Shown piece by piece: positions 1 through 64,000 of a stretch of DNA of 64,000 bases (positions are counted from its first letter, which is position 1; every line of letters begins with the position of its first letter). Position numbers and translations under genes: made by a program. The DNA is from Opitutia bacterium (lineage in GTDB: Bacteria > Verrucomicrobiota > Verrucomicrobiia > Opitutales > Opitutaceae): positions 1-64,000 of the forward strand of contig JACPIS010000042.1 of the NCBI GenBank assembly GCA_016187925.1. The letters are read 5' to 3'. The notes under the pieces are model-generated. The model saw only the letters and a program-made list of their open reading frames with translations. It was not told where the DNA came from and searched no databases.

Positions 1-191
1 TCTTTGGTGCCCAAATCCAACCGCACCGTTTGGTTCGCCGTCATGTTGACGGCATCGTCGCTTGTAATGTTCACACCATCAACGACGCCAAACGGTGCGC
101 CTTTTGGCGATCACTGCTTCAGCTGCATGAGTCCGGCTTAGACGGAATTTTGCGCTGCCCTTTCGCAGCGGGCCGCCTCACGCTGCGGTTT

Positions 192-1958
<1,767 letters not shown>

Positions 1959-2112
1959 GGCGGGGCGGGCAGCCTGCAGCGGCGCTCGATGCGCGCCGTC
2001 GGGCCTGTCGGGTCGGCGGTCATGGGCCGCCGCGACAGGGTTTTTCCCGCCGTCCGTCCGCCGAGCGGGCCGCTTGACAGGACTGGGGGCGGGAGCTATC
2101 CCGAAACCCATT

Positions 2113-2730
2113 ATGCAAGCCGCGCTCGATCAGCCGGTGCTCGTGCTCAACCGCCTCTGGCAGGCGGTGAACGTCATCGGTGCGCGCCGGGCCTTCGCGC
2201 TGCTGGCCCGCGGCCACGCGCAGGTCGTGCACCACCACGAGGACGACTTCCGCACGTTCTCGCTGATGGACTGGGTCGACTTTTCGACTTACAACCCCCC
2301 GCTCGATGCGCTCGAGACGGTGCACACCGTCAACCGCACCATCCGCCTGCCGCGCGTCATCCTGCTGACTTTCTTCGACAAGCTGCCCTGCAAGGAGCTG
2401 AAGCTGACGCGCAACAACGTCTTCGAGCGCGACGGCGACCGCTGCCAGTATTGCGGCAGCACGTTCTCGCGCGAGCAGCTCAACCTCGACCACGTCATCC
2501 CGCGCCACTACGGCGGCAAGACCACGTGGGAAAACATCGTCTGCTCCTGCGTGAAGTGCAACACGCGCAAGGCCAACCGCCTCCCGCACGAGGCGCACAT
2601 GCGGCTCGTGCGCAAGCCCGTCCGCCCGAAGTGGCGGCCCGTCATCTCGCTCGTGCTCGGCAACCACGGCCACGAGAAGTGGAAGGATTTCCTCGACCTC
2701 GCCTACTGGAACGTGGAGCTGGAGGAATGA
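2113..2730 (+). CDS. HNH endonuclease domain protein
   Basis: A 205-aa protein with a zinc-type HNH nuclease fold. The core lies at about residues 113-165: CQYCG, then LNLDHVIPRHYGG with the catalytic His, then an Asn (WENIV) and CVKCN, giving two CxxC zinc knuckles. The N-terminal half (VLNRLWQAVNV) is typical of the small, widely conserved chromosomal HNH proteins found in many bacteria, not of phage homing enzymes. The ATG at 2113 is chosen because the family begins just before this motif. The next gene follows after 53 bp. The biological role of this family is not established; DNA repair or RNA processing would be a guess. Confidence 0.85.
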   Translation: MQAALDQPVLVLNRLWQAVNVIGARRAFALLARGHAQVVHHHEDDFRTFSLMDWVDFSTYNPPLDALETVHTVNRTIRLPRVILLTFFDKLPCKELKLTRNNVFERDGDRCQYCGSTFSREQLNLDHVIPRHYGGKTTWENIVCSCVKCNTRKANRLPHEAHMRLVRKPVRPKWRPVISLVLGNHGHEKWKDFLDLAYWNVELEE

Positions 2731-2783
2731 GCCGCAGGGCCTGCCCGGCGGCGCCGGTCCGTTACTCCCTCCGCCTTTCCTGC

Positions 2784-4700
2784 ATGAATCACACCGGCCG
2801 ACTCCTTTCGCTTTTGCTGACCGTCCTGCTGTGCGGCGCCCTGGCCGTGCGCGCCGCCCGCGACGACGAGCGCATCAACCAGCTCAAGGCGGAGATCGGC
2901 ACGCTCGAGGCGATGGCCGCCGAGAATCCCGGCGACCGCGACCGGTTGCAGCACCGGATCGGCGTCATGCGCGAGGAGCTGGCCATCCTCGAAAAGCGCC
3001 AGGCCATCGAGGCGCAGGAGCGCGGGCTGCAGTCCGTCACGCGGGCCACGCCGCTCGGCGTCCTGCGCGAGAAGCTGCGCACCATCCCCGCGGACGCCGC
3101 GCCGCTGGAGAAAACCCTGGGCGAACTAGGCCTGCGCCGGACCCAGATCGCGGCGGAGCGCGACGCCCTGCTGCGGCAGTCGGGCGAGTTGAAGGATAAT
3201 GCCGCGGCGGCGGCCCGGCGCGCCGAGCTGGACGAGCGGGTTTTCACCCAGAACGAGCAGTTGCGCGCCCTGGCGCTGCAGCAGGAGACCGTCGAGACCG
3301 AGATCGACCTCGTGCACCAGGCGCAGGGCCTGCGGGAGCGGTTGCGCGGAGCGGAGGTGCCCGGCCGGGCGTCGTTGCGCATGCTCTTCGCGCACCGCCG
3401 GCAGATGCTCGGCGACACCTCGCGGGCCGAGCAGTTCAAGGCCCGCATGGCCAACCTCGGGGAGAACCTCCGCAACAGCGAGGCCGCGCTCGACCTCGCC
3501 CGCCAGAAGCTCGCCAAGTTTGCCGAGGAACTCCAGCTGCTCGAGCGGCAGACGAATTTCTTCCGGCGCAACGCCCAGGCCGAGCAGTTCCTCGCGGCCG
3601 AGCGCGCGCAGAAGCAGCTGCTCGGCGACCGCCTGCCGTTCCTCGGCGACCAGGTCGAGGCCCTGCGCAAGACGCGCGAGACCGCCCAGGCCGGCGCGGA
3701 TCTTGCCGTGCAGGAAAAACTGTATCTGGAGGAGCAGTATCACGACCTGCTGGACGACTACCTCGCGCAGCTCTGGTGGCCGGGCGGCATCGCGGCGTTG
3801 CTCATCCTCGCGCATGTCGTCGTCAGCCGCATTATCCTGCCGAAGCGCTACCAAAAGGAGGCGCTGTTCCTCGCCCGGCGCCTCGGCCGCTACGCGGTCG
3901 GCCTGCTCATCCTCCTCGTCTTCGCCTTTTATCTCATCGAGGACCTCACGCTCGTGGCGACGACGCTCGGCCTCGTGAGCGCGGCGGTCGTCTTTTCGAT
4001 CCAGGATGTGTGCGCGGCGTTCTTCGGCTGGTTCGCCATCATGTTCGGCCGCAAGTTCACCGTCGGCGACCGGCTGGAGATCGAGGGCGTGCGCGGCGAT
4101 GTGCTCGATATCCAACTGCTCCGCACGACGCTCATCGAGGTGAACAACTGGCTCGGCGTCGACCAGCCGACGGGCCGGGTGCTGTTCATCCCGAACAATT
4201 TCATTTTCAAGAGCAAGGTCTTCAACTTCTCCCACGGCCACCCCTACATCTGGGGCAAGATCGAGGTGACGGTGACCTTCGCCACGCCGACGGCCAGCGC
4301 GATGGCGCTGTTCCAGAAGGTGCTGGAGGAGGAGACGCGCCAGGACTTCGCCGAGGCCCGCGCCGCCGCCGGCGAGATGGAGCGCCGCTACGGCGTGGAG
4401 GACGCCGATTACCGGCCGAAAATCTACACGCGCATCGCCGACAGCGGCGTGCTGTTCAGCCTCATCTACGTCAGCCACTACAAGAATTCCTCCGGCACGC
4501 GCAATCGCATCAACCGCCGGCTCATCGCGGAGCTCGAGACGCACCGGCACATCCAGCTCGCCTATAACACGCTGCAGGTGCTCGCGAACACCACGGCCGC
4601 CGACACGCCCTCGGCCGTGCTCGGCATGGACGCCACGCAGGCGCCCTTCATGGTGCGGATGAGCCAGCCGCCAGGGCCGGCTCCGAGCCGATCCCAATAA
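2784..4700 (+). CDS. MscS-family mechanosensitive channel with long N-terminal coiled coil
   Basis: A 638-aa channel of the large MscS subgroup. A signal peptide (residues 1 to about 25, hydrophobic LLSLLLTVLLCGALA) is followed by a long, heavily charged, predicted coiled-coil region (about 28-325), presumably periplasmic. Membrane helices follow at about 331-350, 369-388 and 390-425. The last (SAAVVFSIQDVCAAFFG) is the pore-lining TM3, leading into the MscS beta domain with VGDRLEIEG and the family signature VLFIPNNFIFKSKVFNF near 466. The C-terminal cytoplasmic domain ends at 638. A start at 2727 overlapping the HNH stop is possible, but 2784 places the signal peptide at the N-terminus. Expected role: release of solutes on hypo-osmotic shock, with the extracytoplasmic coiled coil as an extra tension or ligand sensor (inference). 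Confidence 0.9.
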   Translation: MNHTGRLLSLLLTVLLCGALAVRAARDDERINQLKAEIGTLEAMAAENPGDRDRLQHRIGVMREELAILEKRQAIEAQERGLQSVTRATPLGVLREKLRTIPADAAPLEKTLGELGLRRTQIAAERDALLRQSGELKDNAAAAARRAELDERVFTQNEQLRALALQQETVETEIDLVHQAQGLRERLRGAEVPGRASLRMLFAHRRQMLGDTSRAEQFKARMANLGENLRNSEAALDLARQKLAKFAEELQLLERQTNFFRRNAQAEQFLAAERAQKQLLGDRLPFLGDQVEALRKTRETAQAGADLAVQEKLYLEEQYHDLLDDYLAQLWWPGGIAALLILAHVVVSRIILPKRYQKEALFLARRLGRYAVGLLILLVFAFYLIEDLTLVATTLGLVSAAVVFSIQDVCAAFFGWFAIMFGRKFTVGDRLEIEGVRGDVLDIQLLRTTLIEVNNWLGVDQPTGRVLFIPNNFIFKSKVFNFSHGHPYIWGKIEVTVTFATPTASAMALFQKVLEEETRQDFAEARAAAGEMERRYGVEDADYRPKIYTRIADSGVLFSLIYVSHYKNSSGTRNRINRRLIAELETHRHIQLAYNTLQVLANTTAADTPSAVLGMDATQAPFMVRMSQPPGPAPSRSQ

Positions 4701-4773
4701 CGCCAGCCCTATAGCGGCGGTGGTCTGCCGGCGTTGCAGACTCACGCATTTAATTTGAAGTGTGGCCGCGAAC

Positions 4774-4827
4774 GGTAGGGCGAGTCGCCCCGACGAGCCG
4801 CGGCTCATCCGGAGGATTCGACCTACC
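4774..4827. repeat. Palindromic repeat, family B (GGTAGGGCGAG type)
   Basis: Two facing 26-bp units, GGTAGGGCGAGTCGCCCCGA... at 4774-4799 and its imperfect reverse complement at 4802-4827, form a hairpin in the 235-bp gap between the channel gene and the convergent cupin gene. The same unit recurs at 10344 and, as a triple composite, inside the lldD-type gene at 15675. The rest of the gap shows no gene. Confidence 0.8.
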
Positions 4828-4935
4828 CCCGGACAAGTCATGCGGCTACGAATTTGCTTAAACCGCCCCAGGTGTGAATTTTCGCTCGACGGTCGTGGAC
4901 CGCCGCTACCGCCTGAGCTGCCGCGCGCCTGCCTC

Positions 4936-5259
4936 TCAGCGGTAATCCTCGCGCACGGGCGCGAAGACATCAATCACGCGGCAGGCGGTGAGCGTGCGTC
5001 CGCCGTGCTGCACGCCGCCCGGGATGAGCGCGGCCATGCCGGGTTCCAGCACGGTCGTCTGGTCGCCGACGGTGAATTGAAAGCGCCCGCTCAACACGTA
5101 GGTCACCTGCTCGTGCGGGTGCGAGTGCATCGGCAGGTCCGTGTCGGCATCGAGCTCGACCTCGCCGAAAGTCATTTTCTCGAGGTGCGCGTAGTGTCCG
5201 CGGATCGTACCGTTGAAAATGAGCTTGGGCGGGAGGGAGGCGAGGGTGGCGAAGGACAT
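4936..5259 (-). CDS. Small cupin-domain protein
   Basis: A 107-aa single-domain cupin. Likely metal ligands are visible: His45, His47 and Gln51 in PMHSHPHEQVTYVLSG, and His85 in IPGGVQHGG. This matches the two conserved cupin motifs, and the length is normal for a one-barrel protein of the Cupin_2 type. It lies 88 bp downstream of the GAF histidine kinase on the same strand and could be co-transcribed. Small cupins of this kind include sugar-binding, dioxygenase and regulator-like proteins; the sequence gives no substrate, so no reaction is assigned. Confidence 0.85.
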   Translation of the reverse strand: MSFATLASLPPKLIFNGTIRGHYAHLEKMTFGEVELDADTDLPMHSHPHEQVTYVLSGRFQFTVGDQTTVLEPGMAALIPGGVQHGGRTLTACRVIDVFAPVREDYR

Positions 5260-5347
5260 GGGGACACGCTGGATTTTCCCGCCGGATTTTCGATGCCAAA
5301 CCAGCTGTGCTCCCGGCCGACGGCGGCGATTGCCGCAGGCGCGGCGC

Positions 5348-7111
5348 TCACCCGGCCAGCAACGGCAGCGCGACGCGCATCGTCGTTCCCTGCGGGCCGG
5401 TGGCCACGAGAGTCAGTTCGCCGTGGTGGTCCTGCATGATGCGGCGGGCGATCGCCAGGCCGAGCCCCGAGCCGCTGGCATGGCCGGAGAGGAACGGTTC
5501 GAAGATTTTTTCCTGCAACTCCGGCGCGATGCCCGTGCCGGTGTCGGTGAAATCGATCTGCGCCCGGCCGTCGGCTGCGGTGCAGGTGATGGCCAGCTGT
5601 CCGCCCAGCGGCATCGCCTGCAGGGAGTTGAGCGCGAGGTTGAGGAACACCTGCTGGAGCTGGCCCTTGTGCGCCTCGACGAGCAGCGGATGCTCCGGCG
5701 CGCTGTAACGCAATTGCACGCCGGCCTGCGCGAGCTTGGCCCGGAGCAGGTGCAGGGTGTCGCCGAGGATGTCGCCCAGCGCCCAGCGTGAGTGCAGCGC
5801 CGCCGGTGCGCGGGCGAACGAGAGCACGCGCGCCACGATGGCCTCGAGCTGCTCGATTTTTTCCGTGATGACCTGCAGGTCGCGCCGGCGCGGGTCGCCC
5901 TCGGGAAAATCGGTGCCGAGCGGGCCGTGCAGGAGCTTGATCACGGTGAGCGGATTGCGGATCTCGTGCGCGATCTCGGCGGCAAGCAGACCGAGCGTCG
6001 TGAGCGTCTGGTTTTTGCGCAGGGTATCCTCGGTCTGGAAAACACGCGCGTAGAGCCGGGCGTTGTGCAGCGACACGGCGGCGAAGCTGGCGAGCGCGGC
6101 GAGCAGGCGCTTCTGGGCATCGGAAAACCGATGGGGGCTCGCCGTGAAAACCGCGAGCACGCCGCTCGGCGCGCCGTCCACCAGCACGGGCGCGGCCAGC
6201 GCGGAGCAGAGCGACGGGTCGGCCGGCAGGTCGATGGCGCCGTGGCCGCCGCCGGCGTCGAGCGATTGGAACTCGCACACGCGGCCGGTGCGCAGCGCGG
6301 CGGCGAGCATCGACTCGGCGGCGGAGAACGGTTCGCGCCGCAGCGCGCCCTCGGAGAAAGTCTCCTCGGCGCTCCAGGCCTGCAGTTCGAAGACATGTTG
6401 CGAAGGATCGCACGCATGCAGCGTGCAGAGCCGCGCGTCGAACAGGCTGCGGCCGCTGCGGGCGAGCGTGGCCATGAGATCGCTCTCCTCGAGCCGCGCG
6501 ACGAGCGAGTGGCCGAGGTTGACCAGCGTCTCGAGCTGCACCGACTCGCTCTGCAGGCGCTCGAGCTGCCAGAGCCGGTGCAGCGTGCGGCCCGCCTCCT
6601 CGGCGAAGCGGTTGAGCCGGGCGAGGTCCGCCTCGGCAAAGGCGTTGGCGCGGTCGGAGTCGAGATTGATGACGCCTACCGGCTGACCTTGGGCGACGAG
6701 CGGCGCGGCCATCTCGCAGCGGACCTTCGCGCGTACGGGAATGTAGCGCGGGTCCTGTCCGACGTCGGCGATCAGCAGCGGCTTGCCGTGCAGCGTGACC
6801 CAGCCGGTGACGCCCTGGCCGAGCTTCAGGGCAAAGTCGCCCGTGTCCGGCGGCAGGCCCTGATGCGTGGAGATTTCCAGGTAGCCGGTGTGCGGGTTGA
6901 GCAGCGAGAGCGAGCCGCTGTCCGCCGGGAATGCCGCCATCACCTCCGCCAGCACGGCGCGCTCGGCCGCCCGGGCATCGCCCCGGCCGGTGGCCAAGGC
7001 GGCGATGCGATAGAGGCGTTCGATATCGGATTGAGGAGACCGGATACCGGAAAGCGGAGGAGAGGGAAGTTCAGCTTCCACGGCAGGCGGTTTTAATGGA
7101 GGCCACGACAA
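5348..7111 (-). CDS. Sensor histidine kinase with two GAF domains (NtrB-like core)
   Basis: A 587-aa cytoplasmic sensor kinase with no membrane segment. Two GAF domains occupy roughly residues 30-180 and 190-350. The dimerisation/phosphoacceptor helix follows with His382 in AHEIRNPLT, then the HATPase_c domain with the N box (FLNLALNSLQ, Asn491/495), D box (DTGTGIA, near 523) and G box (GSGLGLAIA). The H-box wording resembles NtrB/ZraS kinases. No response regulator adjoins it, so its partner is unknown. The ATG at 7111 overlaps the upstream gene by 41 bp; a GTG at 7081 would cut the overlap to 11 bp and is a fair alternative. The ligand sensed by the GAF domains cannot be told from sequence. 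Confidence 0.9.
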   Translation of the reverse strand: MSWPPLKPPAVEAELPSPPLSGIRSPQSDIERLYRIAALATGRGDARAAERAVLAEVMAAFPADSGSLSLLNPHTGYLEISTHQGLPPDTGDFALKLGQGVTGWVTLHGKPLLIADVGQDPRYIPVRAKVRCEMAAPLVAQGQPVGVINLDSDRANAFAEADLARLNRFAEEAGRTLHRLWQLERLQSESVQLETLVNLGHSLVARLEESDLMATLARSGRSLFDARLCTLHACDPSQHVFELQAWSAEETFSEGALRREPFSAAESMLAAALRTGRVCEFQSLDAGGGHGAIDLPADPSLCSALAAPVLVDGAPSGVLAVFTASPHRFSDAQKRLLAALASFAAVSLHNARLYARVFQTEDTLRKNQTLTTLGLLAAEIAHEIRNPLTVIKLLHGPLGTDFPEGDPRRRDLQVITEKIEQLEAIVARVLSFARAPAALHSRWALGDILGDTLHLLRAKLAQAGVQLRYSAPEHPLLVEAHKGQLQQVFLNLALNSLQAMPLGGQLAITCTAADGRAQIDFTDTGTGIAPELQEKIFEPFLSGHASGSGLGLAIARRIMQDHHGELTLVATGPQGTTMRVALPLLAG

Positions 7112-7424
7112 TGGAAAGGATTTCGTCCCCCTCCTTCATCAAGCTGGTCAAGCTCGCGGGCTTGATTTCCCCCGTGTCGGTCAGCAGCTCGAGCCAGAAG
7201 AGCGATTCGTCGCACTCTTCCTCGACGATGCCCATTTTCGCCACGAAGTCCGCGCGGGATTTGCTGCGCACGGCGGCGCGATAGTTGGCTGCCGTGGAAG
7301 TGGCGGAGCGGATGAGCTGCCGCCCGATGATCTGGGCGGAGGCATCGGCGGGCAGCGATTCAGCGACCTTGATGGCGCGCAGGGCAAAGGCCTTGGTGCG
7401 CGTCTTGAATTGCTCCCTCGTCAT
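7071..7424 (-). CDS. Four-helix-bundle protein (S23 / bacterial IVS-type)
   Basis: A 117-aa, mostly helical protein of the four-helix-bundle family historically called 'S23 ribosomal protein', first seen encoded within intervening sequences of some 23S rRNA genes. The signature is clear: the segment QIIGRQLIRSATSTAANYRA (about residues 31-50), then SRADFVAKMGIVEEECDES and an amphipathic WLELL helix. Here it stands free, upstream of and overlapping the kinase gene, with no rRNA nearby. Standalone copies are common in Bacteroidetes and Verrucomicrobia. Function is unknown, possibly a small oligomeric nucleic-acid-associated protein. Confidence 0.85.
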   Translation of the reverse strand: MTREQFKTRTKAFALRAIKVAESLPADASAQIIGRQLIRSATSTAANYRAAVRSKSRADFVAKMGIVEEECDESLFWLELLTDTGEIKPASLTSLMKEGDEILSIVVASIKTACRGS

Positions 7425-7488
7425 GCGGTCGAGTCTAGCCGGTTTCCAGTATCTGCAATCCGGTTTATTCGGCCTTGGGGAGCGAATT

Positions 7489-8277
7489 CTAGGCGATGGT
7501 GGCCGCCACCGTGCCGAGCAACACCTCGCGCAGGCGGACCAGCCGCGGGGCGTCGACCGTGCGCTGGTCGACCGGTTCGAGATGGAAGCTGTCGACGGCG
7601 AGGCCGCGCTCGGTGTTGACGCGCGCGGCGGCCAGGCTGAAGCCGTGCTCGGCCATGACGCGGCCGACGCGGTAAAGCAGACCGAAGCGGTCGGGCGCGT
7701 GGATTTCGACGATGACGCGCGGCGACGCCACCTCGAGATAGACCTCGACGGAGGGCGGGAGCGGGCTGCGTGGCAGCGCGGACATCTCGCGGGCCTTGTC
7801 GGCGATGAGCGGGCCAAGGTCCTTGTTGGCGACGAGTTCATCCTCCACCGCCCGGGCGAAGACCTGCAGCGTGGCCGGGTCGCGCACCGGGCCGCCGTCT
7901 GGCGCGCTGACCTCGAAGGAGTCGATCGCGATGTGGTCGTTGCGCGTGGTGACCTTGGCGGAAAAAATATTCAGGCCGGCGACGCTCAGGGCGCCGGCGA
8001 GCTTGTAGAACAGGCCGGCGCGGTCCCAGGTGACGACGTGCGCGGCGCTCAGTCCGCGGGCGGCATCGTCCTGCCACTCGATGACCGGCCGCAGCGAGCC
8101 GAGCGAATCGGCGCCCGAGATCGAGTGCAGCAGCCGGTTGACCATGCCGATGTGGCGGGCGACGTCGCTCTCGGCCGTCTGCGTGAAATAGCGGTCGGGA
8201 AGGAGATTGAAGTGCGCGGCGATCTCCTCGGCGCTGGCGCCGGGCACGGTCGGGGGAGTTTTTTTCAAGCTGGGCAC
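7489..8277 (-). CDS. Protein with two ACT domains, resembling the C-terminus of GlnD
   Basis: About 262 aa. The C-terminal two-thirds holds two ACT domains: one around VVTWDRAGLFYKLAGALS and one around IHAPDRFGLLYRVGRVMAEH. Both carry the DRxGLxxxxGxxxA pattern of the paired ACT domains that end PII uridylyltransferases (GlnD), where they sense glutamine. No nucleotidyltransferase or HD domain is present, so this is a free-standing regulatory module, and amino-acid binding is inferred. The frame is open to a TTG at 8397, but no ATG lies upstream; the GTG at 8277 (PSLKKTPPT) is the best guess. It diverges from the tRNA-Gly gene. Confidence 0.75.
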   Translation of the reverse strand: MPSLKKTPPTVPGASAEEIAAHFNLLPDRYFTQTAESDVARHIGMVNRLLHSISGADSLGSLRPVIEWQDDAARGLSAAHVVTWDRAGLFYKLAGALSVAGLNIFSAKVTTRNDHIAIDSFEVSAPDGGPVRDPATLQVFARAVEDELVANKDLGPLIADKAREMSALPRSPLPPSVEVYLEVASPRVIVEIHAPDRFGLLYRVGRVMAEHGFSLAAARVNTERGLAVDSFHLEPVDQRTVDAPRLVRLREVLLGTVAATIA

Positions 8278-8408
8278 CGGGATGGAAGTGGTGTCGATTA
8301 TGCCGGAAGTATGCCAACAGGATAGGGGAGTTTTCACCCGACGCACGCCGTCCGGCACGGCTTGGAATGAGGGCAAAAGCCCGGGTTTCCGCGACAAAAA
8401 AATTCCAG

Positions 8409-8436
8409 TTGACGGCGACGCGACGCGACCAATACT
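8409..8436 (+). promoter_or_regulatory. Candidate sigma-70-type promoter of tRNA-Gly
   Basis: TTGACG at 8409-8414 and AATACT at 8431-8436 are separated by 16 bp and lie 14 bp before the mature tRNA 5' end. They match -35/-10 consensus reasonably well. Assignment is by position and similarity only. Confidence 0.5.
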
Positions 8437-8449
8437 CCGCCTCTCTCTC

Positions 8450-8525
<76 letters not shown>

Positions 8526-8532
8526 TTTTACG

Positions 8533-8559
8533 AAAACCGCTGGTTTCCAGCGGTTTTTT
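8533..8559 (+). terminator. Rho-independent terminator after tRNA-Gly
   Basis: Stem AAAACCGCTGG / CCAGCGGTTTT with a TTT loop, followed directly by a T run. It begins 8 nt after the encoded CCA. The next coding region starts only 17 bp beyond the T run, so that gene must either be read through or start from a promoter inside the tRNA region. Confidence 0.88.
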
Positions 8560-8575
8560 CGTTATCAACGGGGTC

Positions 8576-9256
8576 GTGAAAGCCTCCGAATTCTTCGCCC
8601 TGCCGCCTTCGCTGGCCCGGTTTGCCCCGTTCTTCCCGGCTGATGCGCCACCGTGGGACTGGCTGAAGAAAATCGGCGCGGCGCTCGAATCCGTCGGTTT
8701 TGGGCCCTTGGAGGCGTCCATCCCGCCCGGTGTGCATCTCGATGGCCGCGTCTGGCTGCACCCGACGGTCCGGCTGCCCGCCTACGCCACCATCCTCGGC
8801 CCGACCTACATCGGCGCCGGTACGGAGATCCGCCCGGGCGCCTTCATCCGCGGCAACGTCATCGTCGGCGACCGCTGCGTGCTGGGCAACGCCAGCGAGT
8901 TCAAGAACTGCCTGCTGCTCGATGGCGTGCAGGCCCCGCACTACAACTACGTCGGCGACTCCATCCTCGGCAACAAGGCCCACCTCGGCGCCGGCGTCAT
9001 CTGTTCCAACCTCCGGCTCGACCAGGCCGAGGTGACCGTGAAGCTGCCCGCCGGCACCGTCGGCACCGGCCTGCGCAAGTTCGGCGCCGTGCTCGGCGAC
9101 TCCGCCGAGGTCGGCTGCAACGCCGTGCTCAACCCCGGCACACTGCTCGGCCCGCGCGCGCTCGTCATGCCCTGCGTCTCCTTCGGCGGCTACCTGCCCG
9201 CCGCCACCATCGCCCGCAGTCGCAGCACCATCGCGACCCTGCCCCGGCGCGACTAA
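8576..9256 (+). CDS. Left-handed beta-helix transferase (GlmU-C-like)
   Basis: A 226-aa protein with a hexapeptide-repeat left-handed beta helix. Repeats with [LIV]Gxxxx spacing run from about residue 48 (GVHLDGRVWLHPTVRLP) through the end. The pattern HYNYVGDSILG with His near residue 122, followed by LGAGVICSNL, matches the acetyltransferase half of GlmU and of sugar-1-phosphate nucleotidyl/acetyltransferases; the uridylyltransferase half is absent. Likely an acyltransferase acting on a nucleotide sugar (inference). The start is taken as GTG at 8576 because any upstream start would run through the tRNA terminator. trpS follows after a 91-bp gap. Confidence 0.8.
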   Translation: MKASEFFALPPSLARFAPFFPADAPPWDWLKKIGAALESVGFGPLEASIPPGVHLDGRVWLHPTVRLPAYATILGPTYIGAGTEIRPGAFIRGNVIVGDRCVLGNASEFKNCLLLDGVQAPHYNYVGDSILGNKAHLGAGVICSNLRLDQAEVTVKLPAGTVGTGLRKFGAVLGDSAEVGCNAVLNPGTLLGPRALVMPCVSFGGYLPAATIARSRSTIATLPRRD

Positions 9257-9261
9257 GGTCG

Positions 9262-9342
9262 AAAATCTTTCTCGTTCTCTTAATCTTTCTCGTTCTCTCT
9301 ATCTGGCTCCTTTGAGAAAGATTACGATTAAGAGAACGATCT
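9262..9342. repeat. Palindrome with TCGTTCTCTTAATC arms
   Basis: TCGTTCTCTTAATC at 9272-9285 is perfectly complementary to GATTAAGAGAACGA at 9326-9339, and the left arm is partly repeated in tandem. The same motif reappears near 56050. The hairpin fills the gap between the beta-helix gene and trpS, ending 9 bp before the trpS ATG, so it lies in the trpS leader and could mask its ribosome binding site. Confidence 0.75.
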
Positions 9343-9347
9343 GAACC

Positions 9348-10313
9348 ATGCGAGTCCTCACCGGCATCACGCCCTCCGGCACCCTGCACATCGGCAATTA
9401 TTTCGGCGCCATGCGCCCCGCCATCGAGCTGCAGGCCGGCGGCGACGCGTTCTATTTCATCGCCGACTACCACTCGATGACGGTGATCACCGATCCGGCC
9501 GAGCGCCGCGCCTACACGCAGGGCATCGCCCTCGACTGGCTCGCCTGCGGCCTCGACCCCGCCAAGTGCGTCTTCTGGCGCCAGAGCGACATCCCCGAGG
9601 TCTGCGAACTCACCTGGCTGCTCGGCTCGCTCACGCCCATGGGCCTGCTCGAGCGCGCCCACAGCTACAAGGACAAGCTCGCCAAGGGCATCGCGCCCAA
9701 CTTCGGCCTCTTCGCCTACCCGGTGCTCATGGCCGCCGACATCCTGCTCTTCGACACCCACGTCGTCCCCGTCGGCAAGGACCAGAAGCAGCACCTCGAG
9801 ATGACGCGCGACATCGCCATCAAGTTCAACCTCACCTACGGCGAGACCTTCGTCGTGCCCGAGGAGCGCATCTCCGAGTCGGTTGCCGTCATTCCCGGCC
9901 TCGACGGCCAGAAAATGTCCAAGAGCTACGGCAACACCATCGAGATCTTCGGCGACGAGAAGGCCCTGCGCAAAAAAATCATGGGCATCGTCATGGACTC
10001 CCGCACGCCGCAGGAGCCCAAGCCCGACGCCGAGAAGAACCTCGCCATCCAGCTGCTCAAGCTCGTCGCGCCGTCGGACGTCGCCACCGACTTCGAGAAC
10101 CGTCTCCGCGCCGGCGGCCTCGGCTACGGCGACCTCAAGAAGGCGCTCTTCGAGCACTACTGGAACCACTTCGCTCCCTACCGCGCCAAGCGCGCCGAAC
10201 TCGCCGCCAATCCCGACTACGTCGAGCAAGTTCTCCGCACCGGCGCCCAGCGCGCCCGCATGGTCGCCGAGAAGACCATGACCCGCGCTCGCGAGAACTG
10301 CGGGCTGCGGTAG
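9348..10313 (+). CDS. trpS: Tryptophan--tRNA ligase
   Basis: A 321-aa class I aminoacyl-tRNA synthetase, the usual length for bacterial TrpS, that charges tRNA-Trp. The HIGH motif appears as HIGN at about residues 14-17 (SGTLHIGNYFGA) and the KMSKS motif at about 189-193 (GQKMSKSYGNTI). The TrpS-specific sequence RQSDIPEVCELTWLL lies between them. A diverged second copy of its last ~50 nt occurs at 11056-11104, beyond a toxin-antitoxin-like pair, suggesting that DNA has been inserted at this gene's 3' end. A repeat hairpin lies just upstream and another just downstream. Confidence 0.97.
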   Translation: MRVLTGITPSGTLHIGNYFGAMRPAIELQAGGDAFYFIADYHSMTVITDPAERRAYTQGIALDWLACGLDPAKCVFWRQSDIPEVCELTWLLGSLTPMGLLERAHSYKDKLAKGIAPNFGLFAYPVLMAADILLFDTHVVPVGKDQKQHLEMTRDIAIKFNLTYGETFVVPEERISESVAVIPGLDGQKMSKSYGNTIEIFGDEKALRKKIMGIVMDSRTPQEPKPDAEKNLAIQLLKLVAPSDVATDFENRLRAGGLGYGDLKKALFEHYWNHFAPYRAKRAELAANPDYVEQVLRTGAQRARMVAEKTMTRARENCGLR

Positions 10314-10343
10314 AGCCGGTCGGCCACCTGCGGCAAGAACGAG

Positions 10344-10400
10344 GGTAGGGCGAGTCCTCCGGACGAGCCGAATTATGGAGGGCTCAGCTCCCGCTGAGCC
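10344..10400. repeat. Family B palindromic unit plus GGCTCAGC hairpin
   Basis: One family B unit (GGTAGGGCGAGTCCTCCGGA..., 10344-10369) is followed by a perfect 8-bp hairpin GGCTCAGC-TCCC-GCTGAGCC at 10381-10400. The second hairpin has the same shape as the GGCTCGGCTCCCGCCGAGCC part of the 165-bp repeats at 53397 and 54629. Confidence 0.75.
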
Positions 10401-10435
10401 GAGCGGTGGGCGCAGTTGCCGCGCTGCTTTGAATC

Positions 10436-10768
10436 TCAGGAAAGGATCAACAAGCTCTGCGCGGGATTGGTTTCGAAAGTATGCAATTCCACCGAATGGT
10501 CCCGGAGAAGTTTTTCGATCCGACTGGTCGGACAATTGCCCACACGCAGCCAGACAACCTTGGGCGGTGCGCCCAGGAGCAGGCTCCGCTGCTGAAAGTC
10601 TGAATCCTTGGAGACGATCGTGAACCCGCTTGCCTTGGCGTAGTTCCAAATCGCCGAATCATCGGACTTCGTCATCCCGGTGCTCTTCACATGGGTGCTT
10701 TCGGGAAACAGATCGGAAAGCCGGCCGACCAGAGAGCCCGAAAGATTCTGGTCGAACAGCAGTTTCAT
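10436..10768 (-). CDS. DUF5615 PIN-like protein (putative toxin)
   Basis: A 110-aa protein of the DUF5615 (PIN-like, Mut7-C-related) family. It opens with MKLLFDQNLSGSLVGRL, where the first acidic residue of the PIN active site (FDQNLS) is typical, and continues with the acidic patch VSKDSDF near the middle. Family members are almost always encoded with a DUF433 partner, as here, where the two genes overlap by 4 bp (ATGA), implying translational coupling. By analogy with VapC-type PIN proteins it is a candidate RNase toxin. This is inference: the family's activity is not well characterised. Confidence 0.82.
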   Translation of the reverse strand: MKLLFDQNLSGSLVGRLSDLFPESTHVKSTGMTKSDDSAIWNYAKASGFTIVSKDSDFQQRSLLLGAPPKVVWLRVGNCPTSRIEKLLRDHSVELHTFETNPAQSLLILS

Positions 10769-10989
10769 CCGCCGATGACGGCCAAGCGCCGCTCACGATC
10801 CGCCGCGAAAGCCAGACAGGCCCGGATGTCTTCCTCGGTGAGTTCGGGAAAATCGGCCAGGATTTCCGGAATACTCATGCCTCCGGCAAGATATTCGAGC
10901 ACGTCGGTCACGGTGATCCGCATCCCGCGAATGCATGGCTTGCCGCTGCGCTTGCCCGGCTCAATCGTGATGATCTTGCGGTAGTCCAT
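10765..10989 (-). CDS. DUF433 protein (putative antitoxin)
   Basis: A 74-aa protein of the DUF433 family, seen in RSGKPCIRGMRITVTDVLEY and the amphipathic SIPEILADFPELTEEDI. The C-terminal half is predicted to form a winged or helix-turn-helix DNA-binding fold. It lies directly upstream of, and overlaps, the DUF5615 gene, the standard order antitoxin then toxin. It probably binds the toxin and represses the promoter (inference from family context). The ATG at 10989 places the conserved 'GKPCIRG' at the normal distance from the N-terminus. Confidence 0.82.
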   Translation of the reverse strand: MDYRKIITIEPGKRSGKPCIRGMRITVTDVLEYLAGGMSIPEILADFPELTEEDIRACLAFAADRERRLAVIGG

Positions 10990-11055
10990 GCCCGGAATGT
11001 GCGCGATAAGCGAGCTGCGGTCAAGACCCCTGCTTCCCTTGGACCGCCCACGCCG

Positions 11056-11104
11056 TTGTAGAGAAGACCATGGCCCGCGCCCGCCAGAACTGCGGGCTGC
11101 GGTG
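11056..11104 (+). pseudogene. Duplicated 3' end of trpS
   Basis: Translates as EKTMARARQNCGLR followed by a stop, against EKTMTRARENCGLR at the end of trpS (10268-10315). Within the core (GAGAAGACCATG to CTGCGGT) only about three of 46 nt differ. It has no upstream coding part. It and trpS bracket the DUF433/DUF5615 pair, so it is either an integration scar carrying the 3' end of a related strain's trpS or the relic of a second trpS copy. Confidence 0.8.
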
Positions 11105-11123
11105 AGCTTGGCTCTGACGATGG

Positions 11124-11687
11124 TCAGGCTCTTTCTGCACAATAATTAGTGTATCGATGCTGAACCACGGCTGGATTCCACGGCTGCCACGCATGGACGT
11201 GCCCTGAAAGGCCATACGGCGCTCCTGCAACAGTCAGCCAGCTGTGTGTGTCGAATTGATTACTGAAACCTTCATTTTGTAAGTAGTAGGAAACAGCCTG
11301 AGAGAACGAGTGATCGCCCGGCTTGAAGCATAGGGCTTGGTATTCCCGATCCTCTATCCGTCTATGATTTAGCGTCCGTCCGGTAACATAGTATCCGATT
11401 TCAAATGTACCTGATGGAATTACGCCATCTCCTGTGTGATCCAAGGCTTCACTCCACGCTTCTTCTTTTCTATCGGTCGTAAACAATCGCGGATCACCAG
11501 AATGCTGCATCCGTGATGGATCGTAGCGGAGACGATACGGGTCTATCTCTGCAGCGCTTAACCCTGTAACTCCCGTGATGACACGAAACGCATCAAAGCC
11601 GGTTTCGTGGACATAGGGAGCCACGCCGGAGGCGAAGACACGCTGTATCACCGGCAGGTAACAACTATATCCGGAAGGTGGGATCAT
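11124..11687 (-). CDS. Hypothetical protein, 187 aa
   Basis: No family recognised. The product has several aromatic-rich stretches (SGYSCYLPVIQRVF, GTFEIGYYVTG, SQAVSYYLQNEG) and a C-terminal Trp/His-rich segment (GHVHAWQPWNPAV). No clear transmembrane helix is seen. The frame extends to 11750, but the ATG at 11687 is preceded by AAAGGA and gives a 7-bp gap to the upstream gene, so the two likely form one transcript. Base composition is clearly less GC-rich than the surroundings, consistent with recent acquisition. Confidence 0.6.
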   Translation of the reverse strand: MIPPSGYSCYLPVIQRVFASGVAPYVHETGFDAFRVITGVTGLSAAEIDPYRLRYDPSRMQHSGDPRLFTTDRKEEAWSEALDHTGDGVIPSGTFEIGYYVTGRTLNHRRIEDREYQALCFKPGDHSFSQAVSYYLQNEGFSNQFDTHSWLTVAGAPYGLSGHVHAWQPWNPAVVQHRYTNYCAERA

Positions 11688-11694
11688 TTCCTTT

Positions 11695-12213
11695 CTACCT
11701 AGGGATGTAATGCCCAGATATGCTTTCCGAGAATCCGCTGATAGGTGCAACTATACTACCACGCTCAAGTAGAAGCCTCGAATAGTCTTCTTCTGGCACA
11801 TGTGGATTCGAAGAGCTGTGCTCCTGCGGCGGAATCACCAAGTATCGGTCGAAGTGCAGCGATTGCGGCGCAAGCGATCGCTGATACCACGACGAAAAAT
11901 TTACGACATACTCTTGATGTGCGATTGGAGCGTCATGGGGGCTAGCATGATAATAGTGGGTCACCTCGCCAAGGAGGAAGCCGCCGAGCAAAAGGTAAAT
12001 GATGCCCTTCTTTTTTACGCTTCGAACAACCCGGACGACAACGCCTTCGATGAAGTCGAGGAAGCGATAACCTACCGATCTCGCCTCTTCTTCAACGGAG
12101 CTGTCTCCGTAAACGAACTCGATCTGACTGCCGTCGGCCTTTAGCTGCTGCAGTTCGGCGGCGTGCCGGCGGTGCACTTCTTCTGTTACGCGCTGGATTT
12201 GCTCTGCGGTCAT
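11695..12213 (-). CDS. Hypothetical single-pass membrane protein, 172 aa
   Basis: No family recognised. An N-terminal charged helical region (residues 1-60, MTAEQIQRVTEEVHRRHAAE) is followed by a basic stretch (RSVKKK) and one hydrophobic helix (GIIYLLLGGFLLGEVTHYY, about 89-107). The C-terminal part is polar. The basic residues before the helix predict a cytoplasmic N-terminus and an external C-terminus. It is encoded just upstream of the 187-aa unknown protein, and both are AT-richer than the neighbourhood. The pair sits between the trpS and lldD end-copies, so it probably belongs to an inserted segment. Confidence 0.6.
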   Translation of the reverse strand: MTAEQIQRVTEEVHRRHAAELQQLKADGSQIEFVYGDSSVEEEARSVGYRFLDFIEGVVVRVVRSVKKKGIIYLLLGGFLLGEVTHYYHASPHDAPIAHQEYVVNFSSWYQRSLAPQSLHFDRYLVIPPQEHSSSNPHVPEEDYSRLLLERGSIVAPISGFSESISGHYIPR

Positions 12214-12369
12214 GAATATTGCCGAATAGTGCTTCAGTGGGAGTGAAAGCAGTCACTCAGCTGGTGGCCCGTGGCGGTAGGAGATGCGATTGGGGTGGTG
12301 GCGGCAAGACCCGTCTTGACGGGTCGCGCATCGACAAGCCCAGGATTCCGCGCTTCGCTTACCTCGTCA

Positions 12370-12541
12370 TGATCCAACCCCACTCCGACATCGGCCGGCA
12401 GCGGCAGCGCGACATCTATATCGCCGGCGTCGGTGGGCAGCGTCCGTCGGTGCCGGTGGCGTCAGCGGAGCTTGAGCGCGCGGCGCAGGCGGCGATGGCC
12501 CCGGGGCCGTTCGCCTACCTCGCGGGCGGAGCCGGGCGCGC
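12370..12541 (+). pseudogene. 5' fragment of an lldD-type FMN-dependent oxidase
   Basis: The reading frame [20 protein letters not shown]... closely parallels the N-terminus of the intact oxidase ([20 protein letters not shown]..., from 15006) for about 57 codons, to the shared GGAGR, then breaks off. DNA identity is roughly 80-85% by eye, so it is a diverged relative, not a fresh copy. The fragment's 3' edge is also the end of the oppositely oriented gene 12515-13513, whose last codons are read from its antisense strand. Confidence 0.85.
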
Positions 12542-13513
12542 CGAGAGTAGGCGGAGGTAGAGGAACTTGGCTTTATCGGTCGGATGCTGCGCCGTGAGGG
12601 AGACAAGGCCCGCGCAGCTTCGTAGCGGCGGCCGCGTTTCCGTGACCGTTAACGTCATGTCCAGGGCCGGCCGACCGTTGAGCGACATTTTCATCGGAAA
12701 TTCGTGGACTCGCGTGGCCAGCCCCAGCGTGCCGTCAGGCAGCATGCCGACCGCATTCCAATCGTAGTTGAAGCCGACGTTCACGCCCCGGTTGCTTGCG
12801 ACTGACCACAGCGAGGGCTTTTGCAGCACCTGATCGAGCACATCGCGGCAGGCCGGGATTCCCGACGCCGCCTCGTAGAAGGCGCGCAGCGAGAAGATCA
12901 CGCTGAGCAAGAGATGCTCCTCCTCCGGTGAGAGCTGGAGCGGAGTTTCAGCCGGGCGAGCGCCTGAGGCCGCGGCGGCTTTCAATCGAGCGGCGATGGC
13001 GCGGGCCCATTCACTATACCGCATGAGCCCAGCTTCGAGTGACTCCGCACTGACTGTCGCGCGCCCATACCGAGTGGTGACACCAGTGGTGCTCTCCTCT
13101 CCTGCGGTGAAGGGCCCGATGAATTCCAGTGCGAGCATCGTCGGAGTGTGGTGGATGCGTCGTGCGTGCCCTGAGTTCGAGCGGAATATGTCATCAGGAA
13201 GCGGCTTGGGTTCACCCCTGGCTTTGTCCGGTTTGTCGGCGATGAACCGCACTAGCCATTGCTGGCGTCCGGCGGGCTGCGTTAGTTCGAGGAGGTAGCG
13301 CACTTCGTCACCCGGATGGGGTTCGCTGCGCGCGGCCAGCGTCACACCCTCGAGGGGGATGTTGTGTGCGGTGGCATAAGTGGCGAGGGCAGGCAGTGGT
13401 TGAGTCGAGAGTGCGGGATTTTCGGTGCGTGCCGTCAGGATGGCGTTCATGCCGGCGAGCAGGATTCCAATGCGGAGGAACACCGGGCAGGAGACGTGGA
13501 ATGGTGGTGGCAT
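12515..13513 (-). CDS. Hypothetical secreted protein, 332 aa
   Basis: No family recognised. A hydrophobic N-terminus (CPVFLRIGILLAGMNAIL) suggests a signal peptide. The body is alternating polar/hydrophobic with a helical central part (SLEAGLMRYSEWARAIAARL) and no membrane helix. It follows the serpin gene by 64 bp on the same strand, so co-expression is likely. The last nine codons (SARPAPPAR) are antisense to the lldD-like fragment at 12370-12541, implying that a rearrangement replaced the original C-terminus. A functional link to the serpin is possible but unproven. Confidence 0.65.
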   Translation of the reverse strand: MPPPFHVSCPVFLRIGILLAGMNAILTARTENPALSTQPLPALATYATAHNIPLEGVTLAARSEPHPGDEVRYLLELTQPAGRQQWLVRFIADKPDKARGEPKPLPDDIFRSNSGHARRIHHTPTMLALEFIGPFTAGEESTTGVTTRYGRATVSAESLEAGLMRYSEWARAIAARLKAAAASGARPAETPLQLSPEEEHLLLSVIFSLRAFYEAASGIPACRDVLDQVLQKPSLWSVASNRGVNVGFNYDWNAVGMLPDGTLGLATRVHEFPMKMSLNGRPALDMTLTVTETRPPLRSCAGLVSLTAQHPTDKAKFLYLRLLSARPAPPAR

Positions 13514-13577
13514 GTGCGGAAAAGAGCGCGTCGAGATCAGGTCGACACCGTTATGATTAAGGCCGGCAGGAAGCGGA

Positions 13578-14861
13578 CTACTCGCTGCGCGGGTCAGTCA
13601 CTCGGCCGAGGAACAGGCATGCGCCGGACTCGATGTGCTGGATGGCGAAAAGGAACGGGCGATCCGCGCGGACCTCGACAGGAGGCTTGGGTCTCTCTGA
13701 TGCGGCAAATCCACTGAGCATCACCACAGCCGTCGCCGCAGCCGCCTCCGTGCCTTTCTCGTCCAGCGCGAGCCAAGTTTGATGCACGACCTCGTCGATC
13801 GCGAGATAGTCATCAGGCTTGCGCGGTGCCATGCCGTCGAAATTTGCGCTGCCGCGCGGCTGGTCGAAGGCAGTTTTCAGCCCGAGCGCTTGCAGGACGG
13901 ACGAGAGCGTCATCGTTCCGGGACTGATTTTGAATTTTGGGAGGAACAGACTGACAGCTCTGAAATCCATGCGGGCGGTGGCTTCCAAGTCCGCTACTGT
14001 CAGTGTGCGTTCCAGCTTCGTCAGCCCGTCGATCTGGTCGGGAACGAAAAGCACGAGCTGCAAGTCTCCCATGCCGTAGGGCAGGCCGACGATTGTGCAT
14101 CCCTTTCGATGGGCATACCGGTAGCCCGTTAGCTGATGCATTGTAGGGATGTCCACGGAGTCCCCCTTGGCCAGATGGAAGGGCAGCGGCTTGGTCGACT
14201 CCGCCTCGAACGGGTCTTTCCACGGTGCCTTGAGGTAGAGGGCGTTCACCAAGGTCAGGCGCGCGTCGGCACGCAACTTGCCTTCAGGTATCAATTCCGG
14301 GATGCGTTCGTGGGTCTGCTCGGAAACCCAGCTATTGATTTCGCGGCGGACTGATTCTGTCGCCCGCCGATAATCGACTTCGCCGACGCCGGCTCCGAAA
14401 TTGTCGGCGACGGTCTGGAGGAACGCGGGACGTAGCGCATAGCCGCGCTGGGCGAAGAGGCGATTGGCGGTGTGCAGCTCAATGATCTCCACTCCCTCGC
14501 CACGACCGTGCCGATCCGCCATTTCCTTCATGGTGCGAGAATTTCCCTCGATTCTCTGCATCGCTGCCATGAGTAACCTGAACTCTTCCGCGTTGCGGGC
14601 TTGGTCGGCGGGGAAGCGCAGCACGCGTTGCATTTCGGCCTTGGTCTCGCCGGCGGCGCCAGCGTAGGTCATCGCGAGCGCCGAGGCGACGGAGTAGGGA
14701 GAGAGCAGCACGTTTTTCCCTTCGGCGGTCTTGATGTGCTGGCGGTAGAGGTCGAGTCCGAGCGCGTTGATTGCCGGGGCGATGGTCGCTGGGCCTGACG
14801 CGTGAGAGGCGAGTGGCAGAAGTGGGATGAGGGCGAACGAGAGCAGCGAGCGAGTGCGCAT
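13578..14861 (-). CDS. Serpin (serine protease inhibitor), secreted
   Basis: A 427-aa serpin with signal peptide MRTRSLLSFALIPLLPLASHA. Family landmarks include NVLLSPYSVASALAMTYAGA near the N-terminus, the shutter-region NALYLKAPWKDPF, and the C-terminal ADRPFLFAI...FLGRVTDP. The reactive-centre hinge reads EKGTEAAAATAVVM, with small residues at P15-P9, the hallmark of inhibitory serpins able to insert their loop. The scissile P1-P1' bond would fall near LSGFAAS, but the loop is about seven residues longer than alpha-1-antitrypsin's, so P1 cannot be fixed. It likely inhibits foreign or own extracytoplasmic proteases. It is divergent from the lldD-type gene. Confidence 0.94.
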   Translation of the reverse strand: MRTRSLLSFALIPLLPLASHASGPATIAPAINALGLDLYRQHIKTAEGKNVLLSPYSVASALAMTYAGAAGETKAEMQRVLRFPADQARNAEEFRLLMAAMQRIEGNSRTMKEMADRHGRGEGVEIIELHTANRLFAQRGYALRPAFLQTVADNFGAGVGEVDYRRATESVRREINSWVSEQTHERIPELIPEGKLRADARLTLVNALYLKAPWKDPFEAESTKPLPFHLAKGDSVDIPTMHQLTGYRYAHRKGCTIVGLPYGMGDLQLVLFVPDQIDGLTKLERTLTVADLEATARMDFRAVSLFLPKFKISPGTMTLSSVLQALGLKTAFDQPRGSANFDGMAPRKPDDYLAIDEVVHQTWLALDEKGTEAAAATAVVMLSGFAASERPKPPVEVRADRPFLFAIQHIESGACLFLGRVTDPRSE

Positions 14862-15005
14862 GAAGGGAAGACAGTTCAACAAGGAATTTCTTAGCGCGGC
14901 TGGCCCAAGCCTGCGTCGGAGGAACGGAGCCTGACGGACACCGGCGCGGAATCCAGCTCGCATTCACGAATCGACAATGTGGCTGCGGTCGGGAAACTGC
15001 TCGCC

Positions 15006-16379
15006 ATGAGCCAACCCCACTCCGACATCGGCCGGTCGCGGCAGCGCGAGATCTATGTTGCGGGTGTTGGAGGCAAGCGTCCGAAGGTGCCGGTGGCGTC
15101 AGCGGAGCTGGAGAAGGCGGCGCAGGCGGCGATGTCGCCGGAGGCGTTCGCCTACATCGCGGGCGGAGCCGGGCGCGAGTCGACGATGGCGAGCAACCGC
15201 GCGGCGCTCGACCGCTGGCAGATCGTCCCGCGCCGGTTGCGCGACAACGAGCAGCGTGACCTGTCGGTCGAGTTGTTCGGGCGCAGGTTGCCCACGCCGC
15301 TCCTGCTCGCGCCCATCGGCGTGGCGGAGATGGCGCACCGCGAGGCCGACCTCGCCGTCGCGAAGGCAGCGGCATCGTTCCGCGTGCCCTATATTTTCTC
15401 CAACCAGGCTTCGGTGCCGATGGAGCAGGCGGCGGCCGCGATGGGCGGCGCGCCGCGCTGGTTTCAGCTTTATTGGAGCAAGTCGAACGACGTCGTGGCG
15501 TCTTTCGTGCGCCGCGTCGAGGCCTGCGGGTGCGACGCCATCGTGCTGACCCTCGACACCACGATGCTCGGCTGGCGGCCGCGCGATCTCGATCTCGCTT
15601 ACCTGCCGTTTCTCCAAGGCAAAGGCATTGCGCAATACACGAGCGATCCGGTGTTCCTGCGCGAAGTGCGCGAAGGTAGGGCGAGTTCTCCGAACGAGCC
15701 GCCACGGACTGAGATTCGGGCAACGGCTCAGCCGGAGGCTTCGCCCTACCTTCCTGCCTCGGCTCGTTCGGAGAACTCGCCCTACCGGGAACCCAAGCCG
15801 CCGCTGAATCTCCAGACCATCGCCACGGCGCTGGCGCAGAAGGCGAATTTTCCCGGCGGTTTGCTGAAGAATTTGCTCTCGCCCGACCCGCGCGCGGCGG
15901 TGGCGCAGTTCGTGGCGACCTACTCGCGGCCGAACATCACTTGGGACGATCTGAAGTTCCTCCGTCAGCACACGAAGCTGCCCATCGTGCTCAAGGGCAT
16001 CCTGCACGCCGCCGACGCCAAGCTTGCGCTCGAGCACGGCGTCGATGGCCTGATCGTTTCGAACCACGGCGGCCGGCAGATCGACGGCGAGATCGGCTCG
16101 CTCGATGCGCTGCCCGGCGTAGTCGAGGCGGTGAACGGTCGGATACCCGTGCTCTTCGACAGCGGCGTGCGCGGCGGCGCGGATGTGTTCAAGGCGCTCG
16201 CGCTCGGCGCGACGGCGGTCTGTCTCGGCCGGCCCTACGTTTACGGTTTGGCGATTGCCGGCGAGACCGGTGTGTGCGAAGTCATCGCCAACGTGCTGGC
16301 CGAGTTCGACCTGACGCTCGGCCTGGCCGGCTGCACGAACGCGCGCGAGATCGGGCGCGACAGTGTGGTCCGCGGGTAG
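15006..16379 (+). CDS. FMN-dependent alpha-hydroxy acid oxidase/dehydrogenase (lldD type)
   Basis: A 457-aa TIM-barrel flavoenzyme oxidising L-2-hydroxy acids such as L-lactate or glycolate. Visible motifs: YIAGGAG near the N-terminus, [21 protein letters not shown], the catalytic SNHGGRQ (His354, Arg357), and the phosphate-binding [18 protein letters not shown]. Residues about 224-260 are not family sequence: they are translated from a 112-bp palindromic repeat composite inserted in frame. The insert lies in the variable 'loop 4' region, which family members tolerate, so activity may survive. The start ATG at 15006 matches the fragment copy at 12370. Whether it is an oxidase or a quinone-linked dehydrogenase is not decided by sequence. 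Confidence 0.9.
15675..15786. repeat. Family B palindromic composite inside the lldD-type gene
   Basis: Three 26-bp family B units: forward at 15675-15700, and reverse at 15725-15750 and 15761-15786. The outer two are perfect reverse complements over 26 bp. The block contributes residues such as [19 protein letters not shown] and SARSENSPY to the enzyme without a stop codon. Related units are intergenic at 4774 and 10344, indicating that the element moved into the gene rather than the reverse. Confidence 0.9.
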
Positions 16380-16450
16380 GACGCGTCCGGCGTAGGCCAT
16401 TCATTCGCTATGGGTCCGATACCCCGAAGCAGCTTCGGCTTGGTCGCGTT

Positions 16451-16527
16451 GTAGGAGCCTGCTTGCAGGCGACGGGGAACGCGCGCCGACGGATCGTGCG
16501 CTGAGTCGCCTGCAAGCAGGCTCCTAC
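16451..16527. repeat. Palindrome with 23-bp perfect arms (GTAGGAGCCTGCTTG)
   Basis: GTAGGAGCCTGCTTGCAGGC... at 16451-16473 is the exact reverse complement of 16505-16527. Each arm itself contains a smaller palindrome (GCCTGCTTGCAGGC). It is the first element in the 665-bp gene-free gap 16380-17044, which holds only repeats. Confidence 0.85.
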
Positions 16528-16605
16528 AAATATGAAAACGAGGGGCAAGTTGAGAGAGCGCTGGTTTGATCCAATGCCTCGGAACTTGCCCCGAGGATTT
16601 TCACT

Positions 16606-16940
16606 GTGGGAGGGGCTTTACGCCCCGACTCCCCACGATGGGGCGTAGGGCTCGACTTTGTGTCGAGCATTGGCCTCACACCAGGTAAGGCCCTGCTATG
16701 TGGCAGGCAGTTTGTCGGGGCATAAAGCCCCTCCCACACTCGGCTGCGGCGTAAGGCTCGACCTCGCGTCGAACCTTGGCCTCACGCAAGGTGAGGCCCT
16801 GCGACTGAACGGCAGAAATCCGCCGGCGATAAGCCGGCCCCCGAAACCCAGCGGCGGAGACGATCAGTCGAAGCCTCTTCTGTAGGATTCATCCGTTGAT
16901 GAATCCATTTAGTGGTCAGCCTCCTCCGGGCTGTGTGCCT
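16606..16940. repeat. Composite repeat, copy 1 (about 330 bp)
   Basis: It begins with a family A unit GTGGGAGGGGCTTTACGCCC at 16606, then a family F unit (GGGCTCGACTTTGTGTCGAG), a reversed family A unit ending near 16737, another family F unit, and a tail containing GCCGGCCCCCGAAACCCAG and GGATTCATCC. The same order recurs at 21036 with scattered differences, so the whole composite was copied as one block. No open frame of interest lies in it. Confidence 0.85.
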
Positions 16941-16988
16941 ATAAGCTGCAGCCGGCCCGGCGGTCCGGCCCTACCCGTTTACTGCGAC

Positions 16989-17040
16989 GTAGGGCTCGAC
17001 CTCGCGTCGAACCTTGGCCTCACGCAAGGTGAGGCCCTAC
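16989..17040. repeat. Family F palindrome (GTAGGGCTCGACCTCG)
   Basis: A 52-bp imperfect palindrome: GTAGGGCTCGACCTCGCGTC at the left, with a GGCCTCACGCAAGGTGAGGCC stem and CCCTAC at the right. It ends 4 bp before the stop codon of the LytTR regulator (minus strand), so it would appear in that mRNA's 3' end. Relatives lie within the composites at 16606 and 21036 and at 53275. Confidence 0.8.
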
Positions 17041-17044
17041 CAGT

Positions 17045-17794
17045 TTACCTGCCGGCCCAGGCGCGGAAGTCGGCGGCGTTTTCCTGGCTGACCAGAACCT
17101 CGTCCGCCGGGCGCGGCTGCAGCTGTACGGTGAGCCGACCCTTGCCGACGGAGGAGAAGCTTTTCACGGCCGAGGCGTGGGCGAGGTAGTTGCGGTTGAC
17201 GCGGAAGAACTGCGCGGGGTCGAGCTCGCCGGCGAGCGTGGTGAGCGGCTCGTTGACGAGGCACTTCTCGCCGGTGCGCGTGACGAGGAAGGTGAGCTTG
17301 TTTTCCGAGAAAAAGTAGGCGACATCGGCGATGGCCACCGGCTGGAACGCCGGGCCGCGCTGGGCGAGGATGCGCTGGCGGCGCGGCGGCTTTTCGAGGG
17401 CGGTGGCGAACGCGGCGAGGTTGCCGGCGAAGTGCCGGCCGAGTTCGCGGTATTTGCGCAGAGCGGCGTCGAGCGCGGCGGGCTTCACGGGCTTGAGCAG
17501 GTAGGCGATGCTGTGCGTGCCGAACGCCTCGAGCAGGTAGTCGTCGTAGGCGGTGGTGAAGACCACCGGGCACGGCGGCGGGACGGTGCGGAAAAGCTCG
17601 AGCGAGAGGCCGTCGCCAAGCTGGATGTCGGCGAAGATGAGTTCGGGCGCCGGATTCGTGCGCAGCCATTTTCCCGCGGCGGCGAGACTGTCCGCCGTGC
17701 CGACGACGTGGCAGGGCGGCGTGGTGGCGCCGAGCAGGGCGGCGAGCCGATCGCGCGCCGGGGCTTCGTCCTCGATGATGAAAACACGGGGCAT
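17045..17794 (-). CDS. LytTR-family response regulator
   Basis: A 249-aa regulator. The receiver domain (about 1-120) has the acidic pocket in FIIEDEAPARD, a phospho-accepting Asp in LIFADIQLGDG, the conserved Thr in VFTTAYDDY, and Lys in YLLKPVKP. The LytTR DNA-binding domain occupies about 140-245 (VAYFFSENKLTFLVT, FFRVNRNYLAH). It lies downstream of the LytS-like kinase on the same strand, with a 225-bp gap filled by nested repeats. Together they form a LytST/YehUT-type two-component system. Target genes cannot be inferred. Confidence 0.93.
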   Translation of the reverse strand: MPRVFIIEDEAPARDRLAALLGATTPPCHVVGTADSLAAAGKWLRTNPAPELIFADIQLGDGLSLELFRTVPPPCPVVFTTAYDDYLLEAFGTHSIAYLLKPVKPAALDAALRKYRELGRHFAGNLAAFATALEKPPRRQRILAQRGPAFQPVAIADVAYFFSENKLTFLVTRTGEKCLVNEPLTTLAGELDPAQFFRVNRNYLAHASAVKSFSSVGKGRLTVQLQPRPADEVLVSQENAADFRAWAGR

Positions 17795-17806
17795 GGAGAT
17801 GGGGCT

Positions 17807-17998
17807 AACCGCTAATGGGCACTAATGGGGCACTAAGGCGTGTATTCAAACCCGGTTTGTCATCCTGAGCGAAGCGAAGGATCCACGGCATCGAAGGCCA
17901 TATCGCGAGCGAAAGCATGGATTCTTCACTTCGTTCAGAATGACAGGCTGAGTTGATTGGTGGGGTTTGAAAGCACGCCCTAATCCGGATTAGTGGTT
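17807..17998. repeat. Nested palindromes between regulator and kinase genes
   Basis: Outer arms AACCGCTAAT (17807-17816) and ATTAGTGGTT (17989-17998) enclose a second palindrome at 17859-17944, whose arms GTCATCCTGAGCGAAGCGAA and TTCACTTCGTTCAGAATGAC belong to the repeat also found at 22216 and 57207. The structure separates a kinase from its regulator and may attenuate or stabilise their joint mRNA (inference). Confidence 0.8.
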
Positions 17999-18019
17999 TC
18001 TCCTGCGTGGGTCTGGCTT

Positions 18020-19123
18020 TCATGTCACCAGCGGCAGGCGCACAAGAAACTCGCCGCGGCTGTTGTCAACTTCGAGCTGGCTCGGGGTGAGCAGGGCGAC
18101 GCGCTCGCGGAGGTTGGCCAGGCCGGTGCCGGTGCCGTCGAGCAGCTTGGTCTTCGGGCGCAGCGGATTGGCGACGACGATGGAGCCGGCCTCGAGCCGG
18201 ACGTCGATGGCGAGCGGCTCGTCCTCGGAGAGGCGGTTGTGCTTGATGGCGTTTTCGATGAGCAGCTGGAGCGAGGCCGGCGGCAGACGGCGCGCGTCGC
18301 CGTCGCCGGCCGCGGGCAGGGTGACGCGCAGGCTGCGCGGGAAACGCAGCTCCATCAGCCGCACGTAGGAGCGGAGAAACGCCAGCTCCTCGGCGAGCGG
18401 CACGAGGTCGCGGTTTTTCTGGGTGAGCAGATAGCGCGTGACGTCGGCGAGGTGGGCGTTGAACTCAGCGGCCGCGCGCGGGTCGCGCTCGATGAGGGCG
18501 GCGAGGGTGTTGAGGCAGTTGAAGAGGAAGTGCGGAGCGAGCTGGCTTTTCATGTTCTCCAGCTCGGCGGCGAGGCGCGCGCGCTCGAGTTGCTCGAGCC
18601 GACGCTGGTCGCCGTGGCGCTCGCGGATGAGGAAGAGCGTCTCGTAGGCGTGCAGCAGGAAGAGCACCGTGATGGTGTTGTTGGTCGCGATGTTCCGGAT
18701 GGTGGCGAGCCAGTCGAGGATCGGGTAGGGCGAGTCGATGTAGCGGAGCCACGCCCAGACGGCGGCGATGGTGAGCGGCACGGTACAGACGAGCGTGGCC
18801 GTGGCGAAGATGACCAGTTTCCAGAACGGCTGCGCCAGCCAGTCGAGGTGCGGGCGGAGCTGGAGCGCGAACAGGCGGTTGCTCTCCCAGATCACCACGG
18901 CCGCGAGCAGGAACCACGTGCTGCCGATCCAGTAGTCCGCGTCACGCCAGCCGAGTTTGTCGAAGAGCAGCGCGAAGCGCGGGATGACGACACCGAGCAG
19001 CAGCAGGCCGATGACGCGCATCCACCGGTCGTGCACGGAGGGGCGGAGGGCCGGCTCGGTAAGGCCGCCGTCGGGTTTCGGTCGGGAAATGTCCCACTTC
19101 AGAGGTTGGCCGGTTGAGCTCAT
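18020..19123 (-). CDS. LytS/YehU-type sensor histidine kinase
   Basis: A 367-aa membrane kinase of the His_kinase (PF06580) family. Four or so hydrophobic helices occupy residues about 34-165 (VIGLLLLGVVIPRFALLF, WFLLAAVVIW, LVIFATATLVCTVPLTIAAV, TITVLFLLHAYETLFLI). The phosphoacceptor motif is LAPHFLFNCLNTL (near 200). The ATPase domain has LLIENAIKHN and GTGLANLRERV. The frame is open to 19636, but the ATG at 19123 gives a sensible N-terminus. It pairs with the LytTR regulator downstream. The signal is unknown; no extracytoplasmic sensor domain of size is present. Confidence 0.92.
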   Translation of the reverse strand: MSSTGQPLKWDISRPKPDGGLTEPALRPSVHDRWMRVIGLLLLGVVIPRFALLFDKLGWRDADYWIGSTWFLLAAVVIWESNRLFALQLRPHLDWLAQPFWKLVIFATATLVCTVPLTIAAVWAWLRYIDSPYPILDWLATIRNIATNNTITVLFLLHAYETLFLIRERHGDQRRLEQLERARLAAELENMKSQLAPHFLFNCLNTLAALIERDPRAAAEFNAHLADVTRYLLTQKNRDLVPLAEELAFLRSYVRLMELRFPRSLRVTLPAAGDGDARRLPPASLQLLIENAIKHNRLSEDEPLAIDVRLEAGSIVVANPLRPKTKLLDGTGTGLANLRERVALLTPSQLEVDNSRGEFLVRLPLVT

Positions 19124-19183
19124 GGGACGCGCGGGCAATAGAGGTGCCGTCAACCCGCTCCGCAACTCCAAACCCTCGCCCCC

Positions 19184-19594
19184 ATGTCCACCCAGATGAC
19201 ATTCAACTATCTCGCGATTCTCGCGGCCACCGTGAGCACGTTCGTCCTCGGCGGCCTCTGGTATTCCCCGGCGCTGTTCGCGCGCGCCTGGATGAAGGAG
19301 GCGGGGATCAACCCCGACGCGCCCGGCAAAAAGGGCGACTTCGGCCGCATCCTCGGCCTGTCGTTCATCCTGGAGTTCATCATGGCGTTCAACCTCGCGG
19401 CGTTCATCGGCCCGAAGGCCACGCCGCTGTTCGGTCTGCTCGCCGGGGCCGGGGCCGGCTTCGGCTGGGTGGCGCTGTCGTTCGGCGTGAACTACCTCTT
19501 CGAGCGCAGATCGCTCAAGCTTTTCCTCATCAACGCCGGGTATCTGGGCGTGTCCTTCACTCTCATGGGCGCGATCCTCGGCGCGTGGCATTGA
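19184..19594 (+). CDS. DUF1761 membrane protein
   Basis: A 136-aa protein with four predicted transmembrane helices: NYLAILAATVSTFVLGGLWY, FGRILGLSFILEFIMAFNLAA, LFGLLAGAGAGFGWVALSF and LFLINAGYLGVSFTLMGAIL. The GLWYSPALFARAWMKEAG motif between helices 1 and 2 is characteristic of DUF1761. Function unknown. It is divergent from the kinase gene (60-bp gap), and the following three small genes run in the same direction. Confidence 0.85.
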   Translation: MSTQMTFNYLAILAATVSTFVLGGLWYSPALFARAWMKEAGINPDAPGKKGDFGRILGLSFILEFIMAFNLAAFIGPKATPLFGLLAGAGAGFGWVALSFGVNYLFERRSLKLFLINAGYLGVSFTLMGAILGAWH

Positions 19595-19653
19595 GCGCAC
19601 GCGCCCAAAAATCTCATCCGCAAACAACCGCAGCATCGAACCCCAAGATAATC

Positions 19654-20106
19654 ATGACGCTTAGCCTCTCCCGACAAACCTCAACCCCGCTCCGTTGGAC
19701 GGGTCGTATTCTCAGCGGGCTCGCCATTGCCGCCCTTCTGCTCGACGCCAGCGCAAAACTGGTCCCGCTGCAACCGGTGATGGAGGGCATGGTCCATCTC
19801 GGCTTCAAGAACCAGACCCCGGAGTTCGCCCGGATGATAGGCGGATTGCTCATGGGCTGCACGGCGCTCTATGCCATCCCGCGTACCGCGGTGCTCGGTG
19901 CGATTCTGCTCACCGGATTTCTCGGCGGCACCATCGCCATCCACCTGCGGCTCGGGCATCCGCTTTTCAGCCACGTGCTGTTCGGCGGCTACATCGGCGT
20001 GCTCGTCTGGGTCGGGCTGGGCTTGAGAAACATGCAGGTCTGGCGGTTGTTCCTGCCGCCGCGCCCCGTCCCGCTCGCACCGACCGCCGTCGAATCCACC
20101 AACTGA
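19654..20106 (+). CDS. DoxX-like membrane protein
   Basis: A 150-aa protein with four predicted helices (LSGLAIAALLLDASAKLVPL, MIGGLLMGCTALYAI, AVLGAILLTGFLGGTIAIHL, VLFGGYIGVLVWVGLGL). The intramembrane DASAKL and GGTIAIHLRLG patterns fit the DoxX_2 family. Members are small inner-membrane proteins without a settled biochemical role. The start ATG at 19654 is the first that gives the standard N-terminus. It is followed 8 bp later by the DUF4287 gene. Confidence 0.8.
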   Translation: MTLSLSRQTSTPLRWTGRILSGLAIAALLLDASAKLVPLQPVMEGMVHLGFKNQTPEFARMIGGLLMGCTALYAIPRTAVLGAILLTGFLGGTIAIHLRLGHPLFSHVLFGGYIGVLVWVGLGLRNMQVWRLFLPPRPVPLAPTAVESTN

Positions 20107-20114
20107 GTGCCGCC

Positions 20115-20348
20115 ATGTCGTTCCAAGCTTACCTCGACAACATCCAGACCAAGACCGGCAAGAGTCCAGCGGACTTCAAGCAGCTCGCGGCCAAGCAGGG
20201 CTACACCGTCAAAGGGAAGCTCCGGGCGGACCTCAAGGTCGGCGAAGTCGTCGCCTGGCTCAAAAAGGATTTCGGACTCGGTCACGGCCACGCCATGGCG
20301 ATCGTCGCGCTGCTCAAGGGCTACAGGGGCGAGAGCGGCAAAAAATAG
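20115..20348 (+). CDS. DUF4287 protein
   Basis: A 77-aa small soluble protein. The sequence SFQAYLDNIQTKTGKSPADF at the N-terminus, the KVGEVVAWLKKDFGLGHGHAM core and the terminal helix IVALLKGYR match DUF4287. This domain often sits N-terminal to DUF5655 or alone and is linked by context to stress or DNA-transport proteins, but its function is unknown. Spacing suggests it is translated with the preceding DoxX-like gene. Confidence 0.85.
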   Translation: MSFQAYLDNIQTKTGKSPADFKQLAAKQGYTVKGKLRADLKVGEVVAWLKKDFGLGHGHAMAIVALLKGYRGESGKK

Positions 20349-20460
20349 CCGCCGCTCGCTTTCCGTTTCAGCCGGGCAAATTCCGGTTTCAGTTCACTTC
20401 CGGCGGACCTGGGTTGAAAAATGCGTGCACGCATGCGGCCGGACCGCTAAGCCATCGCCC

Positions 20461-20985
20461 ATGAAAATCCTGCTGAAAATCCTCGGCGGCCTCGCCGTGC
20501 TGGTCCTGCTGCTCGTGGTCGCGGCGTTTTTTCTCCCGCGGCAATACCGCGTTCAGCGTTCGGTGGTGATCAACGCCAAACCCGACGCCGTGCTCGCGCA
20601 GATCGCGGTGCTGCGCGCCTGGAAAGGGTGGAGCGCCTGGCATGAGCGCGATCCCCACATGAAGCTGGCCTACTCGGACCAGACCGCCGGCGTCGGCTCC
20701 TGGGCCTCGTGGGAAAGCAAGAACGAGGGCAATGGCAAGATGACCATCACGGAGCTGACGCCGACGCGCGTGCTGTATCTGCTGGAATTTCCCGACTACG
20801 ACATGAAGTCCACCGGCACCATGGAACTGATCCCGGAGGGCAATGGCGTCCGGCTGGTCTGGTCGGATGTCGGTGAGCTGGGCATGAATCCGATGAACCG
20901 CTGGTTCGGCCTTCTGCTCGACAAATTCATCGGCCGGGATTTCGAACGCGGCCTCGCCAACCTCAAGCGCAAGCTGGAGACGTGA
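20461..20985 (+). CDS. SRPBCC-fold (polyketide cyclase/START-like) protein with membrane anchor
   Basis: A 174-aa protein. The N-terminal helix (ILGGLAVLVLLLVVAAFF, residues 7-24) anchors it or acts as an uncleaved signal. The rest has the SRPBCC pattern of small proteins that bind hydrophobic ligands: RSVVINAKPDAVLAQIAVL, WHERDP, VGSWASWES, GNGKMTITELTP and a long C-terminal helix ending LKRKLET. No ligand can be named. A 112-bp gap separates it from DUF4287, and a large repeat block follows. Confidence 0.82.
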   Translation: MKILLKILGGLAVLVLLLVVAAFFLPRQYRVQRSVVINAKPDAVLAQIAVLRAWKGWSAWHERDPHMKLAYSDQTAGVGSWASWESKNEGNGKMTITELTPTRVLYLLEFPDYDMKSTGTMELIPEGNGVRLVWSDVGELGMNPMNRWFGLLLDKFIGRDFERGLANLKRKLET

Positions 20986-21035
20986 TCTGGCGAGATGAAC
21001 TCCGCGTGCCCGGCCCGGCAGGTCCGGATCGACTT

Positions 21036-21400
21036 GTGGGAGGGGCTTTATGCCCCGACTCCCCACGATGCGGCGTAGGGCTCGACTTTGTGTCGAGTCT
21101 TGGCCTCACGCTAGGTAAGGCCCTACGATGCGGCAGGCAGTTTGTCGGGGCATAAAGCCCCTCCCACACTCGGCTGCGGCGTAGGGCTCGACCTCGCGTC
21201 GAGCCTTGGCCTCACGCTCTGCTGTCGAGCAGAGTGAGGCCCTACGACTGCCCCATTCGGCAGCCAAAACCGCCAATAAGCCGGCCCCCGAAACCCAGTG
21301 GCGGAGACGATCAGCCTGCGCCAAGGCTACGGCCGACAGGTCAGTCGTAGCCTGTTTTTTGCAGGATTCATCCATTGAGTGGTCAACTTTCTCCGGCCCG
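21036..21400. repeat. Composite repeat, copy 2
   Basis: Same order of elements as the block at 16606: family A unit (21036-21059), family F unit, reversed family A unit (21144-21167), second family F unit with an added CTCTGCTGTCGAGCAGAG hairpin, then the GCCGGCCCCCGAAACCCAG tail. The tail has a local insertion (near 21317-21345) relative to copy 1. It fills the 475-bp gene-free gap 20986-21460. Confidence 0.85.
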
Positions 21401-21460
21401 GTGCGCCGGCTTCAATTTGCGGCGGGCCCAGCGGTCCCGCCCGATCTAAGGAAACCAGCT

Positions 21461-22120
21461 TCAGACCACCGCGTAGCGCGGCTCCGGCAGGGCGGCGATG
21501 CGCTCGAAGATGCGCTGCGAGGCGATCTGGTAACGCTCCTTGCCGGCCGCGGGCGCGTCGTAGTCCGTCGCCGGGATCGGCCGGCCGAAGACGACCGTGA
21601 CCGGTGTGCCGAAGCGCGGGATCTTCGCGCCCTTGCCGAATGCCTCGAACGAACCGTAGACGCGGCACGGCACCACAGGCGCGCCGGTCTTGCACGCCAT
21701 CAGGCCGACGCCGGCCTTCGGCTTCTGCAGCTGGCCGTCCTGCGAGCGCGTGCCCTCGGGGAACAGCACCACGGCGCGGTTCGCGGCGAGCGCTTGCAGG
21801 ACCTTGCGGATGGCGCCGACGTCGCCGCTGTCGCGGTCGACCGGGATGCACTCAACCTGATTGAGCCACCAGCTGGCGACGGAGTTGCTCCAAAGCGTCT
21901 TGCGCGCGAAGAAGCGCATCTGCCGCGCGACCTGGCAGCCGACGAACGGCGGATCGAGGTGGCTGGCGTGGTTCGAAGCGATGAGAAACGGGCCGTCGGT
22001 GGGAATGTTCTCCAAGCCCACAACCTCGCCGCGGAAGAAGGCCTCGTAGAGCCCGGCGGTGAGATAGTGGAAGAAGCCGTAGAACGGCGTCATCTGGAGG
22101 TAATCGGGCACGCGCGACAT
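21461..22120 (-). CDS. Lysophospholipid acyltransferase (PlsC-like)
   Basis: A 219-aa member of the 1-acyl-sn-glycerol-3-phosphate acyltransferase family, acting on membrane phospholipid precursors. The catalytic NHASHLD motif (NHxxxxD) lies near residues 50-56, and the substrate-binding FPEGTRS near 122-128. The length is usual for short PlsC proteins. It precedes no obvious partner, but cmk, aroA and tyrA lie upstream on the same strand, an order also seen as cmk-plsC in many bacteria, which supports PlsC rather than an acyltransferase for other substrates. Confidence 0.88.
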   Translation of the reverse strand: MSRVPDYLQMTPFYGFFHYLTAGLYEAFFRGEVVGLENIPTDGPFLIASNHASHLDPPFVGCQVARQMRFFARKTLWSNSVASWWLNQVECIPVDRDSGDVGAIRKVLQALAANRAVVLFPEGTRSQDGQLQKPKAGVGLMACKTGAPVVPCRVYGSFEAFGKGAKIPRFGTPVTVVFGRPIPATDYDAPAAGKERYQIASQRIFERIAALPEPRYAVV

Positions 22121-22215
22121 GGGGTGATTCAGAGGGCAGAGGTCAGATAGCAGAGGACGGAAGTCAGAGGCCAGAAGACGGAGGCCAGAGGACGGAGGAC
22201 GGCTTTTCGCAGCGT

Positions 22216-22297
22216 GTCATTCTGAGCGGAGCGAAGAATCCAGCACGACGAGCGCAGGCGATCTCAACGATGGATTCTTCGCTCCGCTCAGAATGAC
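22216..22297. repeat. Palindrome of the GTCATTCTGAGCGGAGCGAA family
   Basis: The left arm at 22216 and right arm ending at 22297 (TTCGCTCCGCTCAGAATGAC) are complementary over about 25 bp. It lies in the plsC-cmk gap. Just to its left (22140-22200) is a purine-rich imperfect tandem tract (CAGAGGACGGAGG-like), also seen at 44920-44990. Confidence 0.85.
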
Positions 22298-22352
22298 AGG
22301 GCGAGGGCACCGGCTCTTTTTGCGCCTTCTTGTGCTTCTTTGCGGCCATAAA

Positions 22353-23027
22353 TCATTTCAGTTCCGCGGCAATCAGTCCGGCCATCTTTTCCACGACCTG
22401 TTCAAGCGTGAGGAAGGTCGAGTCGATGTCGATGGCGCCGGCGGGGCAGGTGAGCGGCGAGGTCTTGCGCGAGGAGTCGATGCGGTCGCGTTCGGTGATG
22501 GAATCCTGACGGCCCTCCGCGGCGCGGCGCTTGGCGCGCTCGGCCGGGTCGGCGTGCAGGAAAAAACGGAACTCGGCGTTCGGGAAGATCACGGAGCCGA
22601 TGTCTCGGCCCTCCATCACGAGGCCGCGGAAGCCGTGCTGCTGCGCCACGTCGGTCTGGCCGCGCTGGTAGGCGAGCAGGGCCTGCCTCACCTCGGGGAC
22701 GGCGGCGTAGTGCGAGACGTGTTCATTGACGTTCTGGCCGCGGATCTCATCGCCCGCCGGCTGGCCGCCGATGAGCATCTGGGCCGAACGGCCGTTGAGG
22801 CGCGTGCCGAACTCCAGCCGGGCGAGCGCGGCGCGCAGCGCCGGCAGGTCCGAATACGGTACCTTCAGGCGCAGGAGCTCGTAGGTGATGTGCCGGTAGA
22901 ACGAACCCGTGTCGACGTGCAGCAGGTTGAAACGCTCCGCGAGGATCTTCGAGGAGGAGGACTTGCCCGAGGCGGCGCCGCCGTCGATGGCTACGATGAT
23001 GAAAGGGTTTTTCTCAGGGCTTGTCAT
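22353..23027 (-). CDS. cmk: Cytidylate kinase
   Basis: A 224-aa P-loop NMP kinase phosphorylating CMP/dCMP. The Walker A motif is GGAASGKSSSSK near residues 16-27, DTGSFYR follows, and GRDIGSVIFPNAEFRFFL is the Cmk signature. The usual length is 220-230 aa. The ATG at 23027 lies inside the terminal bases of a palindromic repeat (23023-23097), so the mRNA leader is entirely repeat sequence with no evident Shine-Dalgarno. The frame stays open to 23165 but only through repeat sequence. It forms a likely operon with aroA (about 95 bp upstream). Confidence 0.93.
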   Translation of the reverse strand: MTSPEKNPFIIVAIDGGAASGKSSSSKILAERFNLLHVDTGSFYRHITYELLRLKVPYSDLPALRAALARLEFGTRLNGRSAQMLIGGQPAGDEIRGQNVNEHVSHYAAVPEVRQALLAYQRGQTDVAQQHGFRGLVMEGRDIGSVIFPNAEFRFFLHADPAERAKRRAAEGRQDSITERDRIDSSRKTSPLTCPAGAIDIDSTFLTLEQVVEKMAGLIAAELK

Positions 23028-23097
23028 TGCGAGGAGCACCGCGACGAGGCAATCCAGCTGGATCGCCACGCCTCGCTGGCGCGAGGCTCGCGATGAC
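23023..23097. repeat. Palindrome with GTCATTGCGAGGAGC arm overlapping cmk start
   Basis: The left arm GTCATTGCGAG (23023) is complementary to CTCGCGATGAC (to 23097), and inner segments also pair. The complement of its left edge provides the ATG of cmk. It occupies most of the aroA-cmk gap. Confidence 0.8.
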
Positions 23098-23121
23098 AAA
23101 AGGTCGTTTCGCGGTGCGCAA

Positions 23122-24381
23122 TCACGAATCGACGGAATTGCGGCGCAGCTTCTCCAGCAAGTCAAAGAATGCCGGGAAGGTCTTGTTGCAGCACGCGGGG
23201 TCCCTGATGGTGAGCCACGGACGGCCGTCGCCGTGCCGGTCGTGGCAGCCGAGAATGCCGAAGCTCATGGCGAAACGGTGATCGTGGTAGGTCTCGATCT
23301 CCACGCCGGTCACGAGCGGGCGCGGGTGGATCTCCAGCGCGTCCTCCGACTCGATCACGTGCTGGCCGAGCTTTTTCAACTCGCGCGCCATGCCGGCCAC
23401 GCGGTCGGTCTCCTGCTTGCGCGTGTGGGCGATGCCGCTGATGCGCGTCGGCCCGTCGAGCAGCGGTGCGATGGCCGCGAGGGAGAGGAACGTGTCCGAG
23501 AAGGCGTTGAAATCCGCCGTCACGCCCCCGCGCGCCGTGTCGGCCGCCACGGTCTGGCCAGAGAGAGACACGAGCCCGCGCGCGGCAAACAACCGGTAGA
23601 ACTCCGCGTCCCCTTGCAGGGCATCGGCGGCGAGGTTGAGTCCGTCGACGCGCAGCGCGCCATGCGTGACGAGCGCGAGCGCCGCGAAATAGCTAGCGGC
23701 CGTCGCGTCGCCCTCGATGGCGTAGTCGGCGGGCGCCGCGGCGAACTGCGCGATCATCCGCTCAGTCATCGCCACGAACGGGCGAGAAACCGTCTCACCC
23801 TTCAGCCGCACGGTGAGCGGCGCGCGTGCGTGCGGCGCGACCATCAGAAGCGCGGAGAGCATCTGGCTGCTCTCGGAAGCGTCGAGTTCGACCGTGCCGC
23901 CCCGGAGGCTGGCCGTGCGGAGGGTGAACGGAAAACTGCGCGCGTCGGCGCGGGCGCCCTGGCTCGCGAGCGCCTCGAGCAGCGCACCGATGGGGCGGCG
24001 GCGCATGGCCTCGTCGCCGTCGAAGTGATAGACGCCGTCGGGGCGCAGGCAGACGAAGGCGGTGAGAAAGCGCGCCGCCGTGCCCGCGTTGCCGATGTCG
24101 AGTTTTGCCTCGCGCACGGGAATCTCACCGCCGCGGCCGGCGATGGTGATGGTCAGCGCGGCCTCGTCGGTCTCGACCGCGAAGCCGAGCGCGCGCAGCG
24201 CGGCGACCATGATGCGCGTGTCGCGGGAGAACAGGGCGCCGCGCAGCGTGACGGTGCGCGGGGAGAGCGCGGCGAGGATGAGCGCGCGGTTGGTGATGCT
24301 CTTCGACCCGGGCAGGGTGACGCGGCCGCGGACGGGCTTCGTGAAGGGGACGATGGGAAGCTTTTCGGGAAGGGCGGACAT
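23122..24381 (-). CDS. aroA: 3-phosphoshikimate 1-carboxyvinyltransferase (EPSP synthase)
   Basis: A 419-aa enzyme of the shikimate pathway joining PEP and shikimate-3-phosphate. Family landmarks: PGSKSITNRALILAAL near the N-terminus, GNAGTAARFLTAF near residues 97-109, SSQMLSALLM, GDATAASYF, and the C-terminal IETYHDHRFAMSFGILG. Ala rather than Met follows GNAGTA, a variation seen in class II or atypical forms. It lies downstream of tyrA and upstream of cmk on the same strand, so aromatic amino-acid genes cluster here. Confidence 0.95.
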   Translation of the reverse strand: MSALPEKLPIVPFTKPVRGRVTLPGSKSITNRALILAALSPRTVTLRGALFSRDTRIMVAALRALGFAVETDEAALTITIAGRGGEIPVREAKLDIGNAGTAARFLTAFVCLRPDGVYHFDGDEAMRRRPIGALLEALASQGARADARSFPFTLRTASLRGGTVELDASESSQMLSALLMVAPHARAPLTVRLKGETVSRPFVAMTERMIAQFAAAPADYAIEGDATAASYFAALALVTHGALRVDGLNLAADALQGDAEFYRLFAARGLVSLSGQTVAADTARGGVTADFNAFSDTFLSLAAIAPLLDGPTRISGIAHTRKQETDRVAGMARELKKLGQHVIESEDALEIHPRPLVTGVEIETYHDHRFAMSFGILGCHDRHGDGRPWLTIRDPACCNKTFPAFFDLLEKLRRNSVDS

Positions 24382-24456
24382 GTGGGAGGGGCTTTATGCC
24401 CCGACGAGAATCCGGCCGAACATGAACGTGCAGTCGGGGCGTAAAGCCCCTCCCAC
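24382..24456. repeat. Family A palindrome between tyrA and aroA
   Basis: GTGGGAGGGGCTTTATGCCC at 24382 faces its reverse complement ending at 24456, separated by about 27 bp. It abuts the aroA start codon (24381), placing the hairpin in the aroA leader. Confidence 0.88.
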
Positions 24457-24501
24457 AATAATTGCAGCGTGATCGATGGTCTTTGTTGCGGCGAGCATGC
24501 G

Positions 24502-25356
24502 CTACGGCATCGGGCGGAACTGGTCGCGGTAGGACTTGCCGCGCTCGAGGATGGCCTGCACCTCGAACCAATCGCGGTTGGCGAGGGCACGCTCGAGGCC
24601 GTGCAGTTCGTCCTGATAGCTGCGCAGCGCGCGCAGCACCTCGTCGCGGTTCTGCTCGAGGATGGTTTTCCAGAGCCGAGGGTCGCTGCCGGCGATGCGG
24701 GTGGTGTCGCGCAGGCCGCCGCCGGCGTGGTTGCGCCAGCGGACGTCGCGGCGGGCGAGGGAGGCGGCGAGGGTCGAGGCCAGCACCTGTGGCAGGTGGC
24801 TGATGTGCGCGACGATTTCGTCGTGCTTGTCCGGCTCGACCGTGGCGACCTCGGCCTCGAGCGCGGCCCAAAAGGCGGCGATGCGCTCGGCCGCGCGGGC
24901 GTCGGTGTCGGGCAGCGGCGTGACGAAAACGGTGCGGCGGACGAACAGGTCGGCGGTGGCGTGTTCCCAGCCGGTCTTCTCCGAGCCGGCCATCGGGTGC
25001 GAACCGACGAAATGCGCGCTCTCGCCGAGGGCGGCGGCGGCTCCGCGGCAAATCTCGCCCTTCACGCTGCCGACGTCGGTCACGATCGCGCCGGGCGCCA
25101 GGCCGGGCGCGACCTGTTGGATGAGCGTGACAATCTGGTCGACCGGGGCGCAGACGACGACGAGTTGCGCGCCTTGCACGGCCTCGGTCGGCGTGTCGGC
25201 CACGGCATCGACCCACGGCTGCCGGCGCAGCGCCACCCGGACCTCGGGCCGGCGGGCCCAGAGCGTGATTTTTCCCGCCGCGCCATAGCGCCGCGCGGCT
25301 TGGGCGACGGAGGCGCCAAGCAGGCCGGGGGCGAGAATGGTGAGGGAATCGGGCAC
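24502..25356 (-). CDS. tyrA: Prephenate dehydrogenase
   Basis: A 284-aa NAD(P)-dependent enzyme converting prephenate to 4-hydroxyphenylpyruvate for tyrosine synthesis. It has an N-terminal Rossmann motif LAPGLLGASVA (residues 8-18), VTDVGSVKGEI near 94, the active-site GSHPMAGSEKTGWEHA near 118-133 with catalytic His, and the helical dimerisation half with ISHLPQVLASTLA. No chorismate mutase domain is fused. It heads the tyrA-aroA-cmk-plsC series on the minus strand. Confidence 0.93.
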   Translation of the reverse strand: MPDSLTILAPGLLGASVAQAARRYGAAGKITLWARRPEVRVALRRQPWVDAVADTPTEAVQGAQLVVVCAPVDQIVTLIQQVAPGLAPGAIVTDVGSVKGEICRGAAAALGESAHFVGSHPMAGSEKTGWEHATADLFVRRTVFVTPLPDTDARAAERIAAFWAALEAEVATVEPDKHDEIVAHISHLPQVLASTLAASLARRDVRWRNHAGGGLRDTTRIAGSDPRLWKTILEQNRDEVLRALRSYQDELHGLERALANRDWFEVQAILERGKSYRDQFRPMP

Positions 25357-25447
25357 GGTTTTCGACGAAAGGGTAAAGCGGGATGTTGTCGAGCCAAGCG
25401 AGCGTATTAAGCGGGATGCGCGGATTGCCCCGGTGGCCGCGCTGCGG

Positions 25448-25861
25448 TCACAGTCCGCCGAGTTTTTTCAGCCGGGCGAACTCGGCCGGGCGCACCGGCG
25501 AGACGGAGAGTCGGCTCTGGCGGACGAGTTCCATGAGCTTGAGCGTCGCGTCGGCCTTGATCTGCGCCAGCGTCACGGGCTGGGCGAGCGGCTTCCCGGG
25601 GGTGAGCTCAACCGCCACCCAACCGTCCTCGTCGGCGGTGGGATCAGGGAAGGCCGTCTTGGCGACCTGCGCGAGTCCGACGACGGCCTTGGCTTCGCCG
25701 CTGTGATAGAAGCACACGCTGTCGCCGGCGCGCATGGCCTTGAGGTGAATGCGCGCGGCGTAGTTGCGCACGCCGGTCCAGGCGGTGCGGCGCTCGCGCA
25801 CGAAATCATCCCACGAGTAGGTCTCGGGTTCGGATTTAACCAGCCAGTATTGCGTTGTCAT
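25448..25861 (-). CDS. EVE-domain protein
   Basis: A 137-aa single EVE domain, PUA-like, a family thought to bind modified bases in DNA or RNA. Landmarks: YWLVKSEPETYSWDDF at the N-terminus, WTGVRNYAARIHLKAMRAGD, VCFYHSGEAKAVVGLAQV and the C-terminal SRLSVSPVRPAEF. This matches the common bacterial homologues of human THYN1. The first codons and leader are repeated at 27754-27784, on the far side of the membrane gene, which marks a rearrangement. Confidence 0.9.
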   Translation of the reverse strand: MTTQYWLVKSEPETYSWDDFVRERRTAWTGVRNYAARIHLKAMRAGDSVCFYHSGEAKAVVGLAQVAKTAFPDPTADEDGWVAVELTPGKPLAQPVTLAQIKADATLKLMELVRQSRLSVSPVRPAEFARLKKLGGL

Positions 25862-25873
25862 GGTAGGAGTCGT
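25843..25873. repeat. 31-bp direct repeat, left copy
   Basis: GCCAGTATTGCGTTGTCAT plus 12 further bases. It matches 27754-27784 at 29 of 31 positions. It spans the EVE start codon. The two copies bracket about 1.9 kb containing the 556-aa membrane protein and the micro-ORF. Confidence 0.9.
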
Positions 25874-25883
25874 CAGAGGGGTG

Positions 25884-27554
25884 CTAGGAAGAAATTGGAG
25901 GGGCGGAGGTGAAAGGCGCCACGATCCGGTAGATGTAGCGGGTGTGGGTTTGATGGTATGAGTAGACGTTGGGTGCGGTGACCTCTTCAACCAGGGCGAG
26001 GGCCGGTGAATCGGTCGGGGACTCTTGCACGACAAGATCGCCCGAGGCAAGTTGGCCCCGGAGCGCCAGACGATGGAAAATCACCTTGGTCACCGCGATC
26101 ACGGCCAAGGATCTGTCCTCGACGAGTGGCAGAATGGTCGACTCGTCGGTCACCACCAAAATGATCCGGCTGCGGGGTGATTGGGTTTTGAGCCGGCGCA
26201 GATGTTCGCGCAGTTTTCCGGTGACGGGATTGGCGGAGGTCTCCAGGTTTTCGCGGTCACGCAGGGCGGCGATCACGGCGCTCGGGCCACGATTGAACGA
26301 CAGCCAGGGAGCCGCAAACGCACTGACCGCTGCGAGCGCGAGGAAACTCCAGTGCGCGGATCGACGCCAGGAGTAGTTTGTTTCCCACAGTGCGCAGGCG
26401 GTGGCGATGATGCCCAGCGCATACCAGCTGATCAGGTAGCGATTGGTCCAGCACGTGTAGCCCACGGTCAGACTGGTCAGTATGAGTCCGAACAAGGCCG
26501 CCGCGCCCAAGCGCCACCAGACAGCCTTGGGCCTCCAACGCAGCCCGGCGCAGAGCATCGCGGCCATCGCGAGGGTGCCCAGCGGACCAAATCCGCTCAG
26601 CTCTTCCATGCCCGATTGCGTGAGAAAGAGAGTTCGGTCCGGGAAGCGTGGATCAGTGCCGGCATCGGTCAGCCCGGTGTGAGCCAGTACCCAGCGCGTC
26701 GCGTCGTTGAGACGGGAGACCGCGCGTTGCCCGTCGCTGAAGTCGGTCGGGCCGACGTACACGCTGCCGGCCACGTGGCGGAGGAAATTTGCGATGCCAC
26801 CGCGAACCCCGTCGTGATTGGCCAGACGGTGGAGCAGGGGAGGCGGACCCAGAGGATGCCCGAACAGCCGCGCGGACTCGACATAGGTCTCTACGCTGCC
26901 GAACAGCAACAACACGCCGGTCAAGCCGCCGAGGAAACGTAGCGACAACCGCCGGTCGTGGCGCAGCTCCCAAAGCGTCCAGAGCGAAAGCACGGCACCG
27001 TAAAGCAGGCCGGGGGTCTTGGCCCCGGTCATGAAGCCAACGGCCAGCGCCATCCAGACGAGATGCCAGCTGCTCTTTTCCCGGCGCCAACGCCAGCGGG
27101 CGTAAATCCACAGCGCCCCGGCGAAGAGCATGGCGATGTCGTTTTTAGTGCCGACCGCCTGATAGACCAGACAGGGCAGGGCCAACAGGCCCAGAACCGC
27201 CATCCAGGCGGCGTCTTCGCCGAATCGCGCCCGCATCATTCTCTGCACCACGTAGCAGGTCCCGGCCAGACACAGAAAACTTGGGAGCGCATAGCCCCAG
27301 CCGGCGAAGAGAAACGGCAGATGGACGGCGTCAAACGTCCAGGGGAAAATCACGTGGAAGACACTCGTGAAATAGTCGTTGTCGAACAGCCCGCCCCGCA
27401 TCGCCAGCTCCAACCGGGCCAGATTGTACATCTGCGAATCGATCGTCGTGACCGGTGCCACGAGGGCGTAGATGCCCCAATAGACCAGCGCGCCCCAGAC
27501 GCAGGCGCGGGCGATACGACCGATGGCGGGCAAAGGCGGGAGGGCCGTGATCAT
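25884..27554 (-). CDS. Polytopic membrane protein, glycosyltransferase-39/ArnT-like
   Basis: A 556-aa integral membrane protein with about ten or more predicted helices spread over residues 12-425 and a soluble C-terminal domain (about 430-556). Asp39 in the first external loop (VTTIDSQMYNLARLE), the conserved acidic/aromatic pattern YFTSVFHVIFPWTFD, and the helix layout resemble GT39/GT83-type lipid-linked-sugar transferases, but motif evidence is weak. Its ATG overlaps the stop of the 45-aa micro-ORF (ATGA), indicating coupled translation. It is flanked by 31-bp direct repeats, suggesting it was inserted next to the EVE gene. Confidence 0.6.
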   Translation of the reverse strand: MITALPPLPAIGRIARACVWGALVYWGIYALVAPVTTIDSQMYNLARLELAMRGGLFDNDYFTSVFHVIFPWTFDAVHLPFLFAGWGYALPSFLCLAGTCYVVQRMMRARFGEDAAWMAVLGLLALPCLVYQAVGTKNDIAMLFAGALWIYARWRWRREKSSWHLVWMALAVGFMTGAKTPGLLYGAVLSLWTLWELRHDRRLSLRFLGGLTGVLLLFGSVETYVESARLFGHPLGPPPLLHRLANHDGVRGGIANFLRHVAGSVYVGPTDFSDGQRAVSRLNDATRWVLAHTGLTDAGTDPRFPDRTLFLTQSGMEELSGFGPLGTLAMAAMLCAGLRWRPKAVWWRLGAAALFGLILTSLTVGYTCWTNRYLISWYALGIIATACALWETNYSWRRSAHWSFLALAAVSAFAAPWLSFNRGPSAVIAALRDRENLETSANPVTGKLREHLRRLKTQSPRSRIILVVTDESTILPLVEDRSLAVIAVTKVIFHRLALRGQLASGDLVVQESPTDSPALALVEEVTAPNVYSYHQTHTRYIYRIVAPFTSAPPISS

Positions 27555-27688
27555 CGCAGGATCAGGATCAAGCGGGACAGCAGGGAAAACAGCATCAGGC
27601 CGCCGAGGATCGCGTAAGGCAGATTCTCTGGCTCCCGGACGGCTTGCAGCGCGCGGCGCAGATGCTGGGCGATGGATTTAATACTCAC
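27551..27688 (-). CDS. 45-aa membrane micro-protein upstream of the membrane gene
   Basis: GTG-initiated frame with a basic amphipathic N-terminus (KSIAQHLRRALQAVREPEN) and one hydrophobic C-terminal helix (ILGGLMLFSLLSRLILIL). Its TGA overlaps the ATG of the 556-aa membrane protein. GAGGA sits very close to the GTG, so the exact start is uncertain. The 4-bp overlap and a membrane-protein-like composition support a real gene, possibly an accessory subunit. Confidence 0.5.
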   Translation of the reverse strand: MSIKSIAQHLRRALQAVREPENLPYAILGGLMLFSLLSRLILILR

Positions 27689-27753
27689 TCCTCAATCAAT
27701 GGGTTTTCCTCGAGGCAATGCTGCAGGCCATGAAACTGTTCACATCGGGCGCG

Positions 27754-27784
27754 GCCAGTATTGCGTTGTCATTGAAGGAGTCGT
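27754..27784. repeat. 31-bp direct repeat, right copy
   Basis: Second copy of the repeat at 25843-25873, with two mismatches (positions 20 and 22). It lies 19 bp before the 44-aa membrane ORF and is in the same orientation as the left copy. Confidence 0.9.
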
Positions 27785-27802
27785 GTGGTTTCTCATGCGC
27801 CG

Positions 27803-27937
27803 ATGGAGCCGGAGCAAGATCCTGAACTAGCCAAGAAAGCGCACCGGGCGCAAATGATCCTTTACGGGGTCATGCTGCTCTTTGCGATCCTGCCTTTCGT
27901 GCTGCTCTGGTTGCTGCGCCGGGGTGTGTTCAACTGA
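27803..27937 (+). CDS. 44-aa small membrane protein
   Basis: The frame MEPEQDPELAKKAHRAQMIL followed by a single hydrophobic helix (YGVMLLFAILPFVLLWLLRR) and a short tail GVFN. The arrangement, acidic then basic N-terminus and a C-terminal helix ending in Arg-Arg, is typical of small bacterial membrane proteins. It ends 6 bp before the PIN-TRAM gene, so the two are probably co-transcribed. No strong ribosome binding site is visible. Confidence 0.55.
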   Translation: MEPEQDPELAKKAHRAQMILYGVMLLFAILPFVLLWLLRRGVFN

Positions 27938-27943
27938 GCCAAC

Positions 27944-28957
27944 ATGAACAAGACGATCGTCGCCGTCCGCCTGATTTTCTTCGCCATCTGCATCGTCGGC
28001 AGCTGGCTCGTCTGCTACACGATTCAGGAGTGGGACCGCTTCCGCTGGCTCGCCATGCTGATCGGTGCACTGATCGGCGCGTTCGTGATCCTCGTCGACG
28101 TGCTGCTCAAGGGGTTTTCACTCCGCGGACTGACCGCCCTGACCTTCGGCCTCGCGATCGGGGCACTCGCGGCGTGGCTCGTGGGCTCCTCGCCGCTGCT
28201 CGAGCAGGGCGATCCGCAGGTCATCTATCTGGTGCGCCTCGCGCTCTTCATCATCTGCTCCTACCTCGGCGCGGTGATGGCCCTGCGCGGACGCGATGAG
28301 TTCAACCTCGTCATCCCCTACGTGCGCTTCGTGCCGCACGAGGTCGACGTGCCGCTGGTGGTCGTCGATACGAGCGCGCTGATCGACGGCCGCATCGCCC
28401 GCGTGTGCGAGACGCATTTCCTCGGCGCCGCGCTGATCATCCCGACCTTCGTGCTCACCGAGCTGCAAAACATCGCCGACTCGCCCGACGCCGTGAAGCA
28501 GGCCCGCGGCCGCCGCGGCCTCGAGGTGCTCAACGAGCTGCGCAAGATCAAGCACCTCGACATCCGCATCCACCAGAGCGATCTCACCCGGCGCGCCGAC
28601 ATCGAGGCCAAGCTCGTCTTTCTCGCGCAGTCGATGCGCGCCAAGCTGCTCACCACCGACTACAATCTCGCCAAGATGGCCGAGTTCCACGGCGTGCAAT
28701 GGCTCAATCTCCACGCCCTCGAGAAGTCGCTCCGCCCGGAGCTGGTCATCGGCGAGAGCGTCGAGGTCGAGTTGTTGAAGCCGGGCAAGGAGGAGGGCCA
28801 GGCCGTCGGCTACCTTGCGGACGGCTCGCTCGTCGTGGTGAACAACGGCAAGCCGTTCCTCGGCAAGCGCGTCTCGGCCGAGATCATCGGCGTGCTCCCG
28901 ACCGCCGGCGGCAAGATGGTCTTCGCCAACCTGCTCGGCGCCGCCGACGCAGCCTGA
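27944..28957 (+). CDS. PIN-TRAM membrane protein (YacL-like)
   Basis: A 337-aa protein. Four predicted transmembrane helices fill residues about 5-112, then a PIN nuclease domain (about 135-255) with active-site acidic residues in VVVDTSALIDGRI, TELQNIADSPD and LLTTDYNLAK, then a TRAM RNA-binding domain (about 270-330, GESVEVELLKPGKEEGQAVG...). This is the exact layout of the YacL family, membrane-tethered putative RNases found across bacteria. Substrate unknown. It follows the 44-aa membrane protein closely. Confidence 0.9.
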   Translation: MNKTIVAVRLIFFAICIVGSWLVCYTIQEWDRFRWLAMLIGALIGAFVILVDVLLKGFSLRGLTALTFGLAIGALAAWLVGSSPLLEQGDPQVIYLVRLALFIICSYLGAVMALRGRDEFNLVIPYVRFVPHEVDVPLVVVDTSALIDGRIARVCETHFLGAALIIPTFVLTELQNIADSPDAVKQARGRRGLEVLNELRKIKHLDIRIHQSDLTRRADIEAKLVFLAQSMRAKLLTTDYNLAKMAEFHGVQWLNLHALEKSLRPELVIGESVEVELLKPGKEEGQAVGYLADGSLVVVNNGKPFLGKRVSAEIIGVLPTAGGKMVFANLLGAADAA

Positions 28958-29070
28958 GGCAGACTGTGGCGCGCCGGGCGTTGCCGCTGGGCGGCGTAAA
29001 CCTTCTTGTCACCAGGCCGTCGGTCCAATCTGCTGGGGAACGGGCCGCCCATATAACTCGGAGGGAATCC

Positions 29071-29544
29071 ATGAAGACCATTGTTGCGTTGGTTTGGTTG
29101 GCCGGCTCGGCGCTGGTCGCGCATGCGACGCAGGCCACGATCACGGCGTATCGCTTCGTTGACATCAGTTTCGAGGCGATGCGCAAGCTCACCGCAGAGG
29201 AGTGTCAGGCGCGTTATCCGCAGTTGTGGACCTTCACCTGCGACCTGCCGCTCAAGCAGGAAGTCAAGGCGTCCCAGACGACGAACGCACATTCAGCCAC
29301 CGTCCAGCTCTACGCCGAGCCCGACGCCCAAGAGCCGACGAAGACTTCCGTCAAGTGCCAGGTGGATGACGAGATTAAGCGTGCCGTCACCGCCAATAGC
29401 ATCTTGCGTCTGCAAACCCGCATGTCGCTGCCCAGCGGCAAGCCGGTGATTTTGTTCGGGGCCTTTTCCAACTCGGGCAAAGTGGGCGAAACGAAATCCG
29501 AGGCGCTGCTCTACGTGATGCAGCTGGACGAAAAGAAGCGCTGA
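29071..29544 (+). CDS. Hypothetical secreted protein, 157 aa
   Basis: A signal peptide (MKTIVALVWLAGSALVAHA) and a good Shine-Dalgarno (GGAGGG, 7 bp before the ATG) support the start. The mature part contains two Cys residues close together (EECQARYPQLWTFTC) and one later (VKCQVDD), allowing a disulfide. The sequence from SKVGETKSEALLYVM-like residues to the end is beta-rich. No family recognised. It lies between the PIN-TRAM gene and the YtrA-type operon without clear linkage to either. Confidence 0.7.
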   Translation: MKTIVALVWLAGSALVAHATQATITAYRFVDISFEAMRKLTAEECQARYPQLWTFTCDLPLKQEVKASQTTNAHSATVQLYAEPDAQEPTKTSVKCQVDDEIKRAVTANSILRLQTRMSLPSGKPVILFGAFSNSGKVGETKSEALLYVMQLDEKKR

Positions 29545-29651
29545 GTGGCCCAGACTGAACCCGCGGTCAGGTATTGCACGTGGCCACGGTGTCCGCCGCC
29601 TGCCGGGCGGGCAAAAAATGTTCGTTAGAAGAAAAAACTTGCCGTCCTAGC

Positions 29652-29672
29652 TGTCCTAGTTCAACTAGAACA
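29652..29672 (+). promoter_or_regulatory. Operator-like palindrome before the GntR-family regulator
   Basis: CTAGTTCAACTAG (29656-29668) is a perfect odd palindrome extended by one mismatch on each side (TGTC/AACA). It ends 2 bp before the regulator's ATG, so bound protein would block initiation. Autoregulation by the YtrA-type repressor is inferred from position. Confidence 0.6.
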
Positions 29673-29674
29673 GA

Positions 29675-30058
29675 ATGCTTCCGTTCTCCATCGAGTTGAA
29701 ACCCGGCCTGCCGATTGCGGAGCAGGTGGTCTTCGCCGTGAAGAAAGCCGTGGTCGCGGGGCAGCTGAAGCCCGGTCAGCCGTTCCCGTCGGTGCGGATC
29801 GTGAGCCAGGAGCTGAAGATCAATCCCAACACCGCGCACAAGATCGTGGCGGCGTTGGTCGCTGAGGGCGTGCTTGTCACGACCCCCGCGGTCGGCAGCG
29901 TCGTGGCCGAGCACGCCGCCGGCGACCGCCAGCAACGCGCTGATCTCCTCGGCGACGAACTGGAGCGTGTCGTCGTCGAGGCCAAGAAACTCGGGCTGAC
30001 GCTGGACGAGGTCCAGGCAGGACTCGCCGCCCATTGGAAAAAACTCGGGAGAAAATGA
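29675..30058 (+). CDS. GntR-family transcriptional regulator, YtrA type
   Basis: A 127-aa regulator. The N-terminal winged helix (about 8-75) has the GntR pattern: PIAEQVVFAVKKAVVAGQLK, PSVRIVSQELKINPNTAHKI and a wing LVTTPAVGSVV. The short C-terminal helix pair (about 85-127) is the truncated dimerisation domain that defines the YtrA subfamily. It is the first gene of an operon with the ABC ATPase (4-bp overlap) and permease, the standard YtrA arrangement. It probably represses the operon through the upstream palindrome. Confidence 0.92.
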   Translation: MLPFSIELKPGLPIAEQVVFAVKKAVVAGQLKPGQPFPSVRIVSQELKINPNTAHKIVAALVAEGVLVTTPAVGSVVAEHAAGDRQQRADLLGDELERVVVEAKKLGLTLDEVQAGLAAHWKKLGRK

Positions 30059-30981
30059 CTTACCCCATGAATATCATTGAAACCAACCGACTCACCCGCC
30101 GTTTCTGGCGCACTGAGGCTGTGCACGATCTGACCCTCACGGTGCCCGAGGGCAGCGTCACGGCGCTGCTCGGCCCCAACGGGGCGGGCAAGACGACGAC
30201 GCTGAAGCTGCTCATGAACCTGCTCACGCCCACCGCAGGGACGGCCCGGGTGTTCGGGGTGGACAGCCGCCTCCTCGGTGAGCGCGAACGCGCGCAGATC
30301 GGTTACGTCTCCGAGAACCAGCAGCTGCCGGACTGGATGACCGTACGCCAGCTACTCGACTATTGCAGGCCGTTCTACCCGGGGTGGGACCGCACGCTCG
30401 AAACGCAATTGCTGCAGCGGTTCGACCTGCCGCCCGAGCGCAAACTCAAGCAACTCTCGCGCGGCATGCGCATGAAGGCGGCACTGCTGTCCTCGCTGGC
30501 CTATCGCCCGCGCCTCATCGTGCTCGACGAGCCGTTCAGCGGCCTCGACCCGCTCGTGCGGGACGACTTCGTGCGCGGCATCCTCGAGGTCTCCGCCCAA
30601 GGAGATTGGACGGTGCTCATCTCCTCGCACGACATCGAGGAGGTCGAGCGTCTGGCCGACCGGATCGCCGTGCTGGATGCCGGCCGCTTGCAGTTTGCCG
30701 AGCCTACCGAGGCGCTGCTCAACCGTTTCCGTCGCGTGGAGGTCTCCTTGCCGCGCGCGGTGTCCACCTCCGGAGACTCGCCCGCCGACTGGCTGGAGCT
30801 GGAGCAGCAGGACGGGCTCGTCCGGTTCGTCACGTCGCAATACCACCCGGATGAAACCGAACAGCTGTGCCGGGCGCGTTACCCGGAGGCGACGGTCACC
30901 GTTCGCGCGATGGCGCTGCGCGAGATTTTTATCGTTCAGGCCCGCGGCGGCCACCGCACCGAGAAAGGGATCCTCGCATGA
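30055..30981 (+). CDS. ABC transporter ATP-binding protein
   Basis: A 308-aa ATPase. Walker A GPNGAGKTTTL near residues 42-52, Q-loop in YVSENQQLP, signature in KQLSRGMRMKAALL, Walker B LIVLDEPFSGLDPL and switch His in ISSHDIEEVER. The C-terminal 70 residues are an extension typical of CcmA/YtrB/drug-exporter ATPases. The start is taken at 30055 because it overlaps the regulator stop (ATGA) and follows GGGAG; ATG 30067 is an alternative. It couples by a second ATGA overlap to the permease. An exporter role is expected; the substrate is unknown. Confidence 0.93.
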   Translation: MTYPMNIIETNRLTRRFWRTEAVHDLTLTVPEGSVTALLGPNGAGKTTTLKLLMNLLTPTAGTARVFGVDSRLLGERERAQIGYVSENQQLPDWMTVRQLLDYCRPFYPGWDRTLETQLLQRFDLPPERKLKQLSRGMRMKAALLSSLAYRPRLIVLDEPFSGLDPLVRDDFVRGILEVSAQGDWTVLISSHDIEEVERLADRIAVLDAGRLQFAEPTEALLNRFRRVEVSLPRAVSTSGDSPADWLELEQQDGLVRFVTSQYHPDETEQLCRARYPEATVTVRAMALREIFIVQARGGHRTEKGILA

Positions 30982-32633
30982 AACTCATCTGGCATATCGC
31001 CCTGAAGGACCTCCGGAAACACTGGCTGCCCGCCGCCTTCTGGGTGCTCCTGATTGCGGGCAAGGTCGCTGTGAATGTCTGGATGCTCTCGCCCGCCAGC
31101 GCGGATCCGGAGTGGTTCGACCGGATGAGATCGGCAAACGGGGTGCTCATCGGGATCGAGACTGTCGTGAGCTGTCTCCTCACCGCCGCCGTGGTGTTGG
31201 AGGACGCCGTGGTCGGTTCGAATCTGTTCTGGGTCACGCGGCCGATTGCAGGCGGTCTCTTGCTGGCGGCCAAGTTACTCGGGCTTGGCCTGTTGTTCTA
31301 CGTCGTCCCCGTGCTGGTGTGGCTGTCGTGGTGGCTGGCGTGTGGGTTTGGCGTGCGGGACATGTCTGGCGCGGTCGCCGCTCTCTGGCTGATGCAGACG
31401 GCGGTGGTGGTGCCGGCTTTCGTGCTGGCGACGCTGGTCGGGCGCAGTGGTCGGTTCCTGCAGGTGGTGTTGATCCTGCTGGCTGGCTTTGTCACCATCG
31501 CCAGCGTCCTGTCCGCTCGCGCGCATGCCGAACCGGTTGTGCCGGAGACCCTGGCGGAGATCCGGATTTGGCTTGGCGTGGGGCTTGCGGGTTTGACGGC
31601 GGTGGCGGTCGCCTGGCTGCAATATACCACCCGCCGCACGCGCCGGTCGGTGGTGTTCGCTTGCGCCGGCTGTGCGGCGGCTTGGGGCAGTGGCACCGCC
31701 TGGCCGTGGGACTTTGCCCAATCGCGGAACCCTCAGCGGCCTGATCTGGCCGGCACCGAGCCGGTGCGTCTGGAACTCCGGCGCGCGGCCTACGCAGAGA
31801 AGTCCTATCGGCGCCTGGCTCCCGATCAAAAGGAGGTGACGTTGGAATTTGCCGCTACGCATCGCGCCCGTGAACTCTTGCTCGATGACGGCCGGGCCGT
31901 CGTGACGCTGCGCTGGCGTGACGGCACGAAGTTCAGGCAAGAGGTCCGGTTGTGGACACAGCCGGACGCGTTCCTGCCCAAACAGGTGGGATTGCCGGGA
32001 CTGGCTACGGTGACCGATCCGGAGACGAAGCGTTATCGGGAGGAACGGCTGGCCAACCGCCGCCCGCAGCCGGAAAAAATGTCTCCCTACGAACCCGCGC
32101 AGTCGTTGAGCGGGACACTCCTTATTCCCGCCACCCTGGCGCAGCGCTTCGCCGAGGAGAAGCCCTCCTGCTCGGTGAGCGCCACGTTGCGTTTTTCCCG
32201 GCCGGTGGTCCGACTCGAGATGCCGGTCGCTCATGGCAAAAGCCGCTCGGGTGATGCCTTCCGGGCGCGGATTGTGGCGACAAAAACGGTAGAGATCCCG
32301 GGGCGCACGCCGGGCAACGAAGAGGAAGTCGTCGTCGTATTCACACGCCTGCATGGCACGAGTCGCACGGTGCTCTTTGTCGTTCAACGCTCCACTGGCT
32401 ATGTGAACTTCCCTAGCGGTATGGGTGAGCAGCCTTTCTATGTCCATGCCTGGTTCAGTTCTGCGCGCAGCGTCCTGCACTACAGGACGCCAAAGGTCAG
32501 GCGAGGCGAGCAGTGGGTGCCGGCGCCGGGCAGCGAGCAGGCGTTCTCCTTGATCGCAGTCACCTACGACCGGGCAGGCGAGGCTCGCCGCCAATTCGAG
32601 TTGGCTGAGTTTCCCTGGAACGCCGCCAACTGA
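30978..32633 (+). CDS. ABC transporter permease with large soluble C-terminal domain
   Basis: A 551-aa protein. About six membrane helices occupy residues 15-255 (PAAFWVLLIAGKVAVNVW, LFYVVPVLVWLSWWLACGF and others). A soluble domain of about 290 residues follows (from about 260), rich in beta-strand patterns, without recognised family. Family permeases paired with YtrA usually lack so large an extension. The start overlaps the ATPase stop by 4 bp. The soluble part would lie outside the membrane if six helices are right, and could take part in ligand binding (inference). Confidence 0.8.
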   Translation: MKLIWHIALKDLRKHWLPAAFWVLLIAGKVAVNVWMLSPASADPEWFDRMRSANGVLIGIETVVSCLLTAAVVLEDAVVGSNLFWVTRPIAGGLLLAAKLLGLGLLFYVVPVLVWLSWWLACGFGVRDMSGAVAALWLMQTAVVVPAFVLATLVGRSGRFLQVVLILLAGFVTIASVLSARAHAEPVVPETLAEIRIWLGVGLAGLTAVAVAWLQYTTRRTRRSVVFACAGCAAAWGSGTAWPWDFAQSRNPQRPDLAGTEPVRLELRRAAYAEKSYRRLAPDQKEVTLEFAATHRARELLLDDGRAVVTLRWRDGTKFRQEVRLWTQPDAFLPKQVGLPGLATVTDPETKRYREERLANRRPQPEKMSPYEPAQSLSGTLLIPATLAQRFAEEKPSCSVSATLRFSRPVVRLEMPVAHGKSRSGDAFRARIVATKTVEIPGRTPGNEEEVVVVFTRLHGTSRTVLFVVQRSTGYVNFPSGMGEQPFYVHAWFSSARSVLHYRTPKVRRGEQWVPAPGSEQAFSLIAVTYDRAGEARRQFELAEFPWNAAN

Positions 32634-32645
32634 TCCGCTGCCGAT

Positions 32646-35018
<2,373 letters not shown>

Positions 35019-35099
35019 GAGGCGGAGCGGCACACATGGATTCGTCGCCTCCTGCTGAACGCAAGAAGGATTGCCGGTAATCCTCCGCCGGGTTGCGGC

Positions 35100-38000
35100 T
35101 CAGACCGGTTGGTGTGCCGCCGCCGAGGCCGGCTCCGCCGCGCCGTCCTCCGGGCCGGGGGGCGGCAGCAGGCTGTACAGGACGGGCGTGACGAGCCGGG
35201 AGAGCAACAGCGAGCTGAGCAGGCCGCCGATGATGACGATGGCGAGCGGCGAGTAGAGGCCGGCGCCCTGCACGGCCAGCGGCAGCAGTGCGCCGAGGGC
35301 GGTCAGCGTCGTGAGCACGATGGGCAGAAAGCGGATTTCGCCGGCCTGCTCGATGGCCTCGCGCAACGGCACGCCGCGGGCCCGGAGCTGGTTGGTGAAG
35401 TCGACCAGCAGGATGGAGTTCTTGATCTCGATGCCGACGAGCGCCACGAAGCCGACGACGGCGGTGAACGAGAGCGAGTTGCCCGTGAGCCAGAGCGCGA
35501 CGAGGCCGCCGATCACGCCGAGGGGAATGACGGAGGCGACGATGAACGTGCCGCGGAAACTGCGGAACTCGAGCACGAGGATGGCGAGGATGCCGAACAC
35601 GGCGATGACGATGGCGGTGCCCAGACCGCCGAAGCTCTGCTTGCGGCTCTCCACCTCGCCGCCGAACTCGTAGCGATAGCCGGAAGGCCAGTCGAGGCGG
35701 CGCAGGGCGGCGTCGACCGCCTGCGTGGCCTTGTCGACGTTGACGCCGTCCTGCACGAAGCTCGTGACGGTGACGCAGCGCTCGCGCAGGTAACGCAGGA
35801 TGACGGCGGGAGCGGAGTCGAACTCGAGGCTGGCGACCTGCGCGAGCGGCACGAACGCGCCGCTGGCGGTCTGCACGGAGATCTTCTGCCACTGCGTGAG
35901 GTCGGCCCGGTCGCCGCGGGGAAGGGCGAGCTGGATGTTGTATTCGTCGCCGTCGTCCTCGCGGTAACGGGCGACGTTCAGCCCGGCGAGGGCAAGCCGG
36001 ACGGCGCGGTCGATCTCGGCGTCGGGCACGCCGAGCAGCGCGGCGGCCGGCCGGTCGATGCGCACGCGGAGATCGGTGCGCCGGGTGCGGACGGGATTGT
36101 TGACGTTTTCGCTGCCCTTGGTCTGCCGGAGAACCTCCTCCGCGCGGGCCGCCAGGCGCGCGAGCTCGTCGAGGTCGTCACCGAAGATGCGGACGGCAAT
36201 GGGCGCCTCGATGGGCGGGCCGTTTTCAAATTCGCGCACGAGGATCTGCGCGCCGGGAATCCCTTCGAGCCGCTGCCGGAGCCGGGCGAGAATGACGGGC
36301 GTGCGCGAGTCGCTGGCCAGGGCGGGCTTCACCTGCGCGTAAATCTCGCCGACATTGGGTTTCTGCTCTGCCGGGGGGACGTTGTAGTAGATGAACGGAT
36401 TGCCGTGGCCGACGTTGGTGAACCACCAGTCGATCTCGGGCGTGGTGCGCAGCGCGTCCTCGATCTGGCGGGCGATGCGGTCGTTGGCGGCGAGACTGGC
36501 GCCCTCGGGCGCCTCGAATTTGATCAGGAATTGCGGCGTGCCGGCCTTGGGGAACAGGCTGAAACCGATGACGGGCACCAGGGCCAGCGAACCGGCGAAG
36601 AGCAGCGCGGCGCCGAGCAGTGTCTTTCCGCGGTGCTGCATCACCCAATGCAGGAGCGGCCGGTAGGTGGTGTGGATGACGCGCGTGAGGGCGCGGAGCA
36701 GCGCGTTGCCTTCGGACTCCTCGCGGCCGGTGAGCACGCGGCTGGCGAGGAAGGGGATGATGGTCAGCGCCACGACGAGCGAGGCCAGCACGGTGAACTC
36801 GACGGCCAGCGGCAGCGTGCGGATGAACAGGCCCGGTCCGCCCGGCAGCATGAGCAGCGGCAGAAAGGCGAAGAGAAGCGTCGCGGTCGTGCCCAGCACG
36901 GCGACCGAGATCTGATTCGTCGCCTGGATGGCGGCTTCCTGCGGCGGGTAGCCGGCGCGGCGGAAGCGTGCGATGTTTTCCACGACCACGATGGAGTCGT
37001 CGACCAGCAGACCGAGCGCGATGACGAAGCCGACGATGGAAAGCTGGTTGAGCGTGTGGCCCGCCGCCTCGAGCGCCGCCACGCCCATCGCCAGCGAGAG
37101 CGGGATGGACAGCGTGACGAGGAGCGCTGCGCGCCAGCCGAGCGGCGCGACGGTGAGCATCACGAGCGCGATGGCGATCAGCAGGTCGTTGCGCAGGCGG
37201 CCGAGGCGGCGGTCGATGTTTTGCGCCTGCTCGAAACCGACCGCGAGCCGGATGTCCCCCGGCAGCGTCGGACGGAACTGGTCCAGCGCCGCGTGCAGGC
37301 CCTCGGTCACGGCGAACACGCTCCGGCCCTGCTGCGCCTGCACGGTCACGAACACGGCCCGCTCGCCCTTGAACCGGCCGATGTGCTCCTGGTCCTCGTA
37401 ATCCCAGCGCACGTCGGCGATGTCGCGCAGGCGGACGGCGACCGAGCCGTTGCCGGTCACGGGCGTGTCCTTCACTTCGTCGAGCGAGGTGTAGCTGCCG
37501 CTCGTCTTGACGGTGAAGCGGCGGCCGCCGACCTCGACGGCGCCGCCGGGCAGATTGATGTTGGCGGCGTTGATCGCCTCGATGATGCGCGAGACGGGGA
37601 GGTGGAGCTGGGCGACCTTGTCGAGGTCGAGCGTGATGCGGACCTGCTTGTCGGGGTAGGCCCATTTCTCGGCCTTGCGCACGCCGGGCACGGCTTCGAG
37701 GCGCTTGCGGAGGGTTTCCGCGGCATCCTGCATCCGCGCGAAACTCGCGTCGGGTGACACGAAGGCCAGTTGCATGATGGCGAGATGGCTCGTTTGGTCA
37801 TGGCGCGTATCGAAGTACGTGATGCCCGCTGGCAGCGTCGGGCGCACCTGGTTGACCTGCCGGAGCACGTCGTCGTATTTGCGGTCGGTGTCGATGCCGT
37901 ACTTGAACTCGGCGGCCACGGCCACGACGCCGTCGCGGATGGTCGTCTGCAGCTTGGTGACGTCGTCGAGCTCCTTGATCGCATCCTCGAGCGGGCGGGC

Positions 38001-38189
38001 GATCAGGCGCTCGAGGTCCGCGGGGTTGGCGCCGGGATTGACGACGACGACGTTGTAGGAGGGAAACGAGAGCTGCGGATCCTCCGTGCGCGGGATCGAG
38101 CGGAGCGAGGTCCAGCCGATGGCGACGAGCAACAGGAAGAAGACAATCGTGAACTGGTAGTTCCGGACGGAGAAATGGGTGAGCTTCAT
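35100..38189 (-). CDS. RND-family efflux pump, inner-membrane permease
   Basis: A 1029-aa proton-driven transporter of the AcrB/MexB-like (HAE) superfamily. The first helix is at residues 11-28, followed by the large periplasmic porter loop. The conserved GLLVDDSIVVVENIARFRR carries the Asp-Asp proton-relay pair, and the matching Lys is in GIEIKNSILLVDF. A second set of helices ends at about 1000. The absence of heavy-metal-specific Met clusters argues for drug or organic export, though not strongly. It is the last pump gene after tetR, tolC-like and adaptor genes, with gaps under 30 bp. Confidence 0.94.
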   Translation of the reverse strand: MKLTHFSVRNYQFTIVFFLLLVAIGWTSLRSIPRTEDPQLSFPSYNVVVVNPGANPADLERLIARPLEDAIKELDDVTKLQTTIRDGVVAVAAEFKYGIDTDRKYDDVLRQVNQVRPTLPAGITYFDTRHDQTSHLAIMQLAFVSPDASFARMQDAAETLRKRLEAVPGVRKAEKWAYPDKQVRITLDLDKVAQLHLPVSRIIEAINAANINLPGGAVEVGGRRFTVKTSGSYTSLDEVKDTPVTGNGSVAVRLRDIADVRWDYEDQEHIGRFKGERAVFVTVQAQQGRSVFAVTEGLHAALDQFRPTLPGDIRLAVGFEQAQNIDRRLGRLRNDLLIAIALVMLTVAPLGWRAALLVTLSIPLSLAMGVAALEAAGHTLNQLSIVGFVIALGLLVDDSIVVVENIARFRRAGYPPQEAAIQATNQISVAVLGTTATLLFAFLPLLMLPGGPGLFIRTLPLAVEFTVLASLVVALTIIPFLASRVLTGREESEGNALLRALTRVIHTTYRPLLHWVMQHRGKTLLGAALLFAGSLALVPVIGFSLFPKAGTPQFLIKFEAPEGASLAANDRIARQIEDALRTTPEIDWWFTNVGHGNPFIYYNVPPAEQKPNVGEIYAQVKPALASDSRTPVILARLRQRLEGIPGAQILVREFENGPPIEAPIAVRIFGDDLDELARLAARAEEVLRQTKGSENVNNPVRTRRTDLRVRIDRPAAALLGVPDAEIDRAVRLALAGLNVARYREDDGDEYNIQLALPRGDRADLTQWQKISVQTASGAFVPLAQVASLEFDSAPAVILRYLRERCVTVTSFVQDGVNVDKATQAVDAALRRLDWPSGYRYEFGGEVESRKQSFGGLGTAIVIAVFGILAILVLEFRSFRGTFIVASVIPLGVIGGLVALWLTGNSLSFTAVVGFVALVGIEIKNSILLVDFTNQLRARGVPLREAIEQAGEIRFLPIVLTTLTALGALLPLAVQGAGLYSPLAIVIIGGLLSSLLLSRLVTPVLYSLLPPPGPEDGAAEPASAAAHQPV

Positions 38190-38217
38190 GGCGCGAGCGG
38201 TCGAGGGAGGGCGATGG

Positions 38218-39279
38218 TCAGCGCGCGAGGTCGCGCACGGTCACGGTGCGGCCGTCGGTGAGAAACTCGGCTCCCGTCGTCGCGACGCGCGCGCCGGTCG
38301 GCAGGGCGGTGCGCAGGAACGCACGGTTATGGTCGATGGCCTCGATCTCGACCATCTGCCGGCGGACAGCGCGGGCGTCGGCGTTCAGGAGAAACAACGC
38401 GGCTTGCCGGCCGCGGCCCTCGACGAGCGCGGCGAGCGGCACGGCCGCACGCGGCGCAACCGGTTGAGGAAACATCCGCGCGTCGACGACGAAGCCGCTG
38501 CGCAGGCCGTCCCCGGCCGGAGCGTCGAGCCGCAGCTCCACCTCGACCGTGCGGGTGGCGGGATCCGCGGCCTCGGCGATCTGGCCCACGGTGGCGGCAA
38601 GCTCCGCCCGACCCGCAAAGCTCACCGAGGCGTGGTCGCCGGGATGCAGACGCACGACCTCGTGCTCGGGCACGCCCGCGCGCACGAGCCAGCCGGCGGC
38701 GTCGCTGGCGAAGGTCAGGACGGGGCGGCCGGGAGCGGCCAGTTCGTCCGGCTCGGCCGTCCGGCGCAGAATGCGGCCGTCCGCCGGCGCCGTGATGACC
38801 GAGTGGGTCCGGTTGAATTCGGCGGAACGGAGGGCGGCCTCGGCGAGTTCGACGGCGCTTTGGGCGTCCTGCAGGTTTTCGAGCGTGGCGACGCGGTCGG
38901 CGTGCAGGGCCTGGACGCGCGCAAAGTCGCGGCGGGCCTTGTCCACACCGGTGCGGGCCTGCGCCACCAGGGCGTCGATCTCGGCCAGGCGCAGGCTGGC
39001 GAGCATCTGCCCCTGCTTGACGCTGTCGCCGGCGCGGACGGTGACCGTCTCGATCACGCCGCCGGTCTTGAAGGAGAGCACTGCTTCCGTCTGCCGGGCC
39101 AGGATGCCGGAGACTTCGACCGGGAGCGGATCGGTCGTGTGCTCGACGACCGCGGTCTCGATGACGAGCGGCTTGGTCGTGGACGCGGCCGCGCCGGGTG
39201 CGCTGCGGCTGCATCCGGCGGCGAAAATCGCGACCACGAGGCCGGTGGCGGTGATGGGGAGGAAGGCGGAAATTTTCAT
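38218..39279 (-). CDS. RND efflux periplasmic adaptor (membrane fusion) lipoprotein
   Basis: A 353-aa adaptor. A lipoprotein signal ends at FAAGC (Cys23), so it is anchored in the membrane by lipid. Then come the barrel/lipoyl segments (SFKTGGVIETVTVRAGDSVK ... APADGRILRR), a helical hairpin (about 100-165) that meets the TolC-like protein, and a beta-barrel and membrane-proximal domain. The proteins on both sides match a tripartite pump. The start ATG gives the lipobox at the normal place. Confidence 0.93.
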   Translation of the reverse strand: MKISAFLPITATGLVVAIFAAGCSRSAPGAAASTTKPLVIETAVVEHTTDPLPVEVSGILARQTEAVLSFKTGGVIETVTVRAGDSVKQGQMLASLRLAEIDALVAQARTGVDKARRDFARVQALHADRVATLENLQDAQSAVELAEAALRSAEFNRTHSVITAPADGRILRRTAEPDELAAPGRPVLTFASDAAGWLVRAGVPEHEVVRLHPGDHASVSFAGRAELAATVGQIAEAADPATRTVEVELRLDAPAGDGLRSGFVVDARMFPQPVAPRAAVPLAALVEGRGRQAALFLLNADARAVRRQMVEIEAIDHNRAFLRTALPTGARVATTGAEFLTDGRTVTVRDLAR

Positions 39280-39304
39280 GATGGACGGAAGGAAAGGTGG
39301 CGGG

Positions 39305-40714
39305 TCAGGGCAGGGGAGTGAGGGTAGCGGCCCGGTCGAGGCGCGCTGCGGCGATGCAGAGCCGGGAGCGGGTGATGACGAGATTCAGTTCCGCCGAGGT
39401 CAGCGTATTGCGGGCGTCGAGGACGGTGACCTGGTTGGCCAGGCCCTCGGCCTCGCGTCGGGCGACGAGGCGGTAGGCGGCGCGGGCGGCGTCGCGCCGG
39501 AGGCCGGCGGTGGCGAGTCCGGTGCGGGCGACCGTGAATTCATCGCGCGCCTGCTGGAGCTGGAGGTCGAGCTGCTGGCGCGTTTCCGCGAGCCGGTGGC
39601 CGGCCTGGCGCTCATCGACGCGGGCCTGCGCGAGCTCGCTGCGGCGCTGGGCTCCGTCGAAAAGGTTCCAGTCGAGCACGAGCGAACCGATCGCGTAATC
39701 GCGGCCGGTGCCGGTGCGATAGCTTTCACCCTGGATGCCGCCTTCGACGGCGAGCGCGAGCGTCGGACGTTGGCGGGCCTGCACGGCGCCGGTGTTGGCG
39801 CGAGAAGCGGCTTGCGCCCGGTCGAGGGCGGTGAGCTCCTCGCGATGCGCGGCGTCCGCGGCGGGAATATCGACTTTAGCCAGAGCGGCGGCGAAGCGGG
39901 CAGCCTCGGCGGCGTCGAGTGGAGCGATGGGAGTGGTCAGCGGACGGTTGAGCAGAAAATTCAGGTAACTGCGGGCGAGGTCGCGCTCCTTGGCGGCGTC
40001 CTGGAGCTGCTGTTGCACGGCGGCGACCTCGGCTTCGGCGCGGAGGGCGACATCCTCCGTGGCGCGGTCGTGGGCGACCAGGCTGCGGTTGACGCGGAGG
40101 GATTCCTCCACGAGGCCGAGCGCGGAACGATAGATGTCGACCGCCGCGACGGCCTGCTCGTGGCGGAAGAAAGCCTCATGCACCTCGGCGCGGAGCTGGC
40201 GGCGGTAGGCCGTGAGCGCGGCTGCCCGCGCGGCGAGGCCGGCGCGGGCGGCCTGCACGCCGCGGCTGATCGCGGGGGCGTAGAGCGGCTGGGTGAGGCG
40301 GAGCTTCGTCTCCTGCTCGTGGTCGCGGAGCAGGGCGATCGACTGGTTGGAAATGGCCGGGAAGCGGGCCGGCTGGCCCTGCGAGACGAGATATTGGTTG
40401 AGCGTCGAGTAGGCGCCGTTCAGCAGGTCGCCCGCCGGGAAGTCGATGGTGCGGCCGCCATCGGCGCGGCTGTAGCGGGCGGCAAGATCGAGACGCGGCA
40501 GGAAGTGGCTGCGGGCCTCCGTGAGACGCGCGGCGGCGCGCTCGACTTCGAGCGATTCGCCCGCGAGGGCGAGGTTGGAACGCAGCGCCTCGTCGACGAG
40601 GGCGGCAAGCGGAGCGGGAGCGGCCGGCCAGTCGCCGGCCGGGGCAGCCGCGGCGCGAACCTGGCCAAGGAGGAGGGCGAGACTGAAAAGGAAAAGGACG
40701 AACGGCCGGGACAT
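39305..40714 (-). CDS. TolC-family outer-membrane efflux protein
   Basis: A 469-aa outer-membrane factor. The signal peptide is SRPFVLFLFSLALLLGQVRA. Two OEP repeats follow, each with long helices and short beta strands (SLEVERAAARLTEARSHFLP and ARVDERQAGHRLAETRQQLD). It would provide the outer-membrane duct for the adaptor and RND pump encoded after it. Its promoter region (40715-40757) contains a TGTCAG-CA-CTGACA palindrome, a probable binding site for the TetR-family protein encoded just upstream. Confidence 0.92.
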   Translation of the reverse strand: MSRPFVLFLFSLALLLGQVRAAAAPAGDWPAAPAPLAALVDEALRSNLALAGESLEVERAAARLTEARSHFLPRLDLAARYSRADGGRTIDFPAGDLLNGAYSTLNQYLVSQGQPARFPAISNQSIALLRDHEQETKLRLTQPLYAPAISRGVQAARAGLAARAAALTAYRRQLRAEVHEAFFRHEQAVAAVDIYRSALGLVEESLRVNRSLVAHDRATEDVALRAEAEVAAVQQQLQDAAKERDLARSYLNFLLNRPLTTPIAPLDAAEAARFAAALAKVDIPAADAAHREELTALDRAQAASRANTGAVQARQRPTLALAVEGGIQGESYRTGTGRDYAIGSLVLDWNLFDGAQRRSELAQARVDERQAGHRLAETRQQLDLQLQQARDEFTVARTGLATAGLRRDAARAAYRLVARREAEGLANQVTVLDARNTLTSAELNLVITRSRLCIAAARLDRAATLTPLP

Positions 40715-40727
40715 GGTGCCGACGTTT

Positions 40728-40741
40728 TGTCAGCACTGACA
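40728..40741 (-). promoter_or_regulatory. Operator-like palindrome before the efflux genes
   Basis: TGTCAGCACTGACA is a perfect 14-bp inverted repeat, followed by a further TGTCA at 40745-40749. It lies 14 bp upstream of the tolC-like start codon. A related TGAC-N5-GTCA element precedes tetR at 41430. Assigned by symmetry and position. Confidence 0.65.
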
Positions 40742-40757
40742 GAATGTCAAGCCAGGT

Positions 40758-41408
40758 TCATTTCCCGGCGCGCAGGCTGCGGCAGATGAGGTCGAGGCCG
40801 AAGCCGGGCATGTCGGCGAAGGGGGCGCCGAGCTTGCACTCGATGGTGGGCTGCTTGGTGGCGGCGAGCTGGATGAGGCCGTGGGTCAGGCCCCAGAGGC
40901 AGACGGCGACCTTGCCCGGATCGCCGATGTCCCGGCGGATGGAGCGGTCGCGGACGCCCTTCTGCAGCGCGGCGACCAGCAGCGCCATGATGGCGTCGTA
41001 GTGCCGGGTGCATTCCTCGGTCAGCGGGTGCTCGGGCTCGTCGGTGGGCTGCTTGGACTCGTTGTGGGCGAGCAGTTGGAACAGGGCGGGTTCCTCAGTG
41101 GCAAAGGCGACGTAGGCCCGGCCGATGGCCATGATCTGCTCGATGCCGCGCTGCGCCGGACTCACCGCGCCCATGAAGCGGCGGTGCAGCTCGGCCGAGC
41201 CGAGGATGATGGCCTCCATGAACAGCGTCTGGAGGTCGGGGAAATAAAAATAGATGAGCGGCCGGCTGAGCCGGGCCTTGCGGGCGATGTCGCCGTACGT
41301 GACGTTCTCCAGCCCGCGTTCGGCGAAGAGCTGCACGGCGGCCTGGATGATCTGGAGACGGCGGTTTGCGCGGTCGGTGGATCGGGGTTTGGCTGGCCGG
41401 CGCTTCAT
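40758..41408 (-). CDS. TetR-family transcriptional regulator
   Basis: A 216-aa repressor. The N-terminal HTH (about 15-62) reads IIQAAVQLFAERGLENVTYG, then DIARKARLSRPLIYFYFPD, the TetR pattern. The ligand-binding helical domain fills the rest. It is encoded immediately before the efflux genes on the same strand, the common arrangement for a local repressor of an RND pump. Palindromes on both its own promoter (41430) and the tolC-like promoter (40728) share TGAC/GTCA half-sites, consistent with autoregulation and control of the pump. The inducer is unknown. Confidence 0.93.
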   Translation of the reverse strand: MKRRPAKPRSTDRANRRLQIIQAAVQLFAERGLENVTYGDIARKARLSRPLIYFYFPDLQTLFMEAIILGSAELHRRFMGAVSPAQRGIEQIMAIGRAYVAFATEEPALFQLLAHNESKQPTDEPEHPLTEECTRHYDAIMALLVAALQKGVRDRSIRRDIGDPGKVAVCLWGLTHGLIQLAATKQPTIECKLGAPFADMPGFGLDLICRSLRAGK

Positions 41409-41429
41409 GGGTGGGAAAGTACTCTGGAC

Positions 41430-41442
41430 TGACAAGACGTCA
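41430..41442 (-). promoter_or_regulatory. Operator-like element before tetR
   Basis: TGACAAGACGTCA has TGAC/GTCA arms separated by 5 bp and lies 22 bp before the tetR start codon. It resembles the site at 40728 in its half-sites but has a shorter symmetric core, so it is the weaker prediction. Confidence 0.45.
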
Positions 41443-41940
41443 ATGGATGACTTGCCGGCGGATTTTCTTGAGGAACAGCACGCCGCGGAAGGTTTCCCGG
41501 AAACCGACGGCCCGGTGCGCCGCGATGCCGGCGGGGTTGTGTGATTCGGAGTCGCTGGCCAGTTCCGTGAGCCCGCGGGCGGCGGTCCAGTGTTCGGCGG
41601 CGGCGATGAGCCGGCGGCCCCAGCCGGCGCCGCGCAGGCCGGCATCGACGAACCAGCCCTCGACGTAGCCGACGCGGGGCGAGGCGGCGCCGTCGCAGCC
41701 GACGTGCACCGACAGCTCGATGAAGCCGCCGAGCCGGCCGTCGCCGCGGTCGAGCACGAGTACGCCGCGGAGACGCGAGCGGGCCAGCAGGCGGCGGATT
41801 TCGGAGCGCTGCTCGGCTGGTCCGCATTCGGGCCAGAGCGACTGGCGCAGACGGGCCAGCTCCGCCACGTCGCGCTTGCGCAACGGGCGGACGGAGGGCG
41901 CCGCGTGGCGCTTACTTGAGCCGGATTTCGGTTTCGGCAT
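41440..41940 (-). CDS. GNAT acetyltransferase, aminoglycoside 6'-N-acetyltransferase-like
   Basis: A 166-aa GNAT-fold protein. The start of the domain (VRPLRKRDVAELARLRQSLW) and the acetyl-CoA motif (DAGLRGAGWGRRLIAAAE) are typical, and the segments GYVEGWFVD, LASDSESHNPAGIAAHRAVG and GFRETFRGVLFLKK follow closely the AAC(6')-I family pattern. It may acetylate an aminoglycoside or a cellular amine; the sequence alone does not show resistance. It overlaps recO by 29 bp and ends the hit-phoH-ybeY-recO series, 31 bp before tetR. Confidence 0.8.
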   Translation of the reverse strand: MPKPKSGSSKRHAAPSVRPLRKRDVAELARLRQSLWPECGPAEQRSEIRRLLARSRLRGVLVLDRGDGRLGGFIELSVHVGCDGAASPRVGYVEGWFVDAGLRGAGWGRRLIAAAEHWTAARGLTELASDSESHNPAGIAAHRAVGFRETFRGVLFLKKIRRQVIH

Positions 41941-42562
41941 GGAGCCAGTCCTCGAGTTGGCGGGTCAGGCGGGCGACGAGCGCCGGTTCGGGGCGCTGCC
42001 CGGCGATGGGTTGGTTGAGGATTTGCGCCGCGGCGTCGCGGTCGGCGGCGGGCAGTTGTTGCCACCACTGCTGTTTCACCGGGTAACCTTCATCGCGCAG
42101 GAGGCAGAAGAGCGCCTTGAGCCACACGAGGTCGGCGCGCGCGCCTTGCTCGAGCGCGGCGAAGCTCTGCCGCAGCAGCGCGGCAACGGCGGGGCGCGAT
42201 TCGTCGGGCACGGGGTTGCGCGCGATCAGCTGGGCCAGCGCCGCAGCGGCCTTGAGCACCTCGTAGGAGCGGCCGATGCCGGGATGCCGCGCGAGGTGCC
42301 GGTGCTCCTTGATGAACCACGTGCGGCCTTGGTTGGAGGATTCGAGCCAGAGTTCCGCCTCGTCGAACAGGTCGAGCGGACCTTCGCCCCGCGCGGCGGA
42401 GCTGCGGCGGGTCGAGGCGGGGGTGGCGGCCTTTGCCAGACGGGCGAGACAATGCAACACGCCGTGCTCCTCGCTGAACACCGTGAGCTGCTCGAACGCG
42501 TCGGCGCCCGAGGGCTGGCGCGCGAGCAGGAGGGCGGTGGTCTGGAGTTGCTGGCCGGGCAC
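41912..42562 (-). CDS. recO: DNA repair protein RecO-like
   Basis: About 216 aa. The N-terminal OB-fold part has LQTTALLLARQPSGADAFEQ, FSEEHGVLHCLARLAK and LDLFDEAELWLESS, the RecO pattern (short-patch annealing and RecFOR loading). The C-terminal helical part follows. The usual zinc-finger Cys cluster is missing: only CLLRDEGYP remains, with one Cys. The start is taken as GTG at 42562 because no ATG is present and AGGCGG precedes it. It is downstream of the DUF502 gene and overlaps the acetyltransferase gene. Confidence 0.75.
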   Translation of the reverse strand: MPGQQLQTTALLLARQPSGADAFEQLTVFSEEHGVLHCLARLAKAATPASTRRSSAARGEGPLDLFDEAELWLESSNQGRTWFIKEHRHLARHPGIGRSYEVLKAAAALAQLIARNPVPDESRPAVAALLRQSFAALEQGARADLVWLKALFCLLRDEGYPVKQQWWQQLPAADRDAAAQILNQPIAGQRPEPALVARLTRQLEDWLHAETEIRLK

Positions 42563-42612
42563 CCGCCTAAGCTCTTCAGGAGCCCCGGCGAAGCAAGTCG
42601 GGAAAGTGCCCT

Positions 42613-43296
42613 TCAGCTGTGCTTGGCCGCGGCGGCGCGGCGGGTGAGGTCGGCCTTGGCGCTGGCGGCGTCCGCCCACTCGGGCAGCACGGCGCCGCAG
42701 GAGATGACGGTCTTCATGCCGTCGCCGACGGACATATCGAGCTCGATGAGTTCCGCGGCAGGCAGGTACATGAAGAAACCGTTGACGGGGCTCGGGCAGG
42801 TGGGGACGAACACCGCCCAATGCTCGCCGCCGAGGTGGTAGTGCGGCTCGCCGCGCCCCGTGTTGGTGACGAAGCCGATCGCATAGGTGCCGTTGCGGGG
42901 AAACTGCACGAGCACGACCTTGCTGAACTGCGTGCGGTCCTTCGCGCCGAAGGTCTCGATGAACTGCTTCACGCTGTTGTAGAAGCTGCCGATGCCCGGG
43001 ATGCCCTGGATGAAACGCTCGGCGACGGCGCCGACGAACCGACCGAGGAACACGCGCGACAGGTAGCCGAGCAACGTGACGATCCCGAGCACGATCACCG
43101 TGGTGGCGACGTCCCAGACGATGCTGGGCAACTGGCTCAGCGCGCTGGGCAGATAGGGGGCGAACAGCGGCGTGATCGACCCGCCCACAAAACTGATGAT
43201 CAGGCGCAGCGCCCAGATGGTCACCACCAGCGGAGCGACCAGCAGGAGGCCCGTGAGGAAGGCGTTGCGGAGGGAGGTGAACCGGGTTTCGGCCAT
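42613..43296 (-). CDS. DUF502 membrane protein
   Basis: A 227-aa protein. Two transmembrane helices (AFLTGLLLVAPLVVTIWALR near 12-31 and WDVATTVIVLGIVTLLGYLS near 62-81), then the family block RFIQGIPGIGSFYNSVKQF and VVLVQFPRNGTYAIGFVTN, and a conserved VFVPTCPSPVNGFFMYLP. This is the standard DUF502 layout. Function is unknown; the family is common in Verrucomicrobia, plants and proteobacteria. It lies between ybeY and recO. Confidence 0.92.
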   Translation of the reverse strand: MAETRFTSLRNAFLTGLLLVAPLVVTIWALRLIISFVGGSITPLFAPYLPSALSQLPSIVWDVATTVIVLGIVTLLGYLSRVFLGRFVGAVAERFIQGIPGIGSFYNSVKQFIETFGAKDRTQFSKVVLVQFPRNGTYAIGFVTNTGRGEPHYHLGGEHWAVFVPTCPSPVNGFFMYLPAAELIELDMSVGDGMKTVISCGAVLPEWADAASAKADLTRRAAAAKHS

Positions 43297-43340
43297 GACG
43301 GGCAGTAGCGTCGCGCAATCGCCCCGGGAGGCAAAGAAAA

Positions 43341-43901
43341 TCAGGTGCGGCGGCGCGCCCGGCCGCCGGGCTTCACCGCGGCTGCCAAACGGAACGCCGG
43401 GACGGCCTTCGCTGCGTGCAGGAGCATCATGGCCCGCTTCTCCGCGGCGCGCATCCGGCGTTTCTTGGCGGGTTGCAGGTCGTCGTAACCGGCGAGGTGC
43501 AGCCAGCCGTGGACGACGTAGAGCGTCAGCTCCTCGGCGAAATCCCGGCCGTGCGCGCGCGCGTAGGCGCGGGCCGTGTCGGCCGAGACGCAGATCTCGC
43601 CGGCCAGCCCGGCCTCCTTCGCCAAGGCTTCGGAGCCCAGGGTCGCACGGTCGCCCTCGAAGGTGATGACGTCCGTCGCCGTCGGGTCGTCCATGAAGTC
43701 GGCGTGGATCTGCGCCAGCGCCGGGTCGGTGAGGAAAACCACGGACAGCTCGCCCGGCGGACAGCCGCCGAGGAACTTTTCCGCGTGCGCATCGAGCACG
43801 GCGACGACCCGCTCGACGGCGCCGGGCGGCACACGCAGCCGCGGGTGGGCGTTGTTGACGCCGACGTCCCGCGCGCGAATCGAGAGGGAGGAAAGTGTCA
43901 T
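43341..43901 (-). CDS. ybeY: Endoribonuclease YbeY (rRNA maturation factor)
   Basis: A 186-aa metal-dependent RNase needed for 16S rRNA 3'-end processing. The zinc site motif appears as HGWLHLAGYDD (His131, His135, Asp141), where the usual third ligand is His; an Asp could still bind metal. The conserved TDVITFEGD (normally TDVLSFP) and GEICVSADTA precede it. The C-terminal extension (about 155-186) is basic and of low complexity. It is directly after phoH (16-bp gap), the classical phoH-ybeY pair. Confidence 0.9.
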   Translation of the reverse strand: MTLSSLSIRARDVGVNNAHPRLRVPPGAVERVVAVLDAHAEKFLGGCPPGELSVVFLTDPALAQIHADFMDDPTATDVITFEGDRATLGSEALAKEAGLAGEICVSADTARAYARAHGRDFAEELTLYVVHGWLHLAGYDDLQPAKKRRMRAAEKRAMMLLHAAKAVPAFRLAAAVKPGGRARRRT

Positions 43902-43916
43902 ATAATAGATGACACT

Positions 43917-44897
43917 TCAGGCGGGGCCGAGCGGCTCGACGGACTTGGCCTGCTCGTAGGCGTCGATGATCTTTTGCACGAGCGGGTGGCGCACGACGTC
44001 GGAGCCGGTGAAATGCTGGAACTCGATGCCGGGGATGTTGCGCAGGATGCGCGGGGCCTGCACGAGGCCGGACTGCTTGGAGCGCGGCAGGTCGATCTGC
44101 GTGATGTCGCCGGTCACGATCATGCGCGACTCGTCGCCGAGGCGGGTGAGGAACATCATCATCTGCTCCGGCGTGGTGTTCTGCGCCTCGTCGAGGATGA
44201 CGAAGGCGTGGGCGAGCGTGCGGCCGCGCATGTAGGCGAGCGGGGCGATCTCGATGATGCCTTTCTCGGCGAGGCGCGCGGCGTCCTCGGCGTCGAGCAG
44301 GTCGTGCATCGCGTCGTAGAGCGGGCGCAGGTAGGGCAAAATCTTTTCGCGCAGGTCGCCCGGCAGGAAGCCGAGGGTCTCGCCCGCCTCGACGGCCGGG
44401 CGGGTGAGCACGATGCGCTGCACCTGGTTTTTCAACAGCGCCGAGACGGCGGCGGCCATGGCGAGGTAGGTCTTGCCGGTGCCGGCGGGGCCGATGCCGA
44501 AGACGATCGGGTTTTTCTGGATGGCCTGGAGGTAGAGCTTTTGGCCGAGCGTCTTGGGTACGACGCTCTTCTTGTTCGTGGCGAGCTGCACCGGCTCGGA
44601 GAACAGCGTGCGCAGCTTCTCCTCGCCGCCGGCGGCCACGTAGGTCTCGATCAACCGCATGAAGTCCGGCGTGCGCATCGCGAGGCCCTGCGCGCGGCCC
44701 TCGTTGAGCAGGTTGAAGAACGTCTCGGCGCGCGCGATCGTGGCGTCGTCGGTTCCCTCGATCTTCAGCCAGTCGTCGCGCGTGACGAGGCGCACGCCGA
44801 GTTTGCGCTCGGCGAGCACGAGGTTGGCCTCGTTGCTGCAATACAGCTGGCCGAGCTGGCGGGCGTTCGGGAATTGGAGGGTCTTGGCGGCGGGCAC
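43917..44897 (-). CDS. phoH: PhoH-family ATPase
   Basis: A 326-aa P-loop protein with an N-terminal KH-like part (about 20-75) and the PhoH ATPase. Walker A GPAGTGKTYLA lies near 136-146, followed by RIVLTRPAVEAGETLGFLPG, then Walker B FVILDEAQNTTPEQM and SRMIVTGDITQIDLP. PhoH proteins are thought to be RNA-handling ATPases, often next to ybeY as here. The length matches the PhoH/YbeZ form rather than the PIN-PhoH form. Confidence 0.95.
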   Translation of the reverse strand: MPAAKTLQFPNARQLGQLYCSNEANLVLAERKLGVRLVTRDDWLKIEGTDDATIARAETFFNLLNEGRAQGLAMRTPDFMRLIETYVAAGGEEKLRTLFSEPVQLATNKKSVVPKTLGQKLYLQAIQKNPIVFGIGPAGTGKTYLAMAAAVSALLKNQVQRIVLTRPAVEAGETLGFLPGDLREKILPYLRPLYDAMHDLLDAEDAARLAEKGIIEIAPLAYMRGRTLAHAFVILDEAQNTTPEQMMMFLTRLGDESRMIVTGDITQIDLPRSKQSGLVQAPRILRNIPGIEFQHFTGSDVVRHPLVQKIIDAYEQAKSVEPLGPA

Positions 44898-45001
44898 GGT
44901 TTCAGAAGAAGGAGGACAGGGGACAGAGATCAGAGGACGGAGGTCAGAGGGCGGAAGACAGAAGTCGGAGCACGGGGAGCGGAGAAGGGAAGGCGAGGTG
45001 T

Positions 45002-45496
45002 TTACTTCGCGGCCAGCTGGTCGGAGGTGGCCTTGAGTTTCCGGTACATCGCGTCGAGCGACTCGGGCAGGACGCGCGTCTGGCCGATGACGGGCATGAA
45101 GTTCGTGTCGCCCGCCCAGCGCGGGACGATGTGCGCGTGCAGGTGCGCGATGCTGCCGCCGGCGGCCGCGCCGAGGTTGAAGCCGAGGTTGAAACCGTTG
45201 GGGTTCACCGCGGCGCGCAGCACTTCCTTGCCGAAAATAATCACGTCCATCAGGTCGGTCCGCTCGGCGGCGGTGAGTTCGGTGAGATCACTGACTGCGC
45301 GGAAAGGCACGGCCATGAGGTGGCCGGGATTGTAGGGAAAGCGGTTGAGGATGAGGTAGGAGAGCGGGCTGCGATGGACGATGAGCGCCTTCGCGTCGTC
45401 GCCGAGCTGCGGCAACTCCGCGAAAATGTTGCCGCCCTTGGGCAGGCGCGGCGCCTCGATGTATTCCATGCGCCAGTAGGCGTGCAGGTGGTCCAT
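45002..45496 (-). CDS. HIT-family (histidine triad) nucleotide-binding protein
   Basis: A 164-aa member of the HIT superfamily with the catalytic motif HLHAHIVPR near residues 117-125. The N-terminal PKGGNIFAEL, LIVHRSPLSYLILNRFPYNP and GHLMAVPFR match bacterial Ap4A-phosphorylase-like/FHIT-type proteins of this length. It likely hydrolyses or phosphorolyses dinucleoside polyphosphates or AMP-amidates. The ATG at 45496 is used, since homologues begin with the MEYIEAP region soon after. It is upstream of phoH with a 104-bp gap of purine-rich simple repeats. Confidence 0.9.
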   Translation of the reverse strand: MDHLHAYWRMEYIEAPRLPKGGNIFAELPQLGDDAKALIVHRSPLSYLILNRFPYNPGHLMAVPFRAVSDLTELTAAERTDLMDVIIFGKEVLRAAVNPNGFNLGFNLGAAAGGSIAHLHAHIVPRWAGDTNFMPVIGQTRVLPESLDAMYRKLKATSDQLAAK

Positions 45497-45663
45497 GTTT
45501 TGGCACAGGCTTGGCCGCCGCCGCCGGGATGTCAAAGCGGTGTTGCGTCCGTCGGCGGCCGGTTCGTCGCCCCGCCAGAAGCCTTCGTCGCAAAGAGCTT
45601 CCTTGGGCCGACGGCTAAGGACGACCGGCTGGACAATTGGCCCGCGGTCGCTCTTGTGGCGTC

Positions 45664-46515
45664 ATGTCCGCCATTCTGCTCCTGGCCCTCCCGAAGCGCG
45701 GAGTGCCGGTCCCGCCGCCGCCGCACGATGCCGCACTGCTCGGCGAACTGGCGGCGACGATGTTTCTGCGCCCGCAACGTCTGGGCCGGCGCATGCCGCG
45801 CGAGCAGGCCTACCTGGAGAGCGCGCAACCACTCGCTCTCCGCACCAGTCTCGGCGAACTCGCGGGCTGGCAATGGGGCGACCCGGCCGCGCCGCTGGTC
45901 GGCCTGGTGCACGGCTGGGAAGGGCACGGCGCGCAACTCGGCGCCTTCGTTGCGCCGCTGGTGGCCGCCGGTTTTCGCGTGCTGGGCTTCGATGCGCCGG
46001 GGCACGGCGATTCGCCCGGCGACGAGGCGCATGTGCCGCTCGTGGCGTGGATGCTCGCGGAAATCGAACCGCAGACGGGGCCGTTTTGCGCGCTCATCGG
46101 ACACTCCATGGGCGCGGCGGCTGCCGCCCAGTCCACGGTGCTCGGCGTGAAGCCGCGGGCGATGGTCATGTTGTCCCCGCCGCTCAGCCAGCTCGACCGC
46201 GTCGAGCGGGTCGCGGCGCGCCTGCAACTGTCACCCGAGGTGCGCGCGGCGTTCTTCGCCGCCGTGGAGCGCAAGACCGCCACGCCCTACGAGCTGGCCG
46301 ACGTGCGCGCGCCGGCCCGCTCGGCCGCGTGCCCGCTGCTCGTCTTTCACGATCCGGCGGACACCGACACGGATTACGCCGACTCCGAGAAGATCGTCGC
46401 CGCCTGGCGCGCCGGTGCGCAACTCGTGCCCTGCCCCGGCCGCGGCCACTATCGCATCCTGGCGACACCCGAGATCGTCCGGCAGACGGTGGAGTTCATC
46501 ACCGGCTTGCGCTGA
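45664..46515 (+). CDS. Alpha/beta-hydrolase
   Basis: A 283-aa hydrolase fold: oxyanion-region LVHGWEGHGAQ, strand VLGFDAPGHGDSPG, nucleophile elbow GHSMGAAAAAQ (Ser near 146), acid Asp in LLVFHDPADTDTDY, and the catalytic His in RGHYRIL. All three triad positions are filled, so an active enzyme is expected. The substrate (ester, lactone or other) is unknown. A start at 45637 is possible. It is divergent from the HIT gene, and its stop is followed after 5 bp by the DUF2238 gene. Confidence 0.88.
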   Translation: MSAILLLALPKRGVPVPPPPHDAALLGELAATMFLRPQRLGRRMPREQAYLESAQPLALRTSLGELAGWQWGDPAAPLVGLVHGWEGHGAQLGAFVAPLVAAGFRVLGFDAPGHGDSPGDEAHVPLVAWMLAEIEPQTGPFCALIGHSMGAAAAAQSTVLGVKPRAMVMLSPPLSQLDRVERVAARLQLSPEVRAAFFAAVERKTATPYELADVRAPARSAACPLLVFHDPADTDTDYADSEKIVAAWRAGAQLVPCPGRGHYRILATPEIVRQTVEFITGLR

Positions 46516-46520
46516 GCTCC

Positions 46521-47174
46521 GTGGGCAGCAAGCTCGCAGCCGTGCAATTCGACCGACGGTTGTTCTGGTTCTGCGGACTGCTTGCGCCCGTGCTCGCGTG
46601 GTCGCTGGTGCGGCCGCATGATTTGTTCACGTGGTTCCTCGAGGTGGTGCCGGTGCTGGTGGGCGTGCCACTCATCCTCGCGGTGCGGAAACGTTTTCCG
46701 CTCTCGTCGCTGCTGCTCGTGCTGGTCTGGCTGCACAGCGTCGTGCTCATCGTCGGCGGGCACTACACCTACGCGCTCGTGCCGCTGGGCGAGTGGGCGC
46801 GCGAGTGGTTCGGCTGGACGCGCAACAATTACGACAAGCTCGGGCATTTCGCGCAGGGCTTCGCGCCCGCCATCCTCACGCGCGAGATTTTGCTGCGCAC
46901 CTCGCCGCTCGGCAACCGCGGCGACGGGCGGCCGAGCCGCTGGGTGCCGTTCCTGTGCGGCAGCGTGTGTCTGGCGTTCAGCGCGTTCTACGAACTCGTC
47001 GAGTGGTGGACGGCGGTCGCGTCAGGCACCGCCGCCGAGGCGTTCCTCGGCACGCAGGGTTACGTCTGGGACACGCAGTCCGACATGATGTGGGCGCTCA
47101 TCGGCGCAGCCGCGGCCCTGGTGCTGCTGCCCCGCTGGCACGACCGGTCGATCGCACGGGTGCGGTCGCGCTAG
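46521..47174 (+). CDS. DUF2238 (YjdF-like) membrane protein
   Basis: A 217-aa membrane protein with about six helices (LFWFCGLLAPVLAWSLVRP, WFLEVVPVLVGVPLILAV, LLLVLVWLHSVVLIVGGHYT and others). Conserved DUF2238 features are HYTYALVPLGEW, RNNYDKLGHFAQGFAPA and the FYELVEWWTA...TQGYVWDTQSDM block with its acidic residues. Function unknown. It starts with GTG, 5 bp after the hydrolase stop, so the two are translationally linked. A terminator-like hairpin follows. Confidence 0.88.
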   Translation: MGSKLAAVQFDRRLFWFCGLLAPVLAWSLVRPHDLFTWFLEVVPVLVGVPLILAVRKRFPLSSLLLVLVWLHSVVLIVGGHYTYALVPLGEWAREWFGWTRNNYDKLGHFAQGFAPAILTREILLRTSPLGNRGDGRPSRWVPFLCGSVCLAFSAFYELVEWWTAVASGTAAEAFLGTQGYVWDTQSDMMWALIGAAAALVLLPRWHDRSIARVRSR

Positions 47175-47180
47175 AGGGCA

Positions 47181-47214
47181 ACAAAAAATCCGCGGCTGCA
47201 GGCAACCGCGGATT
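47181..47214 (-). terminator. Rho-independent terminator of the M16 protease gene
   Basis: AATCCGCGG pairs with CCGCGGATT (47187-47195/47206-47214); on the minus strand the stem is followed by a run of T (complement of 47183-47188). It lies 27 bp after the protease stop codon. It can also serve the convergent DUF2238 gene as a weak terminator. Confidence 0.85.
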
Positions 47215-47240
47215 GGGGGGCGAGAAAACTTCGTCCGGTT

Positions 47241-50132
47241 TTACGGCTTCGCTGGCGCGGGCGGCGGAGTGGCCGGTGCGGAGGCCGGTGCGGGCGTGGC
47301 GGGGGCTGCCGGCTTCGGGGCGGGGAGCGAGATGAATTCCGAGACCTTGGCGGGGTCGAGGTATTGCTTGGCGAGGGCGGTGAGTTCCGCGGCGGTGACG
47401 CTCTCGGTGTCGCTCAGGCGCGTGCGGCTCCAGTCGAGGCGCTGGGGGAATTCCTGCGCGGCGGCGAGGACGGTGCCGAGCCAGTAGGGATTGGTGCGGA
47501 TCGATGTCTTGATGCTGGTGAGGATGGGCTGCTTGGCGCGGACGAGCTCCTCCTCGGTGACGCCGTGGGCGAAGAGATCGGCGGCGCAGCCCTTGACGGC
47601 GTCGGCGACGACGCGGGCCTGATCGGGCGCGACGCCGGCCTCGGCGACGAAGAAACCGTAGCCGGTGAACGTGTCGCTCAGGCTGGTGCCAGCGTCGGGC
47701 GAGTACGTGCCGCCCATCTCCTCGCGGATCTTTTTGCGCAGGCGGTCGCTGAGCACGCTGGAGAGCAGGTTGAGGCGACGGGAGAGCTTCACGTCGCGCG
47801 CGTCGGTGGCCGACCAGAAGAGCACGACCTGGCCCTTGGGAATTTCCGTGGGCACGGCGAACTGCTGCACGAGCGGCGCGGCGGGGAAGGCGACCTGGCG
47901 GGCGGCCTCGTAGGCGGGCTTGGCGCCGCGCGCAGGCAGGGCGCCGAAGGTTTTCGCGACGGCGGCCGTCGCGGCCTCGGGATCGAAGTCGCCGACGATG
48001 GCGATCTCGAGCGCGCCACGGGCGAACTCGGGGGTGAGCCAGGCCTTGACCTCGTCCATCGTGCGGGCGGCGAGGGCGGGCAGCGGCGGGACGCCGAAGC
48101 GCGGGTCGCCGCTGGCGAGCAGGCGCGGCACCTCGGTCTGGAGCGGGCCCTCGACGGTGTTGGCGAGGCGCGTGTAGAACGGCCCGAGATTCTTCGCGAT
48201 CAGGCGCATGGCCTCGGGGCGGTAACCGGGGTCGGTGACGTAAGCGCAGAGCAGCTGCAACTCGAGGGCGAGGTCGGCCTTGTTGGTGTTGCCGTTGAAA
48301 TTGAAGGCGTCGTTGCCGACGCCGAAAGCGCGACCGACGGTGTGGCCGGCGAGCAGGCGCTGGAGGTCGTCAATGCTGTGCTGGCCGAGGCCGCCGAGCA
48401 GGAGGCTGTTGCTGGCGAGGAACCACAGGCCGGTCCGGCCGGCGGGCTCGGTGAGCTTGCCGCCGCCGATGCGGATGTTCACGCGGATGACGCCGGCCTC
48501 GAAGTCGGTGGGCTTGAGGTTGAGGCGGACGCCGTTCTTGAACTCGATGAGCGTCACGCCGAGGTCGGCCACGGTTTCCTTCTTCGCGATCTCGCCGGCG
48601 GGGCCAAAGTCGGTGTAGGCGAACGCGGCCTCCTCGATCTTGGCGGGCGGAGTCACGGCGACGGCGCGGCTGGCGTCGTAGGCGGCGGCGATCTGCTTCT
48701 CGGCGTCGTCGAGCTTGAGATTGCCGGTGACGAAGAGGCGGCGGCCGGTCTTGTCGTCCCACGCGCCGCGCAGGGCGGCGAGGCAGGCGTCGACGGTGAT
48801 CTGGTCGAGTGCGGGGGCGAACAGCGCCAGCTCGGTGGCGGGCGTGGTGAACACCTCGCGGTCGACGAAGGCGGAGACGAGTTCGGCGGCGAGGCCCTCG
48901 GAGCGGCGGGTCGAGGCGGTGCGCACGGCCTGCTCGAGGTTGTTGCGCTCCTGGGCGACGGCTTCCTTCAGCTCGGCGGATTGGAAACCGAATTGCAGCG
49001 CGCGGCGGAGCTCCTGCTCGCCGACGGCGAGGGCGGCGCGCCATTGCTCGGGCTTGCAGGTCAGTTCGACCGCGGCGTTGCGGAAGAAATCGAACTGCTC
49101 GCTGGCGCCGACCTGGCCGGCGAGGAAGGGGGCGCCCTCCTGCTTGGCGAGGATGGAGAGGCGGCGGTTGAGCATGCGCAGGGCGAGCGAGCGCGGCAGG
49201 TATTTCAGGCGGTTGGCGGAGTTGTCGTCCTCGTGCGCGTAGGGCGTGATCGTCTGGAGCGAGACGTGCACGGCGCCGGCCTCCGGCTCGGGCAGCAGGC
49301 GGGCGACGACGCCGTTAACCGTGTCGATACGGCCGCGACCCGGCTCGGCGCGGGCGGGGCCGCGCGCGGCGAGGGGCGCGAGGGCCTTCTTCAACTGGGC
49401 CTCGACGGCGGCGGGATCGAAGTCGCCGACCGCGACGACCGTCATCAGCTCGGGCCGGTACCAGGTGTTGTAGAAATCCACGAAGCGCTCACGCGGGGCG
49501 TGCGCAATGATTTCCTCGGTGCCGATCGGGATGCGCTGGACGAAGCGCGACTCGGGCAGCAGGAACTCGAACTCGCCGACGAACTGGCGGAACTCCACGG
49601 AATCGCGCTCGCGCTTCTCGCTGAGAATGACGCCGCGCTCCTCGTCGATTTCCTTCGGTTCGAGCGTCAGGCCGCCCGCGTAGTCGGCGAAGAGCGTGAA
49701 GGCCTTCTCGACCGTCTCTGGCTTGGTGTCGGGCAGCTCCAGCAGGTAGGTGGTGCGGTCGAAGCCGGTCTGGGCGTTCGTGTCGCCGCCGAAGCTCATG
49801 CCGAGGCGCTGGAAATACTCGACGAGCGTGCCGGCCGGAAAGTGTGCACTGCCGTTAAAGGCCATGTGCTCGAGAAAATGCGCGAGGCCGCGCTGGTCGT
49901 CGGACTCGTGGAGCGAGCCGGCCGCGACCGTGAAGCGCAGGCTGGCGCGGCCCTTCGGCTCGTGGTTCGGCATGAGCGCGTAGCGGAGGCCGTTGTCGAG
50001 GCGGCCCCACTTGACGGTCGGATCGACCGGCAGGTCGGAGCCGTCGTGCGGCAAGTGGGCGGCGAGGGTGAACAGGGGAGCGAGCAGCGGGAAAAGCAGC
50101 AGCGCGCGGAGCAAGGCGGAGCGGGATTTCAT
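47241..50132 (-). CDS. M16 (insulinase/pitrilysin) metalloprotease, secreted
   Basis: A 963-aa zinc protease with two M16 halves. The signal peptide is within residues 1-26 (ALLRALLLFPLLAPLFTLAA). The active-site HFLEH (His85, Glu88, His89) is the inverted HxxEH zinc motif, with the third Glu ligand expected near 165 (EERGVILSE). The inactive second half follows from about 500. The tail (about 930-963) is rich in Pro and Ala. It is expected in the periplasm, degrading peptides or imported proteins. The ATG at 50132 is chosen for the signal peptide. Confidence 0.93.
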   Translation of the reverse strand: MKSRSALLRALLLFPLLAPLFTLAAHLPHDGSDLPVDPTVKWGRLDNGLRYALMPNHEPKGRASLRFTVAAGSLHESDDQRGLAHFLEHMAFNGSAHFPAGTLVEYFQRLGMSFGGDTNAQTGFDRTTYLLELPDTKPETVEKAFTLFADYAGGLTLEPKEIDEERGVILSEKRERDSVEFRQFVGEFEFLLPESRFVQRIPIGTEEIIAHAPRERFVDFYNTWYRPELMTVVAVGDFDPAAVEAQLKKALAPLAARGPARAEPGRGRIDTVNGVVARLLPEPEAGAVHVSLQTITPYAHEDDNSANRLKYLPRSLALRMLNRRLSILAKQEGAPFLAGQVGASEQFDFFRNAAVELTCKPEQWRAALAVGEQELRRALQFGFQSAELKEAVAQERNNLEQAVRTASTRRSEGLAAELVSAFVDREVFTTPATELALFAPALDQITVDACLAALRGAWDDKTGRRLFVTGNLKLDDAEKQIAAAYDASRAVAVTPPAKIEEAAFAYTDFGPAGEIAKKETVADLGVTLIEFKNGVRLNLKPTDFEAGVIRVNIRIGGGKLTEPAGRTGLWFLASNSLLLGGLGQHSIDDLQRLLAGHTVGRAFGVGNDAFNFNGNTNKADLALELQLLCAYVTDPGYRPEAMRLIAKNLGPFYTRLANTVEGPLQTEVPRLLASGDPRFGVPPLPALAARTMDEVKAWLTPEFARGALEIAIVGDFDPEAATAAVAKTFGALPARGAKPAYEAARQVAFPAAPLVQQFAVPTEIPKGQVVLFWSATDARDVKLSRRLNLLSSVLSDRLRKKIREEMGGTYSPDAGTSLSDTFTGYGFFVAEAGVAPDQARVVADAVKGCAADLFAHGVTEEELVRAKQPILTSIKTSIRTNPYWLGTVLAAAQEFPQRLDWSRTRLSDTESVTAAELTALAKQYLDPAKVSEFISLPAPKPAAPATPAPASAPATPPPAPAKP

Positions 50133-50294
50133 GGGGAGGCGGAGAGACTTTGCGACAAGCGGCCCGCTGGCAAGTTTCCGCATCGCCGGGAAAAAGGTGG
50201 TTTGCCGGCTTGACGCGCGGAGCCGGCCCTGCGCGGCGCTGGAAAATTATGTGGCCAAACGCCGCGCGCACTTTCTAGCTGTGGGGCACAATAC

Positions 50295-51341
50295 ATGAAA
50301 GCCAAACGCCAGACCAAGCGCCCCGAGGACCTCAACGCCGCCCTCGCCAAGAAAAAGGGCCCGATCTCGAAGTTCATCGCGAAGAATTACCGCCATTTCA
50401 ACGCAGCCGCGCTGCTCGACGCCGCCAAGGGCTACGAGGCCCACCTCGCCGCCGGCGGCCAGATGCTTGTCACGCTGGCCGGCGCCATGTCCACCGCCGA
50501 GCTCGGCATCACGCTCGCCGAGATGATCCGCCAGGGCAAGGTCGGCGCCATCGTCTGCACCGGCGCCAACCTCGAGGAGGACATCTTCAACCTCGTCGCG
50601 CACGACTACTACGAGCGCGTGCCGCACTACCGCCACCTCACCGCCGGCGACGAGCAGGCCCTGCTCGACCGCCACATGAACCGTGTGACCGACACCTGCA
50701 TCCCCGAGGGCGAGGCCATGCGCCGCATCGAGGCCGCCGTCGCCGAGGAGTGGGTCGCCGCCGACCGGGCCGGCGAGCGCTACTTCCCGCACGAGTTCAT
50801 GTACAAGATTCTCCGCTCGGGGAAGCTGAAGAAATATTACCAGATCGACCCGCAGCACTCGTGGATGCTCGCCGCCTGCGAGCGCAACCTGCCCATCATC
50901 GTCCCGGGCTGGGAGGACGCCACGCTGGGCAACATGTACGCCGGCCGCGTCATCACCGGCGAGATCAAGCATGTCCACACCGTCCGTACCGGCATCGAAT
51001 ACATGACCTGGCTCGCGGCGTGGTACACGAAGAACTCGAAGCGCCTGCGCAACGGCGAGGGCTCGATCGGCTTCTTCCAGATCGGCGGCGGCATCGCGGG
51101 CGACTTCCCGATCTGCGTCGTGCCGATGCTGCACCAGGACCTCGGCCGCACCAACGTGCCGCTCTGGGGCTACTTCGCCCAGATCAGCGACTCGACCACC
51201 AGCTACGGCAGCTACTCCGGCGCCGTGCCGAACGAGAAGATCACCTGGGGCAAGCTCGGCGAGCGGACCCCGAAGTTCATCGTCGAGTCCGACGCCACCA
51301 TCGTCGCCCCGCTCATCTTCTCGTGGGTGCTGGGGCAGTGA
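50295..51341 (+). CDS. Deoxyhypusine synthase-like protein
   Basis: A 348-aa member of the deoxyhypusine synthase family, NAD-dependent enzymes that transfer an aminobutyl group from spermidine. Landmarks: MLVTLAGAMSTAELGITLAE, IVCTGANLEEDIFNL, GWEDATLGNMYAG, GSIGFFQIGGGIAGDFPI and the catalytic-lysine motif ITWGKLGE with Lys320 retained. Bacteria have no eIF5A, so a true deoxyhypusine role is unlikely; homospermidine synthesis from putrescine is the best-supported bacterial alternative for this family. No polyamine gene adjoins it. It is divergent from the M16 gene. Confidence 0.9.
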   Translation: MKAKRQTKRPEDLNAALAKKKGPISKFIAKNYRHFNAAALLDAAKGYEAHLAAGGQMLVTLAGAMSTAELGITLAEMIRQGKVGAIVCTGANLEEDIFNLVAHDYYERVPHYRHLTAGDEQALLDRHMNRVTDTCIPEGEAMRRIEAAVAEEWVAADRAGERYFPHEFMYKILRSGKLKKYYQIDPQHSWMLAACERNLPIIVPGWEDATLGNMYAGRVITGEIKHVHTVRTGIEYMTWLAAWYTKNSKRLRNGEGSIGFFQIGGGIAGDFPICVVPMLHQDLGRTNVPLWGYFAQISDSTTSYGSYSGAVPNEKITWGKLGERTPKFIVESDATIVAPLIFSWVLGQ

Positions 51342-51382
51342 GGCGGCCGCGGAGTGCGGAACGCTGAGCGCTGACCAGAACT

Positions 51383-51444
51383 AACCACTAATCGACACTA
51401 ATCTCCACTAATTGATCAGTGTCCATGAGTGTTCATTAGTGGTT
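51383..51444. repeat. Palindrome with AACCACTAAT arms before waaA
   Basis: AACCACTAAT (51383-51392) and ATTAGTGGTT (51435-51444) are exact complements; between them CACTAAT is repeated. The same arms frame the gap at 17807-17998. It ends 10 bp before the waaA GTG, so it lies in the leader. Confidence 0.8.
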
Positions 51445-51454
51445 CAACCCTCCG

Positions 51455-52771
51455 GTGATTTGGATTTATAGATTCCTTTTCCTGCCTCTGCTGCTTCTCG
51501 CCTCGCCGTATTACCTGTGGCGGATGCGCCGGCGCGGGGGCTATGCGGACGGGTTCTCGCATCGCTTCGGCGAGGTGCCGGCGTTGCCGCCCAAGCGCCC
51601 GGGTGTGCGCCGCCTCTGGCTGCAGGCCGTCAGCGTGGGCGAGGTGCTCGCCATCGCGCCGCTGCTCGAGGCCTTTAAGCGCGACCCGCACGTCGAGGTC
51701 TACCTGACCACCACCACCAGCACCGGCTACGCGCTGGCCAAGGAGAAATACGCCGGGCTCATCTGCGGCCTCGGTTATTTTCCGATCGATTTCTGGCTGT
51801 TCAACTCCCGCGCGTGGCGCGCCGTGCAGGCCGACCTCGCCATCCTGATGGAGGGCGAGCGCTGGCCGGAGCACGTGCACCAGGCCCACGGCCGCGGCGT
51901 GCCGGTCATCAGCGTCAACGCCCGACTCTCCGACCGCAGCTTCCGCCGCTCGCACCGCTTCAAGTGGGCGCTGCGCCCGCTCGCGCGCGGCATGACCCGC
52001 GTGCTCTGCGCCGCCAAGCGCGACGAACAGCGCTTCAAGGCCCTCGGCTTCCCGGCCGAGCGTCTGCAGACCACCGGCAACCTCAAGCTCGACGTGTCCA
52101 TCCCGCTGCTGACCGACGCCGAGCAGGTTCAACTGCGCCGCGAACTCGGCCTGCCGACCGCTTCGACCAGCCCGGGGCCCGCCGCCGGCCTCGTGCTGCT
52201 CGGCTCGTCCACGTGGGCGGGCGAGGAAGACGCGCTGCTGACGGCCTTAAAGACGGCGCGCGCGCGCGGCCTGACCGTGTCGCTGCTGCTCGTGCCGCGT
52301 CACGCCGAGCGCCGCGAGGAACTGCGAGGGCTGCTCGCGAAGACCGGCCTGACGTTCCATTTTCGCTCGGAAGGCCCGGCTTCGGGTCCGGTCGACGTCG
52401 CCGTGGGCGATACGACCGGCGAACTGCGCAAATTCACACAGCTGGCGGATCTCGTGTTCACCGGCAAAAGCCTCGCGCCGCACGACGGCGGACAGACGCC
52501 GGTCGAGGCCGCCATCCTCGGCAAGCCCGTGCTGCACGGCCCGCGCATGACGAATTTCCGCGACATCATCCGCTCGCTCACCGAGGCCGGCGCCGTGCGC
52601 AAGGTCGACACGCACGCCGACCTCATCGCCGCCGCCGTGGAGCTGCTGCAGGACGCCGCCCAGCGCGAGCAACTCGCCGCCGCCGCCCGCGAGTGGAGCG
52701 CCACCAACCGCGGCGCCACCGACCGCACCCTCGCCGTCATCCGCACCCAGCTCGGCGCGCTGCGCATGTAG
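51455..52771 (+). CDS. waaA: 3-deoxy-D-manno-octulosonic acid (Kdo) transferase
   Basis: A 438-aa GT30 glycosyltransferase that adds Kdo from CMP-Kdo to lipid A precursor at the inner membrane. An N-terminal membrane helix (YRFLFLPLLLLASPYYLW) is followed by the catalytic AVSVGE motif (Glu63), VYLTTTTSTGYALA, MEGERWPE (usually METELWPN), and the donor-binding LLGSSTWAGEEDALL, SLAPHDGGQTPVEAAILGKP. The GTG start directly precedes the anchor helix. With the LpxH-like protein at 56315 it indicates a lipopolysaccharide-type outer membrane. Confidence 0.93.
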   Translation: MIWIYRFLFLPLLLLASPYYLWRMRRRGGYADGFSHRFGEVPALPPKRPGVRRLWLQAVSVGEVLAIAPLLEAFKRDPHVEVYLTTTTSTGYALAKEKYAGLICGLGYFPIDFWLFNSRAWRAVQADLAILMEGERWPEHVHQAHGRGVPVISVNARLSDRSFRRSHRFKWALRPLARGMTRVLCAAKRDEQRFKALGFPAERLQTTGNLKLDVSIPLLTDAEQVQLRRELGLPTASTSPGPAAGLVLLGSSTWAGEEDALLTALKTARARGLTVSLLLVPRHAERREELRGLLAKTGLTFHFRSEGPASGPVDVAVGDTTGELRKFTQLADLVFTGKSLAPHDGGQTPVEAAILGKPVLHGPRMTNFRDIIRSLTEAGAVRKVDTHADLIAAAVELLQDAAQREQLAAAAREWSATNRGATDRTLAVIRTQLGALRM

Positions 52772-52802
52772 GCTCGGCCGGAATCGGGCGATTGCAGGTG
52801 GA

Positions 52803-52826
52803 GCGCGTTGACCCCAACGCGCTTTT
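52803..52826 (+). terminator. Probable rho-independent terminator of waaA
   Basis: GCGCGTT (52803-52809) pairs with AACGCGC (52816-52822) around a GACCCC loop, followed by TTTT. It lies 31 bp after the waaA stop. The short T run makes it a moderate prediction. Confidence 0.55.
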
Positions 52827-52868
52827 CGCGGGAGGAATTCGCGTCCGACCGCCTGGGTTCGTGTCGGT

Positions 52869-53147
52869 TCACTGGCCGCGGCTCGGGCCGGGCAGGGCGG
52901 CCCGGAGCCGTGCGGTCTCCTCGGACAGGCGGTCGACTTCCTCGAACAGCGACTTGATCGCGCGCGCCTGGGCTTGGAGACGTTCTTCCGTCGTACCCTT
53001 GTCCAGACTGGCGACGAGCATCGCCCGTTGCACGGCGCGGGCATCGGCTTCGGTGCCGGTCGTGCGGGCGGGCTGGGCTTGCGAGCGGCCCGGGGCAAGC
53101 GCGGCGAGACAGAGGACGGCAAGGAGCAGGGACAACAGGGTTTTCAT
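52869..53147 (-). CDS. Small secreted coiled-coil protein, 92 aa
   Basis: A signal peptide (MKTLLSLLLAVLCLAALAPG) is followed by a short Ala/Gln-rich linker and a charged helix (TEERLQAQARAIKSLFEEVD ... LSEETARLRAAL) with heptad character. No domain recognised. It stands alone, convergent with waaA, with repeats on the far side. A periplasmic or envelope location is inferred. Good start context could not be judged beyond the ATG and signal peptide. Confidence 0.6.
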   Translation of the reverse strand: MKTLLSLLLAVLCLAALAPGRSQAQPARTTGTEADARAVQRAMLVASLDKGTTEERLQAQARAIKSLFEEVDRLSEETARLRAALPGPSRGQ

Positions 53148-53274
53148 GGGTTATGCACGGAGGGAGGTTGGCGGCCCGCATCTTGATAAATGCCGAGGTG
53201 AAGCGGAGTGCAACAGTCGGGTGGCACCGGTTCGGCGCGAGCCGGGTTTCCGTTTCAATCCGTAGTCGCAATCC

Positions 53275-53327
53275 GTAGGGCTCGACCTTGAGTCGAGCCA
53301 CAGGCCGCACGCAAGATGCGGCCCTAC
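53275..53327. repeat. Family F palindrome
   Basis: GTAGGGCTCGACCTTGAGTC at the left and GCATGC-type GGCCGCACGCAAGATGCGGCC stem with CCCTAC at the right. It is the same family as 16989-17040. It lies in the gene-poor gap 53148-53834, which otherwise holds the 165-bp repeat and the IS110 relic. Confidence 0.75.
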
Positions 53328-53396
53328 GATCAGCGACAAGGGGATCTGAAACGATGACATGGGGCGGGCAGTCTGGCGCCTCGCGCCGCACTGTTC

Positions 53397-53562
53397 GCCC
53401 TCCAGTCCGTTGCGCTGATCGTTGGAGGGCTCGGCTCCCGCCGAGCCGTTTCGCTGGCCGGTGCGGACGAACTCGTGGCCTGCAATGGAGCGAGCGCAAA
53501 TGTAGGGCGGAGTCGCTGACCCCGCCGCGAACGTTACCTGACCAGGTCAACCACGGCGGGGG
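53397..53562. repeat. 165-bp repeat (family C), copy 1
   Basis: Starts GCCCTCCAGTCCGTTGCGCT and contains the hairpin GGCTCGGCTCCCGCCGAGCC and the palindrome GGGGTCGCTGACCCC-like centre, then ACCTGACCAGGTCAACC. Copy 2 at 54629-54793 is the same over about 165 bp with few differences, in direct orientation. Together they bracket the IS110 fragment and the lipoprotein gene. Confidence 0.9.
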
Positions 53563-53777
53563 CGAGACAGCCTATCCTCCGTCCGCAGCACTCGCGCTCG
53601 TTCTTCGCGCGGCTCCACACCGCCTCGCTTCGCGCCTCCCGCCTTCTTGCGCTTGGCGCACTCGCGCGTGTTGGGGATCACTTCCTCGGCGAGGATCTCG
53701 CCCGAGGTACTGAGGACGCACCCGTGATGCCGGCGATCCCCGAGATCTAAACCAATCGTCAGTTCGTTGCTGTTCAT
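53547..53777 (-). mobile_element. IS110-family transposase relic
   Basis: The first ~38 codons, MNSNELTIGLDLGDRRHHGC and LSTSGEILAEEVIPNTRE, are the unmistakable N-terminus of an IS110 DEDD transposase (first active-site Asp in GLDLGD). The normal protein has 300-400 residues; here the frame passes straight into CAKRKKAGGAKRGG and stops at 53547. The Lys/Arg-rich tail resembles IS110 C-termini, so an internal deletion joining the two ends is possible, but a chance junction cannot be excluded. Not functional. Confidence 0.85.
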
Positions 53778-53834
53778 AAGGCGTAGTCTACCGGCCCCGT
53801 CCTCACCGACGAGACCCGCTACGCCTTCTCATTC

Positions 53835-54413
53835 CTACTGGTTGGGCTCTTTTCCGCTTTCGCCTATCTGGGCATCAATCGAAACGATCATGCGGAGAAA
53901 CGCTGCAAGAAATGCGATATTCGCGCTTTCAATCATCTTCCGGTTCCGCTTATCAGCCGACTGAAATACGCCGACAGCAGGACCTGAGGCGCCCTTCTCG
54001 AACGAAAAGTCCCGGCCCGCGCTATCTCGGCCTCGGACTTTCAGAAAGAATATAGGCGCCGTCTCTGCCGTGACTCCGCCTTCCCCAACCTCAACCTCCA
54101 GAGCCAAAATACTGACCTTGGGTGCTTGGCCACGAAGCAGATGATCACTCACGAAGCGAATACCTGAGCGAATATCGACCGAGTAGAACTTCTCCATGCT
54201 TCGGCCGTAGCGAGTATCAACCGGCCCAGTGATGACCGCCTCTGAAAAATCGATGGAAAACGAGAACTTCTTTCGCTCGAATTCCTGAGACGTCGTTCCG
54301 ATGCGGCTGCATGCGGCGTCGAAATAACGATGATCCGCCGCGACAGGGATGACGGGCGAAGCGCACGCGCACATCGCGAGTAACGCCACCGAAACAATCG
54401 CAGCTCTTTTCAT
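53835..54413 (-). CDS. Hypothetical lipoprotein, 192 aa
   Basis: The signal KRAAIVSVALLAMCACASP suggests lipid attachment at one of the two Cys near residues 15-17. The mature protein is mixed alpha/beta (FSFSIDFSEAVITGPVDTRY, VSILALEVEVGEGG) with a C-terminal helix (ANIAFLAAFLRMIVSID). No family recognised. The gene is less GC-rich than its neighbours and is bracketed by the direct 165-bp repeats, which suggests an acquired segment. The ATG at 54413 is chosen for the signal peptide; the frame is open to 54509. Confidence 0.65.
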   Translation of the reverse strand: MKRAAIVSVALLAMCACASPVIPVAADHRYFDAACSRIGTTSQEFERKKFSFSIDFSEAVITGPVDTRYGRSMEKFYSVDIRSGIRFVSDHLLRGQAPKVSILALEVEVGEGGVTAETAPIFFLKVRGRDSAGRDFSFEKGASGPAVGVFQSADKRNRKMIESANIAFLAAFLRMIVSIDAQIGESGKEPNQ

Positions 54414-54522
54414 ATTTTGCCCAACAGAAGTGTTATTCAGCCTCAGCAGAAGGCGTAAGTTGGTGCTGGGGCATGGCGGGATGTAGCAGCGTAACTTTCT
54501 GCAGCTCAAGCGCAGTTTTTGG

Positions 54523-54568
54523 ACTTACGCTTTTGCCGGTTAGCTTTCCATCTGGCAAAGGCGTAAGT
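54523..54568. repeat. Inverted repeat with ACTTACGC arms
   Basis: ACTTACGCTTTTGCC (54523-54537) pairs with GGCAAAGGCGTAAGT (54554-54568), one mismatch in 15. A further AAGGCGTAAGTT lies near 54449. Apart from this and copy 2 of the 165-bp repeat, the gap 54414-54765 shows nothing. Confidence 0.75.
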
Positions 54569-54628
54569 TTCGGGCGGGTCGCACGGCGGCGATGGCGGGC
54601 AATCAGCAGACGGCCCAGCAGGAGCTTG

Positions 54629-54793
54629 GCCCTCCAGTCCGTTGCGCTGATCGTTGGAGGGCTCGGCTCCCGCCGAGCCGTTTCGCTGGCCGGTGCGGAC
54701 GAACTCGCGGTCCTCGGCGGAGCGAGCGCAAATGTAGGGCGGGGTCGCTGACCCCGCCGCGAACGTCACCTGACCAGGTCAACCACGGCGGGG
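54629..54793. repeat. 165-bp repeat (family C), copy 2
   Basis: Second direct copy of 53397-53562, with roughly 95% identity by eye. It overlaps the end of the glycosyltransferase gene: codons for SPDPAVVDLVR and the stop at 54766 are read from the repeat's complement. Confidence 0.9.
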
Positions 54794-55998
54794 TCCGGCG
54801 AACCAGCCCTACAGTTTTCCAGCACGCGGGCGGCGATGTCGCGGGCGGCGGCGGGGCGGGCGAGGTTGCGGAGGTTCGCGCGCCATTGTTTCCAGACGGT
54901 GGCGCCGTGGGCGGAGGCGCGGTGGACGGCCTCGGCGAGCGCGGCGGGCGTCTCGGCGAGCGCGCCGGCGTTGTGGCGGCGGAGCAGCTCGTAATTGCCC
55001 TCCTCCTGGCCGGGCACGATCTGGTTCACCAGCATCGGGCAGAGGGCGTTGATCGACTCCTGCGTGGTGGCGCCGCCGGCTTTGCTGATGACGACGTGGT
55101 GCGTCATGAGCAGCTCGGGGATGCGGTCGGTCCAGCCGAGCACCTCGGCGTGCGCGGGCGCACCGCGGGCGAGGGACTGCAGTTCGCGTTGGAGCGCGGC
55201 GTCGCGGCCGGCGGTGAAGGTGATGGACCAGTTCTTCCAGAGCAGCAGGGTGCGGGCGGTCTCGAGCGCGCGGGCCCGGCCGGAGTTGATCATGTAGAGG
55301 ACGCGGAACGGTGACTGGCCGCCACGGGAAGAACCACCGCGCGGATCCACGAAGGAATCCGGCTGGATCGCCGCGACCTGCGGTTGCGGGTCGTGCGATG
55401 GCAAGCCAGCGGCTGGGTGGGGCGGTTGGAGATGCGCCGGTCGGTCGGCGAAGGCCAGCGCGACGGGGAAACCGGAAACATGCACGAGTTCGCGCGGCAC
55501 GCCGGCGGCGATGAGGTGCGCGGCGGAATCGTGGTCGGTGACGAACCAGCCGTCGGACGGCGCGCGATACCAGAGCGAGTTGATGGTGATGGCGTCGGTG
55601 ACGACCGTGAAATGCGGACAAGGCAAGCGGCCGCGGGCGCGCAGGTCCTGCAGCAGCCACGCATAGACCGGGTAGGTGGAGACGATGGCGGCGGGCCGCT
55701 TCTCCGCGATGAGCCGGGCGAGGCGCGCGCGGTGGCCGGCGAGCGATTTGAAGAGATACGGCAGGCTCGGCGAGCGGTCGAGCCAGCGGTAGAAGCCGCT
55801 CCAGACGGCCGGGGCGTGGTTGATGGTGCGCAGGTAGGCACGGCGCGAGAGCTGGTTGAAGCGCGGGGCGTGCAGCGCGAAGAGATCGATCAGCTCGGGC
55901 GTGACGCCCGGTTGCTCGGCGAAGGCGGCGTGGAGCGCGCGCGCGGCGCTGTTGTGCCCTTCGCCGTAGCCGGCGGTGAGAATGAGGACGCGGGTCAT
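54766..55998 (-). CDS. MGDG-synthase-like (GT28) glycosyltransferase
   Basis: A 410-aa enzyme of the diacylglycerol glycosyltransferase/MurG superfamily. The N-terminal acceptor domain has LILTAGYGEGHNSAARAL (residues 5-22), the pattern of monogalactosyl/monoglucosyl-diacylglycerol synthases. The donor half has ITFTAGRD, VLGWTDRIPELL, and SKAGGATTQESINA. A nonconserved insert (about 205-230) separates the halves. The last ~10 residues come from the 165-bp repeat, which replaced the native end. Glycolipid synthesis at the inner membrane is expected. No partner gene is adjacent. Confidence 0.85.
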   Translation of the reverse strand: MTRVLILTAGYGEGHNSAARALHAAFAEQPGVTPELIDLFALHAPRFNQLSRRAYLRTINHAPAVWSGFYRWLDRSPSLPYLFKSLAGHRARLARLIAEKRPAAIVSTYPVYAWLLQDLRARGRLPCPHFTVVTDAITINSLWYRAPSDGWFVTDHDSAAHLIAAGVPRELVHVSGFPVALAFADRPAHLQPPHPAAGLPSHDPQPQVAAIQPDSFVDPRGGSSRGGQSPFRVLYMINSGRARALETARTLLLWKNWSITFTAGRDAALQRELQSLARGAPAHAEVLGWTDRIPELLMTHHVVISKAGGATTQESINALCPMLVNQIVPGQEEGNYELLRRHNAGALAETPAALAEAVHRASAHGATVWKQWRANLRNLARPAAARDIAARVLENCRAGSPDPAVVDLVR

Positions 55999-56046
55999 GG
56001 GGAGAGTCGGTGAGCGGTAAGCAGTCAGCGGAGGGCGATGAGCGGA

Positions 56047-56250
56047 GAATCTTTCTCGTTCTCTTAATCATTCTCCTTCTCTCGGACCGGGAAGTTGCGA
56101 GTGGCGGCACGGGGCGGCGGGGTGGGAAGAATGATCAAGAGAAAGAGGAAAGAGAAAGAACTCCGAGGGGCGGGAAGCGGATGGGCGGATGTGGGAGGGG
56201 CTTTATGCCCCGACTCAACCGGCTGCGTCGGGACATAAAGCCCCTCCCAC
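56047..56250. repeat. CTCGTTCTCTTAATC tract plus family A palindrome
   Basis: AATCTTTCTCGTTCTCTTAA near 56048 repeats the motif at 9264, and a purine-rich complement (AATGATCAAGAGAAAGAGGA) follows at about 56132. A complete family A hairpin, GTGGGAGGGGCTTTATGCCC at 56191 facing its complement ending at 56250, comes next. These fill the 316-bp gap 55999-56314. Confidence 0.8.
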
Positions 56251-56314
56251 TGGGGAAGCGCGCGAGAAGGTCGGCGGGCGCAGACCGCCGCTACAGGACG
56301 GAGGGCGGTACCAG

Positions 56315-57145
56315 TCATGGGGCGACGGCGGCGAGCAGGGCGGACGGGAGCGGCTCCTCGTGTTCCTCGGCGGGCGCGGTGGCGGGCATGGGGAACTGCG
56401 CGGCGAACCGCTTGAAGTCGATGACCTCGAAGCGGCCGTCGTGGTGCTCGACGATGGCGGTGAGCGACTCGACCCAGTCGCCGGAGTTGAGGTAGTGGAT
56501 GCCGTCGATCTGCTTGTCGGCGGCGGTGTGGATGTGGCCGCAGATGACGCCGACGCAGCCGCGGTCGCGGGCGAGGGCGGCGACCTGCTCCTCGAACTTG
56601 CCGACGAAGCTGACGGCCTGCTTGACGCGCGCCTTGATGGCGGCGCTGAGCGAGAAGTATTCCTTGCCGCGCAGGCGGCGGAACCAGTTGTAGGTGCGGT
56701 TGAGCCGGAGCAGGAGCGCGTAGCCCATGTCGCCGAGGTGGGCGAGGAAGACCATGTTCTTCACCACGCCGTCGAACACGTCGCCGTGCAGCACGAGGTA
56801 GCGGCCGCGCGCGGTCTCGAGCACGTGGTCCTCCACCAGCTGGAGCCGGTCGAACTGCATGGGCAGCAGGCGCGCGAGGAAATCGTCGTGGTTGCCGCGC
56901 AGGTAGACGACGTCGGTGTCCTTCTTTTGCACGAGGGTGAGGACGCGGCGGACGAAGCGCGTGTGGGCCTTGGTCCACTGGCCGTCGCGGCGGAGGCGCC
57001 AGCCGTCGATGATGTCGCCGTTGAGGATGAGGCGCTCGCAACGCACGTGCTTGAGGAAGTGCGTGGCCTCGTCGGCCTTGCTGTGCGGCGTGCCGAGGTG
57101 GACGTCGGAGAGGATGGCGGTGCGGACGGAGAGGACCGGCTTCAT
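56315..57145 (-). CDS. UDP-2,3-diacylglucosamine diphosphatase-like metallophosphoesterase
   Basis: A 276-aa calcineurin-like phosphoesterase resembling LpxH/LpxH2. Metal-site motifs in order: SDVHLGTP (residues 14-21), GDIIDGW near 44, GNHDD near 85, HGDVFDG near 120, and CGHIHTA near 205. This pattern with a WRLRRDGQW cap segment is characteristic. A lipid A biosynthetic role (hydrolysis of UDP-diacylglucosamine to lipid X) is likely, matching waaA at 51455. The start ATG at 57145 excludes an upstream frame that is only a CTCAACTCTCAACCC-type simple repeat. Confidence 0.85.
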   Translation of the reverse strand: MKPVLSVRTAILSDVHLGTPHSKADEATHFLKHVRCERLILNGDIIDGWRLRRDGQWTKAHTRFVRRVLTLVQKKDTDVVYLRGNHDDFLARLLPMQFDRLQLVEDHVLETARGRYLVLHGDVFDGVVKNMVFLAHLGDMGYALLLRLNRTYNWFRRLRGKEYFSLSAAIKARVKQAVSFVGKFEEQVAALARDRGCVGVICGHIHTAADKQIDGIHYLNSGDWVESLTAIVEHHDGRFEVIDFKRFAAQFPMPATAPAEEHEEPLPSALLAAVAP

Positions 57146-57206
57146 CGGTGAGTTGAGTGTTGAGGGTTGAGAGTTGAGAGATCGGCGTGTCCGGCAGGCC
57201 GGGTTT

Positions 57207-57287
57207 GTCATTCTGAGCGGAGCGAAGAATCCAGAATGACTGACGGAGCGGTCGCGCTGCTGGATCCTTCGCTGCGCTCAGGATGAC
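57207..57287. repeat. GTCATTCTGAGCGGAGCGAA palindrome overlapping a gene end
   Basis: Arms GTCATTCTGAGCGGAGCGAA (57207) and TTCGCTGCGCTCAGGATGAC (to 57287) are complementary with a few mismatches. It is a member of the family at 17859 and 22216. It encodes the final ~27 residues of the glycosyltransferase gene. Confidence 0.85.
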
Positions 57288-58467
57288 CGGTGCGCGTGCG
57301 GGTTGAGAGATCGGCGCGCTCCGTGCGGAACTCGGTGGCGGCCTCGGCGAGGTCGGCGGCGAAGCGGTCGATGATCGCGTCCCACGAGAGCGCGGCGACG
57401 GAGGCCGGGGCGGCGTTGCGCAGCCGGTTGCGCTGGACGGTGTCGAGTGCGAGCCGCTCGGCGTTGGCCAGCCAGGCGGCCTCGTCGGCGGGTGGAGCCA
57501 CGAGACCGTTCTCGCCGTGGCGGATGAACTCGTGCGCGGCGGCGTAGTCGAAGGCGCTGACGGCCAGGCCGCTGGCGAGCGCCTCGGTGATGACGTTACC
57601 GAAGGTCTCGGTGACGCTCGCGTGCAGGTAAAGGTCGCCCGAGGCGTAGTGGCGGGCGAGATTGGCGCCGGTGTAGAAGCCGGTGAAGACGGCGTCGGGC
57701 CGCGCGCGCTGGTATTGGGCGAGCAGCGGACCGTCGCCGACGAGCACGAGCCGCGCGCGGGGCGCGATGGCCTTGATGCGGTCGAAGGCGCGGAAGAGCA
57801 GCGGATAATTTTTCTCCGCGGCCACGCGGCCGACGTGGAGCACGACGGGGTCGCCGGGCGCCGCGCCCCAGGAGGCGCGGAGGGCGTCGTCGCGCCGGGC
57901 CGGGTTGAACAGCTGGGGGTCGACGCCGCGCGAGAGCAGCCGGAGGTTGGCGTAGCCCCCGGTCTCGAGCCGCGCGAGCAGGTCGCGCGTCGGGGCGAAG
58001 GTGCGGAGCGTGCGGTTGTGCACGCGGCGCAGCCACGCGGCGACGATGGGCTGCATCCAGCCGATGCGGTAGTCGCGCGTGTATTGGTCGAAGTTGGTGT
58101 GGAAGCTCGAGGTGACCGGGATGCCGAGCCGGCGCGCGGCGGTGATGGCCGAGGCGCCGAGCGGACCCTCGGTGGCGACGTGGACGAGATCGGGCCGGTT
58201 GAGCGACCAGAGCTGGCGGAGGCGGCGGCCCGCGGGGAAACCGACGCGGAGCTGCGGGTAGCCGGGGAGGGGGAAGCCCGGCAGGCGGACCTGGCGGCAG
58301 GCGAGGCGCTGCGTGACGGAGAAGCGCGGGGACTCGTGCCGCTGCCGCGGGCGGACGACGGTGAGGCGGTGGCCGCGTTGGGCGAGGCCGTCCACGAGGC
58401 GGCCGAGCGTCATGGCGACGCCGTTGATTTCGGGGGCGTAGGTTTCGGTGATGAGCGCGAGATGCAA
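57208..58467 (-). CDS. GT4-family glycosyltransferase
   Basis: About 419 aa, with the two-domain GT-B fold. The N-terminal part has ITETYAPEINGVAMTLGRLV and the acceptor region EGPLGASAITAARRLGIPVT. The C-terminal donor part has GVDPQLFNP, VVLHVGRVAAEKNYPLLFRA and the EX7E motif in VTETFGNVITEALASGLAV. It resembles bacterial alpha-mannosyl/glucosyl-lipid transferases (MgtA-like). The start is uncertain: a TTG at 58467 fits the family N-terminus. The tail HPERSEGSSSATAPSVILDS is translated from the palindromic repeat 57207-57287, so the native stop was lost. Confidence 0.82.
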   Translation of the reverse strand: MHLALITETYAPEINGVAMTLGRLVDGLAQRGHRLTVVRPRQRHESPRFSVTQRLACRQVRLPGFPLPGYPQLRVGFPAGRRLRQLWSLNRPDLVHVATEGPLGASAITAARRLGIPVTSSFHTNFDQYTRDYRIGWMQPIVAAWLRRVHNRTLRTFAPTRDLLARLETGGYANLRLLSRGVDPQLFNPARRDDALRASWGAAPGDPVVLHVGRVAAEKNYPLLFRAFDRIKAIAPRARLVLVGDGPLLAQYQRARPDAVFTGFYTGANLARHYASGDLYLHASVTETFGNVITEALASGLAVSAFDYAAAHEFIRHGENGLVAPPADEAAWLANAERLALDTVQRNRLRNAAPASVAALSWDAIIDRFAADLAEAATEFRTERADLSTRTRTGHPERSEGSSSATAPSVILDSSLRSE

Positions 58468-58687
58468 GATGAGGCGGCGAGGGCGGTGGTCGGGAGACCG
58501 GCCGCCGCGCCGGTTGCGCGCAGGATGCCCGCGGCATGTGTCGGCTCCGCGACGGCCGTGTGACGATTCAGTGAATCGCGCCGCGGAGCGTGGCGGTGCG
58601 GACGGCTTGCGTAACAATCACGTGACGGCGCCGGTTCCCGCTGGTGCGCGGGCCGGGAGGCCGGTAGCGCTTCAGCCGCACACACCC

Positions 58688-60844
<2,157 letters not shown>

Positions 60845-60911
60845 GCCGGACCCGGCCGGCGCGTGCCGTGCTGGCGTTTTCCCGCGAACCCTGCATTTCA
60901 TTTTTCAATCC

Positions 60912-61583
60912 ATGCCTTCGGACGGACGACTCATCGCCATCGGCGACATCCACGGTTGCCACAAGGAATTCGAGGACCTCCTCGACAAGCTCGACCTGCG
61001 CAAGGACGACCGCGTCGTTCTGCTCGGCGACCTCGTGAACCGCGGGCCCGACAGTTACAAGGTCGTGCAGCTCGCGCGCGAGCACGCGACGGCGTCGCTG
61101 CTCGGCAACCACGAGCTGCGCCTCATCAATTACCGCAAGACCGACGACCCGAGCCATCTCAAGAAATACGATTACGACACGCTGAAACAGTTGAACGGAA
61201 AATGCTGGGACTACCTCGAGGCGATGCCGTTGACTTACGAGGACAGGGAGCTGGGCGTCGTGTTCGTGCACGGCGGGTTTCTGCCCGGCAAGCCGTGGGC
61301 GAGGCAGCCGGCGCGCGTCGTCACGCGCATCCAGGTGGTCGACAAGGACGGCGAGCCACGCAAGCGCTCCGAGGCGCCCGGCGCGCCGCATTGGTCGGAG
61401 ATATGGAAGGGGCCGCCGTTCGTGGTCTATGGTCACACGCCGCGCGCGGCGGTGGCGGAGACGGTGTGGACCCGGGGCATCGACACCGGCTGCGTGCTCG
61501 GTGGCGTGCTCACGGCCTACGTCCTGCCCGAGGGCAAAATCGTGCAGGTGAAGGCCCGCGAAAAATACTACAGCAACGCCTGA
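60912..61583 (+). CDS. Serine/threonine phosphatase or ApaH/PrpE-like phosphoesterase
   Basis: A 223-aa metallophosphoesterase with the phosphoprotein-phosphatase pattern: GDIHG (residues 11-15), GDLVNRGPDS near 39, GNHELRLIN near 64, VFVHGG near 116 and YGHTPRAAV near 176. These match bacterial PrpE/PrpA and ApaH relatives; substrate (phosphoprotein or Ap4A) is not decidable. It is downstream of ppk1 in the same direction, so it may be co-expressed with polyphosphate metabolism. Length and all metal ligands are intact. Confidence 0.88.
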   Translation: MPSDGRLIAIGDIHGCHKEFEDLLDKLDLRKDDRVVLLGDLVNRGPDSYKVVQLAREHATASLLGNHELRLINYRKTDDPSHLKKYDYDTLKQLNGKCWDYLEAMPLTYEDRELGVVFVHGGFLPGKPWARQPARVVTRIQVVDKDGEPRKRSEAPGAPHWSEIWKGPPFVVYGHTPRAAVAETVWTRGIDTGCVLGGVLTAYVLPEGKIVQVKAREKYYSNA

Positions 61584-61746
61584 AACGGCCGGGCGGGCCG
61601 ATTATATTTTTGCCCGGCGGCGACGGCGCAGCCCTAAGCGCATGGTGGCGTGCGGGAAGCCGGGTTCGGCGAGATTAGCAATTTCTCGACGAAAATTGGG
61701 GTTGCACCTGCCGGGGGGCGCTTTTTAACGGAAAGCTTTTATATCC

Positions 61747-64000
61747 ATGCAATCCCACGGACCGAAGAGGATCTACACTCCTCAATCGCTCGAGTTCTGG
61801 TTTGATCGGCTGGAGGCTGATTGGGAGGGACAGTTCGACCCTCAGCAGGTCGAGCGGGGGCATGAGATGTATCGCAACAGCGAGATTCGCGAAATCGAGC
61901 TGGGGGCCAAGGACGCCATCATCCACCGCAAGGTCGAGAAGAAGGAGGAGTACGCCGTCATCGAGTGGGAGGGCGAGTCCATCCGCGTGCGCTCCTCGTC
62001 CACCGATACACTGTTGGCGAACGCCATCGCCGTGGCCGGCCTGCACGAGATCGAGGAGCTGGTGTGCGATGAGATGACTTCCAAGCTGCCCGCCGGCGCC
62101 AGCCTGCCGCCGATGCCGGCCAAGAAGTCCGCCGATGGGGCGGCCAACGGCAACGGCGCCAAGGCCGACGGCCCGACGCGCGACCTGTTGCTCAGTTTCA
62201 CCGCGACGGCGGAGGGGCTCGTGTTCCTCGCCTACTGGAAGCAGGGCAAGAACCGCGTCCCCGCGCTCGGCAACACCACCGTCCACCCGTCCGCCACGGA
62301 GCGCGCCAAGCTCATCGCGCTGGCCAGCTACGCGCGCAAGGCCCACTTCCGCTACAACCAGACGACGCACGCCTACGGCATGGAGTCGCTGGCCGACATC
62401 CCCGGTTTCCTGCGCGACGTGCTGCCGCACTGGAAAAAGCAGTTTGCCATCGAGCTCGACGGCAAGGTCGACGCCCTCAAGCACGGTGCGCGCACCATCG
62501 AGGTCGAGGCCGTGGCCGAGCGCCGCGGCGGCGCGAACGGCGGCGGCGACGGCGCCGGGCTGAACCTGCGCTGGATTTTCCGCGCGGGCGAAAAACTCCT
62601 CACCGACGAGCAGGCCGCCGCGCTCCTCAAGCACGGCCGCACGCCGGTGCTCATGCCCGACCTCGGCATCCTCACGATGGAGCCCGAGAAGTGGGAGAGC
62701 CTCAACCAGTGGCGCCGCAACCTCGAGGAGACGCAGGGCGCCGACGGCGCGCTGCCGCCCTACCTGATTTTTTCCCTGTTCAACGACCACCGCATCAAGG
62801 TCACGCTCGGCGCGGAGATCGAGGCGTGGCGCCAGAAGGTGCTCACGCCGCCGGAGACGCCGCCCGAGCTGCCGGACTATCTCCGCCAATACCAGCGCCG
62901 CGGCGTCGAGTGGATGCATCATCTCGGCGAGACCGGCTGCCACGGCCTGCTGGCCGACGAGATGGGCCTCGGCAAGACGGCGCAGGTCATCGCGCTGCTG
63001 AAGACCCGCCCGCTCGCGAAGCTGCGGCACGTCGTCGTCTGCCCGGCGAGCGTCGTGCCCGTGTGGCGCGAGGAGATCGCGCGCTTCTTCCCGGAGGCGA
63101 AGGTCGACACGCTGAAGTCCGGCAACGATTTCACGACAAACAAGGCCCCCGTCATCTGGCTCGCCAGCTACACGCAGCTGCGCAAGCACCGCGCGCTGCT
63201 CGACACCACGGAGTTCGGCTATGCGGTGCTCGACGAGGGCCAGTTTATCAAGAACCCCGACGCCAAGGTCACGCAGGCGTGCTTCGCGCTGAAGGCGAAG
63301 CACCGGCTCGTGCTCACCGGCACGCCGCTGGAGAACCGCCAGCTCGATCTGTGGTCCATCTTCCGCTACCTGCTGCCCGGGCTGCTCGGCTCGCGCACGG
63401 CCTTCGAGTCGGCGCTGGTGCAGGACCGCGAGGGCACGATGAAGCGCCTGCGCACGCAGCTCACGCCGTTCACGCTCCGCCGCACCAAGAACGAGGTCGC
63501 CACCGAGCTGCCGCCCAAGGTCGAGATGGATCTGCTCTGCCCGCTCACCGACGTGCAGCGCGCCGAGTACGCGCGCATCTGCACCGAGGGCCTGGCGCGG
63601 TTGGGCGAGGACATCGGCCTCGCGCTCAAGGAAAAATCCTTCGGCTTCCTCGCGCTGCTCACCCGCCTGCGGCAGGTGTGCTGCGACCCGGACCTGCTGC
63701 CGTGGCTCAACTCGCCGTTGCACGACAGCGGCAAGCTGCAGCTGCTCGTCGAGAAACTCGCCGAGGTCGTGGGCAGCGGCCACAAGGTCGTCATCTTCTC
63801 GCAATTCGTCACGCTGCTCGACCGCGTGCGCAACGCCCTGCAGACGCACTACCCGGACCTGCCGCGCTACGAGATCACGGGCATGACGATCGACCGGCAG
63901 AAGCCCGTGCGGGATTTCCAGACCGCGCCCGGTGCCGCCGCCATGCTCGTGAGCCTGAAGGCCGCCGGCACGGGCATCACGCTGCACGCGGCGGATTACG
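61747..64000 (+). CDS. SNF2-family DNA-dependent ATPase/helicase (right-truncated by window)
   Basis: 751 codons are visible and the gene continues past the edge. The N-terminal region (1-380) is not a named domain to me; it includes an Ala/Gly-rich linker (about 118-140). The SNF2 core follows: ADEMGLGKTAQVIALL (near 403), CPASVVPVWREE, LDEGQFIKN (near 496, the DEGQ variant of DEAH), LTGTPLENRQLDLWSIFRYL, LLTRLRQVCCDP, VIFSQFVTLLDRVRNAL, and SLKAAGTGITL. This is the bacterial RapA/HepA-like chromatin-remodeller class. The ATG at 61747 follows GGAAAG. A long minus-strand frame over it is not a gene. Confidence 0.93.
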   Translation, partial: MQSHGPKRIYTPQSLEFWFDRLEADWEGQFDPQQVERGHEMYRNSEIREIELGAKDAIIHRKVEKKEEYAVIEWEGESIRVRSSSTDTLLANAIAVAGLHEIEELVCDEMTSKLPAGASLPPMPAKKSADGAANGNGAKADGPTRDLLLSFTATAEGLVFLAYWKQGKNRVPALGNTTVHPSATERAKLIALASYARKAHFRYNQTTHAYGMESLADIPGFLRDVLPHWKKQFAIELDGKVDALKHGARTIEVEAVAERRGGANGGGDGAGLNLRWIFRAGEKLLTDEQAAALLKHGRTPVLMPDLGILTMEPEKWESLNQWRRNLEETQGADGALPPYLIFSLFNDHRIKVTLGAEIEAWRQKVLTPPETPPELPDYLRQYQRRGVEWMHHLGETGCHGLLADEMGLGKTAQVIALLKTRPLAKLRHVVVCPASVVPVWREEIARFFPEAKVDTLKSGNDFTTNKAPVIWLASYTQLRKHRALLDTTEFGYAVLDEGQFIKNPDAKVTQACFALKAKHRLVLTGTPLENRQLDLWSIFRYLLPGLLGSRTAFESALVQDREGTMKRLRTQLTPFTLRRTKNEVATELPPKVEMDLLCPLTDVQRAEYARICTEGLARLGEDIGLALKEKSFGFLALLTRLRQVCCDPDLLPWLNSPLHDSGKLQLLVEKLAEVVGSGHKVVIFSQFVTLLDRVRNALQTHYPDLPRYEITGMTIDRQKPVRDFQTAPGAAAMLVSLKAAGTGITLHAADY

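Follow-up and report, generated by a model that had tools for sequence, protein, structure and literature searches.

It is highly probable that a REPIN-type non-autonomous element, most likely moved by a REP-associated tyrosine transposase (RAYT), entered loop 4 of lmo, a putative lactate-monooxygenase-like gene, and that the same loop was occupied several times in the family. The gene lies in the window, that is, the whole stretch of 64,000 nucleotides of Opitutia bacterium DNA analysed here, and carries three GTAG-headed REP units in frame at 15675-15786, as found by pattern matches and by the inverted-repeat listing. The REPIN/RAYT system consists of paired inverted REP units together with a RAYT gene that has the same REPs as flanks.

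Composition and folding of the block in lmo

Unit 1 (15675-15701, plus strand) matched the search pattern with 0 mismatches, folds into a GTAG head and an imperfect hairpin, and is of subtype GTTCTCCGAAC. A spacer (15702-15723) separates its pattern match from that of unit 2 (15724-15750, minus strand; match at 15725-15749), which is inverted and of subtype GCCTCCGGC, the subtype of the first unit in the orthologue of genome G141. Unit 3 (15760-15786, minus strand; match at 15761-15785) is likewise inverted and shares subtype GTTCTCCGAAC with unit 1, with which it forms the outer arms, a perfect inverted repeat of 27 bp. Codon-shuffling lmo 1000 times gave inverted repeats of at most 22 bp, with a mean of 12.1. 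An earlier note on this DNA had described a palindromic composite read in frame within a flavoenzyme, with outer arms perfectly complementary over 26 bp; the composite proved to be real, with three units, an open frame and about 37 residues, and its arms are complementary over the 27 bp given above.

Folded as a single strand, the block was far more stable than shuffled versions of itself (z -9.9 for DNA, -9.5 for RNA). Each of the three units folded singly gave an unpaired GTAG head and a stem of 3+4 bp with a 2-nt internal loop, and single units folded no better than shuffles. The two inverted outer units forming one long hairpin are as in a REPIN, the third unit inside being atypical, and the GTAG head on a short imperfect palindrome is as in GTAG REPs. 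The units are not confined to extragenic positions, being in frame in lmo and in seven further genes; this does not exclude them from the class, because the available text of PMC3733652 treats units within genes as belonging to one and the same kind of element. We classify the block as a REPIN-type composite built from GTAG REP units. Outside lmo, the window contains a REP pair at 4774-4827, detected as an inverted repeat and similar, when compared by eye, to the 53-bp REPIN of uvrA and the adenine deaminase gene, and a single unit of subtype GTCCTCCGGAC at 10344-10371 (plus strand), found by the inverted-repeat listing and a pattern match.

The host gene

The gene lmo (15006-16379, plus strand) was assigned from its Pfam domain, a fold match and dN/dS. 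The translation analysed starts at 15009, one codon past the ATG at 15006, with a GTG at 14979 as an alternative start. No stop interrupts the frame through the block, which would encode residues 223-260 of the 456-residue translation. The product matched FMN_dh (PF01070, 407.5 bits, 5.9e-122). Among solved sequences, the top scores came from L-lactate oxidase entries containing the domain twice, followed by lactate 2-monooxygenase, and a fold search with the predicted model ranked lactate monooxygenase first (best PDB match 6dvi, TM 0.78/0.90). Both the domain and the fold are thus those of lactate 2-monooxygenase and the FMN alpha-hydroxyacid oxidases. The conserved Tyr/Asp/Arg/Lys/His-Arg set was present as Y155, D183, R190, K329, H353 and R356, which were invariant across 16 alignment rows and which we take to be the catalytic residues. 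On these sequence features, the product is a putative lactate-monooxygenase-like FMN-dependent alpha-hydroxyacid oxidoreductase.

Outside the loop, dN/dS was about 0.14-0.22 against seven relatives, and lmo is under purifying selection. The view that the insert occupies a variable loop of a flavoenzyme that may still work held up, and the enzyme probably does still work despite the insert. In an AlphaFold2 model built with the 16-row alignment A1 (mean pLDDT 77.8), pLDDT was below 50 at residues 226-264, covering the insert, and also beyond it at 184-197 and 355-358, the latter being active-site residues. A 178-bp copy of the start of lmo, 87% identical and with a TAG within the match, lies 2.6 kb upstream in the window (12363-12560, plus strand), and a comparable N-terminal fragment precedes lmo in genome G002 (L080).

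REP units across the genome and the candidate RAYT

The 4.0-Mb genome contains 66 REP units at ≤2 mismatches, compared with 0 in the control, so the family is present in many dispersed copies; these and the other REP counts given here are low because the counting pattern covers one length class and skips units with a longer loop. The 48 stretches fetched around REP matches and the window together contained 74 units, grouped into 60 clusters.

Eight Y1_Tnp matches were found in the genome. The RAYT candidate at L109:1534-2004 (156 residues) scored 91 bits with NF047646, above the NCBIfam cut-off of 80 and under the Y1_Tnp cut-off of Pfam. The gene is bracketed by two copies of the lmo outer-arm subtype in inverted orientation and, with this score and these flanks, provides the cognate RAYT expected of a REPIN. 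Only this one of the eight loci was flanked so closely by units of this REP family; at the L035 locus, two REP units lie about 1 kb from the match. The L109 product may therefore have moved the element found in lmo.

In-frame units in other genes

The family had been considered intergenic apart from lmo, which is wrong genome-wide. Open frames were collected across 28 units chosen from the 74, and a Pfam run on 30 of the 45 frames yielded domains in eight, of which seven were counted: alaS, mfd, uvrA, tatD, nuoG, an SpoU methylase gene and an adenine deaminase gene. The eighth, an epimerase (L145), was left uncounted; its unit lies before the domain and possibly ahead of the real start codon. 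Seven is a lower bound, because genes without a Pfam domain are missed. A codon-usage score for calling genes near REPs separated the strands too poorly and was dropped in favour of Pfam. Among the eight forward GTAG units in these genes and lmo, the codon offset was 1 in five, 0 in three and 2 in none, so that no unit lies in the frame that gives TAG, as open frames require.

An identical 53-bp REPIN is present in uvrA and the adenine deaminase gene of the window's genome, which speaks for joint movement of the two units, and this REPIN is also identical in genomes of two genera. Comparison with relatives covered lmo, uvrA, mfd and tatD. Among the 13 genomes of the genus, the uvrA loop after KLPLK contained REP units in the window's genome, G005, G006 and G002, and the mfd loop in the window's genome, G006, G012 and G003 (first unit only, where the contig ends). 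The uvrA and mfd loops of the remaining genus genomes had no REP units, G008 having an unlike, longer loop in uvrA, and a second clear REP was not found in tatD of the 12 other genus genomes, where the loop is variable. In uvrA of the window's genome (L136:2236-5499, minus strand), a second in-frame single unit lies at residues about 355-364 (VGRGVPDEP), with a similar stretch in G006.

Occupied and empty loops among lmo orthologues

A search of 252 genomes of the family, including the window's, gave 28 matches at E 1e-60 or better; after the divergent G242 and G246 were set aside, 26 close orthologues remained. The loop contained a REP pair in ten (the window's genome, G001, G002, G003, G006, G012, G141, G156, G163 and G165) and was empty of one in 16. 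All ten insert-bearing genes read through without a stop. The earlier note had expected the insert to be absent from the orthologues of close relatives, which does not agree with these ten occupied loops. It had also named the presence of the same residues in orthologues of distant relatives as grounds for rejection, and taken literally such residues do occur, GRASSPNEP...ARSENSPY being present in G003 and G012 (75-77% identical). Because the same REP subtype sits there, we read this as identity of the element and not as an old feature of the enzyme.

The left boundary of the insert falls 6, 7, 12, 4 or 2.7 codons after SDPVF, depending on the lineage, giving five offsets; G163 and G165 have both boundaries in common although they are not sisters in the gene tree. 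That tree, built without the loop, comprised 28 rows (24 of the 26 orthologues, G009 and G153 being left out, and four distant sequences). It required at least seven gains or losses, four of them forced by well-supported branches, and a single clade of insert-bearers was rejected (p-AU 1.8e-59). Within the genus alone, where lmo states are known for 9 of the 13 genomes, two changes suffice on a tree of three other genes. Regarding transfer of the loop between genera, left flanks were mostly kin-like, and the right 20 codons matched other genera too in several rows.

The orthologue of G153 (L054/L090) is split by a frameshift outside the loop. Directly after the lmo REPIN of G003 (L058), a REP end appears to have been tandemly expanded (NSPYPG-NSPYPE-NSPHPE). 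L229 (G012, contig 12, 150281-150354) contains another perfect pair, of the same subtype as the outer arms in the window. It lies in a stretch that is open on one frame of each strand, and one frame again reads GRASSPNEP...ARSENSPY.

Insert type and resident REPs

By exact-pattern count, genomes with an occupied loop had 6-102 REPs, including the units of lmo itself, compared with 0-22 in those with an empty one (Mann-Whitney p 2.6e-5, ignoring kinship). Kinship-corrected pairs on supported branches numbered four, too few for significance, of which about three agreed, none opposed and one showed no difference. G154 and G158 have 18 and 22 REPs, yet their loops are empty. Subtypes were tallied in G006, G141, G156, G165 and the window's genome. 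The first lmo unit of G006 is of the dominant subtype there (51 of 74 units among the matches listed), the lmo subtype of G141 accounts for 14 of its 68 units, and the outer subtype of the window's lmo, one of several in its genome, for 8 of 66. The lmo insert of G156 belongs to a different GTAG family with 57 sites in that genome (≤2 mismatches), which also has nine units of the window-type family. G165 has 54 sites of this second, G156-type family but the first family in lmo. The insert matches a type abundant in its own host most clearly in G006 and G156.

Mechanism and alternative explanations

Considering these results, we propose that a REPIN-type composite entered the variable loop 4 of the lactate-monooxygenase-like gene. 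Being a small mobile element that is not autonomous, it was most likely mobilized by a RAYT. In each unit, two of the three forward frames would escape the TAG of the GTAG head, and Pro, Ser, Ala, Arg and Glu would be abundant in the peptide read from the units, so that an insert of suitable length could become a disordered loop that the folded enzyme survives. Coding sites that can accommodate such inserts are probably few, which may explain why the loop was occupied several times. In the genus to which the window belongs, some of the occupancies may instead represent one old insertion whose arms were later overwritten.

Comparison of arms with spacers bears on this last point. Between G003 and G012, the arms of the lmo insert differed at 0 of 54 positions, compared with 6 of 22 in the spacer (p 3.4e-4) and 78 of 1182 in the rest of the gene (p 0.044). 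The spacers are alike at 16 of the 22 positions, and those of three other perfect-arm pairs in the two genomes differ from that of lmo, making a single insertion before the G003/G012 split likely. Between G001 and G006, at dS 0.55, the arms differed at 0 of 55 positions compared with 196 of 1182 in the rest of the gene (p 9e-5), and in uvrA the window's genome and G005 agreed in the first 56 bases of the loop at a dS of 0.91 (the first 32 with G006). These values would suit a variant, possible but less likely than not, in which one old insertion per gene, at least in the genus, serves as a slot whose arms are overwritten or held to the resident REPs at the DNA level while spacer and flanks drift. 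The boundary common to the uvrA loops of the window's genome, G005, G006 and G002 and the different subtypes in the mfd loops of the window's genome, G006 and G003/G012 point the same way. However, independent insertion of a conserved element would also yield identical arms, as the 53-bp REPIN identical in two genera illustrates. Arms changed less than the rest of the gene at p <0.05 in six of eight lmo pairs (overlapping pairs, uncorrected p), but G163/G165 (8/55, p 0.59) and G001/G165 (9/55, p 0.15) showed no such conservation. The uvrA loops of the window's genome and G002 have only 11 bases in common from their start (p 0.14), boundaries of the lmo insert differ across genera, and G156 has another family there. 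Overwriting and the repeated insertion of a conserved element would both account for this pattern; across genera we lean towards repeated insertion, and within the genus either may apply. That lmo loop 4 and the uvrA and mfd loops are all long-lived coding slots in a living REP population, with arms held or rewritten to the resident type, seems rather unlikely; if true, peptide segments of several proteins would simultaneously undergo concerted evolution driven by a selfish repeat population.

Two further explanations dispense with a mobile element in a working gene. The extra residues might be a selected functional loop of the enzyme, as their stop-free presence in 10 of 26 orthologues could suggest; given that these DNA units are also found in unrelated genes and at other places of the genome, that 16 of 26 orthologues lack the insert and that G156 has an unrelated repeat family at the site, we consider this very improbable. 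Equally improbable explanations are that lmo is a pseudogene in decay or that the block arose in assembly. The paralogous N-terminal fragment 2.6 kb upstream indicates that gene decay occurs in the neighbourhood, and the G153 orthologue is frameshifted, but the dN/dS values outside the loop and the comparable inserts in the orthologues of nine other genomes, as well as in alaS, uvrA and mfd, argue against these explanations.

Relation to known systems

Intragenic GTAG REPs were reported in 2013, most of them in Opitutus terrae, according to the available text of PMC3733652, and the phenomenon is thus already known. Opitutus terrae is placed in Opitutaceae, so that it is not new to the family either. 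As far as that text describes, GTAG-tagged units and dimers are translated inside genes there as they would be here, and uvrA genes are hit doubly there as in the window's genome. The same portion notes different REPs at about the same site in recB of two Xanthomonas species; the word 'lactate' is absent from its main text. In comparison with that account, the present analysis traced recurrence in one loop among 26 orthologues, using a tree and the REP counts of the hosts. The likeness to the REPIN/RAYT system as given in the accessible part of PMC3116915 lies in the paired inverted units and in a RAYT flanked by the same REPs, whereas the lmo copy lies within a reading frame and has a third unit.

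The parallel drawn earlier with Rickettsia palindromic elements stands in that palindromic repeats are in frame in unrelated genes of one genome in both cases (PMC3733652 and PMC10969869, from the parts available). The repeats of R. conorii carry a CGTC tag, and a dedicated transposase is apparently lacking for CGTC repeats according to the available text of PMC3733652; the units here are GTAG-tagged, with a RAYT in the genome. The terminal CGTC tag by which that text characterizes RPE-4 and RPE-6 was not found in the units of lmo, whose head is GTAG. Neither 'intragenic' nor 'Opitut' was found in the accessible portion of PMC12306157, and no recurrent REP occupancy of one coding loop was recognized in the open-licence literature, mostly at the level of titles and the starts of abstracts, beyond the remark on Xanthomonas recB. 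As far as searched, what is new is mainly the recurrence of REPs in a single coding loop. The case offers orthologues with and without the insert as well as a candidate transposase, so that insertion of mobile palindromes into coding genes becomes traceable species by species. A candidate transposase can be named here, whereas none is apparent for the Rickettsia-type (CGTC) repeats in the text of PMC3733652 at hand.

Further palindromic repeats in the window

Other short palindromic repeat families are present in the window, some likewise with GTAG near one end. One group lies at 16644-16669, 16750-16775, 16988-17013, 21074-21205 and 53274-53299, another at 16605, 21035, 24381 and 56190, and a third at 22215, 22271 and 57206; another repeat spans about 16449-16531.
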